Positions 1 to 64,000 of a stretch of 64,000 nt of DNA are shown here, in pieces; within the stretch, counting starts at the first letter, position 1; every line of letters begins with the position of its first letter. This stretch comes from Acidipropionibacterium acidipropionici (GTDB taxonomy: Bacteria; Actinomycetota; Actinomycetes; Propionibacteriales; Propionibacteriaceae), in NCBI RefSeq assembly GCF_001441165.1, contig NZ_CP013126.1, positions 1,083,551 to 1,147,550 on the forward strand, given 5' to 3'. The translations under genes were made by a program, and so were the position numbers. The notes below the pieces were generated by a model. The model ran no database searches. It had not been told where the DNA came from and saw only the letters and a list, made by a program, of their open reading frames with translations.

Positions 1-1333
1 GGTCGTAGTTGGGGTCGCCGGGGTTGTAGTTGACGCCCTCGGCCACCCGGAAGATCTGGATCGGGAAGATCGCGGTCTCCCCGCCGCCCAGCCCGGCCTG
101 GGTGCATTCGAGCAGGCAGCGGACGACGAGACGGGCCTCTGCGCTGGTGTCGGTGCCGTAGTTGATCGAGGAGAACGGCGTCTGCGCCCCGGCCCGCGAG
201 TTCATGGTGTTGAGGTTGGCGATGAAGGCCTCCATCGCCTGGTAGGTGAGGCGCTCGGTCTCGGCGACGGCCTGCCGACGGACTCTCGCGGCGATCCGGT
301 CGGCCTCGGCGGCGTCGATCCCCAGCGTCGCGAAGAGGGTGCGGACGCCGTCGCGCTCAGCTCGCAGCGCGTCCGGCCCCGGGTCCAGGACCCAGTCGGA
401 GGCGACCTCGGCGGCGCGGCCGGCGTCGGCGTCATCCCCTCCCATGAGCAGCCAGGCCTGGACCAGGCCGGAGCGGGCGCGCGATCGCAGCGTCTTCGCG
501 ACGCCGGGGGCCATGTCGCGGTCGAAGTCGGGGACGGCCTGGCCGCCGTGCTGGTCGTTCTGGTTGGACTGGATGGCGATGCAGGCCAGGGCCGCGTAGG
601 AGCCGATGCTCTGCGGGGGCCTCAGGACGCCGTGGCCGGTGGAGAACCCGCGCTCGAAGAGCCTTGTGAGGTCGATCTGGCAGCAGGTGGTGGTGAGGGT
701 GAGGAAGTCGAGGTCGTGGATGTGGATGTCGCCGTCGCGGTGGGCGGCGGCGTGGGCGGGATCGAGCACCTGGAGCATGTTGAACTGCTTGGCGGACTCG
801 GATCCGAAGCGCAGCATCGACCCCATCGCCGAGTGGGCGTCGATGTTGGCGTTCTCGCGCTTGGCGTCGCAGTCCTCGGCGGAGGCGAAGGTGATGTCGC
901 GCAGCGCCGTCATGAGGGAGGACTGCTCCTCGCGGCGGAAGGTGCGGTGCTGCCGGTAGAGGATGTAGGCCTTCGCGGTCTCGCCGTGGCCCTGGGCCAT
1001 GAGGACCTTCTCGACGGTGTCCTGGATCTCCTCGACGCCGGGCTCGGCGGTGTGGGCGGCCACGAGCCCGTTGAGGACGCCGAGGGTCACCTGGAGGGCG
1101 AGGGGCTGGGGATCGGGGGTCTGCGTGGCGGTGAAGGCGCGGGCGACGGCGCGGGTGATGCGTCCGGTGTCGAAGGGGACCGTTCTGCCGTCGCGTTTGC
1201 GCACCGCGGTGGGGATGCTGACCGTTCTGGGGGCGACCGCCGGGCCGGTGGTGGCCTGCATCGGGTCCGGGGCCGGACTGGGGGCGTGGGTGGTGTTCTG
1301 TCCGGCGCGGATGGAGTCTTCCGTGATCCTCAT
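1..1333 (-). CDS. nrdD: Anaerobic (class III) ribonucleoside-triphosphate reductase, N-terminal part
   Basis: Makes dNTPs from NTPs under anaerobiosis with a glycyl radical installed by the NrdG activase. The frame runs off the left edge, so about 444 N-terminal residues are visible and the C-terminal glycyl-radical loop is not. Residues about 44-135 are an ATP-cone (starts VRKRDGRTVPFD), the allosteric domain. It is followed by NrdD signatures NANIDAHSAMGSMLRFGSE, GDIHIHDLDF and QSNQNDQHGGQ. GAGGAG sits 6 nt before the ATG at 1333 and fixes the start. The leader carries a cobalamin riboswitch and its promoter overlaps NrdR-type boxes, so expression should depend both on deoxynucleotide status and on B12. 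nrdG would be expected beyond the left edge. The family assignment is secure. Confidence 0.93.
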   Translation of the reverse strand, partial: MRITEDSIRAGQNTTHAPSPAPDPMQATTGPAVAPRTVSIPTAVRKRDGRTVPFDTGRITRAVARAFTATQTPDPQPLALQVTLGVLNGLVAAHTAEPGVEEIQDTVEKVLMAQGHGETAKAYILYRQHRTFRREEQSSLMTALRDITFASAEDCDAKRENANIDAHSAMGSMLRFGSESAKQFNMLQVLDPAHAAAHRDGDIHIHDLDFLTLTTTCCQIDLTRLFERGFSTGHGVLRPPQSIGSYAALACIAIQSNQNDQHGGQAVPDFDRDMAPGVAKTLRSRARSGLVQAWLLMGGDDADAGRAAEVASDWVLDPGPDALRAERDGVRTLFATLGIDAAEADRIAARVRRQAVAETERLTYQAMEAFIANLNTMNSRAGAQTPFSSINYGTDTSAEARLVVRCLLECTQAGLGGGETAIFPIQIFRVAEGVNYNPGDPNYD

Positions 1334-1404
1334 GCGCTTCTCCTCGCAGCGTCTGGGCGCGTGGAAGATCCGCTGTCGGCGGGCCCTCCCACGGGGCCGT
1401 GCGT

Positions 1405-1606
1405 CCGGGCGAGTGACGCCCGGGTGTCGGCAGGTCTTCGGGCTCCAGGACGTTCCGGCCGACGCCGGGTTCCTACCGGGCGACGCTTCCCAGCCGTGAG
1501 GCCAGTGCTCGGATGCCGGTGATTGCCGGGTCTCCAGTCGCCTGTCGTTTCCTGATACCGCTGCGGGGCAGTCCCGGATTCCCACCGGGTTCCCTCTTGA
1601 GGGGTG
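1405..1606 (-). promoter_or_regulatory. Cobalamin (adenosylcobalamin) riboswitch in the nrdD leader
   Basis: Read on the minus strand, the leader has the ordered core of a B12 riboswitch: GGGAA...GGTGGGAATCC, then CTGCCCCGCAGCGGTA, then GCACTGGC and CTGGGAAG, ending in a B12 box GAGCCCGAAGACCTGCC (1429-1445). Just after it, 1405-1411 and 1417-1423 form a perfect 7-bp GC stem (CCGGGCG/CGCCCGG), the probable expression-platform hairpin, about 70 nt before the nrdD start codon. Known B12 riboswitches switch genes off when adenosylcobalamin is bound. Here that would lower class III reductase when a B12-dependent class II enzyme can work; that last step is inference. Confidence 0.88.
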
Positions 1607-1648
1607 TGCGCCGGATCTCCATCTGATCTCCAGCGAAACCCCCTACCC

Positions 1649-1696
1649 CCACTACATCTAGTAGATGCCGGTGGGGACCAACACAAGATGAGGCTA
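1649..1696 (-). promoter_or_regulatory. nrdD promoter with two NrdR-type boxes
   Basis: On the minus strand a -35 TTGTGT (plus-strand 1681-1686) and a -10 TACTAG (1658-1663) are 17 bp apart. The -10 lies inside CCACTACATCTAGTAG (1649-1664), a close match to the palindromic NrdR box (CACTATATATAGTG core). The -35 lies in a half-matching box ACACAAGATG starting at 1681, 32 bp away, which is the usual phasing of paired NrdR boxes. The predicted 5' leader is about 320 nt and contains the whole riboswitch. Confidence 0.6.
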
Positions 1697-1821
1697 TACC
1701 CCATGGACGAGGAGGTGTGGGAGGGGGTCTCGGAAAGTGTCGTGATCGCACGTGGACGTCGTGGCCCGTCGGCGTCGGGGCCCGAGCCCGTCGCGCCCGA
1801 TGACCGTTGCTGCCCGGCACT

Positions 1822-1899
1822 CTCTGCTCGCCCATCCGCCCTCCACCCTCTGCTGGCCCATCCGCCCTCCACCCTCTGCTGGCCCGTCGCCGCCTCTGC
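1822..1899. repeat. 26-bp tandem repeat, about 3 copies
   Basis: Copies begin at 1822, 1848 and 1874 with CTCTGCT(C/G)GCCC. The first two differ at one base and the third is diverged in its second half. No gene overlaps it. Confidence 0.7.
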
Positions 1900-1966
1900 C
1901 CCTTCCACTGGCCCGTCGCCGCCCGACCCCTCCGGGGCCTCCTATGTCTCAGCTGTGGGGAATTTG

Positions 1967-2020
1967 CTCCCAACACGCCGTCCTCCGTCCCCGGCGGGCT
2001 GCGGGACGGCGTGTTGGGAG
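1967..2020. repeat. Inverted repeat with 17-bp arms
   Basis: CTCCCAACACGCCGTCC at 1967 is perfectly complementary to the sequence ending at 2020, with a loop of about 20 nt; partial pairing extends outward. There is no T-tract and no adjacent gene end, so an ordinary terminator role is doubtful. Confidence 0.75.
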
Positions 2021-2410
2021 TAGCTGTCCCTCTTGATGGCGGGGTCCCGTCCCGGATCTCACGGCGGCCGGGCCCTGCCACCCCCTCTGATGGTGCCGCA
2101 CCCACTCCAGGTCCGATGACCCGACCCGGTCCACGAGTGCCAACCCGCCCCGTCTTCTACCCCGTTGGACTTTCACGTCGGCGCTGAACCGTGGCGTCGG
2201 CATCAACGTCAGGCTCAGGGCTTCTTGCGAACAAGCCCGCGAACCCCTTCACGGAGCGCCTCACCGCGCTGCCCACCCCCTCGTCGTGTCACCACGGCAC
2301 ACCACAGTCCCCTCGACTGTTCCCACGACCAGGGAGTCGATACCTTCCGGTTGCAACCCCTCCACGTCGTCTTCTGGGAAGCCCACATTCATGCCCTTCC
2401 CGGCACCCAC

Positions 2411-2461
2411 ATATCCTCGACGTCAGAAAGGACTGGCAACGGCGGTCCAATGCGAGGACAT
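2411..2461. repeat. Weak nested inverted repeat
   Basis: Outer arms ATATCCTCG (2411-2419) and CGAGGACAT (2453-2461) pair with one mismatch; inner GGAC/GTCC arms span 2430-2448. The loop contains ACTGGCAACGGC, nearly the same as the ACTGGCGACGGC core of the next hairpin. Confidence 0.45.
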
Positions 2462-2497
2462 CACCACTCACCCCCCCCTACCCGCCCTCACCTCGAC

Positions 2498-2555
2498 GGC
2501 AGGAAAAACTGGCGACGGCACCTGTATTCCACTGCCGTCGCCAGTTTTCCCTGCC
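2498..2555. repeat. Inverted repeat with 23-bp arms
   Basis: Arms 2498-2520 and 2533-2555 pair with a single mismatch around a 12-nt loop. The arm core is AAAACTGGCGACGGCA. It would form a very stable cruciform or RNA hairpin and is not next to any gene. Confidence 0.8.
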
Positions 2556-2591
2556 GTGGCCAATGTGCTCACTGACACAGGAATCGACGAC

Positions 2592-2649
2592 GCGCCAGAA
2601 GATGCACGAAGCGCCTGGAATACCTGGCGCATCGTGCACACTCTGGCGC
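2592..2649. repeat. Imperfect inverted repeat of about 28-nt arms
   Basis: GCGCCAGA...GATGCACGA...GCGCC on the left is mirrored by GGCGC...TCGTGCAC...TCTGGCGC on the right, with a very short centre. It follows the previous hairpin by 36 bp. Confidence 0.7.
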
Positions 2650-2973
2650 AACGTCGACACCACGACCACACCAAAGCAGATCCGACGTCGACACCGGTCG
2701 ACCCGACCTCCCCACCCGGCCACAACTTCAGGACCCGGCCACACAGTGCCAGCTCATGTCTCGCCGCCCTCTCCCACTTCGGCGCTACCTTCACCACACC
2801 CAGCCAGCACCGGCCGAGTCGGGCCTGCGGACGAGAGTCAACGCCCCCAGTCAGCTCCGGCTCCCACGTCGGCGACCCACCCCGTCCAGTCACCCCAGCC
2901 CCTTCACCGACGACCCACCCCGTCCAGTACCCCCTGCCCCTCCGCGCACGTCCCGCCAGCGCCAGGCACCCCG

Positions 2974-3048
2974 GTCGACCTCGGCAGCGAATTTTCACTC
3001 AGGCAGCAGTACTCCACCGCCTGAGTGAACACTCACTGCCGACGTCGA
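2974..3048. repeat. Imperfect inverted repeat with perfect inner arms
   Basis: Inner arms TTCACTCAGGC and GCCTGAGTGAA are perfect; the pairing extends outward through CGGCAG/CTGCCG to GTCGAC at both ends (2974 and 3048), with mismatches between. Confidence 0.7.
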
Positions 3049-3226
3049 CAAGGCGACCATCCATTCGCACAAATCCGACACGATCCCCACCCCACCATCA
3101 ACGCTGACCAGCGGCCACTCCACACCGCCCAATTCACCACAATCCGACACAACCCCCATGCCGACGCGCATCAACCGGCACAGCCAGCGCCCCCTTCAAA
3201 TCCGTACAATCCACCACTGTCAAGGT

Positions 3227-3267
3227 TCTGTTCATAAGAATCTGTCCCAGCAATTCTTAGGAACAGA
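3227..3267. repeat. Inverted repeat just upstream of the HNH gene
   Basis: TCTGTTCATAAGAAT (3227-3241) pairs with 3253-3267 with one mismatch around an 11-nt loop. It ends a few bases before the predicted -35 of the HNH gene, so it could be an operator or the terminal hairpin of the non-coding stretch. Confidence 0.65.
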
Positions 3268-3270
3268 CTA

Positions 3271-3299
3271 TGGACTGTGGCGTCGCCTACTAATACACT
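3271..3299 (+). promoter_or_regulatory. Predicted leaderless promoter of the HNH gene
   Basis: A -10 TACACT (3294-3299) lies 6 nt before the ATG at 3306, with TGGACT as a weak -35 at 17 bp. There is no Shine-Dalgarno sequence, so transcription probably starts at the A of the ATG. Confidence 0.5.
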
Positions 3300-3305
3300 G
3301 TCTAC

Positions 3306-5003
3306 ATGGCTGGAAGTCGTGACATCTGGACGGTGATCCGGGACGCCGAGGGACTGTTGAACTCCCTCGACCACACCGGGGATGCCCGCATGTCCGACAC
3401 CCAGAAAGTGACGGCGATGAACCGGGTGCGGGGGTTGGCCGATCGGATGGCGGCCCTGGCCGCCGTCTACACCGACCTGGTCGCCCGGTCGGGCGCCACC
3501 GAGAAGACCGCCGGCACTCCGCTGAGCGACTATCTGGCCCTCACCGAGGGCCGCAGCTCCTCGGAGGCCAACGGCCTGGTGCACCAGGCCTCCCGGATCG
3601 GTGCCGACCCCCAGGTCCGGGACGCCGCCCTGGCCGGGACGGTGTCTCCGAGCAAGGCGGCCGCAGCAGGTGCCGTACTCCGCGAGCTCCCCCGACACGA
3701 CATGAGTGAGGCACAACGCCGGGCGGCGGCCGGTGTGCTCATCGACCAGGCAGCCGCCGGAGCCACCACCCGCCAGATCAGCCGCTCCGGCGACAAGGTC
3801 CTGGAACAGGTCGCCCCAAAGTTGGCGCCCACCGCCGAGGGGCGGGCCGCCGAGACCGAACGCCGCCGACGCCAGGCCATCCGGGAACGCCACCTCACCC
3901 TCACCGACACCGGGAAAGGCTCCGTGCGGATCCTCGGACAGGTACCCCAGACCGAGGGGGACCTATTGCGCAAGATCATCGGCGCGTGTGTGGAACGGGG
4001 ACGGGGCGATGAGCGCCGGGAACTGGAGGCGCTCAAGGCGCGGAAGGTTTCAGGGGAGCTGAGTTCTGGGGAGTACTTCGCCGCCCGGACCGCCCTTCAG
4101 GAACGCGAGCACCGCTCCACCGCCCAACGGCAGGCCGACGCCCTGACCGACATGGCCACCGCCCTCCAGGACGCCGGGCAGATCCCGGCGGCGGGCTGGG
4201 AGACGCCGCGAGTCGTCGTCACCCTCGACTACACCCAGCTGCTGCAGCTGGCCGTCGACACCGCGGCCACCGGGATTCGTCCCGACGGGAGCCGGTTGGA
4301 TGAGGTGTCGGCGGCCCGGCTGCGCACCGCACTGACCGGCACCAGCGAGACCGGCCAGGATGTGTCGGCCTCCCAGGTGCGCCTGGCCTGCTGCGACGCC
4401 GGAATCCTGCCCGTCGTGTTGGGCGAGGCCTCGGAGATTCTCGATGTGGGACGGGAACACCGGCTGGTGACACCCCAGATCCGCAAAGCCCTGGCCCTAC
4501 GGGACTCCGGCTGCATCTTCCCCGGATGTGAGGTGTCGGCCCAGGCGTGCCAGGCCCACCACGTCACGCCCTGGTGGGCAGGCGGCCCCACCTCCATCGA
4601 CAACCTGGTGCTCGTGTGCCGCCACCACCACGGCGTCATCGAACCCCACCGGTTCGACCCCGCCGCCGACCAGTGGCGCATCACCTTCGACGACACCGGG
4701 ACGCCCCACGTCCACCCGCCCCGCCGACTCCGCCGCGACCTCCCACAGGCCCCGAATGCTGGGGAGAGCTCCGCCCAGAACCCGGACAAGAGGGCGGAGG
4801 CGCGCCAAGAAGCAGAACCCGGGAACGGCGGAGGGCACAGCCAGAACCAGCAGGAGAACTCCGCCCCCGGCCGAGACAAGCGGGCGGAGGCGCCCGAAGG
4901 AGCAGAGCCCGGGAACGGCGGAGGGCACGGACAGAACCTGCAGGAGAACTCCGCCCACCGCCCCGACGCCGGAACCGGGGTCCAGGACACGCTCATCGCG
5001 TGA
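3306..5003 (+). CDS. DUF222 (13E12-type) HNH endonuclease
   Basis: A 565-residue protein with an N-terminal DUF222 domain (about residues 10-380, helical, with the HQASRIG...LAGTVSPSKAAAAG region typical of the family) and a C-terminal HNH motif at about residues 395-450. That motif reads RDSGCIFPGC...CQAHHVTPWWAGGPTSIDNLVLVCRHHHGVIE, split here by the zinc Cys pairs. These actinobacterial proteins are multicopy and resemble the REP13E12 repeats of mycobacteria; their biological target is not known. The last 80 residues are a hydrophilic 30-residue repeat (2.3 copies), outside the catalytic domain. The gene has no Shine-Dalgarno sequence but a -10 at leaderless distance. It stands alone, downstream of the hairpin-rich region. 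Nuclease activity is inferred from the intact HNH residues. Confidence 0.88.
   Translation: MAGSRDIWTVIRDAEGLLNSLDHTGDARMSDTQKVTAMNRVRGLADRMAALAAVYTDLVARSGATEKTAGTPLSDYLALTEGRSSSEANGLVHQASRIGADPQVRDAALAGTVSPSKAAAAGAVLRELPRHDMSEAQRRAAAGVLIDQAAAGATTRQISRSGDKVLEQVAPKLAPTAEGRAAETERRRRQAIRERHLTLTDTGKGSVRILGQVPQTEGDLLRKIIGACVERGRGDERRELEALKARKVSGELSSGEYFAARTALQEREHRSTAQRQADALTDMATALQDAGQIPAAGWETPRVVVTLDYTQLLQLAVDTAATGIRPDGSRLDEVSAARLRTALTGTSETGQDVSASQVRLACCDAGILPVVLGEASEILDVGREHRLVTPQIRKALALRDSGCIFPGCEVSAQACQAHHVTPWWAGGPTSIDNLVLVCRHHHGVIEPHRFDPAADQWRITFDDTGTPHVHPPRRLRRDLPQAPNAGESSAQNPDKRAEARQEAEPGNGGGHSQNQQENSAPGRDKRAEAPEGAEPGNGGGHGQNLQENSAHRPDAGTGVQDTLIA
4764..4960 (+). repeat. 90-bp in-frame tandem repeat in the HNH gene
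   Basis: Units start at 4764, 4854 and 4944 (two full, one partial) with GAGA(G/A)CTCCGCCC. Each encodes a 30-residue Gly/Asn/Glu-rich unit ending in GNGGGHxQN. The number of units could vary between strains. Confidence 0.8.
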
Positions 5004-5230
5004 GTGGCGGGGATGGGGCCTGGGGGTGTGCCGGACCGGAAGCCCCGGCCTCCGGAGTGCGCGTCGGCGAGATGCCGGGAGGATCTGGAGGGTGAGTCGG
5101 GTGGCGGCGTGAACCGGGCTCAAGAAGCGCTCATCGCCTGACATCTGGGCCGTGAGCCAGGATGCCTGGCAAGCGGGCAGCTGTCGACGTACTGACCGGG
5201 GGCAGGACCGCATCAGCTCATAATCGGCAG

Positions 5231-5770
5231 GTGGCCATCACCATCCGACCCGCCCGCCCAGACGACCTCGACCAGATCGAGGCGATCGAGGACGCCGCCG
5301 ACGCGCTTCTCATCGAGGCCCTCGCCCCCGACCGATGGGACGCGGCACCGCCGGGAGCCGCACGCGCTGCGATGCCCGGCTTCCTCCTCGTCGCAGAGGT
5401 CGACGCCGACAACACCGCCACCGGCAACCTGATCGGCTTCGTCCACGTCCTGGAGATCGACGGCCTCGCCCACCTGGAGCAGCTCTCGGTGCTCCCCGAA
5501 CACGGCCGCCGTGGATATGGCCGGATGCTGGTCGATGCTGCGATCAGAACAGCGCGTGACCGCGGCCACGACCGACTCACGCTGCGCACATATGCCGACG
5601 TCCCTTGGAACGCCCCCTCCTACCGGACGATGGGATTCATTGAGGAGGAGCCGACCACGACCTTCCACCGTTCTCTCGTCGACACCGAACACGATCTCGA
5701 GCGATACGGGCGGCGCATCCAGATGGGCCGTGACCTCACCCACGACCCACCATCCCCTGAGAGTGTGTAG
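5231..5770 (+). CDS. GNAT-family N-acetyltransferase
   Basis: A 179-residue GNAT acetyltransferase, expected to move acetyl from acetyl-CoA to an unidentified amine. The N-terminus ITIRPARPDDLDQIEAIE is the usual first strand and helix; motif A is HLEQLSVLPEHGRRGYGRML (about residues 87-106) with the Q/RxxGxG/A-type acetyl-CoA loop RRGYG; YRTMGF is the C-terminal strand. The GTG at 5231 is preferred to an upstream ATG at 5162 because a CATAAT -10 (5219-5224) lies 6 nt before it, a leaderless arrangement, and because the extra 23 residues do not resemble the family. A hairpin terminator overlaps the stop codon. The substrate cannot be predicted. Confidence 0.8.
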   Translation: MAITIRPARPDDLDQIEAIEDAADALLIEALAPDRWDAAPPGAARAAMPGFLLVAEVDADNTATGNLIGFVHVLEIDGLAHLEQLSVLPEHGRRGYGRMLVDAAIRTARDRGHDRLTLRTYADVPWNAPSYRTMGFIEEEPTTTFHRSLVDTEHDLERYGRRIQMGRDLTHDPPSPESV

Positions 5771-5804
5771 GAAAGTGGTTCGTCTGCTCACCACTTTCCT
5801 ACAC
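5765..5804 (+). terminator. Hairpin terminator overlapping the GNAT stop codon
   Basis: Perfect 14-bp arms GTGTAGGAAAGTGG (5765-5778) and 5791-5804 around a 12-nt loop. The stop codon TAG lies inside the left arm. There is no U-tract, as is common in this GC-rich DNA; it may serve the convergent MetE-like gene as well. Confidence 0.65.
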
Positions 5805-5860
5805 ATCCTGGCGGACGGGGCCCAGATCACCAATCAGACCAGCGCGGCCCGGCCGCTGAC

Positions 5861-7039
5861 TCAGACCAGCGCGGCGCCCGCCGTCAGGGCCTCCAGCTTC
5901 GCCCAGGCGATGGACGGGTAGACGCGCCCGCCCAGCCCGCAGTCGGTGGAGGCGATGACCCGCTCGGCGCCCACGGCGTCAATGAAGTGTCGGATCCGCT
6001 GGGCGACGAGCGCGGGGTGCTCGACGACATTGGTGGAATGCCCCACCACCCCGGGCAGGAGCACCTTGTCGTCGGGCAGCGCGATGTCCTTCCAGACTGT
6101 CCACTCGTGCTCATGGCGGGCATTGGCGGCCTCGAAGGAGTAGCCGTGGGCGTGCACCTGGAGCACCTTGTCGACGATATCGGCGAGCGGAATGTCGGTG
6201 GTGTGGGGGCCGTGCCAGGATCCCCAGCAGACGTGGAAGCGCACCTGCTCCTCGGGAATCCCCTCCAGAGCCTGGTTGAGGGCGTCGATGCGGATCTGGA
6301 TGTAGTCGCGGTAGTCCTCGACCGAGGGCGCCGGGTTGATCTGGTCCCAGGACTCGGCGATCGACGGGTCGTCGATCTGCACGGTCAGGCCGGCGTCGGT
6401 GATCGCCTTGTACTCCTCGTGGAGGGCGTCGGCGCACGCGCCCACCACCTCGGTGTCATTGGCGTAGTAGGCGTTGGAGATCCGTGCCGCCGAGCCCGGG
6501 GACAGGGCCGCCAGAAAGCCGTCGGAGGCCTCCAGACCCTGAGCCTTCAGCGCGGAGAGAAGCCCGTCGATGTCGGCGGCCACGGCGTCCTGCCCGATGT
6601 AGGTGAGCGGCCCGGTGATGGTCGGGAAGGCCGTCTCCTTCTGGTTGGCGGTGTGGATACCCGACGCCGGGTCGCCGTAGGCGTCGGCGAAGCGCACCCA
6701 GTCCCGGCGCTGCGAGAAGGACGCCAGCTTCACCTTGCCGCCGGGGGCCGGCGGGGCCATGTCGAAGCGCTCGTCGGTGGTGAGCTCCAGCCCGCCGAAC
6801 CGTGAGAATGAGTAGAACCACCAGGCGCCATAGTCCACCGATTCGGTCATCGCGTGGCCGTACTCGCCGTCGTTGATGATGCTCAGGCCGATCTCGTGCT
6901 GACGGCGCACCACGTCGTCGACCGACTGCTGGAGGGCGCGGCCGAAGGCCTCCTCCCCCATCTCCGCCCGGTGCGCGTTGGCGTCGAGCAGCACGGGGGT
7001 CCGGGGCAGGGAGCCGACGTGGGTGGTCCTCACAGGCAT
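5861..7039 (-). CDS. MetE-like cobalamin-independent methionine synthase family protein
   Basis: A 392-residue protein related to the C-terminal catalytic domain of MetE and to the YxjG/YxjH group, which transfers methyl groups to homocysteine-type thiols. The N-terminus TTHVGSLPRT is the family signature. Candidate zinc ligands are the His and Cys in RFHVCWGSWHG and the late Cys in ASTDCGLGGR. The start is placed at the ATG at 7039 because GAGAGGAA precedes it by 7 nt; 12 further in-frame codons upstream have no ribosome site. It lacks the N-terminal half of full-length MetE, normal for this subgroup. It lies 79 bp downstream of pyc on the same strand and may be co-transcribed. The exact methyl donor is unknown. 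Confidence 0.82.
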   Translation of the reverse strand: MPVRTTHVGSLPRTPVLLDANAHRAEMGEEAFGRALQQSVDDVVRRQHEIGLSIINDGEYGHAMTESVDYGAWWFYSFSRFGGLELTTDERFDMAPPAPGGKVKLASFSQRRDWVRFADAYGDPASGIHTANQKETAFPTITGPLTYIGQDAVAADIDGLLSALKAQGLEASDGFLAALSPGSAARISNAYYANDTEVVGACADALHEEYKAITDAGLTVQIDDPSIAESWDQINPAPSVEDYRDYIQIRIDALNQALEGIPEEQVRFHVCWGSWHGPHTTDIPLADIVDKVLQVHAHGYSFEAANARHEHEWTVWKDIALPDDKVLLPGVVGHSTNVVEHPALVAQRIRHFIDAVGAERVIASTDCGLGGRVYPSIAWAKLEALTAGAALV

Positions 7040-7118
7040 GTGACATTCCTCTCGGGTGGGGGTGGTGGGGCACAAGCTACACCCGTAGTAGGAGCCACCC
7101 CCGGGGCTGGACGCGGCC

Positions 7119-10100
7119 TCACTCGATCACCGCAAGCAGGTCTCCTCCCTCCACCGACTGCGAGGCGCCGACGGCCCAGCGCTTGACGACACCGGCCACC
7201 GGCGTGGTGACGGCGGCCTCCATCTTCATGGCCTCGATGGTGGCCACCTGCTCACCGGCGGCCACCTCGGCGCCCACCTCCACCACGGGTGTGATGACGC
7301 CGGCGAACGGGGCCGGTACCTGGCCGGGCACCGACCTGTCGGCCTTCTCGGCGGTGGGCACCGCCGAGTCCACCGAGTTGTCGCGGATCGACAGGGTGCG
7401 CGGCTGGCCGTTGACCGAGCAGAGCACCTGGCGCATGCCGTGGTCGTCGGCCTCGCCGATGGCCGAGATGCCCAGCTCCAGGGAGTGGCCCTTCTCCAGC
7501 ACCACCTCCACCTCGTCGCCCTGCTTGATGCCGTGCAGGAACTCGCGGGTCGGCACCACCGACAGCTCCGAGTAGTCCTCGACGGCCTGCAGATACTCCT
7601 TGGTCGGGCCGGGGAAGAGCAGCCGATTGAGGGCGGATCGGGGATGGGCGGCCAGATCGGCGGAGTCCTCGGCAGACAGGTCGACGACGACCGGCCTGGT
7701 GCGACGTCCCTCCAGCGCCTTCGAGCGGAAGGGCTCGGGCCAGCCGCCGGGAGGCGTGCCGAGATCGCCGTTGAGGAACCCGATCACGGAGTCCGGAATG
7801 TCGTAGCGATCCGGGTGGGCCTCGAAGTCGGCGGGGTCGGCGTCGCGCCCCACCAGAGCCAGGGCCAGATCACCGACCACCTTGGAGGAGGGCGTCACCT
7901 TGACGATATTGCCGAGGATGCGGTTGGCCGCCGCGTACATCTCCTCGACCTCCTCGAAGCGATTGCCCAGGCCGAGTGAATTGGCCTGCTGGCGCAGGTT
8001 GGACAGCTGCCCGCCGGGGATCTCGGTGCGGTAGATGCGCCCGGTCGGGCCGGGCAGCCCGGACTCGAAGGGGGCGTAGAGCTGGCGGACGCCGGCCCAG
8101 TAGGGCTCCAGGTCGGTGACGGCCTCCAGGCTCAGCCCGGTGTCCCGCTCGGTGCCCTCCAGGGCCGCCACCAGTGCGGACATGGAGACCTGGGAGGAGG
8201 TGCCGGCCATGGACGCCGACGCGACGTCGACGGCATCGACCCCGGCGCTGATCGCCGCCAGCAGGGTGCCGAGCTGGCCGCCGGCCGAGTCGTGAGTGTG
8301 CAGATGCACCGGGACGTCGAAGTTCGACCGCAGCGCGGTCACCAGCTTGGCGGCGGCGGGTGCGCGCAGCAGGCCGGCCATGTCCTTCAGGCCGATGACA
8401 TGGGCTCCGGACTCGACGAGCTGCTCGGCCAGATGCAGGTAGTAGTCCAGGGTGTAGAGCGTCTCGTCGGGCGACGTCATATTGCCCGTGTAACACATCG
8501 TCGCCTCGGCGACGGCGTGGTCGGTCTTCAGCACGGCCTCGATGGCGGGACGGATCTGGTCGATGTTGTTCAGCGAGTCGAAGATCCGGAAGACGTCGAC
8601 TCCGGACTGCGCCGCCTCGGCCACGAAGGCGTCGGTCACCTCGAGGGGGTAGGGGGTGTAGCCGACGGTGTTGCGGCCGCGCAGCAGCATCTGGATCGGC
8701 AGGTTGGGCATCGCGGCGTGGAGGTCGTCGAGGCGGTCCCACGGATCCTCCTTGAGGAACCGCAGGGCGACGTCATAGGTGGCGCCTCCCCAGGCCTCCA
8801 CGCTCAGCAGCTGGGGCAGGGTGCGGGCGACAACGGGGGCGGCGTGCAGCAGGTCGCGGGTGCGGATCCGGGTGGCCAGCAGGGACTGGTGGGCGTCGCG
8901 GAAGGTGGTGTCGGTGACGCCGACCGCCTGCTGGGCGCGCAGGTCGGTGGCCCACCGGGCCGGGCCGACGTCCAGCAGATGAGACCTCGATCCGGCCGGC
9001 GGATCGGCCTTGCGCACCTCCTCGGGCAGCACCGGCAGCTTGGCCCTGGGGTGGATCCAGTCGTCAGGGGAAGGCCCGTTGGGCTGGTTGACGCTCACCT
9101 CGGCCAGATAGGTGAGCAGCTTGGTGGCGCGGTCGACGGGGATCTGGGCGCGCAGCAGCTCGGGGCGGGCGTCGATGAACCCGGTGCTGGTGTGCCCGGC
9201 GAGGAACTCGGGGTCGGAGATCACCGCCTCCAGGAAGGGGATATTGGTGGAGACGCCGCGGATCCTGAACTCGTTGAGGGCCCTGAACGCCCTGGCCGCG
9301 GCCTGTGCCAGGTCGCGCCCACGGCAGGTCATCTTGACCAGCAGGGAGTCGAAGTTGGCGCCGACGGTGGCCCCGCCGAAGACGACGCCGCCGTCCAACC
9401 GGACGCCGACACCACCCGGGGTCCTGTACACCGACAGTGTTCCGGTGTCGGGGCGGAAGCCGTTGGCCGGGTCCTCGGTGGTGATCCGGCACTGCAGGGC
9501 GGCGCCTCGGATGGAGATGGTGTCCTGGGACAGGCCGATCTGCTCGAGGGTCTCGCCGCCGGCGATGCGCATCTGGGCGGAGACCAGGTCGACGCCGGTG
9601 ATCTCCTCGGTGACGGTGTGCTCCACCTGGATGCGGGGGTTCATCTCGATGAAGACGTAGTCGCCGTTCTCCGACAGCAGGAATTCCACGGTGCCGGCGT
9701 TGACGTAGTCGATGTGGCGGATGAACTTCAGCGCGTCCGCACAGATCCGGTCCCGCAGCTCGGGGTCGAGGTTCGGGGCGGGTGCCAGTTCGAGCACCTT
9801 CTGGTGGCGGCGCTGCAGGGAGCAGTCGCGCTCATAGAGGTGGATGGAGCCGCCCTGCCCGTCGGCGAGCACCTGCACCTCGATATGGCGGGGGTTGACG
9901 ACGGCCTGCTCGATGTACATCCGGTTGTCGCCGAAGGCCGATTCGGCCTCGCGCTGGGCCTCGAGGATGGCGGCTCGCAGCCTGGACGGGTCGTCGACCT
10001 GCCGCATGCCGCGTCCGCCGCCGCCGTTGACGGCCTTGACGAACAGCGGGAAGCCGATCTGCTCGCCGTAGCCCATCAGGACCTCGACGTCGTCGCTCGG

Positions 10101-10508
10101 TTCGGAGTCGTGGAGGGTGGGCAGCCCGGCCTCGCGGGCGGCCGAGATGGCGCGCGCCTTGTCGCCGGTGAGCTCCAGGACCCGCTGCGGGGGCCCGATG
10201 AAGGTGATGCCCGCCTTGACGCAGGCCTCGGCCAGGTCGGGGTTCTCCGAGAGGAAGCCGTATCCGGGATAGATGGCGTCGGCCTCGGCCTGCCTGGCGG
10301 CGGCGATGATCCCCTCGACGTCGAGGTAGGCGCGGACCGGGTGGCCGGGCTCGCCGATCTGGTAGGACTCGTCGGCCTTGAGCCGGAACTCGGCGAAGCG
10401 GTCCTCATGGGTGAAGACGGCGACGGTGCGGATTCCGAGTTCTGTTGCGGCGCGGAAGGCGCGGACGGCGATCTCACCCCGGTTCGCCACGAGAATCTTG
10501 CTGAACAT
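7119..10508 (-). CDS. pyc: Pyruvate carboxylase (biotin-dependent)
   Basis: Converts pyruvate, bicarbonate and ATP to oxaloacetate in the cytoplasm, an anaplerotic step that can feed succinate/propionate formation. The 1129 residues have the usual single-chain order: biotin carboxylase (1-450, starting [21 protein letters not shown]-grasp loop NGGGGRGMR), carboxyltransferase (about 530-810, [16 protein letters not shown] near its start), PYC/OADA domain (about 830-1030) and C-terminal biotinyl domain with the attachment motif EAMKME (Lys near 1095). The ATG at 10508 has GGGAG 5 nt upstream; a longer 12-codon extension is not supported. It is divergent from the lactate dehydrogenase gene, and both act on pyruvate. 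Confidence 0.96.
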
Positions 10509-10765
10509 CACAACTCCCATCTGTGTCGCTGACCAGTCAAACACCTACCGTCAGCCCGGGGGTGCACTCCCCCGATCCTGAACAGATCCGTCACAGAGCC
10601 CGCGATGTGCCCGGGAGAACTCCCAGACCTACGACCTGGCGACTCATGTGTCGGGAGCCCCGCCAACGCGGGTTTGTGTCGGCCATACTGGGCAGGGACA
10701 CGGGTCTCACCAACCCGACCTGCACCGCTGATCCCGAACAGGCTCATCTCGAACAGGAAGGCATC

Positions 10766-11728
10766 ATGACTTCATCAGTTGCATCCAGACGCCCCTCGAA
10801 GGTCTCCATCGTCGGAGCCGGCAGTGTCGGCAGCTCCATGGCGTACGCCTGTCTCATCCGTGGCTCGGCCGACGTCGTGGCTCTCTACGACATCGCCAAG
10901 GACAAGGTCGAGGCCGAGGTGGCCGATCTCGCCCACGGCTCCGAGTTCGTCCCCTCGAAGGTGATGGGCGGCGCCGACGTCAATGACACGGCCGGTTCCG
11001 ACGTCGTCATCATCACCGCCGGCGCCCGCCAGAAGCCGGGCCAGAGCCGGCTCGACCTGGCAGGGGTCAACGCCGGGATCGTCTCCAGCCTCATGCCTCA
11101 GCTCGTCGAGCAGTCCCCCAATGCGATCTTCATCATCGTCACCAACCCCTGCGACGTGCTCGCCGTCGTCGCCCAGCAGGTCTCCGGCCTTCCGGAGCAC
11201 CGGGTCTTCTCCTCGGGCACCCTGCTGGACACCTCCCGGCTGCGCTACCTCATCTCCCAGTGGGCCAATGTCGCCACCCCGCACGTCCACGCGGCGATCA
11301 TCGGGGAGCACGGCGACTCGGAGTTCCCGGTGTGGTCGACGGCCAACATCTCGGGGGTGCCGATCCGCGACTGGACGGTCGACGGCGACACCGTCTTCAC
11401 CGAGGAGGTCCTGGCCGACCTGGGCCGCGAGGCGGCCATGGCCGCCTACAAGATCATCGACGGCAAGGGCGCCACGAACTACGGCATCGGCCTGACCGGC
11501 GCCCGGCTCACCGAGGTGCTGCTCAGCGCCACCCGCTCGGTGCTGCCGCTGTCGGGAATCGTCCACGGCACCCACGGGGTGGACGGGGTGGCGCTGTCGC
11601 TGCCGAGGCTCGTCTCGGGCGAGGGCATCGGCCAGCCGGTGCCGATCCCCCTGGAGGACTCGGAGCTGGAGAAGTTCCAGGCCTCGGCGCAGCAGCTCCA
11701 CGAGACCCTGAACTCCATCACGAAGTAG
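10766..11728 (+). CDS. ldh: L-lactate dehydrogenase
   Basis: Interconverts pyruvate and L-lactate with NAD(H). 320 residues. The Rossmann motif VGAGSVGSS is at about 16-24, the substrate-discriminating Gln in the loop RQKPGQSR at about 89 (Gln marks lactate rather than malate dehydrogenase) and the catalytic His in IGEHGDSE at about 182. AGGAAGG lies 6 nt before the ATG; a longer in-frame extension lacks a ribosome site and has no homologous character. The 257-bp space to divergent pyc contains direct repeats (C-GAACAGG twice near 10735-10758). The NAD malic enzyme gene follows on the same strand. Confidence 0.93.
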
Positions 11729-11742
11729 GTGTTCTGCGCCGG

Positions 11743-11763
11743 GGGCCCGATTCTCCCGGGCCC
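11743..11763 (+). terminator. Short GC hairpin between ldh and the malic enzyme gene
   Basis: GGGCCCG and CGGGCCC arms with a 7-nt loop, 15 nt after the ldh stop. It may attenuate read-through into the malic enzyme gene; there is no T-run. Confidence 0.4.
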
Positions 11764-11791
11764 TCCGGCCAATTCTGATCGCCGGAGGAGC

Positions 11792-13513
11792 ATGATGTCG
11801 AACAGGCAGAGCAGCCTTTTCGAGTTCGGGCATGATCAACTGGGTGAATTCGTCAGAATCGCAGCCCGGGGAAGCGCCGTGCTCGCCGATCCGAGGATCA
11901 ATCGCGGGTCGGCGTTCACGGCCGTCGAACGCGAGGCCCTGGATCTGGACGGCCTCATCCCCGACGGCGTCATCGGGATCGACGGCCAGCTGAGGCAGGC
12001 CTACCGGCAGTACCTGGCCCAGCCCGACGACCTCGCGCGGTACCTCTTCCTGGACAGCGCCCACGACTCCGACGAGGTGCTCTACTACCGGCTGCTGGCA
12101 GATCATCTCGAGGAGATGCTGCCGATCGTCGACACCCCGACGGTGGGGCGGGCGATCGGCCAGTACAGCCACTGGTACCAGAGGCCGCGCGGGGTGTACC
12201 TGTCCATCGACGATCCCGACTCGATGGAGGAGTCGCTGCTGGCGATGGGGCAGGGGCCCCACGGGGTCGACGTCGTCGCCACCACCGATTCCGAGGCCAT
12301 TCTGGGCCTGGGGGACCAAGGGGTCGGCGGCGTCGCGATCACGATCGGCAAGCTGGCGGTGTACACCGCGGCCGGCGGGATCCACCCCCACCGGGTGCTG
12401 CCGGTGGTGCTCGACGTCGGCACCGACAATCTCACCCTGCTGAGTGACAATTCTTATGTGGGCGTTCGGCATTCGCGGGTGCGCGGGGCGCAGTATGACG
12501 AATTCCTGGAACGATATATCGAGACGGTCACCCGGGTTTTTCCCGATGCGATGATCCACTGGGAGGATTTCGGGGCGGTCAATGCCACGAGAATTCTCAC
12601 CGAGTACGGGGATGATCACCGGCTGTTCAATGACGACATCCAGGGCACCGGGGCGGTGGCCCTGGCCGCCCTCGCCTCGGCGGCGAGCGCCTCGCGGGAG
12701 CATCTGTCCGATAAGCGGATCGTCATCTTCGGGGCCGGATCGGCCGGCACCGGGATCGCCCGGCTGGCGGTGCGGTTCATGACCCAGGAGGGGTTGAGCC
12801 GGGCCGACGCCGTGAGCCGGATCTGGGCGCTCAACTCCCACGGGCTGCTCCACGCATCCGGGCAGATGTTCGATTACCAACGGCCATGGGCGCGCCCCGA
12901 CGAGGAGCTGGCCGGCTGGGATCTCGACGTCGACGGCGAGTACGGCCTGGCCGACGTCGTGCGCCATGTGCGCCCGACGGTGCTCATCGGCTGCTCGACG
13001 GTGTCCGGTGCCTTCGACGAGCAGGTCGTCACCATGATGTCGCAGTACTGCGAGCATCCGGTGATCATGCCCCTTTCCAACCCGACCGAACGGGCCGAGG
13101 CGACACCGGCCGATCTGCTCGCCTGGACCGGCGGCCGGGCGCGAGTGGTCACCGGTTCGCCCTTCGCGCCGGTGGAGCTCGACGGCGTCACCCATCGGAT
13201 CGCCCAGGCCAACAATGCGCTGGTCTTCCCCGGGATCGGGCTGGGGGTGACGGCATCGCGGGCCTCGCGGGTGTCCACGGGGATGATCGCCGCCGCGGCC
13301 AGGGAGCTGTCCCGGGCCACCGATGCGAAGGCCCCGGGGTCCTCGCTGCTGCCGCCGATCTCCGGGCTGCGCGCCACCTCCGCGCGGGTCGGGCTGGCCG
13401 TGGCGCGGACGGCGGTCGACGAAGGGCTGGCGACGGTCTCCCTCGACTCCCCCACCCAGCAGATTCTCGACGCCATGTGGGAGCCCGAGTATCCCCGCGT
13501 GGTGGTGGGATGA
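11792..13513 (+). CDS. NAD-dependent malic enzyme
   Basis: Oxidative decarboxylation of malate to pyruvate, linking the C4 branch with the pyruvate pool also served by pyc and ldh. 573 residues, the size of the MaeA/SfcA type. Visible signatures are the N-terminal malic domain with DPRINRGSAFT, YTAAGGIHPHRVLPV and VLDVGTDN, the catalytic region HWEDFGAVNATRIL, FNDDIQGTGAV, and the NAD-binding IFGAGSAGTGIARL. Two ATGs follow GGAGGAG directly; the first, at 11792, is used here. It is in the same orientation as ldh and convergent with the acetolactate synthase gene. Confidence 0.92.
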   Translation: MMSNRQSSLFEFGHDQLGEFVRIAARGSAVLADPRINRGSAFTAVEREALDLDGLIPDGVIGIDGQLRQAYRQYLAQPDDLARYLFLDSAHDSDEVLYYRLLADHLEEMLPIVDTPTVGRAIGQYSHWYQRPRGVYLSIDDPDSMEESLLAMGQGPHGVDVVATTDSEAILGLGDQGVGGVAITIGKLAVYTAAGGIHPHRVLPVVLDVGTDNLTLLSDNSYVGVRHSRVRGAQYDEFLERYIETVTRVFPDAMIHWEDFGAVNATRILTEYGDDHRLFNDDIQGTGAVALAALASAASASREHLSDKRIVIFGAGSAGTGIARLAVRFMTQEGLSRADAVSRIWALNSHGLLHASGQMFDYQRPWARPDEELAGWDLDVDGEYGLADVVRHVRPTVLIGCSTVSGAFDEQVVTMMSQYCEHPVIMPLSNPTERAEATPADLLAWTGGRARVVTGSPFAPVELDGVTHRIAQANNALVFPGIGLGVTASRASRVSTGMIAAAARELSRATDAKAPGSSLLPPISGLRATSARVGLAVARTAVDEGLATVSLDSPTQQILDAMWEPEYPRVVVG

Positions 13514-13588
13514 GGTACCCCGGGACACACTGCTGTCAATGATGACCATCAGGATCGGGGTGGTGTCACTGTCGCCCATCGCGGCCAG

Positions 13589-15244
13589 TCACATGTTGAT
13601 GGTGAGCTCCCCCAGCCGGTCGGTGAGGGCCATGTTCTCGCGGTAGTCGACCGGGCACGCGATGACGTGGACCCCTCCGTCTGCCAGAGCCTCGCGCAGG
13701 ACGGGCCCCAGCTGGCCGGCACGGGTGATCCGGTGGCCGTGGGCGCCGAATGACTCGGCGTAGGCGACGAGATCGGGATTGACGAAGTCGACCTGGCTGT
13801 GACGGCCCAACTCCAGGTCCATCTTCCACTTGATGAGCCCGTAGGAGTCGTCCTGCCACACCAGAGCCACCAGCGGCAGGTGTTGGCGTACAGCTGTGGC
13901 CAGCTCCTGGGAGTTCATGAGGAAGCTGCCGTCACCCATCACGGCCAGGACCTTGCGGTCGGGGGCGGCGAAGTGGGCGCCGATCGCGCCGGGCAGAGTC
14001 CAGGCCATCGTCGACAGGCCGTTGGAGATGACGCAGGTGTTGGGCTCCTCGGTCTGGTACAACCGCGCCATCCACATCTTCACCGCCCCCGTGTCGACCA
14101 GCACGATGTCCCCGGGGCCCAGGGCGGCCCGGGTGTCCGCGACGACGCGCTGAGGCGTGAGGGGGAAGGAGTCGTCGCGGGCACCGCGCTCCAGCTCCTC
14201 GCGCTGCAGTCGCCGGATCGGCGCGGCCCGCCAGGGGAAGGGCGACAGGTTGGCGAGCTCGGCGGCCTGGCTCAGGGTGTCCAGGGCGCTGGAGACGTCC
14301 GACTCGATGCCGACCGTGATCTGATAGGCGTCATCGACGTCCTGAGCGAAACGGTTGACGTGGATGATGTCCTTGTCATGGCCGGGATTGATGCGCGAGG
14401 GTGCGAACTCCTGGAGTTCATATCCCACCGAGATGATGACGTCGGCGTTGTCGAAGGCGAAGTTCTCGTAGTCGTGGCGCATGAAGCCCACCACACCCAG
14501 AGCATTGGGGTGGGAGTCGGGCAACGCCCCCTTGGCCTGGAAGGTGGTCGCCACAGGAAGATTGAGGGTCTCGGCGAATCGCCGCAGCTGTGGGCCGGCG
14601 TGGTCACGCACGACCCCGTGACCGGCCAGGATGACCGGGGACTTCGCACGGCTGAGAAGGTCGATCGCCTCCCACACCTGGCTGAGGTCGGCGGCGGCGC
14701 GATGCCCCGGGCGGCCGTGCAGCGGGCCCAGATCGGCAGGGGCCACCTGGGCCTCGACGTCCTCGGGCACCGCCAGGTAGGTGGCTCCCGGCCGCTCCGC
14801 CTGAGCGAGATCGAAGGCCTTGCGCATCATCTCGGGGACGGCCTGCGCACTGGCCACCGTGTCGGACCACTTGGTGACCGGAGCGAACATGTCCGTCAGC
14901 GCGACGACCTGATGGGACTCCTTGTAGATCCTGTCCAGCCCGACCTGGGCCGATATCGCCACCACGGGCGCCGAGTCCGTGGTGGCGTCGGCGACCCCGA
15001 GCAGCAGGTTGATGGCTCCCGGCCCCAGGGTCGCGAGGCAGACCCCGGCCCGGCCGGTCAGGCGCCCGTAGACGTCGGCCATGAAGGAGGCGGCCTGCTC
15101 GTGGTGGACGAGGATGAACCTGATGTCCGGGCGGTCACTGATCGCCTGGATGATCCGGGTGTTCTCCTCACCGGGCAGTCCGAAGACCACACTGACGCCC
15201 TCGGCGTGCAGGCAGTCGGCGATCAGATCGGCCACGGTGGCCAT
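13589..15244 (-). CDS. alsS: Acetolactate synthase, catabolic type (TPP-dependent)
   Basis: Condenses two pyruvates to 2-acetolactate, the entry to acetoin/diacetyl. 551 residues with the three TPP-enzyme domains: N-terminal pyrimidine-binding domain with the catalytic Glu in LVHHEQAASFMADVYGR (about residue 49), central domain, and C-terminal diphosphate-binding motif GDGSFLMNSQELATA. No IlvN-like small subunit is nearby and the sequence resembles AlsS/BudB, so a catabolic role is favoured over branched-chain synthesis. AAGGAG lies 9 nt before the start and inside the 3' end of lacZ; only 3 nt separate the two genes, so they are co-transcribed and probably translationally linked. Another TPP decarboxylase cannot be fully excluded. 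Confidence 0.82.
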   Translation of the reverse strand: MATVADLIADCLHAEGVSVVFGLPGEENTRIIQAISDRPDIRFILVHHEQAASFMADVYGRLTGRAGVCLATLGPGAINLLLGVADATTDSAPVVAISAQVGLDRIYKESHQVVALTDMFAPVTKWSDTVASAQAVPEMMRKAFDLAQAERPGATYLAVPEDVEAQVAPADLGPLHGRPGHRAAADLSQVWEAIDLLSRAKSPVILAGHGVVRDHAGPQLRRFAETLNLPVATTFQAKGALPDSHPNALGVVGFMRHDYENFAFDNADVIISVGYELQEFAPSRINPGHDKDIIHVNRFAQDVDDAYQITVGIESDVSSALDTLSQAAELANLSPFPWRAAPIRRLQREELERGARDDSFPLTPQRVVADTRAALGPGDIVLVDTGAVKMWMARLYQTEEPNTCVISNGLSTMAWTLPGAIGAHFAAPDRKVLAVMGDGSFLMNSQELATAVRQHLPLVALVWQDDSYGLIKWKMDLELGRHSQVDFVNPDLVAYAESFGAHGHRITRAGQLGPVLREALADGGVHVIACPVDYRENMALTDRLGELTINM

Positions 15245-15247
15245 GTG

Positions 15248-18385
<3,138 letters not shown>

Positions 18386-18422
18386 TCACCGATGAGTCTT
18401 CCACCCCCGACTGTTGACGTCA

Positions 18423-19394
18423 TCACCGGGTGGCAAGGTGAGACGGCAGCGCCGGGGCATGGTCGCGGACCTCGGCGATACGGGACACCGAGGCGTCGAA
18501 GGCCTTCTTCTCCTCGGGAGTGAGGTGGATGTTGACGACCTCCCGGATGCCGTCGACGCCGATGATGGTCGGCACCCCGACGAAGATGTCGTTGTACCCG
18601 TACTCGCCGTCCAGGCGGACGGAGACCGGGATGATGGAGCGCTCGTCGCGCACGATGGCCGCGATGATCGCGCAGGTGGTGGCGGCGATACCGAAGGACG
18701 TCGTCCCCTTGCCCTTGACGATCTGGAAGGCGCTGTCCTTGGCCTCGTCGAGGACGGTGTCGGGGTCGACGCCGCGGGAGCGCTCCGGGTTGTCGGCGAT
18801 GGCCTGGTCCAGCGGCTTGCCCCAGAAGGTGACGGCCGACCAGGGCACCATCTGCGTGTCGCCGTGCTCCCCCATCGCGTAGGCCTGGATGGACTGCTCG
18901 TCGACGGAGAAGATCTGGGAGAGCTGCTGGCGGATCCGCAGCGAGTCCAGGGCGGTGCCGGTGCCGATGACGCGCTCGCGGGGGAAGCCGGAGAGCCTGG
19001 CGACGCGGTCGGTGACGACGTCGACCGGATTGGTGATCACCACGAAGATGCCGTCGAATCCCGCCTCGACGACGTCGGGCACGATGGCGTCGACGATCCC
19101 GCAGGAGCTCATCAGCAGGGAGTCGCGGGAGCCGCCGGCCTTGAGGGGGGCCGACGCCGTGATGACGACGATGTCCGCATCGCCGCAGGCGTCGTATCCG
19201 CCGGAGGTCACTACGGTGCCGAAGGGTTGGGCGGAGGCCGCCTGATTGAGGTCCAGGGCCTGGGAGGCGGCCGCCTGGGCGTTGAGATCGACCAGCACCA
19301 GATCGTCCACCAGGCCCGTGATGATGAGCTCGAAGGCGGTGGCGGTGCCCACCTGCCCGGTCCCGATGATGGCGATCTTCGTACGGCTGCGCAT
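18423..19394 (-). CDS. Lactate/2-hydroxyacid dehydrogenase family protein (second LDH-like)
   Basis: A 323-residue NAD-dependent member of the LDH/MDH superfamily. It has the Rossmann motif IGTGQVGTA, NPVDVVTD, the substrate Arg in LDSLRIR and the catalytic His in AMGEHGDT (about 177). The active-site loop reads SAPLKAGGSR: a Leu (about 84) replaces the Gln that marks true lactate dehydrogenases (QKPGQSR in the other copy) and the Arg that marks malate dehydrogenases. This suggests bulkier 2-oxo acids, as in L-2-hydroxyisocaproate dehydrogenases, but that is inference. GAGGAGGAG precedes the ATG. It heads a probable operon with lacZ and alsS. Confidence 0.82.
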   Translation of the reverse strand: MRSRTKIAIIGTGQVGTATAFELIITGLVDDLVLVDLNAQAAASQALDLNQAASAQPFGTVVTSGGYDACGDADIVVITASAPLKAGGSRDSLLMSSCGIVDAIVPDVVEAGFDGIFVVITNPVDVVTDRVARLSGFPRERVIGTGTALDSLRIRQQLSQIFSVDEQSIQAYAMGEHGDTQMVPWSAVTFWGKPLDQAIADNPERSRGVDPDTVLDEAKDSAFQIVKGKGTTSFGIAATTCAIIAAIVRDERSIIPVSVRLDGEYGYNDIFVGVPTIIGVDGIREVVNIHLTPEEKKAFDASVSRIAEVRDHAPALPSHLATR

Positions 19395-19527
19395 GGGCTC
19401 CTCCTCGATGACGGGTCTTCTGCGATTCTGCTCCTACCGCGTTGCGGGGAGATGACGCCGGGGCGGCGCTACGACGGAGCCCGCCGATGGCGCTGCCCGG
19501 CCGTTGATCTTCCGGGAGAATGGCCCC

Positions 19528-20337
19528 ATGACGTCTCCCTCCGAAACAGCCCGTTCCCGCCGCGTCCCCCTGCCCAGCGCCCCGAATATGCGGGATCTGG
19601 GCGGCTTGCCCGTATCGGGGGGTGTGGTGCGCGCCGCTGAGGTGTTCCGGTCTGCGTCGGTCGCCAAGTTGAGCGACGCCGATCAGGAGGCTTTCGGCGA
19701 GCTCGGGATCGCCACGGTGTACGACCTGCGGACCGCCCGGGAACGGGGCACCGAGCCCGACCGGCTGCCGGCGTCGATCCCCTCGGTGCATCTCGATGTG
19801 ATGGCGGACGACGAGGCCGACACCACGGCAGGGCTCACCGTGCTGCGCGGCGACGCGAAACGGGTCGGGGAGGTGCTGCGCAACGGCGGGGCGATCCGGA
19901 AGATGGAGCAGTCCTACCGCAAGTTCGTGAGCCTGGACTCGGCGCGTGATGCCTACCGGAGCTTCTTCCTGGCTCTGGCCGATGAGGGGCGTGACGGTGC
20001 GGCGCTCTTCCACTGCGCCACCGGCAAGGACCGTACCGGCTGGGCCGCGGCAGGACTGCTGCGGATCCTCGGGGCCGACGAGGACGTCGTTCTCGCCGAC
20101 TACCTGCAGACCAACACCGATCTGCTGCCGGCCCTCCAGACCGTCCTGGACAAGGCGGAGGCCGACGGGCTGGACCCCGATCTGCTGCTGCCGATCCTCG
20201 GGGTGCGCGAGAGCTACCTGGAATCCGCCGACGACGAGGTGAAGCGCGTCTTCGGCAGCTTCGACGCCTACCTCTCGGAGGGGCTGGGTCTGGACGACAC
20301 CACCCTTGAGGCCCTGAGGGAGCGGTTCGTCGAATAG
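19528..20337 (+). CDS. Protein tyrosine/serine phosphatase (DSP type)
   Basis: A 269-residue phosphatase of the actinobacterial/fungal DSP group that includes Mycobacterium PtpB. The N-terminus NMRDLGGLPV is the family signature; the P-loop HCATGKDRTG holds the catalytic Cys (about 163) and Arg (about 169); YDLRTARER is the conserved upstream segment. No signal peptide or membrane segment is seen. GGGAG 10 nt before the ATG at 19528 supports this start rather than an in-frame one 24 nt upstream. It is divergent from the LDH-like gene. Substrates are unknown; some relatives act on phosphoinositides. Confidence 0.85.
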   Translation: MTSPSETARSRRVPLPSAPNMRDLGGLPVSGGVVRAAEVFRSASVAKLSDADQEAFGELGIATVYDLRTARERGTEPDRLPASIPSVHLDVMADDEADTTAGLTVLRGDAKRVGEVLRNGGAIRKMEQSYRKFVSLDSARDAYRSFFLALADEGRDGAALFHCATGKDRTGWAAAGLLRILGADEDVVLADYLQTNTDLLPALQTVLDKAEADGLDPDLLLPILGVRESYLESADDEVKRVFGSFDAYLSEGLGLDDTTLEALRERFVE

Positions 20338-20467
20338 CAGGTCATGACCACTCACGCCGAGAATCTCTGTCCGAACGGCGCCCGACGTCGCGCCTCCTGT
20401 GCCAGCCGCCTCATCCCGAAGGCACGCGAAATGTGTCCGCCGTGAGCTTGACACCGTCATGATCAAC

Positions 20468-21225
20468 ATGACAACGTCGATAGCGGTAATACCGGCAAAA
20501 CAACCTGCAGGAGCGACAATCTCAGTTGGTCCTCGACGCAGTCCCCCGGATATCAACGTGCATATTCCTGATCTGAACGACCCGGTGACCGGCTCTCTTC
20601 ATGTGAAACGACGAGGCTTCGAGCTCGGCCCGATTCGCATCGGCGCCCTCAAGAACGAGATCCTCCTGATCCTGGGCAATAATGGCGCAGGTAAGACCAC
20701 GCTTCTTCAGGCACTCGTTCAGGCGGAGTCCGATGCGGGGAACCGATGTGCCTACCTTCCCCATCATTCAATCTGCCCGGATTCTCCACGGTGAGGCAGC
20801 TGTGCGAGTTTGCCGCAGACCGGCGTGTCAGGACTCGAAAAGAACGCCCGAGGGTCGTGGAGAGTGCGATCCAGGTTGTAGGGTTGACGGACGTCGCCGA
20901 CCGCAAAGTCATGAGGCTGTCCGGGGGAATGCGCCAGCGCTTGGGGATTGCTATCAGTATCATCGGAGACCCCGCCATGATCGTCATGGACGAGCCCACC
21001 GTCAGCCTCGACATCGACCAGAGGCGTGATTTCCGTGAATTGGCGACACAATTGGCTTACCGGATGCCCGTGGTCGTCTCGACCCACCTTGTCGATGACG
21101 TCGAATCAATGTCAGGCCGAATGGTCCTGCTCTCCCACGGGGATGTCGCCTTCGATGGATCGACGACCACATTCCACGACCATTCCTCGGTGAACGCCAC
21201 CAATCCTTGGGAATCGGCCTACTAA
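20468..21225 (+). pseudogene. ABC transporter ATP-binding protein, frameshifted
   Basis: Two overlapping frames together encode one ATPase. The first has the Walker A motif GNNGAGKTTLL and stops soon after ARDAG-like Q-loop sequence near 20792. The second, shifted by -1 (or +2), begins near 20750 and carries the signature LSGGMRQRLGIAISI, Walker B MIVMDEPTVSLD and the H-loop Val-Ser-Thr-His. A single missing base between about 20740 and 20795 would explain it. The start could be 20459 or 20468; no good ribosome site is seen. An IS630 element sits between this gene and the membrane gene that should be its partner. It is either a broken gene or a local sequence error. Confidence 0.75.
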
Positions 21226-21239
21226 GAAGTTCATAAGTA

Positions 21240-22354
21240 TGTAGACTTTCGGGGTTTGTTCTGGGAGAATGGAGCATGCGCGAGGATGACGGGCGGAAGC
21301 TGGACCACAAGACCCTGGAGGCCCTGCGGGTGAGGGCTGTGGGCCAGGTCGAGAAGGGGGCCCGGGTCGAGGACGTCGCGGCGGGGCTGGGGCTGAACCG
21401 TTCGAGTGTGTTCAAGTGGGTGGCGGCATACCATGCGGGCGGGAAGAAGGCCCTGAGGGCACGTCCGGTGCCGGGCCGGCCTCCGAAACTGTCGGGTGTC
21501 CAGACCGAGGAGATCTACCAGATCGTCGCGGGGACGAACCCGGACCAGCATCAACTGGACTTCGGGTTGTGGACCCGTGACCTGGTCCGCCAGATCATCG
21601 CCACACGGTTCGGTGTTGAACTGTCGCTTCCGTCGGTGGGCCGCCTGCTCCACAAGCTGGGCATGTCCCCGCAACGGCCCCTGCACCGGGCCTGGCAGTC
21701 CGACCCGCAGGCGGTGGCCGAATGGCGCGAGCAGGTGTATCCGCCGATCGCCGCCGAGGCGAAGAAGAAGGGGGCGGTCATCTTCTTCGGTGACGAGGCC
21801 TCGGTCCGCTCCGACTACCACTCCGGCACCACCTGGGGGGTGATCGGACGCACCCCGGTCGTCAAGACCACCGGGGCCCGGTTCAGTGTGAATATGATCT
21901 CGGCGGTCTCGGCCCAGGGCAAGCTGCGGTTCTCCATCGTGGACGGCACCATGAATGCCACCCGGTTCCTGGACTTCTGCCGTCGGCTGCTGCGCGACGA
22001 GGGCAGACCGGTGGTGCTGATCGTCGACGGACATGCCGCCCACAAGGCCAAGAAGGTCCGCAAGTGGGTGGACTCGACCGAGGGCCGGTTCACCCTGGTG
22101 CACCTGCCGGCCTACTCCCCGTTCCTCAACCCCGACGAATGGGTATGGAAAAACGTCAAGGCCGACCGGGTCGGCCGCCATGCCATCACCGGGCCCGACC
22201 AGTTCAAGGCCCTGGCGGTCGCCGGCCTGCGACGTCTCCAGCGCCTGCCACAGATCGTGAGGGGCTTCTTCGCCGACCCGGACCTCGCCTACATCAATGC
22301 CGCGGCCTGACCGGGTCCGGAGTACCGCCCGATCCGGATTCCCAAAAGTCTACT
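21240..22354 (+). mobile_element. IS630-family insertion sequence
   Basis: About 1115 bp. Ends carry related terminal repeats, TGTAGACTTTCGGGG on the left and AGTAGACTTTTGGGA (complement) on the right, next to TA dinucleotides at 21238-21239 and 22355-22356, the IS630 target. It lies wholly between an ABC ATPase gene and the following membrane gene and does not interrupt either, but it separates them. Confidence 0.8.
21276..22310 (+). CDS. IS630-family transposase
   Basis: 344 residues. An N-terminal helix-turn-helix (RVEDVAAGLGLNRSSVFKW) is followed by a DDE catalytic domain: Asp in IFFGDEASV, Asp in LIVDGHAAH and the final Asp/Glu in YSPFLNPDEWVW. The gene is intact and fills nearly the entire element, so the copy may be active. 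It is one frame, without the programmed frameshift that some IS630 groups need. Confidence 0.92.
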   Translation: MREDDGRKLDHKTLEALRVRAVGQVEKGARVEDVAAGLGLNRSSVFKWVAAYHAGGKKALRARPVPGRPPKLSGVQTEEIYQIVAGTNPDQHQLDFGLWTRDLVRQIIATRFGVELSLPSVGRLLHKLGMSPQRPLHRAWQSDPQAVAEWREQVYPPIAAEAKKKGAVIFFGDEASVRSDYHSGTTWGVIGRTPVVKTTGARFSVNMISAVSAQGKLRFSIVDGTMNATRFLDFCRRLLRDEGRPVVLIVDGHAAHKAKKVRKWVDSTEGRFTLVHLPAYSPFLNPDEWVWKNVKADRVGRHAITGPDQFKALAVAGLRRLQRLPQIVRGFFADPDLAYINAAA

Positions 22355-22410
22355 TACTAACGCTCGCCTTAGGATCACAACCTGCTGGCGGACCGGGCAG
22401 GAGCACAGTC

Positions 22411-23665
22411 ATGAGGGCAACCGTATCGACCGTGCTGAGATCGACCGCGGCCCCGTGGGCCGCCCTCGTGTCCGGGTTCGCAGTTCAGTGCTACAACCTG
22501 CTGAGCCGCGGTGCCCCCTGGACCGGGGAATACTACTGGTCGGCACTGTGGGTCGAATCGGGTCTGTTCATCCCCTTGGTGGTGACCGCGGTGGCCATTG
22601 GCGTGGACGGGTGTCACACCATTGCGCCGCGCCGCCGGAATCTGGCGACCAGTGACGACCTTCGTGGACGGTTCATGGGTTCCTACGCGGCCCTCCTGGC
22701 ATGCGGGACGGCGCTACCACCGCTGGTCGCACTGGGCGTCACGACTGCCTGGTGGCCACGTCTCGTCGGTACGCTCCAGGCGTTGTCTCTGGCCCATCTG
22801 CTCGTCGCTGTCGGATCGGTGCTGAGCATCCTCGTCGTGTGCCTGGCCCTCTCCCAGGTGCTGTCCTACGCATCCATCGCCCTGTCGCCTCTCCTGGCGC
22901 TGTGGCTCGGGTTCCTCGCCATGGATCAGGGCGGTGCCCTGGCAATCGGAAACTCCACCGGATCCATGGTCGGCTTCGGCCCGGACCGCACAGCATTGGG
23001 CATCCAGGCCGCGGCGGCTGTCACGCTTCTCGTTGCGGGCTGGTTCGCGATCCTGGCACTGGAGCCAGGCATGGGGCGCCCTGAGCTGGCCCGCGCTCGG
23101 GGTGTACGCCGTCGTGCTGCTGATCTACGTCTCTGCCGGCGCAGGATTGCGCGCATACGCTCCGTCGAACGCCGACCCCGGCATGTGCCAGGCCGACGGA
23201 CATGGCGGCTTCACCGTGTGCACCAGCGAGGAACACAGCCGCTATCTGGAGCCGCTCAACGCGACGTACGAATCCTTCCGCGCGACGTCGAAGGAGCTCG
23301 GGGTCCAGAGCGCGGTACCGGCGACAGTGGTCGAGGACTACACGCCGTTTAGCGACGGGACGGCCGGGCCGTCGTTGAGGATCTCCGCGTCCGTCGCCGG
23401 CTGGACAACCGATTCGGAGTCGCTGGCGGTGCCCGACCCGGATGTGAGCTGGGGGTCCTTCGCCGACGCCATGGCGTATCCGTCGCACTGCCCGCAGTTA
23501 CGTGGTGATGATCCTCCCTCCGCCGGCCTGCAGAAGACGATGACCCGTACCCGCAGCGACGTCATCACGATGGTGTCGCAGGACCGGCCCGCAGACGAGC
23601 GCCAGGCCGCCGCTCGCGACTTCGCCAAGAACCGGTCGGCGCTGGCGCAGTGCCGGGCTTCCTGA
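22411..23665 (+). pseudogene. Membrane protein of the ABC operon, frameshifted
   Basis: Starts at an ATG 8 nt after AGGAG. The first frame encodes about 220 residues with at least five hydrophobic segments (for example FIPLVVTAVAIGV, ALLACGTALPPLVALGV, LLVAVGSVLSILVVCLAL). At about 23075-23090 the reading moves by +1 into a second frame that continues with another membrane segment (ALGVYAVVLLIYVSAGAGL) and an extracytoplasmic-looking C-terminal domain with two Cys. It is probably the permease partner of the broken ATPase. The family is not recognised. Confidence 0.65.
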
Positions 23666-23671
23666 CAATCG

Positions 23672-24255
23672 ATGCGACACCGTAGAGACGTTGCCGTCAC
23701 ATGGCTGCAGGTACACCTCTCACCGGTCGTTGCCATCGGCTACCTGTGCTGCACGGCGATTCTGCTGCTGATGGGCGGACAGGCCCTTCCCGTGCCCATG
23801 ATCAGCGAGCTGGCCGACACCCGACTCGTCTACTTCGCCGGGGCGCTTTACGGCTGCATGGCTGCCCTCTCGGCGGGGGTGAAAGGACCGTTCTGGCCAG
23901 GATGGAGCCGCTGGCGGGATGCCTGGTCCCGTGGACTGTGGGCGATCTTCCTGCTCGCTGCCTCCATGGTCCCGGCCTTTGGGCTCCTCTCCGCAGTCAC
24001 GGACTCGGCGACCGGCCTCATCCCGGTGCTGACCGTTCCGTGGGCTCTCGCGCTGGCGAGACTGCATGCCCGTATCTGCCACTCGTCTCGGTGGTCCTGG
24101 GGATGACGTCGTACGGCACCACCATGTCGGTCTACCTGTTCGGGTGGATGCGGACCCCCATGGATCCGGGCCGCGGGTTGGCGGTGTCAGGGGCGGTTCT
24201 GGTGCCGAGCATCGGCCTGTACATGTGGCGCGGAATCCGGACGGTCCCCCGCTGA
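23672..24255 (+). pseudogene. Second membrane protein of the ABC operon, frameshifted
   Basis: Begins 6 bp after the previous gene. The first frame has several membrane helices (VAIGYLCCTAILLLMGG, LWAIFLLAASMVPAFGLLSAV, IPVLTVPWALALARL) and ends after 144 codons at 24106. A -1 shift near 24065 restores a frame with two more helices (VSVVLGMTSYGTTMSVYLFGW, AVSGAVLVPSIGLYM). Not assigned to a family; its position suggests an accessory membrane subunit of the same transporter. Confidence 0.6.
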
Positions 24256-24314
24256 ACCCTGAGTCCGGCCCATGCCTCTGGGTTGACGCGCGTCGCACAC
24301 GTACCGTCGCAGAC

Positions 24315-24386
24315 ATGGGAACACTATTTGTCATCGCAATCGTCGTCGGCGGCGTCTGGTACTACCGAAAGCACCGCCGCTACTGA
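24315..24386 (+). CDS. Possible 23-residue membrane peptide
   Basis: A short frame encoding one hydrophobic helix with a basic tail (LFVIAIVVGGVWYY then RKHRRY). There is no Shine-Dalgarno sequence, but TACCGT (24302-24307) lies 7 nt before the ATG, the leaderless arrangement seen at other genes here. Without that promoter it would not be listed. Function unknown. Confidence 0.35.
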   Translation: MGTLFVIAIVVGGVWYYRKHRRY

Positions 24387-24423
24387 TCCGACCCACCGTC
24401 CACCCCTTCACCTGCTCTGATCC

Positions 24424-24453
24424 GTGCGCGCGGACGCCGAAGTCCGCGCGCAC
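24424..24453 (+). terminator. Perfect 12-bp hairpin before the MFS gene
   Basis: GTGCGCGCGGAC (24424-24435) and its complement (24442-24453) around GCCGAA. It may terminate upstream transcription; ending 23 nt before the MFS start codon, it could also be an operator. Confidence 0.5.
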
Positions 24454-24476
24454 GATCACGCGCACAATAGGGGGCG

Positions 24477-25776
24477 ATGCCCCACACCTCGCCCCACAAC
24501 CACCCTGATCCCACGGAACCGGCCGCGGCACGCCCGCACTCACCACTGATCGGGCTCGCGCTGCCCATCTATGTGCCCTCGATCATCTGGGCGACCTCCT
24601 ACGGCGCGCTCACAGCGGTGATGGTGCTGGCTGCTCTGAAGGTCGGTTTCAGCCCGACCTTCGCCTCCCTGGTGGCTGGCCTGTCCGGCCTCGTCGGCGT
24701 CCTCACCGGCCCCTGGATCGGCCGCCAGACCAGCCGTTTCGGCGACCGGTCCGCCTTCATGGCGGGCACCGTCAGCGCCGTCGGATCCCTCCTGCTGGCT
24801 CTGGTGGCACTCGGCTTCCCGGGGCGGCTGTGGGCCCAGGGGCTGTACCTGCTCGCGATGCTGATCCTGTCGGTCTCCAACAACATCTGGTCCCTGGCCC
24901 GGCAGTCCTACATCGCCGAGTCCGTCCCCATGCGCTGGCGCGCCCGGGCCCTGTCGATGATGGGGCGGGATGCAGCGGATGGGACAGGTGATCGGCCCCG
25001 CGGTGGGCAGCGTGGCGATCGCCTGGTGGTCCTACCCCGGATCCTTCTGGGCCCAGATCGTGCTCGCTGTGGTGGCGCTGGCCTTCGTCGTCGGATTCAC
25101 CCTGCCCTCGCCCACCCAGCTGGCCGGGACGGCGGGGAGCCCGAGCACGGCGTCCACCCCGCCGCCGGAGCGGGAGAGCGCCGACTGGAAGGCCACCATC
25201 ATGCTGGCCGCCGCGGTGATCGCGCTCACCATCGTGCGCGCCAACCGGAACGTCATCATCCCGCTGTGGGGCCATGCACTGGGGATCGCCCCGCACACGA
25301 TCAACCTGACCTTCGCGGCAGGGGCGGTGATGGACGCCGCCGTGTTCTACCCGAGCGGGCGGCTCTCGGACCGCTTCGGGCGACGGGCGTCGCTGATCCC
25401 CACTCTGCTGATCATGGGGGCCGGGTTCATCGGGATGGGGATGTGGCACACGGTCACCGGGTTCGTGGTGTGCGCCTGCGTCATCGGCCTGGGAAACGGC
25501 TTCGGCGCCGGGATCGTGATGACCATGGGAGCAGATCTGTCCCCCGACGTCGACCGATCGACGTTCCTGGGCATGTGGCAGTCGGTGCAGCAGGCCGGCA
25601 TGACGGCGGGGCCATTCATCGTCTCGGCGATGGTCGCCGGATTCGGGGTGGGGGCCTCGGTGTGGGTGACGGGAGCGGTCTCACTGCTCGCCGTGGTGTA
25701 CTGCCTGGCCATGGTGCCGCGGGCCTACGCCCGGATGGGCGTCGACGACCGTGGCCGCCCGCTGGAACACGCCTGA
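24477..25776 (+). pseudogene. MFS transporter, frameshifted
   Basis: A 12-helix major facilitator family transporter split by one frameshift. The first frame (from ATG 24477, after AGGGGG) gives about 165 residues with the MFS helix 2-3 loop GRQTSRFGDRS and helices up to WRARALSMMG. A +1 shift in the G-rich run at about 24965-24972 continues with MQRMGQVIGPAVGSVAIAWW and the C-terminal half, including the second loop SGRLSDRFGRRASLI. Joined, it would be about 430 residues. The substrate is unknown. It is the fourth frameshifted gene in a row. Confidence 0.78.
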
Positions 25777-25839
25777 CTCGCCACCTCCTCCCGTCTTTCC
25801 CTGTCTTTCCCTGTCTTCCCTGTCTTGTCCATCCCCCGT

Positions 25840-27138
25840 CTAGGCCAGCACGATGTACCGGAGGTAGACGTAGATCCAGGCGATGATCGTCGAGAAGATC
25901 GTCGTGATGATGCCGTACTTCGTGAACCCCCAGAACGTGATCCGGTGGCCCGACCTGTTGGCCAGCCCGATGCCGACGACGTTCGCACTGGCCGCCACCG
26001 CCGTCCCGTTGCCGCCGAAGTCGGCGCCCAGGGCGAAGGCCCACCACAGGAACCCACCGTTGCGCGGATCGGATCCCTCATTGACCAGGACGTCGACGAT
26101 CGGGGCCATCGTGGTGGCGTACGGAATGTTGTCGAAGAAGGCGCCCACCAGGGCCGAGCCGAACAGCAGTGTGCCCCCCGCGAGGGTGTAGTCGTGGCCG
26201 ACGGCGCCGATCGCCCACTGGCCGATCGACTCGATGATCCCGGTGTTCACCAAGGCGCCCACCATGATGAACAGCCCGGCGAAGAACACCAGCGTCCCCC
26301 ACGCGACCTCCGCCAGCACCTCCTCGACGTCGACGCCGGTGACAAGGACCATCACGAGGGCGCCGATCAGGGCGATGATCGCCGGCTGCACGTGCAGCAC
26401 GTTGTGAAGGGTGAATCCGGCGATGATGAGGGTCAGGACGGTGAGGCACTTGATGAGCAGTGCCCGGTCGGTGATCGCGCGGCGCTCCTGGAGGGTCATC
26501 ACCGAGTCGGCGTACTCGGGGTTGTAATCGAACTCTTTGCGGAACAGGAACCGGGTCAGCACCACGAAGAGAACGAAGGTGAGCGCGACGATCGGCAGCA
26601 TGTGGACCAGGAAGTCGTTGAAGGACAGCCCGGCACGGTTGCCGATGATGATGTTCGGCGGGTCGCCGATGAGGGTCGCCGCGCCCCCGATGTTGGAGGC
26701 CAGGATCTCGGCGATGATGTAGGGCTGGGCGGCCACGTGCAGGCGGTTGCACACGACCACGGTGACTGGGACGACCAGCAGGATGATCGTGACGTTGTCG
26801 AGGATCGGCGAGGCGATCGCGGTGATGAGCATGAACATCACCATGAGGCGGTACGGCCGGCCCTTGGACTTCTTGCCGGCCCAGATGCCCAGGTACTCGA
26901 AGATGCCGGTCTGCTTGAGCACCCCGACGACGATCATCATGCCGAGCAGCAGGAGGATGACGTCCCAGTCGACGCCGACCTTGTGGGAGTAGAAGATGTC
27001 GTTCGCCGGGGCGACGCCGGTGACGACCATGGCGGCCGAGGCCACCAGGACCACGATGACCTTGTTGATCTTCTCGGTGGCGATGAGTGCGAAGGCGGCG
27101 ACGAAGATGGCCAGGGCGATGATGGAGCTCATGGTCAT
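25840..27138 (-). CDS. ArsB/NhaD-family permease
   Basis: About 432 residues with 11-12 membrane helices. Family hallmarks are SPILDNVTIILLVVPV, the loop NIGGAATLIGDPPNIIIG, and the matching second-half segment FFDNIPYATTMAPI. The ion-transporter superfamily includes arsenite and Na+/H+ exchangers and the P-protein; no arsenic genes are near, so the substrate is left open. The start is uncertain: a GTG at 27156 and ATGs at 27138 and 27132 are all in frame and none has a good ribosome site. It is 46 bp downstream of the CBS gene on the same strand and likely co-transcribed. It is convergent with the MFS gene. Confidence 0.83.
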   Translation of the reverse strand: MTMSSIIALAIFVAAFALIATEKINKVIVVLVASAAMVVTGVAPANDIFYSHKVGVDWDVILLLLGMMIVVGVLKQTGIFEYLGIWAGKKSKGRPYRLMVMFMLITAIASPILDNVTIILLVVPVTVVVCNRLHVAAQPYIIAEILASNIGGAATLIGDPPNIIIGNRAGLSFNDFLVHMLPIVALTFVLFVVLTRFLFRKEFDYNPEYADSVMTLQERRAITDRALLIKCLTVLTLIIAGFTLHNVLHVQPAIIALIGALVMVLVTGVDVEEVLAEVAWGTLVFFAGLFIMVGALVNTGIIESIGQWAIGAVGHDYTLAGGTLLFGSALVGAFFDNIPYATTMAPIVDVLVNEGSDPRNGGFLWWAFALGADFGGNGTAVAASANVVGIGLANRSGHRITFWGFTKYGIITTIFSTIIAWIYVYLRYIVLA

Positions 27139-27184
27139 GGCCGCACCGCCCGGCACATGGCGGTGGGGGTGGTCGGGGTGAGGC

Positions 27185-27634
27185 TCAGGCCTCGGGGAGC
27201 TCGGTGGAGGTCAGCAGCCTGTTGAGGGTGATGCAGCCCCTGATCTGCCCCTCGTCGTTGACCACCGCGACGATCGGAGTGCGCAGCCGGGACATGGTGA
27301 TGGCCACCTCCAGCACGGTGGCATCGCGGGGCACGGTGGCCCGCCTGGCCTCCTCCGGAGCGAGACAGTCGTCGATCGACCGGGCTCCGACCTCCGACCA
27401 GAACAGGTCCGCGGAGGCCTCGTCGACCGCACGTGCCAGCGCAGGATCGTCCGAGTACTGGGAGACCAGGAGGCGCAGCACCTGTGTGCCGCGCAGCACG
27501 AACCGGGGGATGTCCTTGTGGTCGACGATGACCAGACCGGGGAGCCCCTCGTCCGCCATCACTCTGACCGCCTTGGCCACCGGGTCGTCGAGCCGCACCA
27601 GTGGCAGCTTGACGGCGAGATCTCTTGCCCGCAT
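27185..27634 (-). CDS. CBS-domain protein
   Basis: 149 residues consisting of a CBS pair: first CBS about 5-60 (VRVMADEGLPGLVIVDHKDIPRF) and second about 95-145 (TVLEVAITMSRLRTPIVAVVNDEGQIRG). CBS pairs bind adenosine nucleotides and regulate attached or neighbouring proteins. Its position just upstream of the ArsB/NhaD permease suggests that it senses energy status for that transporter, which is inference. The ATG at 27634 follows GAAGGACAG. Confidence 0.8.
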   Translation of the reverse strand: MRARDLAVKLPLVRLDDPVAKAVRVMADEGLPGLVIVDHKDIPRFVLRGTQVLRLLVSQYSDDPALARAVDEASADLFWSEVGARSIDDCLAPEEARRATVPRDATVLEVAITMSRLRTPIVAVVNDEGQIRGCITLNRLLTSTELPEA

Positions 27635-27850
27635 GGAATCTGTCCTTCGTCCTTGGAGTGTGAATCCCTGCCTGGATCTGCGAGCCTGCCATATATCCGG
27701 CCCCCTCGTGGCGCCTGCGACTACGCCGGCGTGTCTGTCATGGGAGACAAGCCTATCGACGCGTGCCAAGGGCCGGGTCCGAGGTGGGTCGTCCCAGAAC
27801 TTCTTCGACAGTGCTCAGGTTCCTGCGCCGTACCTGAAACATGCGCGCGT

Positions 27851-27856
27851 TACCGT
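27851..27856 (+). promoter_or_regulatory. Leaderless -10 (TACCGT)
   Basis: TACCGT ends 7 nt before the ATG at 27864 with no Shine-Dalgarno sequence; no clear -35 is visible. Confidence 0.4.
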
Positions 27857-27863
27857 CCTGACT

Positions 27864-28130
27864 ATGGATCTTTCACGGCGCCCCAGCTCTTTCGACCCGC
27901 TGGGCGAGATCGTCGTGGCCGCCCGGGACCTGGCCCGGATGGAAAGATCCGGGCAGAGACTGAGCTCGACGGAGAGACGGGTGCTCGACGCCCTCGACCC
28001 CATCACCGACGTGCGCCGGGATATCGCCGAGGAGGCGTCGGACCTTCACTGGATCGACGTCGAGGAGACCGATCTGGCCGAGGCGGAGCGCTCCGCCAGG
28101 CTGAGGGCCCGGGCCGGCCAGGAGCACTGA
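27864..28130 (+). CDS. Small acidic/basic helical protein of unknown function
   Basis: 88 residues, predicted all-helical and charged (IVVAARDLARMERSGQRLSSTERRVLDALDP, in two parts), with no signal or membrane segment. Not recognised. It has the neighbours' codon bias and a -10 hexamer at leaderless distance, which supports it as a real gene. It stands alone between the CBS/permease operon (divergent) and vapBC. Confidence 0.55.
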   Translation: MDLSRRPSSFDPLGEIVVAARDLARMERSGQRLSSTERRVLDALDPITDVRRDIAEEASDLHWIDVEETDLAEAERSARLRARAGQEH

Positions 28131-28149
28131 CCCCCTGGCGCGCGAGCAG

Positions 28150-28187
28150 TGTCGACTTGATGCGGAATGACGGACATCAACTCGACA
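28150..28187. terminator. Inverted repeat before vapB
   Basis: TGTCGACTTGATG (28150-28162) and 28175-28187 pair with one mismatch around a 12-nt loop. It lies 20 nt after the preceding stop codon and is probably its terminator. Confidence 0.5.
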
Positions 28188-28238
28188 CATCGCCCGGTGA
28201 TGATCACGAGAAGCTGACGGTCCACCCACCTCAAGTAC

Positions 28239-28251
28239 TACAATGTAGATC
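28239..28251 (+). promoter_or_regulatory. vapBC promoter and possible autoregulatory operator
   Basis: TACAAT (28239-28244) is 7 nt before the antitoxin ATG, again leaderless. The -10 is embedded in the palindrome CTACAATGTAG, a plausible site for the antitoxin-toxin complex. Confidence 0.5.
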
Positions 28252-28515
28252 ATGAGTGAGGTCGGCATCCGCGAGTTGAAGCAGAACGCCTCGAGCGTCG
28301 TCCGCCGGGCCGCCGCTGGCGAGGAGATCACGGTGACCGATCGGGGTCGTCCGGTCGCGCGACTCTCCGCCATCGATCACGGCGGAGTGCGCGGGCTGCT
28401 CGCCGCCGACCGGGCCCGCCCACCGATCCGGGCACTGAGCGATCTCCCCGCGCCCACGATCGCCGCCGACGTCTCCTCGGTTCTCCGGCAGATGCGCGAC
28501 GAGGAGCGCTACTGA
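28252..28515 (+). CDS. Phd/YefM-type antitoxin
   Basis: 87 residues. The N-terminus VGIRELKQNASSVVRRAAAGEEITVTDRGRPVARL is the classic Phd/YefM DNA-binding fold (quoted in two adjoining parts here: residues 4-20 and 21-38); the C-terminal half is a toxin-binding helix. It would neutralise the PIN toxin encoded next and repress its own promoter. Its TGA overlaps the toxin ATG by one base, so the pair is translated as a unit. Confidence 0.88.
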   Translation: MSEVGIRELKQNASSVVRRAAAGEEITVTDRGRPVARLSAIDHGGVRGLLAADRARPPIRALSDLPAPTIAADVSSVLRQMRDEERY

Positions 28516-28934
28516 TGTTCTACGCGGACACCTCTGCACTGGTGAAACTCGTCGTCATCGAGCCGGAGTCCGGAGCCCTGCTGGACTGGCTCGGACACCG
28601 CGACGCCGCCCTGGCGACCAGCGACCTTGCCCGCACCGAGCTGGTGCGCTCCATGCGCCGCAGGGCTCCAGAGGCCATCACGCAGGCCCGCGACGTGCTG
28701 TCACGACTGCTCCTGGTGAGGGCCGATGCCCAGATCTTCGACGAAGCCGCACGTCTCATGCCGCCAGAGGTTCGAAGTCTCGACGCCGTGCATCTCGCCA
28801 CTGCACTGGCACTGGGGGACGATCTCGAGGGAGTCATCACCTACAACCTCCGGATGGCCGACGCCGCCCACAGCCTGGGGCTGGAGGTCGTCGCACCGGG
28901 GACACCACGAAACCCCCAGCCAAACATCATCTGA
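28515..28934 (+). CDS. vapC: VapC-type PIN-domain toxin ribonuclease
   Basis: 139 residues. Conserved acidic residues of the PIN active site are present: Asp in YADTSALVKL near the N-terminus, Glu in LARTELVR (about 36), Asp in SLDAVHLATAL (about 93) and Asp in ITYNLRMADAA. VapC toxins cleave tRNA or rRNA in the cytoplasm. The last nine codons lie inside the 77-bp repeat related to the tRNA-Ile 3' end (from 28907), so the present C-terminus may have been supplied by that repeat. Paired with the Phd/YefM antitoxin by a one-base overlap. Confidence 0.88.
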   Translation: MFYADTSALVKLVVIEPESGALLDWLGHRDAALATSDLARTELVRSMRRRAPEAITQARDVLSRLLLVRADAQIFDEAARLMPPEVRSLDAVHLATALALGDDLEGVITYNLRMADAAHSLGLEVVAPGTPRNPQPNII

Positions 28935-28983
28935 CTAGGGATTTCAGTGGTGGGCCTCACCGGACTTGAACCAGTGACCTCCG
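28907..28983 (-). repeat. Second copy of the tRNA-Ile 3' end (possible attachment-site remnant)
   Basis: 77 bp matching 29943-30019 at 69 positions without gaps. It includes the T-arm, acceptor 3' strand, encoded CCA and downstream terminator hairpin of tRNA-Ile, but nothing of the 5' half, so it is not a functional tRNA. The two copies are direct repeats about 1036 bp apart and bracket the higBA-like pair. Confidence 0.85.
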
Positions 28984-29095
28984 TCATCAGGGTTTAGCAG
29001 CAGCCAGGCCCGAACACGAAAAGAGGCCGAGCGTGACCTCGGGGCCATGTCCGGACGGGGAGGTACAGCGGATGAGGCGGCTGAAAACTCGAGTT

Positions 29096-29407
29096 TCAGG
29101 CGACTTGTAGCCGCTGGTCTCCAGCCACGTACTCAACGGCGAGGTCACCGCCGACGGCTTGGAGGTACCTGCGGATGGTGCCGAGTTTCGCGCTGTCAAG
29201 GTCGCCATGTTCGATCTTGGAGACCTGCCGCTGTCCGACGCCGATTCGTTCCGCCAGTTGGGCCTGGGTGAGCCCGGCGCGCTCACGCAGTTCGCGGAGC
29301 TTGTAGGCGCGGACCTCGGCGCGCATCTGATCCTCGGCGGCCCGGACGAGTCGCTCATCGACCGGGTACCTCTTCTCCAGATCCTCCAGAGACAGGCTCA
29401 TCGTCAT
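29096..29407 (-). CDS. XRE-type antitoxin (HigA-like)
   Basis: 103 residues with a helix-turn-helix (LRERAGLTQAQLAERIGVGQ then QVSKIEHGDLDSAKLGTIRRY) that matches antitoxins of the HigA class. The ATG at 29407 overlaps the TGA of the upstream toxin gene; a GTG 3 nt earlier is also possible. It lies downstream of the toxin, the usual order for higBA. It should still bind the promoter although the toxin gene appears broken. Confidence 0.82.
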   Translation of the reverse strand: MTMSLSLEDLEKRYPVDERLVRAAEDQMRAEVRAYKLRELRERAGLTQAQLAERIGVGQRQVSKIEHGDLDSAKLGTIRRYLQAVGGDLAVEYVAGDQRLQVA

Positions 29408-29834
29408 CACTTCCGTTTCAGGTCTGCGAGGTGCTGCTCGTACAGGTCATCGGCTCTTGGGATGTTCTTGCGGTACCAGCGCTCCCAGTCGCCAGCCTTG
29501 TCGCCGGCTACCAGGAGGATGGCTCTGCGGACAGGATCGAAGGCGAACAGGATTCTCGGTTCCGATCGCCCCGACGAGCCCGGGCGCAACTCCTTCAGTT
29601 CTTGTAGCGGGACGCCTTCACCGTGTCGACGAGGGAGCGGCCGAGTTGCGGACCCGCCTCCCGGAGAATCCGGAGAACGGCGATCACCTGAGCCCGCGAC
29701 GCCTCATCCAGGGAACCCACCCAGGATTCGATGAGCTCGGCGTCGATATCCCACACACCACAACGATAGACCATGCAGGGTCTGCCGTGGTAGTCCCCGG
29801 GCATCACGACAGGCCCAATCGCGTGCCATGGCAT
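29407..29834 (-). pseudogene. RelE/HigB-like toxin (Gp49 family), frameshifted
   Basis: Two frames cover one toxin. The first encodes WDIDAELIESWVGSLDEASR...LGRSLVDTVKASRYKN and stops at about 29595. The second encodes LRPGSSGRSEPRILFAFDP and AGDKAGDWERWYRKNIPRAD, the conserved C-terminal half. One base (probably a C in AACCTG) is missing at about 29596; restoring it gives the family sequence RYKNLKELRPGSSGRSE. The true start may be the ATG near 29774 rather than 29834. In this state no active toxin would be made. Confidence 0.78.
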
Positions 29835-29942
29835 GCCCGGCGAAGGCCTCTTACGTCACCTCGACCGAGGGACTGACGGCGTCGAGCCAGGTGCCGAAGC
29901 TCTCACGGCAAACATCAAGGACACGTGATCAGGCCAGACATG

Positions 29943-30019
29943 ACGAAACCCCCAGCCAATCAGCGATTGACTAGGGGTTTCAGTGGTGGGCCTAACTGGA
30001 CTTGAACCAGTGACCTCCG
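29943..30019 (-). repeat. 77-bp direct repeat, tRNA-Ile copy
   Basis: Covers the 3' part of the functional tRNA and its terminator; partner of 28907-28983. This is the usual position of an integrase attachment core. Confidence 0.8.
29945..29981 (-). terminator. Terminator of tRNA-Ile
   Basis: GAAACCCC pairs with GGGGGTTTC, extended by CAATC/GATTG, giving a long stem immediately after the tRNA. A weaker version is present in the second repeat copy. Confidence 0.7.
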
Positions 30020-30060
30020 CCTTATCAGGGCGGCGCTCTAACCAACTGAGCTATAGGCCC
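29984..30060 (-). tRNA. tRNA-Ile (GAT)
   Basis: A complete cloverleaf on the minus strand: acceptor GGGCCTA/TAGGCCC, D-arm with AGCTCAGTTGGTTAGAGC, anticodon loop CTGATAA (anticodon GAT), T-arm GGTTCAAGTCC, discriminator A and encoded CCA at 29984-29986. In many Actinobacteria tRNA-Ile lies close to gyrA-DUF3566; here it is about 10 kb away, with the ribose operon and others between. Confidence 0.96.
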
Positions 30061-30148
30061 GAACCTCAGCCGGTCCCCCGGCTGCGAGAAAGTACGTTAC
30101 CGCACGCCTCGATCCCGCGACAAATCGGGGCCGCCGTGCCCCGCCACG

Positions 30149-30154
30149 TATCCT
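30149..30154 (+). promoter_or_regulatory. Leaderless -10 (TATCCT)
   Basis: TATCCT ends 7 nt before the SDR gene's ATG, with no Shine-Dalgarno sequence. Confidence 0.45.
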
Positions 30155-30161
30155 CACGGTC

Positions 30162-31079
30162 ATGCGCGACGAGACTCCCGACGACGGGGCGACCGCCCGG
30201 ACCTCATCCCCTGACACGGACCACTCCCTGGCCGGACGGACGATTCTGGTCACCGGCGTCTCGCGGCGCCGAGGTATCGGGTTCGGCATCGCGCGCGCCC
30301 TGGCCGAGGCCGGCGCCCACCTGGTGATCCACCACTACGCACCCCACGACGAGCACCAGCCCTGGGGGTCCGACGACGTCGCCGCCCTGCTGGCCGATCT
30401 CGACGCCGCCCGTCCCGGCTGCGTCGTCGCCGACGTCTCACTGGACCTGGCTCGCACCGGTGCGGCGAAACAGCTCATCGAGGCTGCCACCCGGGCTGCC
30501 GGAAGGCTCCACGGGCTGGTCTGCAACCATGCCCGCAGCGGCGGCGACGGCTCCCTCTTCGACGTCGACGAGACGCTGCTCGACGGCCACTGGCGGGCCA
30601 ACGCCCGCTCCACGATCCTGCTCACCCGGTACTTCGCCGAACAGTTCGAACCAAGGTCTCCGCAGTCCCCCACCGCACCTGGACAACACCTGACCCGCGA
30701 ACCGCATGATGACCGATCGAGCGGAAGAGTCGTCTGGCTCACCTCGGGCCAGATCGACTCCCCGATGCCGGGAGAGGTGGCCTACGCGACCAGCAAGGCG
30801 GCCCTGGCCGGCGTCACGAAGACCGTCTGCGCCGAACTGCTGAGCCGCGGAGTCGCCCTCAACACGATCAATCCCGGGCCGGTCAGCACCGGCTACATGG
30901 ATCCTGAGACCGCCGACCGTCCCCTCGATGAGCTCCGGGCGATGGAGGCCCGACAGCCCTTCGGCCGCTTCGGCGCACCCGAGGACGCCGCCCGGCTCGT
31001 CGCCTGGCTGATGTCGCCGGCGTCCCGCTGGGTCGTGGGCCAGGTCATCACCAGCGACGGCGGTTTCAGCCTTGGCTGA
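30162..31079 (+). CDS. SDR-family oxidoreductase
   Basis: 305 residues, short-chain dehydrogenase fold. Cofactor motif TGVSRRRGIGFG (about 31-42, a variant of TGxxxGxG with extra Arg that favours NADP), CNHARSG in place of NAGxxG, catalytic Ser in VVWLTSGQ, and YATSK for Tyr/Lys. The end resembles 3-oxoacyl-ACP reductase (GQVITSDGGFSLG). An insertion around residues 160-185 is Pro/Ser-rich. The substrate is not known. Monocistronic, with a leaderless-type promoter. Confidence 0.82.
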   Translation: MRDETPDDGATARTSSPDTDHSLAGRTILVTGVSRRRGIGFGIARALAEAGAHLVIHHYAPHDEHQPWGSDDVAALLADLDAARPGCVVADVSLDLARTGAAKQLIEAATRAAGRLHGLVCNHARSGGDGSLFDVDETLLDGHWRANARSTILLTRYFAEQFEPRSPQSPTAPGQHLTREPHDDRSSGRVVWLTSGQIDSPMPGEVAYATSKAALAGVTKTVCAELLSRGVALNTINPGPVSTGYMDPETADRPLDELRAMEARQPFGRFGAPEDAARLVAWLMSPASRWVVGQVITSDGGFSLG

Positions 31080-31161
31080 GCCCTGAGCCACGCCAGGCGT
31101 CCAGCACCGCCAGGCATCCCGACGCCATCCGGCCAACTGGAGCACCGGCGTCTTCGGGCAC

Positions 31162-31190
31162 TTGTCCATCCCACTACTAAGCGTTACTAT
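31162..31190 (+). promoter_or_regulatory. Promoter of the padR efflux operon
   Basis: TTGTCC (31162-31167), a 17-bp spacer and TACTAT (31185-31190). The -10 runs into ACTATCTACTGGTAGT, an imperfect palindrome that is a likely site for autorepression by the PadR protein. Confidence 0.6.
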
Positions 31191-31228
31191 CTACTGGTAG
31201 TCAGCGACACTGAGTAGATGGAGAAGTT

Positions 31229-31558
31229 GTGAACCGACAGATGACGGAGATGCTCAAGGGCACCCTCGAGGGCATCGTCCTGCTCCTGCTGTCGCACCGC
31301 CCCGCCTACGGGTACGAGATCACGGCGTGGCTGCGCGATCACGGCTTCACCGACATCGCCGAGGGCACCGTCTACGCCCTGCTTGTGCGCATCGAGCGCC
31401 GCGGGCTCGTGGACGTGGAGAAGGTCCCCTCCCAGAAGGGCCCGCCACGCAAGATGTTCTCCATCAACGATCAGGGACGCGACTACCTCGACGAGTTCTG
31501 GGAGACCTGGAGCTTCCTCGTCGAACGACTTCAAGAGCTTCACGAAGGAGCGTCATGA
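31229..31558 (+). CDS. PadR-family transcriptional regulator
   Basis: 109 residues, winged helix. LKGTLEGIVLLLLSHRPAYG and AEGTVYALLVRIERRGLV are the typical PadR N-terminus and recognition helix; the short C-terminal helix mediates dimerisation. GTG start after GGAGAAG. First gene of a four-gene operon with 4-base overlaps (PadR, DUF1048, ABC ATPase, ABC-2 permease). PadR proteins of this arrangement normally repress their own efflux pump until a toxic ligand binds. Confidence 0.9.
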   Translation: MNRQMTEMLKGTLEGIVLLLLSHRPAYGYEITAWLRDHGFTDIAEGTVYALLVRIERRGLVDVEKVPSQKGPPRKMFSINDQGRDYLDEFWETWSFLVERLQELHEGAS

Positions 31559-31965
31559 TGCGACACATCGTCGAGAAACTGGTTGGAAATCTGGAAGACA
31601 AGCGCCGCTGGCGCGATCACAAGGCCCGGGTCAAGGCGCTCCCGCCCAACTACCGGACGGCAGCCGAGGCGATCGAGCGCTACCTGCTGCGGGTCGGTGC
31701 CTTCAGCGACGGCCGTGTGATGGTCGACATGCTCGAGGACCTGGACGCCCTGTTCGAGCAGGCGGTCGCCGACGCCACCCCGGTGCGGACGATCGTCGGC
31801 GAGGATCCGGCCGACTTCGCCGAGACCTTCCTGGCGAGCTACTCCGGGAAGAACTGGATCGACAAGGAGCGCGAGATGCTCTCCGAGGCGATCGATCAGG
31901 CGCAGAGCGACAACGAGGGCGGTACGGGCCACGACGCCGCCGGCAGCGCGGAGGACGAGTCATGA
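31555..31965 (+). CDS. DUF1048 family protein
   Basis: 136 residues, mostly helical (KLVGNLEDKRRWRDHKARVK at the start, WIDKEREMLSEAIDQA near the end), acidic C-terminal tail. DUF1048 proteins occur almost only between PadR regulators and ABC efflux genes, as here; the molecular role is not established. Start ATG overlaps the padR stop, with AAGGAG upstream. Confidence 0.82.
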   Translation: MMRHIVEKLVGNLEDKRRWRDHKARVKALPPNYRTAAEAIERYLLRVGAFSDGRVMVDMLEDLDALFEQAVADATPVRTIVGEDPADFAETFLASYSGKNWIDKEREMLSEAIDQAQSDNEGGTGHDAAGSAEDES

Positions 31966-32765
31966 CCGCACCGGCCATCGAGGTCTCGGGGCTGACGAAG
32001 TCCTTCGGCGACCTGCGCGTCCTGGAAGGCGTCGATCTGACCGTCCCCCGCGGCAGCATCTACGCCCTCCTGGGCCAGAACGGGGCGGGCAAGACCACTC
32101 TGGTGAGGATCCTGTCGACCCTGCTGCCCGCCGACGCCGGGACGGCCACCGTGGCCGGACACGACATCGCCGCACAGCCGGACCGGGTGCGCGCCTCCAT
32201 CAGCCTCACCGGCCAGTTCGCCGCGGTGGACGAGGTGCTCACCGGACGGGAGAATCTCGTCCTCATCGCCCGGCTGCGACACGTGACTCATCCCGAGACG
32301 GTGGCCTACGAGCTGCTCACCCGCTTCGGCCTCACCGACGCCGGACGACGCCGCACCGCCACCTATTCGGGTGGCATGAGACGGCGTCTGGACATCGCCA
32401 TGAGCCTGGTCGGCGGCCCGTCGGTGATCTTCCTCGACGAGCCCACCACCGGTCTGGACCCACAGGGCCGCCGCGACGTCTGGCAGACCGTCAAGGACCT
32501 CGCCGGCCGGGGAACCACGGTGCTTCTCACCACCCAGTACCTCGACGAGGCCGAGGAGCTGGCGGATCGGATCGCGCTCCTCAACCAGGGCCGCATCATC
32601 GCCGAGGGCACCCTGGCGGATCTCAAGAAGCTCATCCCCGCGCCGAGGGTCGAGTACGTCGAGAAGCAGCCCAGCCTGGAGGAGATCTTCATGGCCATCA
32701 CCTCCGAGATCCCCGCGACAGACGCCGACTCGGCCACGCACGCTCAGCAAGGAGCCGCACGATGA
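31962..32765 (+). CDS. ABC-2 type efflux transporter ATP-binding protein (DrrA-like)
   Basis: 267 residues. Walker A GQNGAGKTT (about 40-48), Q-loop region SLTGQFAAVDEVLTGREN typical of DrrA-type drug exporters, signature YSGGMRRRLDIAMSL, Walker B VIFLDEPTTGLD, switch LLTTQYLDEAEELAD. Energises export through the permease encoded next. ATGA overlap on both sides shows tight co-translation. Confidence 0.92.
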   Translation: MTAPAIEVSGLTKSFGDLRVLEGVDLTVPRGSIYALLGQNGAGKTTLVRILSTLLPADAGTATVAGHDIAAQPDRVRASISLTGQFAAVDEVLTGRENLVLIARLRHVTHPETVAYELLTRFGLTDAGRRRTATYSGGMRRRLDIAMSLVGGPSVIFLDEPTTGLDPQGRRDVWQTVKDLAGRGTTVLLTTQYLDEAEELADRIALLNQGRIIAEGTLADLKKLIPAPRVEYVEKQPSLEEIFMAITSEIPATDADSATHAQQGAAR

Positions 32766-33523
32766 GCACCCTCGCCATCCAGGACACCTCGGTGCTCACC
32801 GGAAGATCCCTGCGCCACATCCTGCGCAGCCCCGACACGATCATCACGACCGTGATGATGCCGATCGCCTTTCTGCTGCTCTTCGTCTACGTCTTCGGCG
32901 GCGCCATCAGAGCAGGATCGGGCGCCTATGTGAACTACCTGATGCCCGGGATCCTGCTGATCACGGTGGCGACCGGCATCTCCTACACCTCCTACCGGCT
33001 CTTCACCGACATGCAGGACGGCATGGTCGAGCGGCTGCGCTCCATGCCGATCGCCCGCTCCTCGGTGCTGTGGGCGCAGGTACTGACCTCGCTTGTGGCC
33101 AACATCATCTCGGTGGTGATCGTGATCGGCGTCTCGCTGATCATGGGGTTCCGCAGCCGCGCCGGGATCGGATCATGGCTCGGAGTAGGTGGGATCGTGG
33201 TGCTGTTCACCCTGGCCCTCACCTGGGTCGCCATCATCCCGGGACTGACCGCCAGGAGCACCGACGGTGCCGTCGCCTTCTCCTACCCGCTGATCTTCCT
33301 GCCCTTCATCAGCTCGGCCTTCGTGCCGACCGCGTCGATGCCGGGGCCGGTCCGGTGGTTCGCAGATCATCAGCCGGTGACGCCGTTGGTGAACTCGATC
33401 CGGTCCCTTCTGGCCGGCAGGCCGGCCGACGCCGATCTGTGGGTCGGCCTGGCGTGGTGCGCCGGGATCCTCGTCGCGGCATACGTCGTCGCGACGAGGA
33501 TCTACCGACGCCGGGTCCGCTGA
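32762..33523 (+). CDS. ABC-2 type permease
   Basis: 253 residues with six membrane helices in the ABC-2 pattern (first TVMMPIAFLLLFVYVFGGAI, last LAWCAGILVAAYVVATRIY). The conserved PLIFLPFISSAFVPTASMPG lies before helix 6. Forms the pore of the DrrAB-like pump with the preceding ATPase. Substrate unknown. Convergent with rbsD, 16 bp away, with no clear terminator between. Confidence 0.9.
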   Translation: MSTLAIQDTSVLTGRSLRHILRSPDTIITTVMMPIAFLLLFVYVFGGAIRAGSGAYVNYLMPGILLITVATGISYTSYRLFTDMQDGMVERLRSMPIARSSVLWAQVLTSLVANIISVVIVIGVSLIMGFRSRAGIGSWLGVGGIVVLFTLALTWVAIIPGLTARSTDGAVAFSYPLIFLPFISSAFVPTASMPGPVRWFADHQPVTPLVNSIRSLLAGRPADADLWVGLAWCAGILVAAYVVATRIYRRRVR

Positions 33524-33539
33524 CCTCAAGGGCCCCGGA

Positions 33540-33923
33540 TCAGAAGGGCACCCCGCAGGAGACGATGACATTGGCGAATGACGTCGTCTCCCCCGTCCTC
33601 ACCACGAAGGAGGCCCCGGCCACCTCCTTCTTGAGCTCCTCATGACTGATGGTGACGACGTCGTCGATGCGGCTCCGTACCCAGCCCTCGGGCGCGCCTC
33701 CGACGGCCTCGTCGGCGATCACCACGTGGTCGACGACGATCTCGTCGAGCACCGCCTCCAGCACCTCGTTGAAGCGCGGGATCCCGAAGACCAGGGACAG
33801 GTCGATCACGGGCACCCCGGCCGGCACAGGGAGGCCGCAGTCGGCCACCACGAAGGTGTCGGTATGACGCAACCCGGCAACCGCGGCGCACAGCGCCGGA
33901 TTGAGCAGACCAGCGCGTCTCAT
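33540..33923 (-). CDS. rbsD: D-ribose pyranase
   Basis: Interconverts pyranose and furanose forms of ribose so that ribokinase can act. 127 residues; catalytic His20 in RHTDTFVVADCGLPVP, IDLSLVFGIPRF and the C-terminal FANVIVSCGVPF are characteristic. ATGA overlap with rbsK; last gene of the ribose operon. Confidence 0.93.
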   Translation of the reverse strand: MRRAGLLNPALCAAVAGLRHTDTFVVADCGLPVPAGVPVIDLSLVFGIPRFNEVLEAVLDEIVVDHVVIADEAVGGAPEGWVRSRIDDVVTISHEELKKEVAGASFVVRTGETTSFANVIVSCGVPF

Positions 33924-34849
33924 CGGCCCTCACCCCTCAGCCCGGCCACCTCTTCGGCGCTCGGGAAGGAGGCCTGGGCGCCGGTCCTGGTGACGGTCAG
34001 CGCGGCGAATCGTGCCGCGTAACCGCAGGCCTCCAGCAGTGTCCCGCCCTCGGCGAGCCGCGCCGACAGGGCGCCGGCGAAGGCGTCCCCGGCCCCCGTG
34101 GTGTCCACCGCGTCGACCCTGACTGCCGGAATCGCGGTGACGTCGTCGCCCTCGGCCACCAGCGCTCCCGCCGAGCCGAGGGTCATCACGACGGATCGGC
34201 AGCCGGCCGCCCGCAATGCCCCGACACAGCCTCCGGGATCCTCCTCCAGCGCAGCGACGTCGGCATCGGGATCGAGCATCCGGGCCACCAGGGCCCCCTC
34301 ATGCTCGTTGACGATCAGCGGATCGGCGGCCGTGATCACCTCGGGCGGCAGCTCGATCACCGGTGCCGGGTTGAGCACGAGCCGACCTCCGGCAAGGGCC
34401 TGGGCTCGGGCGATGCCGTCGGCGGGGGTCTCCCCCTGACACAGCACGACCGCTGCCTGGCCCAGCAGCTCGGCGTGGGAGGCGACGGCATCGGCGCCGA
34501 CGGTGGCGTTGGCGCCGGGGATGTAGACGATCTCGTTCTCCCCGGATGCGGCCACCATCACCACCGCGACCCCGGTGGGACCGTCGACCTCGGCGATCCC
34601 CGACAGGTCGGCGCCCGACCCGCGCAGCAGATCCAGGGCCGCGGCGGCGTTCGGATCATGGCCCACAGCCCCGATCATGGTGACGTTGCCGCCCGCCCGG
34701 GCGGCGGCCAGGGCCTGGTTGGCCCCCTTGCCGCCCGGGGTGACGGTGCCGTCCCCGCCGAGCAGCGTCTCCCCCGGTCGGGGATGTCGCTCGACGGTGA
34801 CTCTCAGGTCGGCGTTGACCGACCCGACGACGACGATGCGCTGACTCAC
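33920..34849 (-). CDS. rbsK: Ribokinase
   Basis: Phosphorylates ribose to ribose 5-phosphate. 309 residues, PfkB fold: VVVGSVNADLRV at the N-terminus, TPGGKGANQALAAARAGG (substrate loop) and the C-terminal anion-hole motif DTTGAGDAFAGAL with the catalytic Asp. GTG start overlapping the rbsB stop by four bases. Confidence 0.95.
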   Translation of the reverse strand: MSQRIVVVGSVNADLRVTVERHPRPGETLLGGDGTVTPGGKGANQALAAARAGGNVTMIGAVGHDPNAAAALDLLRGSGADLSGIAEVDGPTGVAVVMVAASGENEIVYIPGANATVGADAVASHAELLGQAAVVLCQGETPADGIARAQALAGGRLVLNPAPVIELPPEVITAADPLIVNEHEGALVARMLDPDADVAALEEDPGGCVGALRAAGCRSVVMTLGSAGALVAEGDDVTAIPAVRVDAVDTTGAGDAFAGALSARLAEGGTLLEACGYAARFAALTVTRTGAQASFPSAEEVAGLRGEGR

Positions 34850-35790
34850 TGGTAGTCCTTCACGTTGTCCTTCGTGACCGTGATCACCTTGATCGGCGTG
34901 GTGGCGGCCACCTTCTTACCAGCCAGGATGTCAGCGGCCTGGTCGACCGCGGTCTTGCCGAGCTCGGAGGGCTGCTGGGCGATGGTTGCGGCCATCGTGC
35001 CGGCTGCCACTGCCTTGAAACCGTCCGCGGTGCCGTCGAATCCGACCACCTTGACGCTCTTGCCCGCCTTGGATCCCAGGGCGGAGACGGCGCCGATGGC
35101 CATCTCGTCATTCTCTGCGAACAGTCCTGTGACAGAGCTGTGGGCCTGGACGAGGTTGGTCGTCACGTCCAAGGCCTTGGATCGGTCGAAGTTGGCCGTC
35201 TGCTTGGCCACGACCTTGATGCCGGTGTGCTTGGCGATCTCCTCGGTGAAACCCTTGCCACGGTCTCGGCTGGAGGAGGTGCCCGGGGTGCCCTGAAGGT
35301 GGATCACCTCTCCCTTGTCCCCCATCTGCTGGGCCAGCTCCTTGGCGGCCTGTCGGCCTCCGGCGACGTTGTCCGAGGCGATGAAGGAGTCGACGTCCCC
35401 GCTGGAGGATCCGCGGTCCACGGCGATGACCGGGATCTTGGCCTTGTTGAGCGACTTCACCGAGGGTGCGATGGCGTCCGAGTCGGTCGGATTGACGATG
35501 ACGACCTTCGCCTGGGTGGAGATGGCGTTGGAGATCTGGTTGGCCTGGGTGGCCGGATCGTCGGAAGCGTCCTGGATCTTGAGGTCGACCCCCTTGGCCT
35601 TCGCCTCAGCCTTCGCCCCGTTCGCGAGCTGGACGAAGAACGGGTTGGTCTGGGTGGAGACGGCCAGCACGACCGTCCCCTTGGAGCTCGACGCCGTGCC
35701 TCCGTCGCGGTTGCAGGCAGTCAGCCCGCCGAGAGCCAGAGCGCCCGTCATTACCACCGCGAGGGACCGTGTCATATGTGTGAACTTCAT
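34846..35790 (-). CDS. rbsB: Ribose ABC transporter substrate-binding lipoprotein
   Basis: 314 residues. A lipoprotein signal peptide with lipobox LTAC (Cys26) anchors it outside the membrane. The periplasmic-binding-protein type 1 fold follows (VVLAVSTQTNPFFVQLANGA, IPVIAVDRGSSSGDVDSFIASDN, VVGFDGTADG). Delivers ribose to RbsC. Confidence 0.93.
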   Translation of the reverse strand: MKFTHMTRSLAVVMTGALALGGLTACNRDGGTASSSKGTVVLAVSTQTNPFFVQLANGAKAEAKAKGVDLKIQDASDDPATQANQISNAISTQAKVVIVNPTDSDAIAPSVKSLNKAKIPVIAVDRGSSSGDVDSFIASDNVAGGRQAAKELAQQMGDKGEVIHLQGTPGTSSSRDRGKGFTEEIAKHTGIKVVAKQTANFDRSKALDVTTNLVQAHSSVTGLFAENDEMAIGAVSALGSKAGKSVKVVGFDGTADGFKAVAAGTMAATIAQQPSELGKTAVDQAADILAGKKVAATTPIKVITVTKDNVKDYQ

Positions 35791-35839
35791 CGTTCTTTCC
35801 TTTCCGGATGATCAGTGTGATGTGATCAGGATGTCCTGA

Positions 35840-36814
35840 TCAGGATTCTTTTCGAGTACGGAACACATCAAAACCAACGGCGACGGCAATGACGCAGCCA
35901 ATGACGACCTGCTGCCAGAACGAGGAGACGTTGAGGATGTTGAGGCCATTCCTGATCACCGCCAGGAGAATGGCGCCGATGAATGTTCCTGATGCCTTGC
36001 CGGCGCCACCCGCCAGGGAGGCGCCGCCGATGACGACGGCGGCGATGGCGTCCATCTCGTAGGACACCCCGGCCTGTGGCTGGGCCGAGGACAGTCGCCC
36101 CGCCAGCACCAGGCCGGCGAGCCCGGCGAACAGCCCGGACAGGGCGTACACGACGACCAGAGTGTGCTTGACCGGCAGTCCGGAGAGGCGGGCGGCCTCG
36201 GGGTTGCCGCCGATGGCGTACAGGGAGCGCCCCAGGACGGTGCGGGAGAGGACGAACCAGCAGGCCACGCCCGCCAGAGCCATCATGATCACAGGCACCG
36301 GGATGGGGCCCAGGTCATCACCGAGCCAGTTGACCGCACCGGCGGTAGGGATCGGGGTGCCGTCGGAGATCACCAGGGTGAGGCCACGGGCCACGCTCAT
36401 CATCGCCAGGGTGGCGATGAAGGCCGGCAGCTTGGCGTAGGCGACCGCCAGACCGGACACGGCCCCGGCCACCAGACCGGCGAGCAGTCCGATGATGAGG
36501 GTCAGCCAACCGGGCATCGAGGCGCTCGTGAACATCCAGGCCGACACCATCGCCGAGAATGCGGCCAGGGATCCGACCGACAGGTCGATTCCGGCTGTGA
36601 TGATGACGAAGGTCATTCCGAATGCCAGGATCGCGACCACAGCTGTCTGGATTCCGACATTGATGATATTGGAGACGGTGAGAAAATCCGGTGTCGCGAT
36701 GAACAGGGCGATGCACAGGATGATGAGGCCGACGAGGGCGCCGTGATTGAGCGCCCAGTGGCCGAGCCTGGCCATCGGGGAGGGCCGGGTGGGGGCGGAG
36801 ACCGCGCTGGTCAT
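35840..36814 (-). CDS. rbsC: Ribose ABC transporter permease
   Basis: 324 residues with 8-10 membrane helices. Conserved RbsC segments: FGMTFVIITAGIDLSVGSLA, GLAVAYAKLPAFIATLAMMS, AIGGNPEAARLSGLPVKHT (EAA-like loop contacting the ATPase) and AVVIGGASLAGG. Forms the channel with RbsA. Confidence 0.93.
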   Translation of the reverse strand: MTSAVSAPTRPSPMARLGHWALNHGALVGLIILCIALFIATPDFLTVSNIINVGIQTAVVAILAFGMTFVIITAGIDLSVGSLAAFSAMVSAWMFTSASMPGWLTLIIGLLAGLVAGAVSGLAVAYAKLPAFIATLAMMSVARGLTLVISDGTPIPTAGAVNWLGDDLGPIPVPVIMMALAGVACWFVLSRTVLGRSLYAIGGNPEAARLSGLPVKHTLVVVYALSGLFAGLAGLVLAGRLSSAQPQAGVSYEMDAIAAVVIGGASLAGGAGKASGTFIGAILLAVIRNGLNILNVSSFWQQVVIGCVIAVAVGFDVFRTRKES

Positions 36815-36855
36815 GATTCAGAGAGTCCTTCCTCCGGTCGTCGTCGACCGGAGAG

Positions 36856-38397
36856 TCAGTGGTTCGTGGGTGTGGCCGAGACGGCGTCATCGACGTTCTT
36901 GACCGACAGGGTCATCACCTCGTCCTCGGTGGCGCTGTCGGCGTCGAGGATGCCGGTGAGCCGCCCGTTCGCCATCACGGCGATCCGGTCGCTCATGCCG
37001 AGCACCTCGGGCAGCTCACTGGAGACCATGAGCACCGCTCCCCCGGCGTCGGTGATCTGGTTGATGAGCTCGTAGATCTCCACCTTCGCGCCGACGTCGA
37101 CGCCACGGGTCGGCTCATCGAGCAGCAGCACCTCGGACTGGGCCAGCACCCATCGACCGAACACGGCCTTCTGCTGGTTGCCGCCCGACAGGTTGCTCAT
37201 GGGTTGATCGAGCCCGGCCATCCGGATGCGCAGCTTCTCCGCCACCTCGCCGGCGCGGCGCCGCTGCCCGGCCCGGTCGACGAGCCCGGCGTGAGCGGTG
37301 GACCGCAGCGTGGCGTAGCCGATGTTGTCGGCGACGCTGCCGCCGAGCACCAGGGCCTGGGACTTGCGCTCCTCGGGCACCTGACCGACGCCGTGGCGGA
37401 TGGCCGCACCGACGTCGCCCGGTCGCAGCAGCCGTCCGCGCACCGTCACGGTTCCGGAGTCGTAGTGGTCGGCGCCGAAGATCGCCCGCACCACCTCGGA
37501 GCGTCCCGCCCCCACCAGTCCGGACAGACCGAGCACCTCTCCGGCGTGGACCTGGAAGCTGATGTCGGAGAAGACCCCTTCCCGGGTGAGCCCCTGGACG
37601 TCCAGCAGCACCTCGCCGGTGCCGTGACGGCGTCGGGGGAACTGGTCATCGATGTCCCGGCCGACCATCATCCGCACCAGTTCGGGCTCGGGCGTGGTGG
37701 CCGGTACCTGGGCGATCTCGTGTCCGTCGCGCAGCACCGTGACGTCATGGCCGGCCCGCGGGATCTCGTCGAGGTGATGGGAGATGAACACCATGGCGAC
37801 ACCCCGGGCGGCCAGGTCGTCCATCACAGAGAACAGCTGGGTCGTCTCGCGGCGGGTCAGGGCAGCGGTGGGCTCGTCGAGAATCAGCACCCGCGCGTCG
37901 ATCGACAGTGCCTTGGCGATCTCGACGAGCTGCTGCTGGGCCGAGCTGAGCGATCCCACCAGTCTGTCGGGGTCGACGTCCAGGCCGATCTTCTCCAGGG
38001 CGGCCCGTGCGGCCCGCCGCAGCGGCCCCCATTGGACCAGCCCACCGCTGCGCGGGGTGCGGCCGAGCATGATGTTCTCGGCCACCGACAGCTGGGGGAC
38101 GAGATTGAGCTCCTGGTGAATGACGGCGATACCCTGCGCCTCTGCAGCCTTGACGTCGGGCAGCTCAGTGGGCCTGCCGTCGATGATCACCGATCCCGAA
38201 TCGGGGTGGTAGATCCCGGCCATCATCTTGATCAGCGTCGACTTGCCGGCCCCGTTCTCCCCGAGCAGGACTCGGACTCGTCCCGGTGTGACGTCGACGC
38301 TCACGTCGTCGATCACCGTGACCGGGCCGAAGCTCTTGGTGACGTGGTCGAGTCTCAGAACCGGCCCTCCGACGGCGGCGTCGGGGTTCTCGGTCAT
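36856..38397 (-). CDS. rbsA: Ribose ABC transporter ATP-binding protein
   Basis: 513 residues with two ABC domains. The first is canonical (Walker A GENGAGKSTLIKMM, signature region LSSAQQQLVEIAKAL, Walker B VLILDEPTAAL). The second has the degenerate Walker A GLVGAGRSEVVRAI usual for sugar importers, signature LSGGNQQKAVFGRW and VLLLDEPTRGVDVG. First structural gene after rbsR, 46 bp downstream of it. Confidence 0.94.
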   Translation of the reverse strand: MTENPDAAVGGPVLRLDHVTKSFGPVTVIDDVSVDVTPGRVRVLLGENGAGKSTLIKMMAGIYHPDSGSVIIDGRPTELPDVKAAEAQGIAVIHQELNLVPQLSVAENIMLGRTPRSGGLVQWGPLRRAARAALEKIGLDVDPDRLVGSLSSAQQQLVEIAKALSIDARVLILDEPTAALTRRETTQLFSVMDDLAARGVAMVFISHHLDEIPRAGHDVTVLRDGHEIAQVPATTPEPELVRMMVGRDIDDQFPRRRHGTGEVLLDVQGLTREGVFSDISFQVHAGEVLGLSGLVGAGRSEVVRAIFGADHYDSGTVTVRGRLLRPGDVGAAIRHGVGQVPEERKSQALVLGGSVADNIGYATLRSTAHAGLVDRAGQRRRAGEVAEKLRIRMAGLDQPMSNLSGGNQQKAVFGRWVLAQSEVLLLDEPTRGVDVGAKVEIYELINQITDAGGAVLMVSSELPEVLGMSDRIAVMANGRLTGILDADSATEDEVMTLSVKNVDDAVSATPTNH

Positions 38398-38443
38398 GTC
38401 CTCTCCTTTCCATGTGTCTGGTCGTGCGTGGGTCTGTGTGCGG

Positions 38444-39454
38444 TCATCGGGCCGGTGATCCGGCGTCCTTCCTCGTCGAGGACCGGTCGATGAGCCTGGT
38501 GGGCAGGCGGACCGAGTCGGCCTGCTCGCCGGCCATCCGAGCCAGGAGCATCTCCACCCCGTGTCGTCCGATCTCGGCGATGGGCTGGTCGACGACCGTC
38601 AGCGGCGGGTCGGTGAGGGTGAAGACCGGCAGGTCGTCGAAGCCGATGAGGTCGATGTCCTGGCCGATCCGCAGGCCGCGGGCGTGGCAGGTGCGCAGCG
38701 CTCCCATCGACATGAGCGAGTCGGAGGCGAGGATCGCGGTGACCCCGCGGTCCAGCAGAAGTGCGGATCCCTGCATCCCGGACTCCTCCTGGAAGTCGCC
38801 GTGGGCGACGAGCTCGGGGTCGACGTCGATGCCGCGGGCCGCCATCGCCGAGCGATAGGCATGGAAGCGCTCGCGGCCGGTCGACGATGCCATCGGTCCG
38901 GTGATGAATCCGATCCTCGTGTGGCCTGCCTCCAGCAGCCTGTCGACAGCCTGGGAAAGGCCCGGCTCCGGATCGCTCACGACTGACGGGACGGCGATAT
39001 CGGGTACGTGACGATCGAGGAAGACCATCGGGATCGCGTCGGCGATCACCCGGTCGATCGCCTGGTGGGCCTCGCCCAACGGGATCATGGCGACGCCATC
39101 GACCCTCTGGCGGCGGATCACCTCGACGTAGCGGTCGAACTGGGCGGCGTCCTCGTCGGCGATGCACAGCAGCGTGGCCAGCCCATGATCGAGGGCGGCG
39201 GACTCGACCACTCTGGCCAGCTCGGCGAAGAATGGGTTCCGGATGTCGGGCACCAGCAGCGCGATGGTGCCGCTGTGGGCCGAGCGCAGCGAACGGGCGT
39301 GGGCGTTGGGCAGGTAGCCGAGCTCCCGGGCGGCCTCCAGGACAGCGAGACGGGATGCCTCGGAGGTCGCCTGACTGCCGTTGAGGACCCGTGAGACGGT
39401 GCCGATGGACATTCCGGATCGGGCGGCAACATCCTTGATCGTGGGCTTGTGCAC
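38444..39454 (-). CDS. rbsR: LacI-family ribose operon repressor
   Basis: 336 residues. HTH at the N-terminus (PTIKDVAARSGMSIGTVSRVL followed by hinge helix YLPNAHARSLRS) and a periplasmic-binding-like effector domain. The GTG at 39454 is chosen because GGGAGGTG precedes it; 13 further codons upstream lack a ribosome site. It heads the rbs operon, which makes ribose or a ribose phosphate its likely inducer. A strong palindromic operator lies 85 bp upstream. Confidence 0.9.
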   Translation of the reverse strand: MHKPTIKDVAARSGMSIGTVSRVLNGSQATSEASRLAVLEAARELGYLPNAHARSLRSAHSGTIALLVPDIRNPFFAELARVVESAALDHGLATLLCIADEDAAQFDRYVEVIRRQRVDGVAMIPLGEAHQAIDRVIADAIPMVFLDRHVPDIAVPSVVSDPEPGLSQAVDRLLEAGHTRIGFITGPMASSTGRERFHAYRSAMAARGIDVDPELVAHGDFQEESGMQGSALLLDRGVTAILASDSLMSMGALRTCHARGLRIGQDIDLIGFDDLPVFTLTDPPLTVVDQPIAEIGRHGVEMLLARMAGEQADSVRLPTRLIDRSSTRKDAGSPAR

Positions 39455-39538
39455 CTGACAGCACCTCCCCTTCCTGACTCGCGTGCTCAGCATCGAGCGA
39501 CCGTTGTCGCGGTTGTGACCGACGGCGCCTCATCACGC

Positions 39539-39570
39539 CATGGAAACGATCCCATGGAATCGTTTCCATG
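39539..39570. promoter_or_regulatory. Palindromic LacI-type operator for the rbs operon
   Basis: A 32-bp near-palindrome with GGAAACGAT and ATCGTTTCC arms and CCATGG at its centre. It can be read as two overlapping LacI-type sites with central CG, ATGGAAACGATCCCAT and ATGGAATCGTTTCCAT. Position upstream of rbsR suits autorepression of the whole operon. Confidence 0.75.
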
Positions 39571-39717
39571 AAGTAAACCACCTGGCCCGGTGGACGTCAA
39601 GGAGTCCGCGCCGCATCGACTGCGCAGCCCTTATCGGAATATCACCGCGCAACGGCCATCGGGGTCTCTGGCGGACCGAAACCCCCTGTTCCGGGGTGAT
39701 TCCGGAGCACGATCGAG

Positions 39718-39789
39718 GACGAGAATCCCGCTCAACACGCTTCTTGCGACTTCCCGAGCCTCAACTCCCCGTTGAGCGGGAATCTCGTC
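39718..39789. repeat. Hairpin with 19-bp arms, shared arm family
   Basis: Arms 39718-39736 and 39771-39789 match at 18 of 19 positions around a 34-nt loop. The right arm GTTGAGCGGGAATCTCGTC is nearly the same as the sequence downstream of dnaA at 63521. It lies in the 365-bp space between rbsR and the Gfo/Idh gene and may terminate transcription entering from that side. Confidence 0.7.
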
Positions 39790-39819
39790 TTCAGGTCAGA
39801 TGCGGCCACCCACCGCAGG

Positions 39820-40806
39820 TCAGTCGTCCACCCCGGGATATCGAAGCCCGATCTGGCGGCGGATCTCGTCGAGCGTCCCCATGATCGCCACGGTCTCGTC
39901 GAGGGGCTCCAGCTCCGACTCGGTGCGGCCCTCGGCGATGTAGCTCTCGACGGCCAGAGCCTCGTACTGCATTCCGCGCCCCTCGACGGGCCGGTCGTAG
40001 ATCTCGACGACCCGTCCGTCGTCGGCGACGACCCGGAAGGTGGTGGGGGTGAGCCAGGACCTGTCGATGACGATGCTGGCCTCGCTTCCGTGAATGGCCG
40101 CGGCGTTGAGGCCGGTGGCCCGCAGAGAGGTCAGCGTCGTCGAGACGGCCCCGTCGGCATGGGTCATGGAGGTGGAGACCTCGGTGTCGACGCCGGTCTC
40201 GCCGAGGATCCCGGTGGCGCGGACGTCGACCGGGGCTCCGAGCATGTCCGAGGCGAAGGACACCGAGTAGACGCCGATGTCCAGCAGTCCCCCGCCGCCG
40301 AGCGCCAGGTTGTTGAGACGGTGATCGGGATCGGTGGGGGCGACGCCGGTGTGGTCGGCCCGCAGCGCATGGACCCGCCCCAGGGCTCCGGATCGCACCA
40401 GCTGGCGGATCCGAGCCATGTGGGGCAGGTAGCGGGTCCACATGGCCTCCATGAGGAACAGCCCCTTGGACTCCGCCAGATCACGAAGCCCGGCGGCCTG
40501 GGACCGGGTAAGGGTGAAGGACTTCTCGACCAGGACGTGCTTGCCCGCCTCCAGGGCCATTCTGGCGTGCTCGGCGTGGAGGGAGTGCGGGGTTGCGACA
40601 TAGATGATGTCGACGTCGGGATCGCCGACCAGGTCCTGGTAGGAGCGGTAGCGCCTCGGGATGTCGAAGGCGTCGGCGAAGGACTGGGCGGAAGCCAGCG
40701 ACCGGGACCCGACCGCGATGACGTCGAGGCCGGCGGCGCGCAGATCAGTGGTGAAGGTCCGGGCGATCCCACCCGTGGCCAGGATTCCCCATCGAAGTCC
40801 AGTCAT
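39820..40806 (-). CDS. Gfo/Idh/MocA-family oxidoreductase
   Basis: 328 residues, NAD(P)-dependent oxidoreductase acting on a sugar or cyclic polyol. Rossmann motif GILATGGIARTF at the N-terminus, VATPHSLHAEHA, and EKSFTLT where the family has EKP; the C-terminal domain contains GGGGLLDIGVYSVSFA with the usual Asp/His-type catalytic region (DIGVY). It most resembles the dihydrodiol-dehydrogenase-like group. It is separate from the rbs operon by 365 bp; whether it works on a ribose derivative is unknown. Confidence 0.83.
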   Translation of the reverse strand: MTGLRWGILATGGIARTFTTDLRAAGLDVIAVGSRSLASAQSFADAFDIPRRYRSYQDLVGDPDVDIIYVATPHSLHAEHARMALEAGKHVLVEKSFTLTRSQAAGLRDLAESKGLFLMEAMWTRYLPHMARIRQLVRSGALGRVHALRADHTGVAPTDPDHRLNNLALGGGGLLDIGVYSVSFASDMLGAPVDVRATGILGETGVDTEVSTSMTHADGAVSTTLTSLRATGLNAAAIHGSEASIVIDRSWLTPTTFRVVADDGRVVEIYDRPVEGRGMQYEALAVESYIAEGRTESELEPLDETVAIMGTLDEIRRQIGLRYPGVDD

Positions 40807-40825
40807 GAAAGAAGGCTACTGGGGA

Positions 40826-41530
40826 TCAGTCTTCAGCGAGGGTGACCTCCAGCCCGCCCATCACCTGGGCGGCGAGGTTGTAGAGGAAGCTGAAGAGGGT
40901 CGACAGGGCGGTGAATAGCACGGCGTCGACCACGCCGATGATCGCCGAGAGCCCGAGCACCCGTCCGGTGTTGACGTAGTCGGAGAGCTGGAACTTGGTC
41001 TCGGCGGTCGGGGAGGCGATGAGGTCGTTGACGGCCTTGTTGATCGAGTCAAAGGCACCCGAGGCGCCGATCACCCCCCACACCACCCACACAGCGATGA
41101 AGAAGATGATGGCCCCCGCGACGCCGAACATCAGCGAGGTCTTCATCACCGACCACGGGTCAATCCGGGAGATCCGCAGGCGGGCCTTGCGGGTCTGCCT
41201 GATGGTCCCCAGGCCAGCCGGCTTCTTCATCGCCGAGGGGCTCGGCTGGCCGACCGCCGGGCGGGCCGACGGACCGCCCGCCTGACCGGTCACCGCGGCA
41301 GGGGAACCGGTCGTGCTGGACGAGCCGGTCGGTCCGGGCGCCGGGGTGCGCGGGGACTGTCCCTGGGGCTTGTTCGACTGCTGGGGCTGCTCCTGCTTCC
41401 CCTGCTGATTCCCCGAGAAGGCCTTGTGGGCGTCGCCGGACGTCCAGTGGGTCGCGTCTGGATCATCGGTCTTCGTCGACGATCCGGGCGCGTTCTTACG
41501 GGGATTCACCCTCGTCCTGTCGTCACTCAC
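40826..41530 (-). CDS. DUF3566 membrane protein
   Basis: 234 residues. A disordered Gln/Pro/Ser-rich N-terminal 100 residues is followed by the DUF3566 domain: [21 protein letters not shown], a helix ([18 protein letters not shown]) and a second helix near the C-terminus ([20 protein letters not shown]). This family lies directly after gyrA in most Actinobacteria, as here (8-bp overlap with the gyrA stop). The function is not established. Confidence 0.9.
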
Positions 41531-44204
41531 CGTCGTCCTCTCCGGTCACGACGTCCTCGACGCCCTCGGTATCCTCCCCCACCGTACCGTGCGGGGCCTG
41601 GGAGGGATCCTCCTGGGATCCCGGCGCGTCGGCGTCAGCGCCCTCGGCGGAACCGTCGGAGGCGGCGTCGATCACCTCGTCCTCGTGGGCCTCGGGGTTG
41701 AGGGCGATGATCGAGACGGCGTCATCCCCCTTCACGGAGACGAACTTCACGCCCATCGTGGAGCGACCCTTGACGGGCACCTCGGAGACCGCCGACCTGG
41801 TGACCTGGCCGGAGTTCTTGATGGCCATGATCTCGTCGGCCTCGCTGACCACCAGCCCGCCGACCAGGGATCCGCGCGCCTCGGACAGGTGCATTGCCTT
41901 GATGCCGAGCCCGCCGCGGCCCTGGCGCCGGTACTCCGAGACGGCGGTGCGCTTGGCGAATCCGCCGTCGGTGACGGTGACGACGAAGCGGTCGTCCTCG
42001 GGGGTGTCGGCGGAGATGATCGACATCGACAGCAGCTCGTCGTCGGCGCGGAACTTCATCCCGGTGACCCCGGAGGTCACCCGGCCCATCGGCCGCAGCT
42101 GGTCGTCGGAGGCGGGGAAGCGGATCGCCTGGCCCTTGCGGGAGATGAGCAGGACGTCGTCCTCGGGCCCGCACAGCTCCGCCCCGATGAGCTCGTCGTC
42201 CTCGCTGCGGAAGTTGATCGCGATGATGCCGGCGGCCCTGGAGGAGTCGTAGGCGCTCAGCGCCGTCTTCTTCACCAGACCCTTGCGGGTGGCCAGCAGC
42301 AGGTAGGGGTCGGTGACGTAGTCGCGCAGGGTCATCACCTGGGTGATGTGCTCCTCGGGCAGGAAGCTCAGCAGCCCGGCGACGTGTCCGCCGCGGGCGT
42401 CGCGACTGGCCTCGGGCAGCTGCCACACCTTCGTGCGGTAGACCCGCCCCATATTGGTGAAGAAGAGGATCCACTGGTGATTCGTGGTGGCGAACAGGTG
42501 CGCCACCTCGTCCTCACCCTTCAGCGCGGCTCCGCGGACCCCCCTGCCGCCGCGCTTCTGGACGCGGTAGTTGTCGATCCGGGTGCGCTTGGCGTAGCCG
42601 CCGCGGGTGATGGTGACGACGACGTCGTCATCGGGGATGAAGTCCTCCTCGGAGAAGTCCCCGTCGGCGGCGATGATCTGGGTGCGGCGGTCGTCGCCGT
42701 ACTTGTCGACGATCTCGGCGAGCTCGGTGGAGACGATCTCGCGCTGCCTGGCCTCGTTGGCGAGGATGTCCTTGAAGTCGGCGATCTGACGCTCCAGATC
42801 GGCCAGCCGGTCGATGATCTTCTGGCGCTCCAGGGCGGCGAGCCGGCGCAGCTGCATGTCGAGGATGGCCCGGGCCTGCACCTCGTCGATGCCGAGCAGC
42901 TCCTGCAGCCCGGTCGACGCCGTCTCGGTGTTGGGGGAGCGCCGGATGAGGGCGATCACCTCGTCGAGGGCGTCGAGGGCCTTGACCAGGGCGCGCTGGA
43001 TGTGGGCATCCTTCTCGGCCTGGGCGAGCCGGTACTCGGTGCGCCTGCGGATCACCTCGAGCTGGTGGGTGATCCAGTAGCTGATGAACTGGTCGAGACG
43101 AAGCGTCCTCGGGACGTTGTCGACCAGGGCCAGCATGTTGCAGCCGAAGGTGTCCTGCAGAGCGGTGTGCTTGTACAGGTTGTTCATCACCACTCGCGGC
43201 TGGGCGTCGCGCTTCAGGACGATGACCAGACGCTGGCCGGTGCGGGCCGAGGAGTCGTCACGAATATTGGCGATCCCGGTGACCCGTCCGGAGTTCACCA
43301 GGTCGGCGATCTTCTGGGCCAGGTTGTCGGGGTTGCACATGTAGGGCAGCTGGGTGACGACCAGGCACTGGTGACCGGCCTTGTCCTCCTCCATGTCGAT
43401 GACGGCGCGCATCGTCACCGAGCCGCGGCCGGTGCGGTAGGCGTCCTCGATGCCCTGGCGTCCGACGATGAGCGCCCCGCCGGGGAAGTCGGGCCCCTTG
43501 ATGCGGGCCATGGAGGCCTCCAGGAGCTCCTCCTTGGTGGCCTCGGGATGGGCGAGGGACCACTGCACGGCCTCGTTGACCTCGCGCAGGTTATGGGTGG
43601 GGATGTTGGTGGCCATACCCACCGCGATACCCGAAGAGCCGTTGACCAGCAGGTTCGGGAAGCGGGCCGGAAGGACGACCGGCTCGGTCTCCTTGTTGTC
43701 GTAGTTGGGCTGGAAGTCGACGGTGTCCTGGTCGATGTCGCGGACCATCTCCATGGCCAGCGGCGCCATCTTGCACTCGGTGTACCGCATGGCGGCTGCG
43801 CCGTCGTTGCCCTGGGAGCCGAAGTTGCCCTGGCCCTGCACCAGCTTGTAGCGCATCGCCCAGGGCTGGGCCAGCCGCACGAGGGTGTCGTAGATGGCCG
43901 AGTCGCCGTGCGGGTGGTACTTGCCCATGACGTCGCCGACGACGCGGGAGCACTTGTTCCAGCCGCGGTCGGGGCGGTAGCCGGAGTCGTACATCGCGTA
44001 GATGACGCGGCGGTGCACGGGCTTGAGGCCGTCGCGGACGTCGGGCAGGGCGCGCCCGACGATGACGCTCATCGCGTAGTCGAGGTAGGCGTTCTGGATC
44101 TCGTCGCGGATCTCGACGGGCTGGATGCCGGTGTGACGTCCCGTCACCAGACCCTGGGTGTCGGCCTGGTTCTGCTCGTCGGGCCCGTTCTCGTCGTCAG
44201 CCAT
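41523..44204 (-). CDS. gyrA: DNA gyrase subunit A
   Basis: 893 residues. Cuts and rejoins DNA during negative supercoiling with GyrB. Active-site Tyr about 141 in AAMRYTE; quinolone region [10 protein letters not shown] with Ser about 102 and Asp about 106, the drug-sensitive residues; C-terminal beta-pinwheel with the GyrA box QKRGGRGV. An acidic 40-residue tail follows the pinwheel. It is separated from gyrB by 215 bp that contain three 33-bp repeats. Confidence 0.97.
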
Positions 44205-44250
44205 GAAAATCCTTGTCAGTGGTCATGCATGAAGTTTTGTGAAGTTCTTG

Positions 44251-44340
44251 ACCCGGTCACCCGGGCCGACCCGCAAGTCCTGAACCCGGTCGCCCGGGCC
44301 GACCCGCAAGTCCTGAACCCGGTCGCCCGGGCCGACCCGC
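44251..44340 (-). repeat. 33-bp tandem repeat in the gyrB-gyrA spacer
   Basis: Units start at 44251, 44284 and 44317 (the last partial). Each contains GGTCGCCCGGGCCGACC, itself a near-perfect palindrome able to fold as a GC hairpin. Units two and three are identical over their shared length; unit one has one change. Confidence 0.85.
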
Positions 44341-44398
44341 AGCGGGAGGCCGGCGACGCCGACCCGACCCCCGCCAAGCCCCCGCTACGAGGGTTCGA

Positions 44399-44414
44399 AG
44401 GGGGTCGTCCCCCT
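44399..44414 (-). terminator. Hairpin just after gyrB
   Basis: AGGGGG and CCCCCT around TCGT, 5 nt past the gyrB stop. With the repeats beyond, it could reduce read-through into gyrA. Confidence 0.45.
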
Positions 44415-44419
44415 CGCTC

Positions 44420-46471
44420 TTAAATATCGAGGAACCTGACGTCCTTCGCGTTGCGCTGGATGAAGCGCCGGCGCTGCTCGACGTCCTCGCCCATCAGGAT
44501 GGAGAACATCTGGTCCGCCAGGGAGGCGTCCTCCAGGCTGACCTGCAGCAGCAGCCGCTTGTCGGGGTCCATGGTGGTGTCCCACAGATCCTCGGCGTCC
44601 ATCTCGCCCAGGCCCTTGTACCGCTGGATCGGGTTCACCTGGGGCAGCTTCTTGCCGTGGGCCAGGCCGTCGTCGCGCAGCAGGTCGCGCTCCTCGTCGG
44701 AGTAGGCGAGCTCGTGGGGGGAGTTGGTCCAGCGCAGCCGGAACAGCGGCGGCTGGGCCAGGTAGACGTGGCCGGCGTCGATGATCGGGCGCATGAAGCG
44801 GAACAGCAGCGTCAGCAGCAGGGTGCGGATGTGGGCGCCGTCGACGTCGGCATCGGCCATCAGGATGATCTTGTGGTACCGCAGCTTGTCGAGGTCGAAC
44901 TCCTCGTGGACGCCGGTGCCCAGGGCGTTGATGATGCTCTCGATGGTCTCGGAGTTCAGCGCCCGGTCCAGGCGCGCCTTCTCGACGTTGAGGATCTTGC
45001 CCCTCAGGGGCAGGATCGCCTGGATCCTGGGGTCGCGGCCCTGGGAGGCCGAACCGCCGGCGGAGTCGCCCTCCACGATGAAGATCTCGCACTCCTCGGG
45101 ATTGGTGGAGGAGCAGTCCTTCAGCTTGCCGGGCAGCGACGTCGAGCCGAGCAGGCCCTTGCGGTTGCGGGCCATGTCGCGGGCCTTGCGGGCCGCCACC
45201 CGGGCCTGAGCGGCGGCCTGGGACTTGCGGACGATGTTCTTGCCCTCGTTGGGGTTCTCCTCGAACCAGTCGGAGAGTTTCTCGTTGAGCACCTTCTGGA
45301 CGAAGGAGCGGGCCTCGGTGTTGCCGAGCTTGGTCTTCGTCTGGCCCTCGAACTGGGGCTCTGTGAGCTTGATCGACAGGATGGCGGTGAGGCCCTCGCG
45401 GATGTCGTCTCCCGAGACCCGGTCCTCGCGCTTCTTGATCAGCCCCCAGGTCTCGCCCCACTTGTTGACGGTGCTGGTCAGCGCCGCCCGGAAGCCCTCC
45501 TCGTGGGTGCCTCCCTCGATCGTGTTGATCGTGTTGGCGAAGGTGTGGACACTCGTCGCATACGACGTGTTCCACTGCATCGCGATCTCCAGGCCCATGC
45601 CCTCGACGGGGCGATGCTCCTCCAGGGAGATGACGGTGGGGTTGATGACGTCCTTGGTCCCGGTGAGGAACCGGACGTAGTCCTTGAGGCCCTCCTTGTA
45701 GAGGAAGTCGTTGTGCAGCGGCTCGCCGTCCTCGTCGACGTGGCCCTCGCGCCGGTCGGTGAGGGTGATCCGCAGGCCCTTGTTGAGGAAGGCGTACTCG
45801 CGGAACCGGGTGGCCAGCGTCTCGTAGTCGAAGTCGGTGGTGTCGAAGATCTCGGCGCTGGGCTGGAAGGTGGTGGTGGTGCCGGTCTCGTCGGTCTCCT
45901 CGAGCATCTCCAAGGGCGCGTCGGGATCGCCGAGGGTGAAGGTCTGGCGCCAGCGATGGCCGTCTCGCTTCACCTCGACGATGTAATGGGCCGACAGCGC
46001 GTTGACCACCGAGGAGCCGACGCCGTGGAGCCCGCCGGAGACCTTGTACCCGCCGTTGCCGAACTTGCCTCCGGCGTGCAGGACGGTGAGCACCAGGGTG
46101 ACGGTGGGGATGTGCTCGACCGGGTGCTCCTTGACGGGGATGCCGCGGCCGTTGTCGACGACCCGGCACCAGCCGTCGTCGAGCAGTTCGATGGTGATGG
46201 TGTCGCAGTAGCCGGCCAGGGCCTCGTCGACGGAGTTGTCGGCGATCTCGTAGACGAGGTGGTGCAGGCCGCGCTCACCGGTCGATCCGATGTACATGCC
46301 GGGGCGCTTGCGGACCGCCTCCAGGCCTTCGAGGACCTGGATCTGCTCGGCATCGTAGGCGCCGTCGACCATGGTGGGCGGGAGGTCATCAGCCTCGACC
46401 GGGGTGGGGGTGCTGTCCACGAGGAGATCGTCGATCTCGGGTGTCGGTTCGGGGGTCGAGGGCTGGCTCAC
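44420..46471 (-). CDS. gyrB: DNA gyrase subunit B
   Basis: About 683 residues. GHKL ATPase domain ([41 protein letters not shown]), transducer, and TOPRIM domain ([22 protein letters not shown]). Supplies ATP energy for supercoiling. Start choice: GTG at 46471 lies 10 nt after AGGAG, TTG at 46477 only 4 nt; GTG is preferred. The N-terminal 40 residues are a variable acidic extension. Confidence 0.95.
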
Positions 46472-46777
46472 GGGCAACGCGCTCCTGTGTGATCGGTGGG
46501 AGATCCGGGTGGGATCTCTGGACGCCGAGGACCTGGGCCCGCGACTCCTGGAGCCGGCCCGGCGAACGGGTCCACTCTACCCCATCTGGCCCTGAAAACG
46601 TGCTCGACCCACCCTCCGGAGCGGCTCCGGAATGTTCGTCGAGTCACTCAACGCGGCCAGAACACGCCTGGGAGGCGATCGGCCCCCATTCTGGAGTCGG
46701 GGTCCATGCTCGGGGGTCGAGGCCGCGAGAGTGGATTTTTCGGTGGCAGTTGCTCCAGTTTCGCGGGCCGGGCCGGA
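46472..46777 (-). other. gyrB upstream region
   Basis: 306 bp without a gene. A -10-like TAGAGT on the minus strand (plus-strand 46574-46579) lies about 100 bp before the gyrB start; no matching -35 is seen. A small hairpin CCGGAG/CTCCGG lies at about 46615-46630. Nothing else recognisable. Confidence 0.3.
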
Positions 46778-47692
46778 TCAGCGTCCCGCCGAGGTCACCG
46801 AGCCCGCCAGCGGGCTGCCCTCCGGCAGCGCCGCCAGCCTCACCGCGCCGTCCAGAGAGGCGCCGGGGTTCTCCACCAGGACGGCGTCCGGTGCGGCATT
46901 GCGCAGGGACTCGTCGAAGGCGTCCCGCAGGGCCTCGGACAGGAAGACGTTTCCGATCCGGGCGACGGGTGCGTCGGGCTCCGCGGAGACCCTCCTCAGA
47001 CCGGCCGCCACGGACTCCGACAGGGCGCGCCCGGCATCGTGGGAGATGGCGGTGGCCACCGGGTCGGAGCCGGCCAGTTCGGCGACGTCGCGGGCGTAGC
47101 GGGCTACCCGGCTGACCTTCTGCGGATCGGCCTGCACCTCGAGGTAGAGCTTCGACAGGTCGGGGAACTCGGCCAGCACACGGTCGGTGAGGTCGGTGGC
47201 CGGGCCGCGTCCGTCGTAGGCGCGCAGCACCGAGTCGATGGCCCTCCGTCCGATCCAGTAGCCGGATCCAGCATCGCCGAAGAGGTAGCCCCAGCCGTCC
47301 ACCCGGGCGACCTTCCGCGCGCCGACGGCCAGCGTGACGACCCCTGTCCCCGCGGCCACCACTGCTCCGGGTTCGGGGCCCAGCGCCCCCAGATAGCTGG
47401 TCACCGAGTCGTGGGCGAGGATGATCCCGCGCACCGCGGGGGAGACGACGAGGCTGAGCACCATCTCGGCGCTCACCTCGTCGGACAGGCCCGAGGATCC
47501 CACCGCGACGGTCAGCTCGGGGGCCTCGACGTCTGCGACCGCCTCGTCGATGATGCGGGCCAGCTGGGGCTCCAGGGAGCCGTGCGTGTAGACGGGCCGG
47601 CCCTGCGACTCCGAGACCGTCTCACCGTCGATCACGATCCGCGACCGCGAGCCGCTCTGCCCGCAGTCGATTCCCACAAGTGCGGTCATCAT
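46778..47692 (-). CDS. BadF/BadG/BcrA/BcrD-type (N-acetylglucosamine kinase-like) ATPase
   Basis: 304 residues of the ASKHA sugar-kinase fold. ALVGIDCGQSGSRSRIV is the phosphate-1 loop; GAVVAAGTGVVTLAV the phosphate-2 loop; GWGYLFGDAGSGYWIGRRA is typical of N-acetylglucosamine kinases. It would phosphorylate an amino sugar in the cytoplasm. The ATG at 47692 has AAGGG 6 nt upstream. It stands between gyrB and dciA, where most relatives have no gene, and has no clear metabolic neighbours. Confidence 0.8.
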   Translation of the reverse strand: MMTALVGIDCGQSGSRSRIVIDGETVSESQGRPVYTHGSLEPQLARIIDEAVADVEAPELTVAVGSSGLSDEVSAEMVLSLVVSPAVRGIILAHDSVTSYLGALGPEPGAVVAAGTGVVTLAVGARKVARVDGWGYLFGDAGSGYWIGRRAIDSVLRAYDGRGPATDLTDRVLAEFPDLSKLYLEVQADPQKVSRVARYARDVAELAGSDPVATAISHDAGRALSESVAAGLRRVSAEPDAPVARIGNVFLSEALRDAFDESLRNAAPDAVLVENPGASLDGAVRLAALPEGSPLAGSVTSAGR

Positions 47693-47888
47693 CCCTGTCC
47701 CTTCGTCGTCGGGGGCGGAGATCCGCCCTCGGAGACGGCGCCGAACGGCGCATCCGAGGCGCCGGTCGGCGTCGTCCAGCTGCGCCCTTCCCACCATCTT
47801 CCCGCATCGGGCGGGGCCTCCGCACGGATCCCCGTTACAGTCGTGTCACACCCGGCCCGTTCGGGGAGGACGCGAGCGTCTCCGCTTC

Positions 47889-48533
47889 TCATCCATACGT
47901 GTCCCGGGGTCCCCGTCCGGGGACGCTGCGGCGCCCGTGCTTCCAGCTCGGCGCGTTGGGGCCCTGGACCACCACGCGGGTCACCGTGCCATCCCCCAGC
48001 CGGCTGTTGAGCTCGGCGACGAGATTGGGGGCGATGGCGCGCATCGAGGTGGCCCAGACGGTGGAGTCGGCCTGCACCGTCAGGACCGTCTTCTGGTAGC
48101 CGACCGGCGCGGTGTGGGCGGCGTTGGCGGGCCCCACGAGTTCGGGCCAGCGGGCGAGCACGACGTGGAGGCTGACCTCGCGGGTCCAGCCCTTCTCGGA
48201 GACGAGCCGGTCGAAGGCCCTGCTGAGGGGGACGGGGTCTCTCCGGTCGGGCCCAGATCCCGACCAGGCCCAGTTGCGCCGGCCGCGGCGACGGCGTCCG
48301 CTGACTCCCCGGGGCGGGGGCAGGACGACCTCGGGCTCGGTCCCGGCGCGTTCGGCATCGGTTCTGGGCCGCGGAGCCCCGGCCGGATCCCCGCGCGAGG
48401 CCCTGGCGATGATCCGGGCGAGGTCGGTTCCGGCGTCGTCGTGCCCGGCGCCGATCTCGCGGTCGGCGTCATCGGGAGCTTCGGGGCCCTCCTCGGGAGG
48501 TCCGGAGAGACGGTCAGTCATCGCTGTCATCAT
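47889..48533 (-). CDS. dciA: DciA-like (DUF721) replicative helicase-loading protein
   Basis: About 214 residues. The C-terminal DUF721 domain (WPELVGPANAAHTAPVGYQK, LTVQADSTVWATSMRAIAPN, LVAELNSRLGDGTVTRVVV) is the KH-like fold of DciA, which helps load DnaB helicase. The N-terminal 90 residues are disordered and acidic/proline-rich. It overlaps the 3' end of recF, the normal actinobacterial order recF-dciA-gyrB, here with a kinase gene between dciA and gyrB. The start could also be the ATG at 48521. Confidence 0.87.
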   Translation of the reverse strand: MMTAMTDRLSGPPEEGPEAPDDADREIGAGHDDAGTDLARIIARASRGDPAGAPRPRTDAERAGTEPEVVLPPPRGVSGRRRRGRRNWAWSGSGPDRRDPVPLSRAFDRLVSEKGWTREVSLHVVLARWPELVGPANAAHTAPVGYQKTVLTVQADSTVWATSMRAIAPNLVAELNSRLGDGTVTRVVVQGPNAPSWKHGRRSVPGRGPRDTYG

Positions 48534-49779
48534 CCTGGGCGGGTTGGGGGATTGATGTCGTGGGCTGGGGGATTGCCGGGTCGGTGTCCGGGATCGTCGG
48601 AGCGGGCCGGACGTCGCCCCCGCCGACGTGGAACCTGCGTCCGGCCAGCTGCCGGGGGACGTCGGTGCCGACGGCGGCGGTGACGAGCACCTGATCGGCC
48701 TCGATGACGGAGGCGGCGAGACGGTCGCGCCGGGTGGAGTCGAGTTCGGAGAAGACGTCGTCGAGCACCAGAACGGGTTCGATGCCGTCGGCGCGCAGCA
48801 GCTGGAAGGAGGCGAGCCTCAGGGCCAGGGCCAGTGACCAGGACTCCCCGTGGGAGGCGTAACCCTTGGCGGGCATCTCGCCGATGGACAGCACGATGTC
48901 GTCGCGGTGGGGGCCGACCAGAGTGACCCCGCGCACCAGCTCATCGCGGCGTCGCTCGGTCAGGGCGTCGAGGAACCGCTCATGGAGTGCCGACCGGTCG
49001 ACGCCGGGGCGGGTGGCGTCGCCCTGGTCGACGTCGGGGCGGGTGGGTTCCCAGAGGTCCGACAGGTCGATGCTGGCGCGATAGTCGGCGACGGCGATGT
49101 CGTTGACAGGGGCGATCTCGCGGTAGGCCCAGGAGGCCAGCGGCATGACGGCGGTGAGGGTGTCGAGGCGCGCCGAGAGGAGTTCGGCCCCGATGGTGGC
49201 GAGCTGGTCGTCCCAGATCTCGAGGGTGGCGCCGATCTCGGCCCCGGCCGAGGCGCCGCGTCCCGCAAGGGATTTCAGCAGGGCGTTGCGCTGGCGCAGC
49301 ACCCTCTCGTAGTCGGCCTTGACGCCGGCCATCCGGGGCCAGCGGGTGATCACCAGGCCGTCGAGGAAGGCGCGCCGGTCGGCCGGGTCGCCACGGACGA
49401 TGGCTAGATCGTTGGGGGAGAAGACGACGGTGCGCAGGACGCCGAGGAGGTCGCGGGTGCGCGGCAGCGGCGCCCGGTTGATCCGTCCCCGGTTCGCCCG
49501 GTGGGCGTTGATCTCGAGTTCGAGCAGCAGTGACCGGTCGTCGCCCGTCCCGGCGCGCACGCGGGCCCGGACGACGGCCTGGTCGGCACCCAGGCGGATC
49601 AGCGGGGCGTCCTGGTTGACGCGGTGGGAGGAGAGGCTGGAGAGGTACTCGACGGCCTCGACGAGATTGGTCTTCCCCTGGCCGTTGGAGCCGACGAAGG
49701 TGTTCACGCCGGGGCTCATCGGCACGTCGGCGCGCACATAGGACCGGAAATCGGTCAGGGAGAGATGCTCGACAAACAT
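48514..49779 (-). CDS. recF: DNA replication/repair protein RecF
   Basis: 421 residues, ABC/SMC-type ATPase that helps load RecA at gaps. FVEHLSLTDFRSY is the family N-terminus; Walker A GSNGQGKTNLVEA (about 30-42); signature SHGESWSLALALRLA; Walker B PVLVLDDVFSELDSTRR. The start at 49779 begins with MFVEHLSL; an upstream TTG adds three residues with no support. The acidic Pro-rich tail of about 35 residues is unusual but dispensable-looking. Confidence 0.95.
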   Translation of the reverse strand: MFVEHLSLTDFRSYVRADVPMSPGVNTFVGSNGQGKTNLVEAVEYLSSLSSHRVNQDAPLIRLGADQAVVRARVRAGTGDDRSLLLELEINAHRANRGRINRAPLPRTRDLLGVLRTVVFSPNDLAIVRGDPADRRAFLDGLVITRWPRMAGVKADYERVLRQRNALLKSLAGRGASAGAEIGATLEIWDDQLATIGAELLSARLDTLTAVMPLASWAYREIAPVNDIAVADYRASIDLSDLWEPTRPDVDQGDATRPGVDRSALHERFLDALTERRRDELVRGVTLVGPHRDDIVLSIGEMPAKGYASHGESWSLALALRLASFQLLRADGIEPVLVLDDVFSELDSTRRDRLAASVIEADQVLVTAAVGTDVPRQLAGRRFHVGGGDVRPAPTIPDTDPAIPQPTTSIPQPAQDDDSDD

Positions 49780-49821
49780 CGGTGCCAAGCCTAGACGTTG
49801 CCGACCGCCGCGGCCGGTGCC

Positions 49822-50523
49822 TCAGCTCAGCCAGCCGCCACCGTGATGGATGGTGCAGTCCTCGGGAAGATGCGGGTCGTCGCCGGACCGGACGGCGTCG
49901 ATGATCTCGGCGGGTTCGGCCGGGTCGTCGCCGTCGAAGAACCACCCCGATCCGGTTCCGACGATGAGAAAGGTGGGTTCCGGACTGCCGGGTTCGGCGT
50001 CTGAGTGGGCCCTGCGCGGCCCGATGACCACGGTGAGATCCCCGAGTGCGGCCGAGGCGAGGACGTCGTCGAGCTGAGTGAGCAGATCGGCCGATCCTGT
50101 GTCGCAGGCGTCGCAGCCGCAGTCGGGAATGATCGCGAAGTCGACCGGATCCGCGTCTATGCCGATCTCGATGAAGGTCTGGCCGTCGACGTCCATGGTG
50201 GTGACGCGCAGCGCCAGGGCGCCGGGGAGTGCGCTGCGCCAGGCCGCGGTGACAGCGCTGACGGTGGTCGGGTCGTCGACGTCGGCAGGAGCCCAGGTGT
50301 GCTGGGGGACGTCGTGGTCGACGGTGATGCCGAACTGGTCGGACAGCACCTGGGACCATGCCTTCAGGCGCAGCGAGAGGACCCGGTAGCGCTCGGGGTC
50401 GGTGAACCGGCCGTACTCCGCCTCGGTGGCCCGTCTCCCCCGATGGGGATCCGGCCAGGAGGGTGCGTCGAGTTCTGCGAAGGCGGCGTCCACCGCCCGC
50501 CTGACTTCGTCGATCGTCCTCAT
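49822..50523 (-). CDS. DUF6226-like protein of unknown function
   Basis: 233 residues, soluble, no signal peptide. The central motif IIPDCGCDACDTGSADLLTQ and C-terminal GWFFDG...IHHGGGW resemble the actinobacterial DUF6226 group; the two closely spaced Cys pairs could bind metal. No function is known. It lies between dnaN and recF, where many Actinobacteria have gnd or nothing, and reads in the same direction. Confidence 0.65.
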   Translation of the reverse strand: MRTIDEVRRAVDAAFAELDAPSWPDPHRGRRATEAEYGRFTDPERYRVLSLRLKAWSQVLSDQFGITVDHDVPQHTWAPADVDDPTTVSAVTAAWRSALPGALALRVTTMDVDGQTFIEIGIDADPVDFAIIPDCGCDACDTGSADLLTQLDDVLASAALGDLTVVIGPRRAHSDAEPGSPEPTFLIVGTGSGWFFDGDDPAEPAEIIDAVRSGDDPHLPEDCTIHHGGGWLS

Positions 50524-50798
50524 GCAGGGAGTGTCGCATGGCTGCTCGGCGGCCTTTTCACCGCCCCGTCCACTAATTTTTGGAGCGGCGTGCTATGGGA
50601 TTCCGGATCGCCGATCCTGTGCGTTCGCCTTTCGCCTCCAACTCCACGTTCATCCCATTGCTAGAGGGCCAACGCAGCACGAACTGTCGCAAAGCAAAGA
50701 CACAGCAGACAGGTCCCCGAACTCGTGAACCACCGGAGCCGGACACGGTCACAGACATGACCCGCCCGGGGTTCCAAGAGGTCGTCCCTTTGGCTGGT
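50524..50798. other. Intergenic space after dnaN
   Basis: 275 bp with no supported gene and lower GC than the surroundings at 50570-50720. No terminator hairpin or promoter stands out. Confidence 0.4.
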
Positions 50799-51959
50799 TC
50801 AGCTCGGCAGCCTCATGAGCATGATCACGTGCTTGTAGTCGGTCTCCGACTCCCCCTCCAGATCGTTGACGCCGGTGACCAGGCAGGGCTTGCCGGGGGC
50901 GGTGAAGGCGAAGTCGACGTAGGGGGTGTCCAGGGCGCCGAGGGCGTCGGTGAGGTAGTGCGGGTTGAATCCCGCGGCGGTGATCGTGGGGTCTCCGTCG
51001 ACGTGGTCGACGACGGTGGCCTGGATGGCCTCGGAGGCCTGCGCCTGGTCTCCGGTGGCCGCCGACAGGGCGATGTCGTCCTCGTTGATGGACATTCGCA
51101 GCGAGGTGTTGCGCTCGGCCACCAGTGCGACGCGGCGCACGGCTGCCATGAGTTCGTCGGTGCGCACCCGCACCGATCGGGTGGCCTTGATGTCCATGAG
51201 GTGGCGCACCTTGGGGAACTCCCCGTCGAGCAGCCTGGTGGTCATCCGGCGGCTGCCGGAGGATCCGGTGCCCTCGAAGCCGACGAGTCCGTCGCCGGAG
51301 GCCCCGGACGACAGGTTGACGGTGACCTCCTCGCCCGAGGTCATGGAGCGGGCGGTCTCGTTGAGCACCTTGGCCGGCACCAGTGCGGTGGCCTCCAGGT
51401 CGGTGGCGGCAGGGTTCCAGGTGATCTCCTTGAGGGCCATCCGGTACCGGTCGGTGGCCAGCAGGGAAAGGGTGTCGCCCTCGATCTCGACGCGGACGCC
51501 GGTGAAGACGGGCAGCAGCTCGTCGCGTCCGGCGGCCACCACAACCTGGGCGACCGCCCTGGCGAAGATCTCGGCGGCGACGGTACCGGTGGCGGCGGGC
51601 ATCTCGGGCATCGCCGGGTACTCCTCGACCGGCAGCCCCTGGAGGGTGAACCGGGCGGATCCGCAGACCAGTTCCATCCGGGCGGGATCGGCGGTGATCT
51701 CGACGGGTTTGGCGGGCAGGGAGCGGGCGATGTCGGCGAGCAGCTTGCCGGAGACCAGCGACTCGCCCTCCTCGTCCACCTGGGCGGGCAGCGTGATCTG
51801 CCCGGTCGTCTCATTGTCTGAGCCCGACAGGACCACCGTGGAGCCCTCGGCCCTGACCAGCAGCCCCGCCAGGATCGGCACCGCGGGGCGGTTCGGAAGG
51901 GTGCGCGCCACCCAGGCGACCGCGTCGGCCATGACATCGCGTTCCAGACGGATCTTCAC
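50799..51959 (-). CDS. dnaN: DNA polymerase III beta sliding clamp
   Basis: 386 residues, three clamp folds. VKIRLERDVMADAVAWVARTL is the N-terminus; ATDRYRMALKEI and the C-terminal YKHVIMLMRLP are diagnostic. The GTG at 51959 follows AAGGGG; 13 upstream codons are unlikely to be translated. Between dnaN and oriC there is a two-gene ABC transporter, so dnaN no longer adjoins the origin directly. Confidence 0.96.
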   Translation of the reverse strand: MKIRLERDVMADAVAWVARTLPNRPAVPILAGLLVRAEGSTVVLSGSDNETTGQITLPAQVDEEGESLVSGKLLADIARSLPAKPVEITADPARMELVCGSARFTLQGLPVEEYPAMPEMPAATGTVAAEIFARAVAQVVVAAGRDELLPVFTGVRVEIEGDTLSLLATDRYRMALKEITWNPAATDLEATALVPAKVLNETARSMTSGEEVTVNLSSGASGDGLVGFEGTGSSGSRRMTTRLLDGEFPKVRHLMDIKATRSVRVRTDELMAAVRRVALVAERNTSLRMSINEDDIALSAATGDQAQASEAIQATVVDHVDGDPTITAAGFNPHYLTDALGALDTPYVDFAFTAPGKPCLVTGVNDLEGESETDYKHVIMLMRLPS

Positions 51960-52119
51960 GTGGATCCCCTTCTTCGGGTCAGGCTTGGTGCCAGGCACCG
52001 CAAGGTGCCTGCGTCCCGATCATATCCACGATCATCCGTGCGGGTCAGCTTCCCGGACCGCCTGTCACAACGTCGGCTTGAGGGTTGGACGCCGTGACCG
52101 GCGGGCGGCGTCTGCCTCC

Positions 52120-54804
52120 TCATTCGCTGGAGACCGCCTTGAGGATGTCGATCCTGGTGGCGCGCCGGGCCGGCCACACGGCGGCCAGGACGCCGACCAC
52201 CGCGGCTGCCGCCAGGAAGGCCAGCAGCTGGCCCCATGGCACCGACAGCACGGTGATCCCCTGGTCGGCCATGAGACGCTGCAGGGCGGCCCCGAATCCG
52301 ACTCCGAGGATGAGACCGACCGTGGCGCCGAGCAGCGAGATGATCACCGACTCCAGGGTGATCATGAGACGTATCTCGCGGCGTTTGAGGGCGATGGCGC
52401 GCAGCAGCCCGATCTCGCGGGTGCGTTCGATGATGGACAGTCCGAGTGTGTTGACGATGCCGAGGATGGCGATGACGATGCTCAGCCCCAGCAGGGCGTA
52501 AATGAACACCAGGATCTGGTCCACCTGGGAGGTCTGCTGGTCGGCGTACTCGTTGACGTCCATCACCGAGACCAGCGGGGTGTCGGCGGTGGCGTCCTCC
52601 AGACCGTTCTTCACCTGGGCGGGGTCGGCCCCGGGTGTCCGCTCGACGGAGATGAAACTCAGCTTCTTGTCCAGACCGAGGGGGCTGAGGGTGGAGGTCG
52701 ACGTCCAGTAGTCCGCCCCGGACTGGCCGTCCCCGGAGTCGTAGAGGCCCACGACGGTGAACTGGACGAGTTTCTGCCTGCTTGGGCTGTAGCCGAGCAC
52801 GGTGCCCCCGACCTCCAGGTGCTTCTGCTCGGCGACCTTCTGGTTGACGATGAGCTCGTCGGCGGCCTTGAAGGCCCTCCCGGAGGTGATCTTCTGGGGG
52901 TAGATCCGGTCGATGTCGCCGGGTTTCATGGCCCCGACGACCAGATAGGCGTCGCGGTCGCCGACGCCGTTGCGGATGTCGGGGATGGACCCGTCGGCCG
53001 GCACGTTGACCAGCAGGGTGGTGCTCATGGAGTGCACCGCGGAGACGCCGTCGACCTTGCCGGCGGCGTCGGCCACCGAGCGGGGGAACTGGGTGCCGGT
53101 CTGGGCGCCGATGAGGTAGTCGCCACGCAGGCTCTCGTGCACCGAATCGGTGACCGAGGCCTTCGCGGAGGCCCCGAAGACGGTCATGAGGGAGACCAGG
53201 GTGAGCCCGATCATGAGGGCCGACGCCGTCGCCGCGGTCCGCCTGGGCTGGCGGACGGAGTTCTTCTCCGCGAGCCGTCCCACCTCTCCGAACAGCATCC
53301 GGTAGAGGCGGCCGACGAGCCACACCACGGGCCGGCCGAGCAGAGGCGAGGCGATGGCCACCCCGATGGTCACCAGGCCCATCCCGACGCCGGCCCATAC
53401 GGCGTTGTGGCCGGGGTGGCCCCACAGTCCGATCACCATGGCGAGCAGCCCGAACAGGGCCATCGCCACTCCCGCCACGGCGCGGTCGCCGAGCCCCTGG
53501 GGTTTCTCGACGGCCGATCCGGTCATGGCTTCGACGGGGGGCACCTTGGTGGCCCGTTGGGCGGGCATGAGGGCGGCGACGATGGTGACCGCCACGCCGA
53601 CGACCAGGGAGATGACGACGGCGCGCAGGGGGACGGCGAGGCGGGAGACGCCCATGTCGTAGCCCGCCACCGCCATGAAGTACTTGATGAAATAGGCGAC
53701 GCCGACACCGGCGACCACGCCGAGGGCCGAGCCGGCCAGTCCGACGATGAGGGCCTCGACGAGGACGGTGGCGCGGATCTGGCGTCTCGACGCCCCGATG
53801 GCCCGGTAGAGGGCGAGTTCGCGCGATCTCTGGGCCACCAGGATCGAGAAGGTGTTGAGGATGAGGAAGGCGGCGACGACCAGGGAGATCCCGGCGAAGA
53901 TCAGCAGGAAGGTGTTGACGTACTGGAGGGCGTCGTTGATCTGGGAGCTGGTCTCGTCGGCGATGGTCTGGCCGTTGGTGGCCTTGAAGTTCTTCGGGAT
54001 GACGTCGTCGACCTGCCGGGCCACCTCGTCGCGGTCGGCGTCCGGGCTGGTCTGGACACCGATGCCGGTGAAGGCGTCGGATCCGTCGATGAAGAGCTCC
54101 TGGGCGCGGTGCTGGCTGAAGAACAGGTAGGAGGCGCCCGCGGAGCCTCCGGACCCCCAGGTCGCGGTGCCGACGACGGTCGCGGTGATGGTGCCGTCGT
54201 CGAGAGTGATGATGCGCATCCGGTCGCCGAGCCGGTACCCGGACTTCTCGAGAGTCTGCGGGTCGACGACCACCTCGGAGTCGCTGGTGGGGGCGTGCCC
54301 GGATTTGAGGACGACGCCGGGCTGGCCGCCGAAGGCCGGCAGGGTGTACCAGCTGAATCCGAGTTGAGGGGGCCCGAAGGAGGCGATGACGCGGCCGTCG
54401 CTGCCGATCGCGTGGACTCCGGTGGCCGAGACCGATCCCTGGACGCGGGTCACGCCGTCGAGGTGCCGGATCTTCTCGACCACCTCCGGTTTCAGGGTGG
54501 GGGTGGAGGTCTGCGCCGCCTCACCTCCATCTCCGCTGCCGGTGCTCCCGGCCTTGCCGCCGTCCTGGCCGCTGTTGCCGCCGTCGGCGCCTGCCCCGCT
54601 CGCCGAGGGGTTGACGGCGTTGTCGCGGGGCTGCACCTCGACGTCGGCCACGGTTCCCTTGACAATGGAGTCGAAGGATCCCTGGAGCATGTCGGTGAAG
54701 ATGAAGGAGCCGGCGACGAAGGCTACTCCGAGGACGACCGCGAGGGTCGACATGAGGAGTCGCAGTTTCCGGGCCCACAGCGACTTCCAGGTGGCGCGCC
54801 ACAT
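52120..54804 (-). CDS. FtsX/MacB-like ABC transporter permease
   Basis: 894 residues with the two-module FtsX arrangement: N-terminal helix (LLMSTLAVVLGVAFVAGSFIF), a large extracytoplasmic domain with a Gly/Ser-rich stretch (about 75-100), three helices at about 300-430, two more around 470-520, a second extracytoplasmic domain, and three C-terminal helices (FIYALLGLSIVIAILGIVNTL...). It partners the ATPase encoded 2 bp upstream. Such exporters move lipoproteins, peptides or antibiotics; the substrate is not evident. Confidence 0.9.
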   Translation of the reverse strand: MWRATWKSLWARKLRLLMSTLAVVLGVAFVAGSFIFTDMLQGSFDSIVKGTVADVEVQPRDNAVNPSASGAGADGGNSGQDGGKAGSTGSGDGGEAAQTSTPTLKPEVVEKIRHLDGVTRVQGSVSATGVHAIGSDGRVIASFGPPQLGFSWYTLPAFGGQPGVVLKSGHAPTSDSEVVVDPQTLEKSGYRLGDRMRIITLDDGTITATVVGTATWGSGGSAGASYLFFSQHRAQELFIDGSDAFTGIGVQTSPDADRDEVARQVDDVIPKNFKATNGQTIADETSSQINDALQYVNTFLLIFAGISLVVAAFLILNTFSILVAQRSRELALYRAIGASRRQIRATVLVEALIVGLAGSALGVVAGVGVAYFIKYFMAVAGYDMGVSRLAVPLRAVVISLVVGVAVTIVAALMPAQRATKVPPVEAMTGSAVEKPQGLGDRAVAGVAMALFGLLAMVIGLWGHPGHNAVWAGVGMGLVTIGVAIASPLLGRPVVWLVGRLYRMLFGEVGRLAEKNSVRQPRRTAATASALMIGLTLVSLMTVFGASAKASVTDSVHESLRGDYLIGAQTGTQFPRSVADAAGKVDGVSAVHSMSTTLLVNVPADGSIPDIRNGVGDRDAYLVVGAMKPGDIDRIYPQKITSGRAFKAADELIVNQKVAEQKHLEVGGTVLGYSPSRQKLVQFTVVGLYDSGDGQSGADYWTSTSTLSPLGLDKKLSFISVERTPGADPAQVKNGLEDATADTPLVSVMDVNEYADQQTSQVDQILVFIYALLGLSIVIAILGIVNTLGLSIIERTREIGLLRAIALKRREIRLMITLESVIISLLGATVGLILGVGFGAALQRLMADQGITVLSVPWGQLLAFLAAAAVVGVLAAVWPARRATRIDILKAVSSE

Positions 54805-54806
54805 GG

Positions 54807-55625
54807 TCAGCGCTCCACGGGTTCGGCGCGACCGCTGATCCCGGAGCTCTCGCTTCGTCGAGGTGCAGCCGGTTCGGCGTGCTGGGGCCGGCGGGCCTGG
54901 GAGTCGAGATGGGCCATGGTGGCCAGGACGTCGTCGCGGGTCGGGTCCTGGAGGTCCTCGACGATCCGGCCGTCGGCCAGGAAGAGGGCGCGGTCGGCGT
55001 AGGAGGCGGCGACCGGGTCGTGACTGACCATGACGATCGTCTGGCCCATGTCATTGACGCTGGAACGCAGGAACTCCAGCACCTCGGCCGATGAGGTGGA
55101 GTCCAGGTTGCCGGTGGGCTCGTCGGCGAAGATGATCTGAGGCCTGGTGACCAGGGCACGTGCGCAGGCGACGCGCTGCTGCTGGCCTCCCGACAGCTCC
55201 GAGGGCTTGTGGGAGAGCCGGTTCGCCAGGCCGACGGTCTCGATGACGTGGTCGTACCAGGCCGGGTCGGGCTTGCGCCCGGCGATCGCCAAGGGGAGGA
55301 GGATGTTCTCCCTGGCGGTGAGGGTGGGCACCAGGTTGAAGGACTGGAAGATGAATCCGATCCGGTCCCGGCGCAGTTCGGTCAGCGCGTTGTCCTTGAG
55401 TGTGGCGACGTCGGTCTCGCCGATGAAGGCCTGCCCCGAGGTGGGGCGGTCCAGGGCGGCCATGCAGTGCATGAGGGTGGACTTTCCGGATCCTGAGGGA
55501 CCCATCACGGCTGTGAACCGTCCTTCGTCGAAACTCACGTCGATGGCGTCCAGCGCGACGACCAGGGTGTCTCCCCGACCATAGGTCTTGGTGAGGGCGG
55601 CTGCTCGGGCTGCTGGTACTGCCAT
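54807..55625 (-). CDS. MacB/LolD-type ABC transporter ATP-binding protein
   Basis: 272 residues. Walker A GPSGSGKST, Q-loop FIFQSFNLVPTLTA, signature LSGGQQQRVACARAL, Walker B IIFADEPTGNLDS, H-loop VSHDP. A 50-residue C-terminal tail is Arg/Pro-rich. The ATG at 55625 follows GAGAGGATCCCC; an upstream in-frame extension of 62 codons runs toward oriC and has no coding character. The next gene is the FtsX-like permease. Confidence 0.92.
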   Translation of the reverse strand: MAVPAARAAALTKTYGRGDTLVVALDAIDVSFDEGRFTAVMGPSGSGKSTLMHCMAALDRPTSGQAFIGETDVATLKDNALTELRRDRIGFIFQSFNLVPTLTARENILLPLAIAGRKPDPAWYDHVIETVGLANRLSHKPSELSGGQQQRVACARALVTRPQIIFADEPTGNLDSTSSAEVLEFLRSSVNDMGQTIVMVSHDPVAASYADRALFLADGRIVEDLQDPTRDDVLATMAHLDSQARRPQHAEPAAPRRSESSGISGRAEPVER

Positions 55626-55799
55626 GGGGATCCTCTCGGGTGCGAGGTCGTGTCGGGCGATCCCGAATCGATCGTGGATCGATCCTGGACCGTCGCCGGC
55701 CGCGGGTTCCGGCTCAAGTGTGGCGCTGCGGACAAGGCCGATCGGCGGCGGGACGGCCGTACTGGCTCCTTGCTGCCATGGGATGAGGTGAGGCTGAAT

Positions 55800-56040
55800 G
55801 GCCCTATCCACAAGATGTGGGGTCAGTGTCTTGGAAGACCACTAGATGTATGTCTAGTCGCAGTAGTCGTCACCTCTGTGGAAGGTGTGGATAACTACTG
55901 TAATGCCTTGTCGGAAGCTCTTTCAGGGTGTGGACAGCGACGTGGACCGCGGTGGAGGGCGAGGGCGCCGATGTGGAGAAATCAGGCCTGTGGACAACTG
56001 TCCCCCGCGAATCCACCGGTTGTCCACAAGTCGTTGTGGA
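55800..56040. other. Chromosomal replication origin oriC
   Basis: A cluster of DnaA boxes in about 230 bp. Perfect boxes are TGTGGATAA at 55886-55894, TGTGGACAA at 55989-55997 and TTGTCCACA at 56020-56028. One-mismatch boxes are CTATCCACA at 55804-55812, TGTGGACAG at 55929-55937 and TGTGGAGAA at 55972-55980. Further two-mismatch sites lie near 55876 and 56035. It is upstream of the ABC-dnaN genes and next to the IS256 element that has taken the place where dnaA would normally stand. An AT-rich unwinding segment is not obvious; 55886-55915 is the least GC-rich part. Confidence 0.88.
55808..55854. promoter_or_regulatory. Two NrdR-like boxes at the oriC edge
   Basis: CCACAAGATGTGGGGT (55808-55823) and CCACTAGATGTATGTC (55839-55854) begin exactly 31 bp apart and share CCAC(A/T)AGATGT, close to the NrdR box and to the site before nrdD. 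The first overlaps a DnaA box. The second is part of ACTAGA/TCTAGT dyad symmetry (55841-55858). Confidence 0.4.
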
Positions 56041-56189
56041 GGGGGGCAACCCCCTTCGCTCGCGCAGGCGCTCGCTTACCCCCTGCCGTGGAGTCCGTGA
56101 AATTGGGGTAGGCAGCGGTGGCCACGCGCTGCGGGTCAGGTCTGTGACCGCGTTGCGGCGCTCGCCGCGCATACCTCAGGGCACAGGAG

Positions 56190-56197
56190 ACGAATTT
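56190..56197. repeat. 8-bp target duplication, oriC half
   Basis: ACGAATTT directly abuts the left end of the IS256 copy. The other flank of this copy is CTCGCGTT, which does not match; the matching 8 bp (as AAATTCGT) is at 63531-63538 beside the other IS copy. Confidence 0.75.
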
Positions 56198-57645
56198 AGT
56201 AGTGCCCCTTATGGTGGTGTAACCCGCTGGTGACCAGCCCGTCGGCCTCCGCGACTTCGTGGTGGACGGCAGCGCGGTCACCGTGTGATCCTTCGAGAAA
56301 GCTCTCTACTTCTCACTCGAAAGGAACAACCACGATGACCGCTGCCCATATTGTCGACCCTGCCCGGGTCCTGGACCAAGCCCTGGGCCAGGCCTCCCCG
56401 GACCTGTTGCGCTCACTGCTGGCCACGATGATCAACATGCTGCTGTCGGCCGATGCCGACCAGGTCGCCGGCGCGGAGTACGGCCGCCCCGATCCCGACC
56501 GCCTCGTCCAGCGCAACGGCTACCGTCACCGCGACCTGGACACCCGGGTCGGCACGGTGGATGTGGCGATCCCCAAGCTCCGCCAGGGCAGCTACTTCCC
56601 AGAGTGGCTGCTGGAGCGGCGCAAGCGCGCCGAGTCGGCGATGATCACCGTGGTCGCCGACGCCTACCTGGCCGGGGTCTCCACCCGCCGGATGGACAAG
56701 CTCGTCAAGCAGCTGGGTATCGACTCCTTGTCGAAGTCCCAGGTCTCGCGGATGGCCGCCGACCTCGACGCCCAGGTCGAGGCCTTCCGCCACAGGCCTC
56801 TGGGCGAGGCGGGCCCGTTCACGTTCGTGGCCGCTGACGCCCTGACGATGAAGGTCCGGGAAGCCGGACGGGTCATCAACGCGGTCGTGCTGACCGCGAC
56901 CGGGGTCAACGCTGACGGCCACCGGGAGGTCCTGGGCCTCCAGGTCGCCACCGCTGAGACCGGGCCGGCCTGGAACACGTTCTTCGCCGATCTGGTGGCC
57001 CGGGGCCTGTCCGGGGTGCGGCTGGTCACCTCGGATGCCCATGCCGGGCTGAGGGAGGCGATCGCGGCGAACCTGCCCGGGGCGGCCTGGCAGCGGTGCC
57101 GGACCCACTACGCGGCCAATCTGATGAGCGTGTGTCCCAAGAGCCTGTGGCCGGCGGTCAAGGCCATGCTCCACTCGGTCTACGACCAGCCCTCCGCGGC
57201 CGCCGTGGATGCCCAGTTCGACCGGCTGCTGGACTATGTGGAGGCCAAGCTTCCCCAGGTCCATGCCCATCTGGACGCCGCGCGGGCCGACCTGTTGGCG
57301 TTCACGAGTTTCCCGGTCGACGTGTGGCGCCAGATCTGGTCGAACAATCCCCAGGAGCGGCTGAACAAGGAGATCCGGCGGCGTACCGATGCCGTGGGGA
57401 TCTTCCCCAACAGGGAGGCCGTCATCCGGCTCGTCGGGGCCGTGCTGGCCGAGCAGACCGATGAGTGGGCCGAGGGCCGGCGCTACCTGGGCCTGGAGGT
57501 CCTGGAACGCTCACGGATCCCTCAGACCCCCGTCAGCGAAGACCAGACCCGCCTGGAAGGAGCAGACCCCATCCCACCCGAACTGACAGCCTGACCCCGT
57601 ATCGAAAGATCACGAAACGGATACACCACTACAAGGGACTTGACC
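56198..57645 (+). mobile_element. IS256-family insertion sequence, copy 1 (complete)
   Basis: 1448 bp. The imperfect terminal repeats (about 17 of 24 matching) share GTGGTGTA at positions 17-24 from each end. The 8-bp direct flank expected of IS256 is absent here: ACGAATTT on the left, CTCGCGTT on the right. That mismatch, with the match at copy 2, points to recombination between the copies. Confidence 0.88.
56335..57594 (+). CDS. IS256-family transposase (copy 1)
   Basis: 419 residues, Mutator/MULE-like transposase. DDE residues: Asp in FVAADALTMKVR, Asp in VRLVTSDAHAGLREAI, Glu in [30 protein letters not shown] is the conserved C/H region between. AAGGA lies 10 nt before the ATG. Intact, so the element could be active. 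Confidence 0.95.
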   Translation: MTAAHIVDPARVLDQALGQASPDLLRSLLATMINMLLSADADQVAGAEYGRPDPDRLVQRNGYRHRDLDTRVGTVDVAIPKLRQGSYFPEWLLERRKRAESAMITVVADAYLAGVSTRRMDKLVKQLGIDSLSKSQVSRMAADLDAQVEAFRHRPLGEAGPFTFVAADALTMKVREAGRVINAVVLTATGVNADGHREVLGLQVATAETGPAWNTFFADLVARGLSGVRLVTSDAHAGLREAIAANLPGAAWQRCRTHYAANLMSVCPKSLWPAVKAMLHSVYDQPSAAAVDAQFDRLLDYVEAKLPQVHAHLDAARADLLAFTSFPVDVWRQIWSNNPQERLNKEIRRRTDAVGIFPNREAVIRLVGAVLAEQTDEWAEGRRYLGLEVLERSRIPQTPVSEDQTRLEGADPIPPELTA

Positions 57646-57907
57646 TCGCGTTCACTATCGCATCAGGGGTTCGGGCGGCGGGCCGGATCAGGTGCCCACG
57701 ACACTTCAGAGCACCGGGCTCCTGGCACCCGCCGGTACCTCCAAGGAGTACCGCGCCACGGTCTCGACGACCCTCGACTCCATCGGCCGAACTCGGCCCA
57801 TCCTGGACAAGCCGTCCTCGCCCGTCAACACCATCCCCGCTCACATCCGCGCCCCCTGCCCAGGTGACCCCTGGCACAATGGGCCACCTGGGCTGGGACA
57901 TCAGCTC
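57646..57907. other. Space between IS256 and the guanidine riboswitch
   Basis: 262 bp with no supported gene. It includes a GC hairpin (CCAGGTGACC... GGCCACCTGG at about 57859-57890) that may belong to the gdx leader. Nothing else recognised. Confidence 0.4.
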
Positions 57908-57949
57908 GCCGGACGAGGGAGCCGTACCCGGACCGCGACAAGACGGCCA
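57908..57949 (+). promoter_or_regulatory. Guanidine-III riboswitch
   Basis: The sequence CCGGACGAGG (57909-57918), GCCGTACCCGG (57921-57931) and GACAAGACGGC (57936-57946) reproduces the compact pseudoknot consensus of the guanidine-III (ykkC-III) class in order and spacing. The ribosome site GGAGG (57952-57956) follows at once, so guanidine binding would control translation of gdx. Confidence 0.85.
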
Positions 57950-57961
57950 GTGGAGGTCGTC

Positions 57962-58276
57962 ATGCCGTGGATCGTGCTCATCGTGTCCGGATCCTTCGAG
58001 GCGGTCTGGGCCACCGCCCTTGATCGCACCCGGGGGTTCACCCGCCCACTCCCGATCATCGTCTTCCTCGTGGCCATGACCGCGAGCGTCACAGGCCTCG
58101 GCTACGCCCTGAGGACCCTGCCCACGGGCACCGCCTACGCCGTCTGGACGGCCGTCGGGGCGTCGCTCACCGTGGTCTACGCCATGATCACGGGCACTGA
58201 ACCGTTCTCCGTGGCGCGTGTGCTCCTGCTGGCCGGGATCGTCGGCTGCGTCATCGGTCTCAAGGCGCTTTCCTGA
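57962..58276 (+). CDS. gdx: Guanidinium exporter, SMR family
   Basis: 104 residues, four membrane helices. The N-terminus PWIVLIVSGSFEAVWATALDR has the essential membrane Glu (Glu13) and the Gdx/SugE-type motif before GFTRP; helix 3 ends TAYAVWTAVGAS. Dual-topology dimers exchange guanidinium for protons. The guanidine-III riboswitch directly upstream supports this over a multidrug role. GGAGG lies 6 nt before the ATG. It is convergent with jag, with a bidirectional hairpin between. Confidence 0.92.
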   Translation: MPWIVLIVSGSFEAVWATALDRTRGFTRPLPIIVFLVAMTASVTGLGYALRTLPTGTAYAVWTAVGASLTVVYAMITGTEPFSVARVLLLAGIVGCVIGLKALS

Positions 58277-58368
58277 GCCCGTCCGGTTCGCCCACCATGG
58301 CGGCGGTCGGCACACGCCACCTCACCCCTCTGCAGGCACAGACCGGACCCGGGCGAGGCGGATACGAC

Positions 58369-58409
58369 GATGCCCGGCCGCGAGGAATCACTCTTCGCGG
58401 CCGGGCATC
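58369..58409. terminator. Bidirectional terminator between gdx and jag
   Basis: Perfect 15-bp arms, GATGCCCGGCCGCGA (58369-58383) and its complement (58395-58409), 11-nt loop, between two convergent genes. Confidence 0.75.
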
Positions 58410-58496
58410 CGGTCACTCATCGTCTCGGGCCGCCCCCGGGGTCTGCGACCACGATGGTCGGGTCGGCAGTCTGCCCAACCGCCCGGTCGGACGGCG

Positions 58497-59123
58497 TCAG
58501 TCCTTCGAGATGACCACGTGGCGCTTCGGCTCGACGCCCTCGGACTCGCTGGTCAGCCCCGCCGCCGCGGCGGCGTCGTGGACGATCTTGCGCTCGAACG
58601 GGTTCATCGGCGCCAGGTGGGCCGGCTCCCCGGTCTCCTTGACGGCCTCGATGGCCTCGGTCGCCAGGATGAGCAGCTCCTTGCGCCGGGTCTCCCGGTA
58701 TCCGGCGACGTCGAGCATCAGCCTTGAACGGTGCCCGGTCTCGGTCATCACCGCTAGACGGGACAGCTCCTGGAGAGCCTCCAGAACCTTTCCGTCGTTG
58801 CCGACCAGGGTCTGGGACTCGGTGACGATGGAGATGTGGGCCCGGCTTCCCTCGACATAGGTGTCGATGTCGCCGTCGAGATCGGCGATGTCGAGAAGCT
58901 CCTCGAGGTAGTCGGCGGCGATGTCGCCCTCCTCCTCCAGGGGATCAGCGGGCTCATCGGACTCGTCGTCGTCCGAGTCCTCGTCCTCCTCGGAATCCTC
59001 CGACGCGACGTCCGAGTCCTCCTCGACCGGCTCGGGCTCGACGTCAGACTCCTCGGTCTCCACCTCGACGGCAACGACGGCAGAATCCTCATAGACGACG
59101 GTATCGACGCTCTCTTCGCTCAT
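58497..59123 (-). CDS. jag: Jag/KhpB RNA-binding protein
   Basis: 208 residues. A very acidic disordered N-terminal 75 residues, then a KH domain (VEGSRAHISIVTESQTLVGNDG split around the GxxG-like loop GNDGKVLEAL) and a C-terminal R3H domain (LAPMNPFERKIVHDAAAAAG). It binds RNA and affects cell division and envelope in Gram-positives. The ATG at 59123 has AGGA 9 nt upstream; an ATG at 59132 is too close to it. Normally rsmG follows; here gdx and an IS follow instead. Confidence 0.9.
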   Translation of the reverse strand: MSEESVDTVVYEDSAVVAVEVETEESDVEPEPVEEDSDVASEDSEEDEDSDDDESDEPADPLEEEGDIAADYLEELLDIADLDGDIDTYVEGSRAHISIVTESQTLVGNDGKVLEALQELSRLAVMTETGHRSRLMLDVAGYRETRRKELLILATEAIEAVKETGEPAHLAPMNPFERKIVHDAAAAAGLTSESEGVEPKRHVVISKD

Positions 59124-59210
59124 GACACTCATTCCTTCAACTGGCGGGCCCGCACGCCCGCGATCTGGTGGCGGCCGTCATGGCCGCCGGAGACATGGGG
59201 GTACGACGCC

Positions 59211-60302
59211 TCAGTGTTTGCGCTTGGCCCGTGACTGACGGGCCGGCTGCTGACGGCGGACGACCTGCGTACCGCCGTCGGCGGTCTTGCGCACGGTCTG
59301 ACGGGCGACTCCACCCTGGCGGGCGACCATCGGCCGGGAGTTCGGGTCAGCGGGGTCGGCGACGGCCACCGGGGTCGCCGTGACCTTCTTGCGACGGCGC
59401 TTCTCGCGACGCTCCCGCTCGATCTCGTCGGGATCCTTGCCCTTGGCGCGCATCCGCTCCTGCCAGTCGATGTAGGCGGGGGTGTTCGGCGTCGGGTTGT
59501 TCCGGATGAGGATCTCCTGCTGGCCCAGAGTCCAGATGTTCGACGCCGACCAGTAGAGCATGACGCCGATCGGGAAGCTCAGGCCGGTGAACAGGTACAT
59601 CAGCGGGAAGAGGTAGACCATCATCTTCTGCTGCTGGGCCATCGGCCCGGTCAGCGACTCCGGCGGCATGTTCTTGCGCATCAGCTGAAGCTGCGTGTAG
59701 AAGAGGGAGACCACCAGGATGATGATGAGCACCAGAGCGACGATCTGGGTGGCCCCGAAACCGTTGTTGATGGGCAGGAAGCGCCCGGCCAGCTCGGCGC
59801 CGAAGATCTTCGTGTGCTGCAGGGAGCTCACCAGATCGGGGTTGTCGACCATGAACTTGCCACGGGCGATACCGCGCGAGGCGCCGTCCAGCACCCGAAA
59901 CAGGGCCAGGAAGATCGGCATCTGCAGCAGCAGCGGCAGACACGACGCCGACGGATTGACGCCCTCCTCCTTGTAGAGGTTCATCATCTCCTGGCCGGCG
60001 CGCTCACGATCATCGCCGTACTTGTCCTGGATCGCCTTCATCTTCGGCTGGATGGCCTGCATCGACCGGGACGAGTTGATCTGCTTGACGAAGAGCGGGA
60101 TCAGCAGGATCCGGATGAAGATCGTCAGGAAGATGATGGCCAGTGCCCATGCCCAGCCGGAGCTCTGGCCGAGCACGCTGGACCACAGGTTGTGGAAGAG
60201 CACGAGCAGTCCGGAGACCGCCCAGTACAGCGGGATCATGATGGCGTGGCCAATGGATTGGATGCCATCCCACAGGCCAAGAATGACCATCGGGCTCATC
60301 AT
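59211..60302 (-). CDS. yidC: Membrane protein insertase YidC
   Basis: 363 residues with five to six membrane helices. The 60KD_IMP core includes IFLTIFIRILLIPLFVKQ with the conserved Arg in the groove, LLLQMPIFLALFRVL, and FPIGVMLYWSASNIWTLGQQ. The C-terminal 75 residues are strongly basic (ribosome contact). GAGGTGA precedes the ATG. Part of the rpmH-rnpA-yidD-yidC-jag operon. Confidence 0.95.
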   Translation of the reverse strand: MMSPMVILGLWDGIQSIGHAIMIPLYWAVSGLLVLFHNLWSSVLGQSSGWAWALAIIFLTIFIRILLIPLFVKQINSSRSMQAIQPKMKAIQDKYGDDRERAGQEMMNLYKEEGVNPSASCLPLLLQMPIFLALFRVLDGASRGIARGKFMVDNPDLVSSLQHTKIFGAELAGRFLPINNGFGATQIVALVLIIILVVSLFYTQLQLMRKNMPPESLTGPMAQQQKMMVYLFPLMYLFTGLSFPIGVMLYWSASNIWTLGQQEILIRNNPTPNTPAYIDWQERMRAKGKDPDEIERERREKRRRKKVTATPVAVADPADPNSRPMVARQGGVARQTVRKTADGGTQVVRRQQPARQSRAKRKH

Positions 60303-60320
60303 CAGTTCTCACCTCAGGTA

Positions 60321-60806
60321 TCAGTGGGCGCACCGTGAAACCGCGGGTTCGCCGACGGTTCGCTGATGCTTCCCGGGCCGGCGGGCCCGGGGGTGGTTCC
60401 AGTTCGCGGGTGCTCCCGCGGGTTCATCCGGGCCGGGTGGCCCGGGGATCGTGTCATGGTCCATGGACGCGGTTCCTTCCGCATCCGGACCCAATTGTGC
60501 CTCAACTGTCCGCTGGGCCTGACGCCGCTCCCACTCCTCGGCCTCTGGGGTGCCGGGGACCGGGTCGTAGCCGCCGTTCGACCAAGGATTGCAGCGCAGG
60601 ATCCGCCAGACGATCATCGGCGTCGCCCTCAGGACGCCGTGCACCTGCAGTGCGCGAAGACCGTAGGCCGAGCAGCTGGGCTTGTACTTGCAGACCTCGC
60701 CGTAGAGCGGGGAGATGAGAAGTCGCCAGGCCTTGACGAAGCCGATCGCCAGCCAGGTCACCGGCCTGAACCGGATCCTGCCGGGAACCTTCTCGATCCC
60801 GCTCAT
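60321..60806 (-). CDS. yidD: Membrane protein insertion efficiency factor YidD
   Basis: 161 residues. The core LISPLYGEVCKYKPSCSAYG and MIVWRILRCNPWSNGGYDPVP are the YidD signature with its conserved Cys. The 65-residue Pro/Gly/Arg-rich C-terminal extension is longer than usual. ATGA overlap with rnpA. Confidence 0.92.
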   Translation of the reverse strand: MSGIEKVPGRIRFRPVTWLAIGFVKAWRLLISPLYGEVCKYKPSCSAYGLRALQVHGVLRATPMIVWRILRCNPWSNGGYDPVPGTPEAEEWERRQAQRTVEAQLGPDAEGTASMDHDTIPGPPGPDEPAGAPANWNHPRARRPGKHQRTVGEPAVSRCAH

Positions 60807-61282
60807 GCTCGGTGATCCCGTGCCGAGGCACGGTCCTTGGTGAGCCCGGAGGTACGGGTCTCGAGCTTGCGCAGCGCCCCCGACCAGGCGGAGCCGAGGT
60901 CGTCGGCCAGTCTCTCCGGGCGCGCAGAAGACCCCGGCAACGCCCTCACCACGAGGAGGGTGTGATCCGGGGTGGTTCGCAGAAGGTCTCGGCTGAGGTG
61001 ACGCAGCCGCCGCTTGACCCGGTTGCGGGTCACGGCGTTGCCGACCGCCTTGGAGACGATGAAACCGACCCTCGGATCGGCCTCGGTCACCTCCAGAGGG
61101 GACAGTGCATTTCTGGAGGGCAATGAGTTGTCCACAGGGTCTGTGGACAACTCGGATGTTCTCGTGGGCTGCGCCTGCCTGGCGGCATGGACGACAACTG
61201 TCGGGCGACCGGCCCGCACCCCGCACCGCACCACGGTCCGGAACTCACCGGACCGGTGCACCCGGGAGCGGGCTGGAAGCAT
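60803..61282 (-). CDS. rnpA: Ribonuclease P protein component, with an inserted segment
   Basis: 159 residues against about 120 normally. Family core: RVHRSGEFRTVVRCG at the start and PRVGFIVSKAVGNAVTRNRV followed by KRRLRH, the RNA-binding arginine-rich motif. About 30 extra residues (about 36-68) separate the first strand from PRVGF. Part of this segment (STDPVDNS) is encoded by an inverted pair of DnaA boxes. Start ATG follows GAGGG. It completes RNase P with the catalytic RNA, not in this window. Confidence 0.92.
   Translation of the reverse strand: MLPARSRVHRSGEFRTVVRCGVRAGRPTVVVHAARQAQPTRTSELSTDPVDNSLPSRNALSPLEVTEADPRVGFIVSKAVGNAVTRNRVKRRLRHLSRDLLRTTPDHTLLVVRALPGSSARPERLADDLGSAWSGALRKLETRTSGLTKDRASARDHRA
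61125..61153. promoter_or_regulatory. Inverted pair of consensus DnaA boxes inside rnpA
   Basis: TTGTCCACA (61128-61136) and TGTGGACAA (61142-61150) form a perfect 12-bp inverted repeat (GAGTTGTCCACA and complement) with a 5-nt centre, in the coding part that is additional to the RnpA family. Confidence 0.7.
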
Positions 61283-61292
61283 GGGTGAGCCC

Positions 61293-61427
61293 TCAGGCCG
61301 TCAGCTTGGCGCGTCCCCTGCGGCGGCGAGCGGCCACGATGGACCGGCCGGAACGGGTACGCATCCGAGCGCGGAACCCGTGGTTACGGGCGCGACGACG
61401 GTTGCTGGGCTGGAAAGTGCGCTTCAC
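61293..61427 (-). CDS. rpmH: 50S ribosomal protein L34
   Basis: 44 residues: [20 protein letters not shown] then [20 protein letters not shown], unmistakable L34. The GTG at 61427 follows GGGAG. First gene of the operon; divergent from dnaA across 435 bp. Confidence 0.97.
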
Positions 61428-61670
61428 GGGGATATTCTCCCTTGTATCTTGAGGATCACCCGGGGCGGTCGACGATGCCGTCTCCGTATTCCGGGGCGCC
61501 CGGTCGGGCGCATCAGAAAGGCGTCGCCGTAGGCAGCGACTGGTCAACGATACGAGCACGACCCCCCTTCGGGCAAACCGGACAGCCACGACGCCGGCCC
61601 CGGCAGACCGAATCGATCCGCCCCTGCGAAGGGACACGCCGAGCCGTCGCAGGAAGAGGGGCCGAACCGG

Positions 61671-61762
61671 TTGCACCTGCCCCCATGCGTTGTTAGCGTC
61701 ACCGACTACGGACAGGCCGCTGTCCACAGCTACGATGTCCTGTGGATAACGATGTGGACAAC
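61671..61762 (+). promoter_or_regulatory. dnaA promoter and DnaA boxes
   Basis: TTGCAC (61671-61676), 17 bp, TAGCGT (61694-61699) is the best promoter. Downstream lie CTGTCCACA (61720-61728, one mismatch), TGTGGATAA (61741-61749) and TGTGGACAA (61754-61762), suited to autoregulation by DnaA. The rest of the rpmH-dnaA space (61428-61670) shows no gene; rpmH signals there were not resolved. Confidence 0.6.
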
Positions 61763-61862
61763 TTGGGGACGGCCGTCCTCGGACCGCACCGCAGGCCGGT
61801 GAGCAGGGCTGATTCAACACAGCACGGCCGGGAACGACGAACGACGGGGACAAGGTGGTGGC

Positions 61863-63401
61863 ATGAGTGATGCGCAATCCACTGGTGGGTTCAGACCTGT
61901 CAGCCACTCCGAAGGCGCGAATCCGCCGGTGACGCATCCCGACGCCATCCTGCCTCCCCCGATGAGCGCCCAGACCCCGGTGGACCCGGCGGCCGAGCTC
62001 AACGAGGCCTGGACGACGATCACCCGCAAGGTGACCCCGGCCAACCGCGCCTGGCTCACCAACAGCCAGCCCGTCACCATGCACACCTCCACCGCGATGA
62101 TCGCGGTGCCCAACGAGTTCACCCGCGACCGCATCGAGACCAAGATGCGCAGTGAGCTCGAGGAACTCCTCTCCGACCACTTCCGGCGTCCCATCCACCT
62201 GGCCATCACGATCGACGCCGATCTCGAGCTGGCTCTGGGAGCCCCTGACAGCCCCGACGATCAGGAGGAGGAGCTCCCTCCGTCCAACTTCGTCCCCAAG
62301 GTCAACCCCGGCGACCCCGACGTCGTCCAGCTCGATCCCAGGACCCCTGAGAACCAGGCCGCCGACCTCAACGGCTCGGTCCGGCTCAATCCCAAGTACA
62401 CCTTCGACTCCTTCGTCATCGGGGCCTCCAACCGCTTCGCCCACGCCGCCGCGGTGGCCGTCGCGGAGTCCCCCGGCAAGTCGTACAACCCGCTCATGAT
62501 CTACGGCGGATCGGGCCTCGGCAAGACCCACCTGCTGCACGCCATCGGCCATTACGTCGTGAACTACTACGACAAGGTGAGGGTGCGCTACGTCTCCACC
62601 GAGGAACTCACCAACGACTTCATCAACGCGATCGGCACCAACACCGCCAACGAGTTCCGGCGCGCCTATCGCGACGTCGACGTCCTGCTTGTCGACGACA
62701 TCCAGTTCCTGGAGAAGAAGATCCAGACCCAGGAGGAGTTCTTCCACACCTTCAACACCCTCCACAACGCCCAGAAGCAGATCGTGATGACCTCCGACCG
62801 GCCGCCGAAGCTGCTGGAGGCCCTCGAGCCGCGCCTGCGCAGCCGCTTCGAGTGGGGGCTGATGACCGACATCCAGCCCCCGGACCTGGAGACCAGGATC
62901 GCCATCCTGCGGCGCAAGATCTCCTCGGAGCGGCTGACCGTCAGCCCCGATGTGCTGGAGTTCATCGCCAGCCGGATCCAGACCAATATCCGCGAGCTCG
63001 AGGGCGCCCTCATCCGGGTCACCGCCTTCGCCAGCCTCAACCGGCAGCCGGTCGACATGTCGCTCGCCGAGGTCGTGCTCAAGGATCTGATGCCCGACGG
63101 CCAGGACTCCCCGGTCACCGCGGAGCGGATCATCAACGAGACCGCCGGCTACTTCGGCATCAGCCGCGAGGATCTGCTGGGCACCTCCCGCACCCAGACC
63201 GTCGTCACCGCCCGCCAGATCGCGATGTACCTGTGCCGAGAGCTCACCGACCTGTCGCTGCCGAAGATCGGCGCGGAGTTCGGTGGCAAGGACCACACCA
63301 CCGTGATGCACGCCGACCGGAAGATCCGCTCGATGATGGGGGAACGCCGGCAGATCTTCAACCAGGTCTCCGAGCTCACGAACAGGATCAAACAGAGCTG
63401 A
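61863..63401 (+). CDS. dnaA: Chromosomal replication initiator DnaA
   Basis: 512 residues. Domain I (about 40-125), a short acidic domain II, AAA+ domain III with Walker [10 protein letters not shown] (Lys about 221), Walker [10 protein letters not shown] (about 274-282), and C-terminal domain IV with the DNA-binding signature [14 protein letters not shown]. It opens oriC by binding the boxes at 55.8-56.0 kb. Standard position is directly beside oriC and reading toward dnaN; here it is 6 kb away and reads away, in a segment flanked by inverted IS256 copies. The gene itself and its 5' signals look undamaged. Confidence 0.97.
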
Positions 63402-63476
63402 GGGGATAACCCCTTCGGAACCCCACTCTCGCAACTCTGTTGGTGGGCAGGTCGCTGCCCCGGGCCGGTCCGGATC

Positions 63477-63530
63477 CCCGCTCAACGGGGGTTTGCGTCG
63501 CGCTAGGGCCGCAAACCCCCGTTGAGCGGG
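63477..63530. terminator. Terminator hairpin downstream of dnaA
   Basis: Perfect 21-bp arms (63477-63497 and 63510-63530) around a 12-nt loop. The arms contain CCCGCTCAAC and GTTGAGCGGG, the same half-site as the hairpin at 39718-39789. The IS256 target site begins at the next base. Confidence 0.8.
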
Positions 63531-63538
63531 AAATTCGT
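63531..63538. repeat. 8-bp target duplication, dnaA half
   Basis: AAATTCGT, the complement of ACGAATTT at 56190-56197, directly beside the IS256 right end. Confidence 0.75.
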
Positions 63539-64000
63539 GGTCAAGTCCCTTGTAGTGGTGTATCCGTTTCGTGATCTTTCGATACGGGGTCAGGCTGTCA
63601 GTTCGGGTGGGATGGGGTCTGCTCCTTCCAGGCGGGTCTGGTCTTCGCTGACGGGGGTCTGAGGGATCCGTGAGCGTTCCAGGACCTCCAGGCCCAGGTA
63701 GCGCCGGCCCTCGGCCCACTCATCGGTCTGCTCGGCCAGCACGGCCCCGACGAGCCGGATGACGGCCTCCCTGTTGGGGAAGATCCCCACGGCATCGGTA
63801 CGCCGCCGGATCTCCTTGTTCAGCCGCTCCTGGGGATTGTTCGACCAGATCTGGCGCCACACGTCGACCGGGAAACTCGTGAACGCCAACAGGTCGGCCC
63901 GCGCGGCGTCCAGATGGGCATGGACCTGGGGAAGCTTGGCCTCCACATAGTCCAGCAGCCGGTCGAACTGGGCATCCACGGCGGCCGCGGAGGGCTGGTC
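63539..64000 (-). mobile_element. IS256-family insertion sequence, copy 2 (cut by the window edge)
   Basis: The right-hand 462 bp of the same element as copy 1, in the opposite orientation and, as far as compared by eye, the same in sequence. Its other end lies beyond the window. Confidence 0.88.
63590..64000 (-). CDS. IS256-family transposase (copy 2, partial)
   Basis: C-terminal 136 residues, the same as copy 1, including the catalytic Glu region [19 protein letters not shown]. The N-terminal part is outside the window. Confidence 0.92.

Follow-up and report, generated by a model that had tools for sequence, protein, structure and literature searches.

Inversions by recombination between insertion sequences (IS) are characterized by inverted, identical copies, by exchanged target duplications and by the uninverted gene order in relatives, all of which recur at the locus described here. 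They are a known kind of event, but the target in this case, the replication initiator gene beside the origin, is unusual: the block bears dnaA and abuts the origin, and at 5.9 kb it is small and off to one side of oriC, not centred on it. Composite transposons of the Tn4001 type, which have inverted IS256 ends, likewise consist of two inverted IS256-family copies around unique genes. Here, however, housekeeping DNA makes up the cargo, and nothing suggests that the block moved as a transposon unit, since its outer flanks on the two sides differ. In E. coli and other bacteria dnaA is unlinked from oriC and DnaA acts in trans, as it would have to here; in contrast, the present change occurred inside a family with the linked order in 122 of 126 genomes, and dnaA still lies within 6 kb of oriC.

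Replication-associated inversions symmetric about the origin (PMC9584773) also affect the origin region, but those covered in the available part of that paper are larger than 50 kb and were compared after genomes had been rotated to dnaA, whereas here dnaA itself flips. Inversion of a dnaA block was not found by title in the open-licence literature, for which some of the term sets were narrow, the available parts of PMC3534718, PMC6920887 and PMC6090647 do not mention it, and the terms sought in PMC7650540 do not occur there.

Results

Identical IS256-family copies with exchanged flanks

The window analysed is a stretch of 64,000 nucleotides of the Acidipropionibacterium acidipropionici genome, whose features are listed in Table 1. 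The original prediction had placed two IS256 copies of opposite orientation around 57646–63538, and this is borne out: the two 1448-bp copies do not differ at any position (0/1448), and among the seven remaining copies of this length the nearest differs from them at 6 positions. The ORF of copy 1 encodes a Mutator-type transposase (Pfam Transposase_mut, E = 2.6e-132, residues 7–380 of 419).

Table 1. Features at and around the putatively inverted block (window coordinates).
Feature	Position	Strand	Remarks
dnaN (DNA polymerase III sliding clamp)	50799–51998	-	Pfam DNA_pol3_beta domains
ABC transporter permease gene (FtsX/MacB type), between oriC and dnaN	52120–54804	-	Pfam FtsX, MacB_PCD
ABC transporter ATPase gene beside oriC	54807–55811	-	Pfam ABC_tran
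Inferred oriC core	55812–56030		DnaA-box cluster, conserved in five genus genomes; DnaA-box scan and five-genome alignment
Left flank of copy 1	56190–56197	+	ACGAATTT; half of target duplication A
IS256-family copy 1	56198–57645	+	1448 bp; transposase ORF 56335–57594; Pfam Transposase_mut
Right flank of copy 1	57646–57653	+	TCGCGTTC; half of target duplication B
Putatively inverted block	57646–63538		5893 bp; reciprocal flanks and gene order in relatives
Small multidrug resistance (SMR) family gene	57962–58276	+	Pfam Multi_Drug_Res; presumed ancestral place between jag and rsmG
jag	58497–59132	-	R3H domain
yidC	59211–60302	-	Pfam 60KD_IMP
yidD	60321–60806	-	Pfam
rnpA	60803–61282	-	Pfam
rpmH (ribosomal protein L34)	61293–61427	-	Pfam
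rpmH-dnaA intergenic region	61428–61862		DnaA boxes at 61720, 61741, 61753; moved intact with dnaA
dnaA, intact, 512 aa	61863–63401	+	Pfam Bac_DnaA, Bac_DnaA_C
Inner flank of copy 2	63531–63538	+	AAATTCGT, complement of 56190–56197
IS256-family copy 2	63539–64986	-	63539–64000 inside window, rest beyond window end

The flanks of copy 1 are indeed unmatched, as had been claimed, although the right flank had been given as CTCGCGTT, which is off by one base because its C is part of the IS. Read in the sense of the element, copy 2 carries TCGCGTTT on its left and ACGAATTT on its right, and the flanks of the two copies are thus swapped reciprocally, with 8/8 matches for duplication A, which is perfect, and 7/8 for duplication B, which has one mismatch. 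An equally good reciprocal match would be expected by chance approximately 6e-6 times over the 45 copy pairs, as estimated from 8-mers sampled from 20 stretches of this genome. No other left-right flank combination of different copies, among the ten copies compared, came nearer than 2 mismatches.

The complement of the left flank of copy 1 is present, as had been stated, at the inner end of copy 2. Beyond the window, the outer flank of copy 2 reads AAACGCGA and not AACGCGAG as anticipated, but it agrees at 7/8 positions with the complement of the true right flank of copy 1. Occurrence of AAATTCGT on both sides of copy 2, which would mean an independent insertion, was not seen when reading past the window, and rsmG-parA-parB was found there, as predicted; between rsmG and parA sits a third IS256 copy, its target duplication intact. 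Independent insertion of each copy without inversion was ruled out, since the flanks of copies 1 and 2 match each other's and not their own.

The genome, a single contig, holds ten full-length IS256-family copies. The 8-bp target duplication is perfect at four of them, swapped between copies 1 and 2, and unmatched at the remaining four, which have no partner copy; these last suggest that in this genome matching flanks can also disappear by other routes.

Gene order in the genus and family

Flipping the block was predicted to restore the standard actinobacterial order, and the restored order is that of three of the four other genus genomes compared, one per species (G001, G003 and G004). Pfam supports the names rpmH, rnpA, yidD, yidC, jag, dnaA, dnaN, recF (RecF/SMC N-terminal domain), gyrB and gyrA. 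The stretch GGAGACGGATTTCCCGCTCAACGGGGG of G004 unites two sequences that lie 7.3 kb apart in this genome, and corresponds to the unfilled site at one block edge; it carries ACGGATTT, the counterpart of the left flank of copy 1, ACGAATTT. Alignment of this site (A) to G004 gave a strong match on the dnaA side; on the oriC side, a few bases match by the site, followed by a long gap in G004 and then again by a strong match. At site B the alignment to G004 yielded no usable junction, testimony there being confined to gene order and flanks; the printed sequences of G004 show SMR-like DNA between jag and rsmG.

The block carries dnaA together with its upstream region and rpmH-rnpA-yidD-yidC-jag. 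When compared to G004, DnaA is 98% identical in amino acids over residues 34–512, and the rpmH-dnaA intergenic region is identical in 355 of 471 alignment columns, unaligned ends counted.

The fourth congener, G002 (a draft genome of 30 contigs, 86% complete), has its jag-dnaA block displaced, 30 kb from oriC. The flanks of this block match DNA from other places in relatives. The 600–700-base stretches around its three junctions share no common 13-mer, and inspection of the flanking ORFs by eye revealed no transposase. In the family as a whole, dnaN lies downstream of dnaA, on one strand and within 12 kb, in 122 of the 126 genomes scored, all of which have both genes on one contig; the four exceptions include this genome and G002.

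The origin side

Each of the five genus genomes examined (5/5) has a DnaA-box cluster on the side of dnaN, and we infer this conserved cluster to be oriC. The original prediction held that dnaA had been separated from oriC and dnaN; an inversion of the block is supported in the assembled sequence, but the separation was overstated, the dnaA start codon being approximately 5.8 kb from the inferred oriC.

Two ABC-transporter genes, which had gone unmentioned, separate oriC from dnaN. The permease gene occupies the equivalent position in G001, G002, G003 and G004. Nor is dnaN directly adjacent to oriC in the relatives, where the ABC pair likewise stands between the two.

A GC-skew plot had been proposed as a check on the inversion, and proved ambiguous at this scale, speaking neither for nor against it. 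In sampled stretches the left arm shows negative skew and the region 1.12–1.91 Mb positive skew, and the turning point is blurred across about 1.03–1.12 Mb. Immediately to the left of the inferred oriC, three stretches of the window gave values of +0.021, +0.077 and -0.013, and the block itself gave -0.047, tracking its gene strands, likewise in G004. With two of the three stretches left of oriC positive and the block value following gene strands, GC skew was dropped as support for the inversion.

Discussion

The most likely reading of the assembled sequence, and one that we consider probable, is a true IS256-mediated inversion of the dnaA block. One IS256-family element would have inserted between dnaA and oriC, with duplication ACGAATTT, and a second, in opposite orientation, between the SMR gene and rsmG, with duplication TCGCGTTY; the flanks point to recombination between the two elements, which would have flipped the 5.9-kb block and exchanged the outer flanks. 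The sequence shows the conserved DnaA-box cluster still with the ABC genes and dnaN, and dnaA moved intact with its upstream region, so that DnaA, being a diffusible protein according to established knowledge, should still reach oriC. By the coordinates, a fork that leaves oriC towards the block now runs with dnaA and against rpmH-jag, as had been predicted; before the inversion the reverse would have held.

The assembled sequence would look the same for a fixed inversion, for a mixed population and for an assembly flip, the last of which the original prediction had itself allowed for. We regard it as unlikely that the standard order, with an IS at either edge, prevails in the cell and that the 5.9-kb block was joined backwards during assembly. 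As the copies show no difference over 1448 bp, they contain no base that could phase the block, and an in silico flip yields exactly the observed flanks; however, the genome is listed as complete in the available genome table of PMC6920887, and its single contig has all ten full-length IS copies assigned to a place. Wider mis-joining would give swapped flanks at the other eight copies, where there are none, and such an error would be unlikely if reads longer than about 1.5 kb were used. One-step replicative intramolecular transposition, in which a lone IS256 at one edge inserted a copy of itself in inverted orientation at the other and inverted the block in the same step, would generate the same exchange of donor and target flanks, and it accounts equally well for the identity of the two copies, which would be identical at birth. 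In that case the imperfect duplication B would mark the older donor site and the perfect A the new target. This route is improbable; IS256-family elements are generally held to transpose via circular intermediates, which leave ordinary duplications and no adjacent inversion.

Both orientations may also coexist, the origin block flipping back and forth in a phase-variable manner, a possibility that overlaps with the inversion itself and that we consider doubtful. RecA-dependent flipping between identical inverted repeats is established, and a pair separated by 5.9 kb is a standard substrate for it. For P. freudenreichii, a related species, PMC5644110 reports inversions mediated by transposons as well as population diversity arising from transposase-gene translocation. 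The single assembled sequence, however, bears no sign of such flipping.

The putative inversion of the dnaA block also has a practical side. Some analyses, as described in the available part of PMC9584773, rotate and orient genomes by dnaA; with dnaA flipped, rotation to dnaA would give this genome the wrong polarity relative to oriC. More tentatively, the dnaA-rpmH-jag block of Acidipropionibacterium could be a movable module, loose from oriC, flipped by IS256 (perhaps reversibly) in one species and displaced by 30 kb in another, with the same gene-level edges (rsmG/jag and dnaA/oriC) in both cases. The flipped reference genome and the congener with the 30-kb move are close relatives in which to ask if the linkage, and the direction in which dnaA is transcribed, are of consequence. 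Given a reversible flip, the dnaA and rpmH operons would alternate in the cell between head-on and co-directional replication, and nature would thereby offer an experiment on the reasons for which almost all relatives hold dnaA beside oriC.

Gene order at the origin

In three other Acidipropionibacterium genomes (G001, G003 and G004), genes are arranged as parB-parA-rsmG-jag-yidC-yidD-rnpA-rpmH, dnaA, oriC, two ABC-transporter genes, dnaN, a DUF6226 gene and recF. When window 57646-63538 of the A. acidipropionici genome (G000), a block that carries an SMR gene, jag-yidC-yidD-rnpA-rpmH and dnaA, is turned round, the order becomes the same as in these three genomes. The original prediction, that an IS256-mediated inversion has parted dnaA from oriC and dnaN, described a real pattern and was correct in outline. 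In G004, GGAGACGGATTTCCCGCTCAACGGGGG sits between dnaA and the DnaA boxes; in the window, its two parts are found at 56190 and 63531, 7.3 kb apart, each adjoining an IS. At this site, the part towards dnaA matches G004 strongly; towards oriC, the match comprises only a few bases beside the site, followed by a G000 stretch absent from G004, and is then strong again. For the other block edge, the flip calls for SMR-like DNA between jag and rsmG, and G004 has it there, but the non-coding junction gave no alignment with G004.

A long, near-perfect palindrome, recognized by eye, follows dnaA and directly adjoins the IS insertion site; G004 has a weaker version of it. IS copy 1 and the DnaA boxes have a repeat between them that partially matches at least 20 other places in G000, and much of the corresponding stretch is absent from G004.

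Features at the origin of G000 (window coordinates)
Feature	Position	Strand	Remark
IS copy 1	56198-57645	+	element match
IS copy 2	63539-64986	-	element match; extends past window end
DnaA-box cluster, six sites	55727-56028		next to ABC-transporter genes
DnaA-box cluster, five sites	61128-61761		within the block
Palindrome	63476-63530		after dnaA
Repeat	56027-56168		beside IS copy 1

We searched dnaA and dnaN in 137 family genomes sampled evenly from a larger group (E cut-offs 1e-90 and 1e-60), and obtained matches in 133 and 131 genomes, respectively, with both genes in 129. Three of the latter, with dnaA and dnaN on separate contigs, were omitted, and in 122 of the 126 genomes scored the two genes share a strand, with dnaN within 12 kb downstream of dnaA. 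The four exceptions are G000 and three draft genomes. In G029, dnaN-recF is inverted and approximately 40 kb away, and in G075 recF-dnaN is inverted and adjoins dnaA. In G002, a member of the genus, about 30 kb separate the jag-yidC-yidD-rnpA-rpmH/dnaA block from a region whose remaining order is rsmG-oriC-ABC-dnaN, both in the same orientation (contig C2, 264-270 kb and 298-304 kb); the junction stretches compared have no 13-mer in common. Eight checked stretches of the three drafts contained no N runs. Within Acidipropionibacterium, two of five genomes are exceptions, both with the same two gene-level edges.

IS256 copies and their flanks

The window corresponds to bases 1083551-1147550 of a single contig of 3,651,382 bp. 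G000 contains 13 matches to the IS256-family element (transposase of Mutator/IS256 type by Pfam), of which ten are full-length (nine of 1448 bp, one of 1446 bp). Copies 1 and 2 differ at 0 of 1448 bases, and the nearest of the seven other equal-length copies shows 6 differences. Three of the ten copies are packed into 11.8 kb at the origin (window 56198 to L017:4562): copies 2 and 3 enclose rsmG as inverted repeats, and copies 1 and 3 enclose dnaA-rsmG as direct repeats, so that recombination between the latter would excise essential genes.

Read in IS sense, copy 1 is flanked by ACGAATTT (left) and TCGCGTTC (right), and copy 2 by TCGCGTTT (left) and ACGAATTT (right). These flanks are reciprocal, the left end of each copy pairing with the right end of the other (8/8 and 7/8); an equally good reciprocal match is expected by chance approximately 6e-6 times over 45 pairs, as estimated with 8-mers from 20 stretches of G000. 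Among the ten full-length copies, no other left-right pairing of different copies fell below 2 mismatches. Four have their own perfect 8-bp duplications, and four (L005, L006, L009 and L010) carry unmatched 8-bp flanks with no partner copy, which suggests other past rearrangements or flank loss; flanks in G000 can therefore be lost by other routes.

Possible origins of the arrangement

Recombination between two pre-existing inverted IS copies accounts for both the flanks and the gene order. A single replicative intramolecular transposition would swap the flanks in the same way and create two copies that start out identical, but we rank it lower since IS256 elements are generally held to move by circular intermediates. 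A flip of the block by the assembler would also result in the same flanks, and because copies 1 and 2 are identical, the block cannot be phased from any base within them. Against this, G000 is listed as complete in a genome table (PMC6920887), ten full-length copies were placed, and none of the other eight has swapped flanks; these points favour a real inversion. Strain ATCC 4875 is represented by a separate assembly of 3,656,170 bp, described as having scaffolds ordered against P. acnes and dnaA put at the start (PMC3534718). A mixed population is a further possibility.

Consequences for the origin

Scanning the 64-kb window for TTGTCCACA with at most one mismatch yielded 15 sites versus 6.8 expected. 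The six-site cluster is alignable in all five genus genomes compared and always next to the ABC-transporter genes, including in G000 and G002, where dnaA has moved away from it; this conservation points to the cluster as oriC. Of the five sites carried along with the block, rnpA contains two, and the other three lie upstream of dnaA. G000 has an intact dnaA, and the rpmH-dnaA intergenic region is identical to that of G004 in 355 of 471 alignment columns. GC skew does not help to place the origin: in sampled stretches of G000, it changes sign somewhere within 1.03-1.12 Mb. Of the three stretches immediately left of the putative oriC (window 1-55800; G000 1.08-1.14 Mb), two have positive skew, opposite to what an origin at precisely this site would give, so the turning point is not sharply located at oriC.

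The dnaA start codon is now approximately 5.8 kb from the oriC core, versus approximately 3.3 kb, by coordinates, if the order were restored and the IS kept, so the change in dnaA position and gene dose is small. Direction is the larger change: the fork leaving oriC towards the block is now co-directional with dnaA and meets rpmH-jag head-on, the reverse of the situation before the flip. Events of this kind are well known; what is unusual is the target, an initiator gene located next to the origin. The neighbouring case of G002 is a reason to study the genus more closely.
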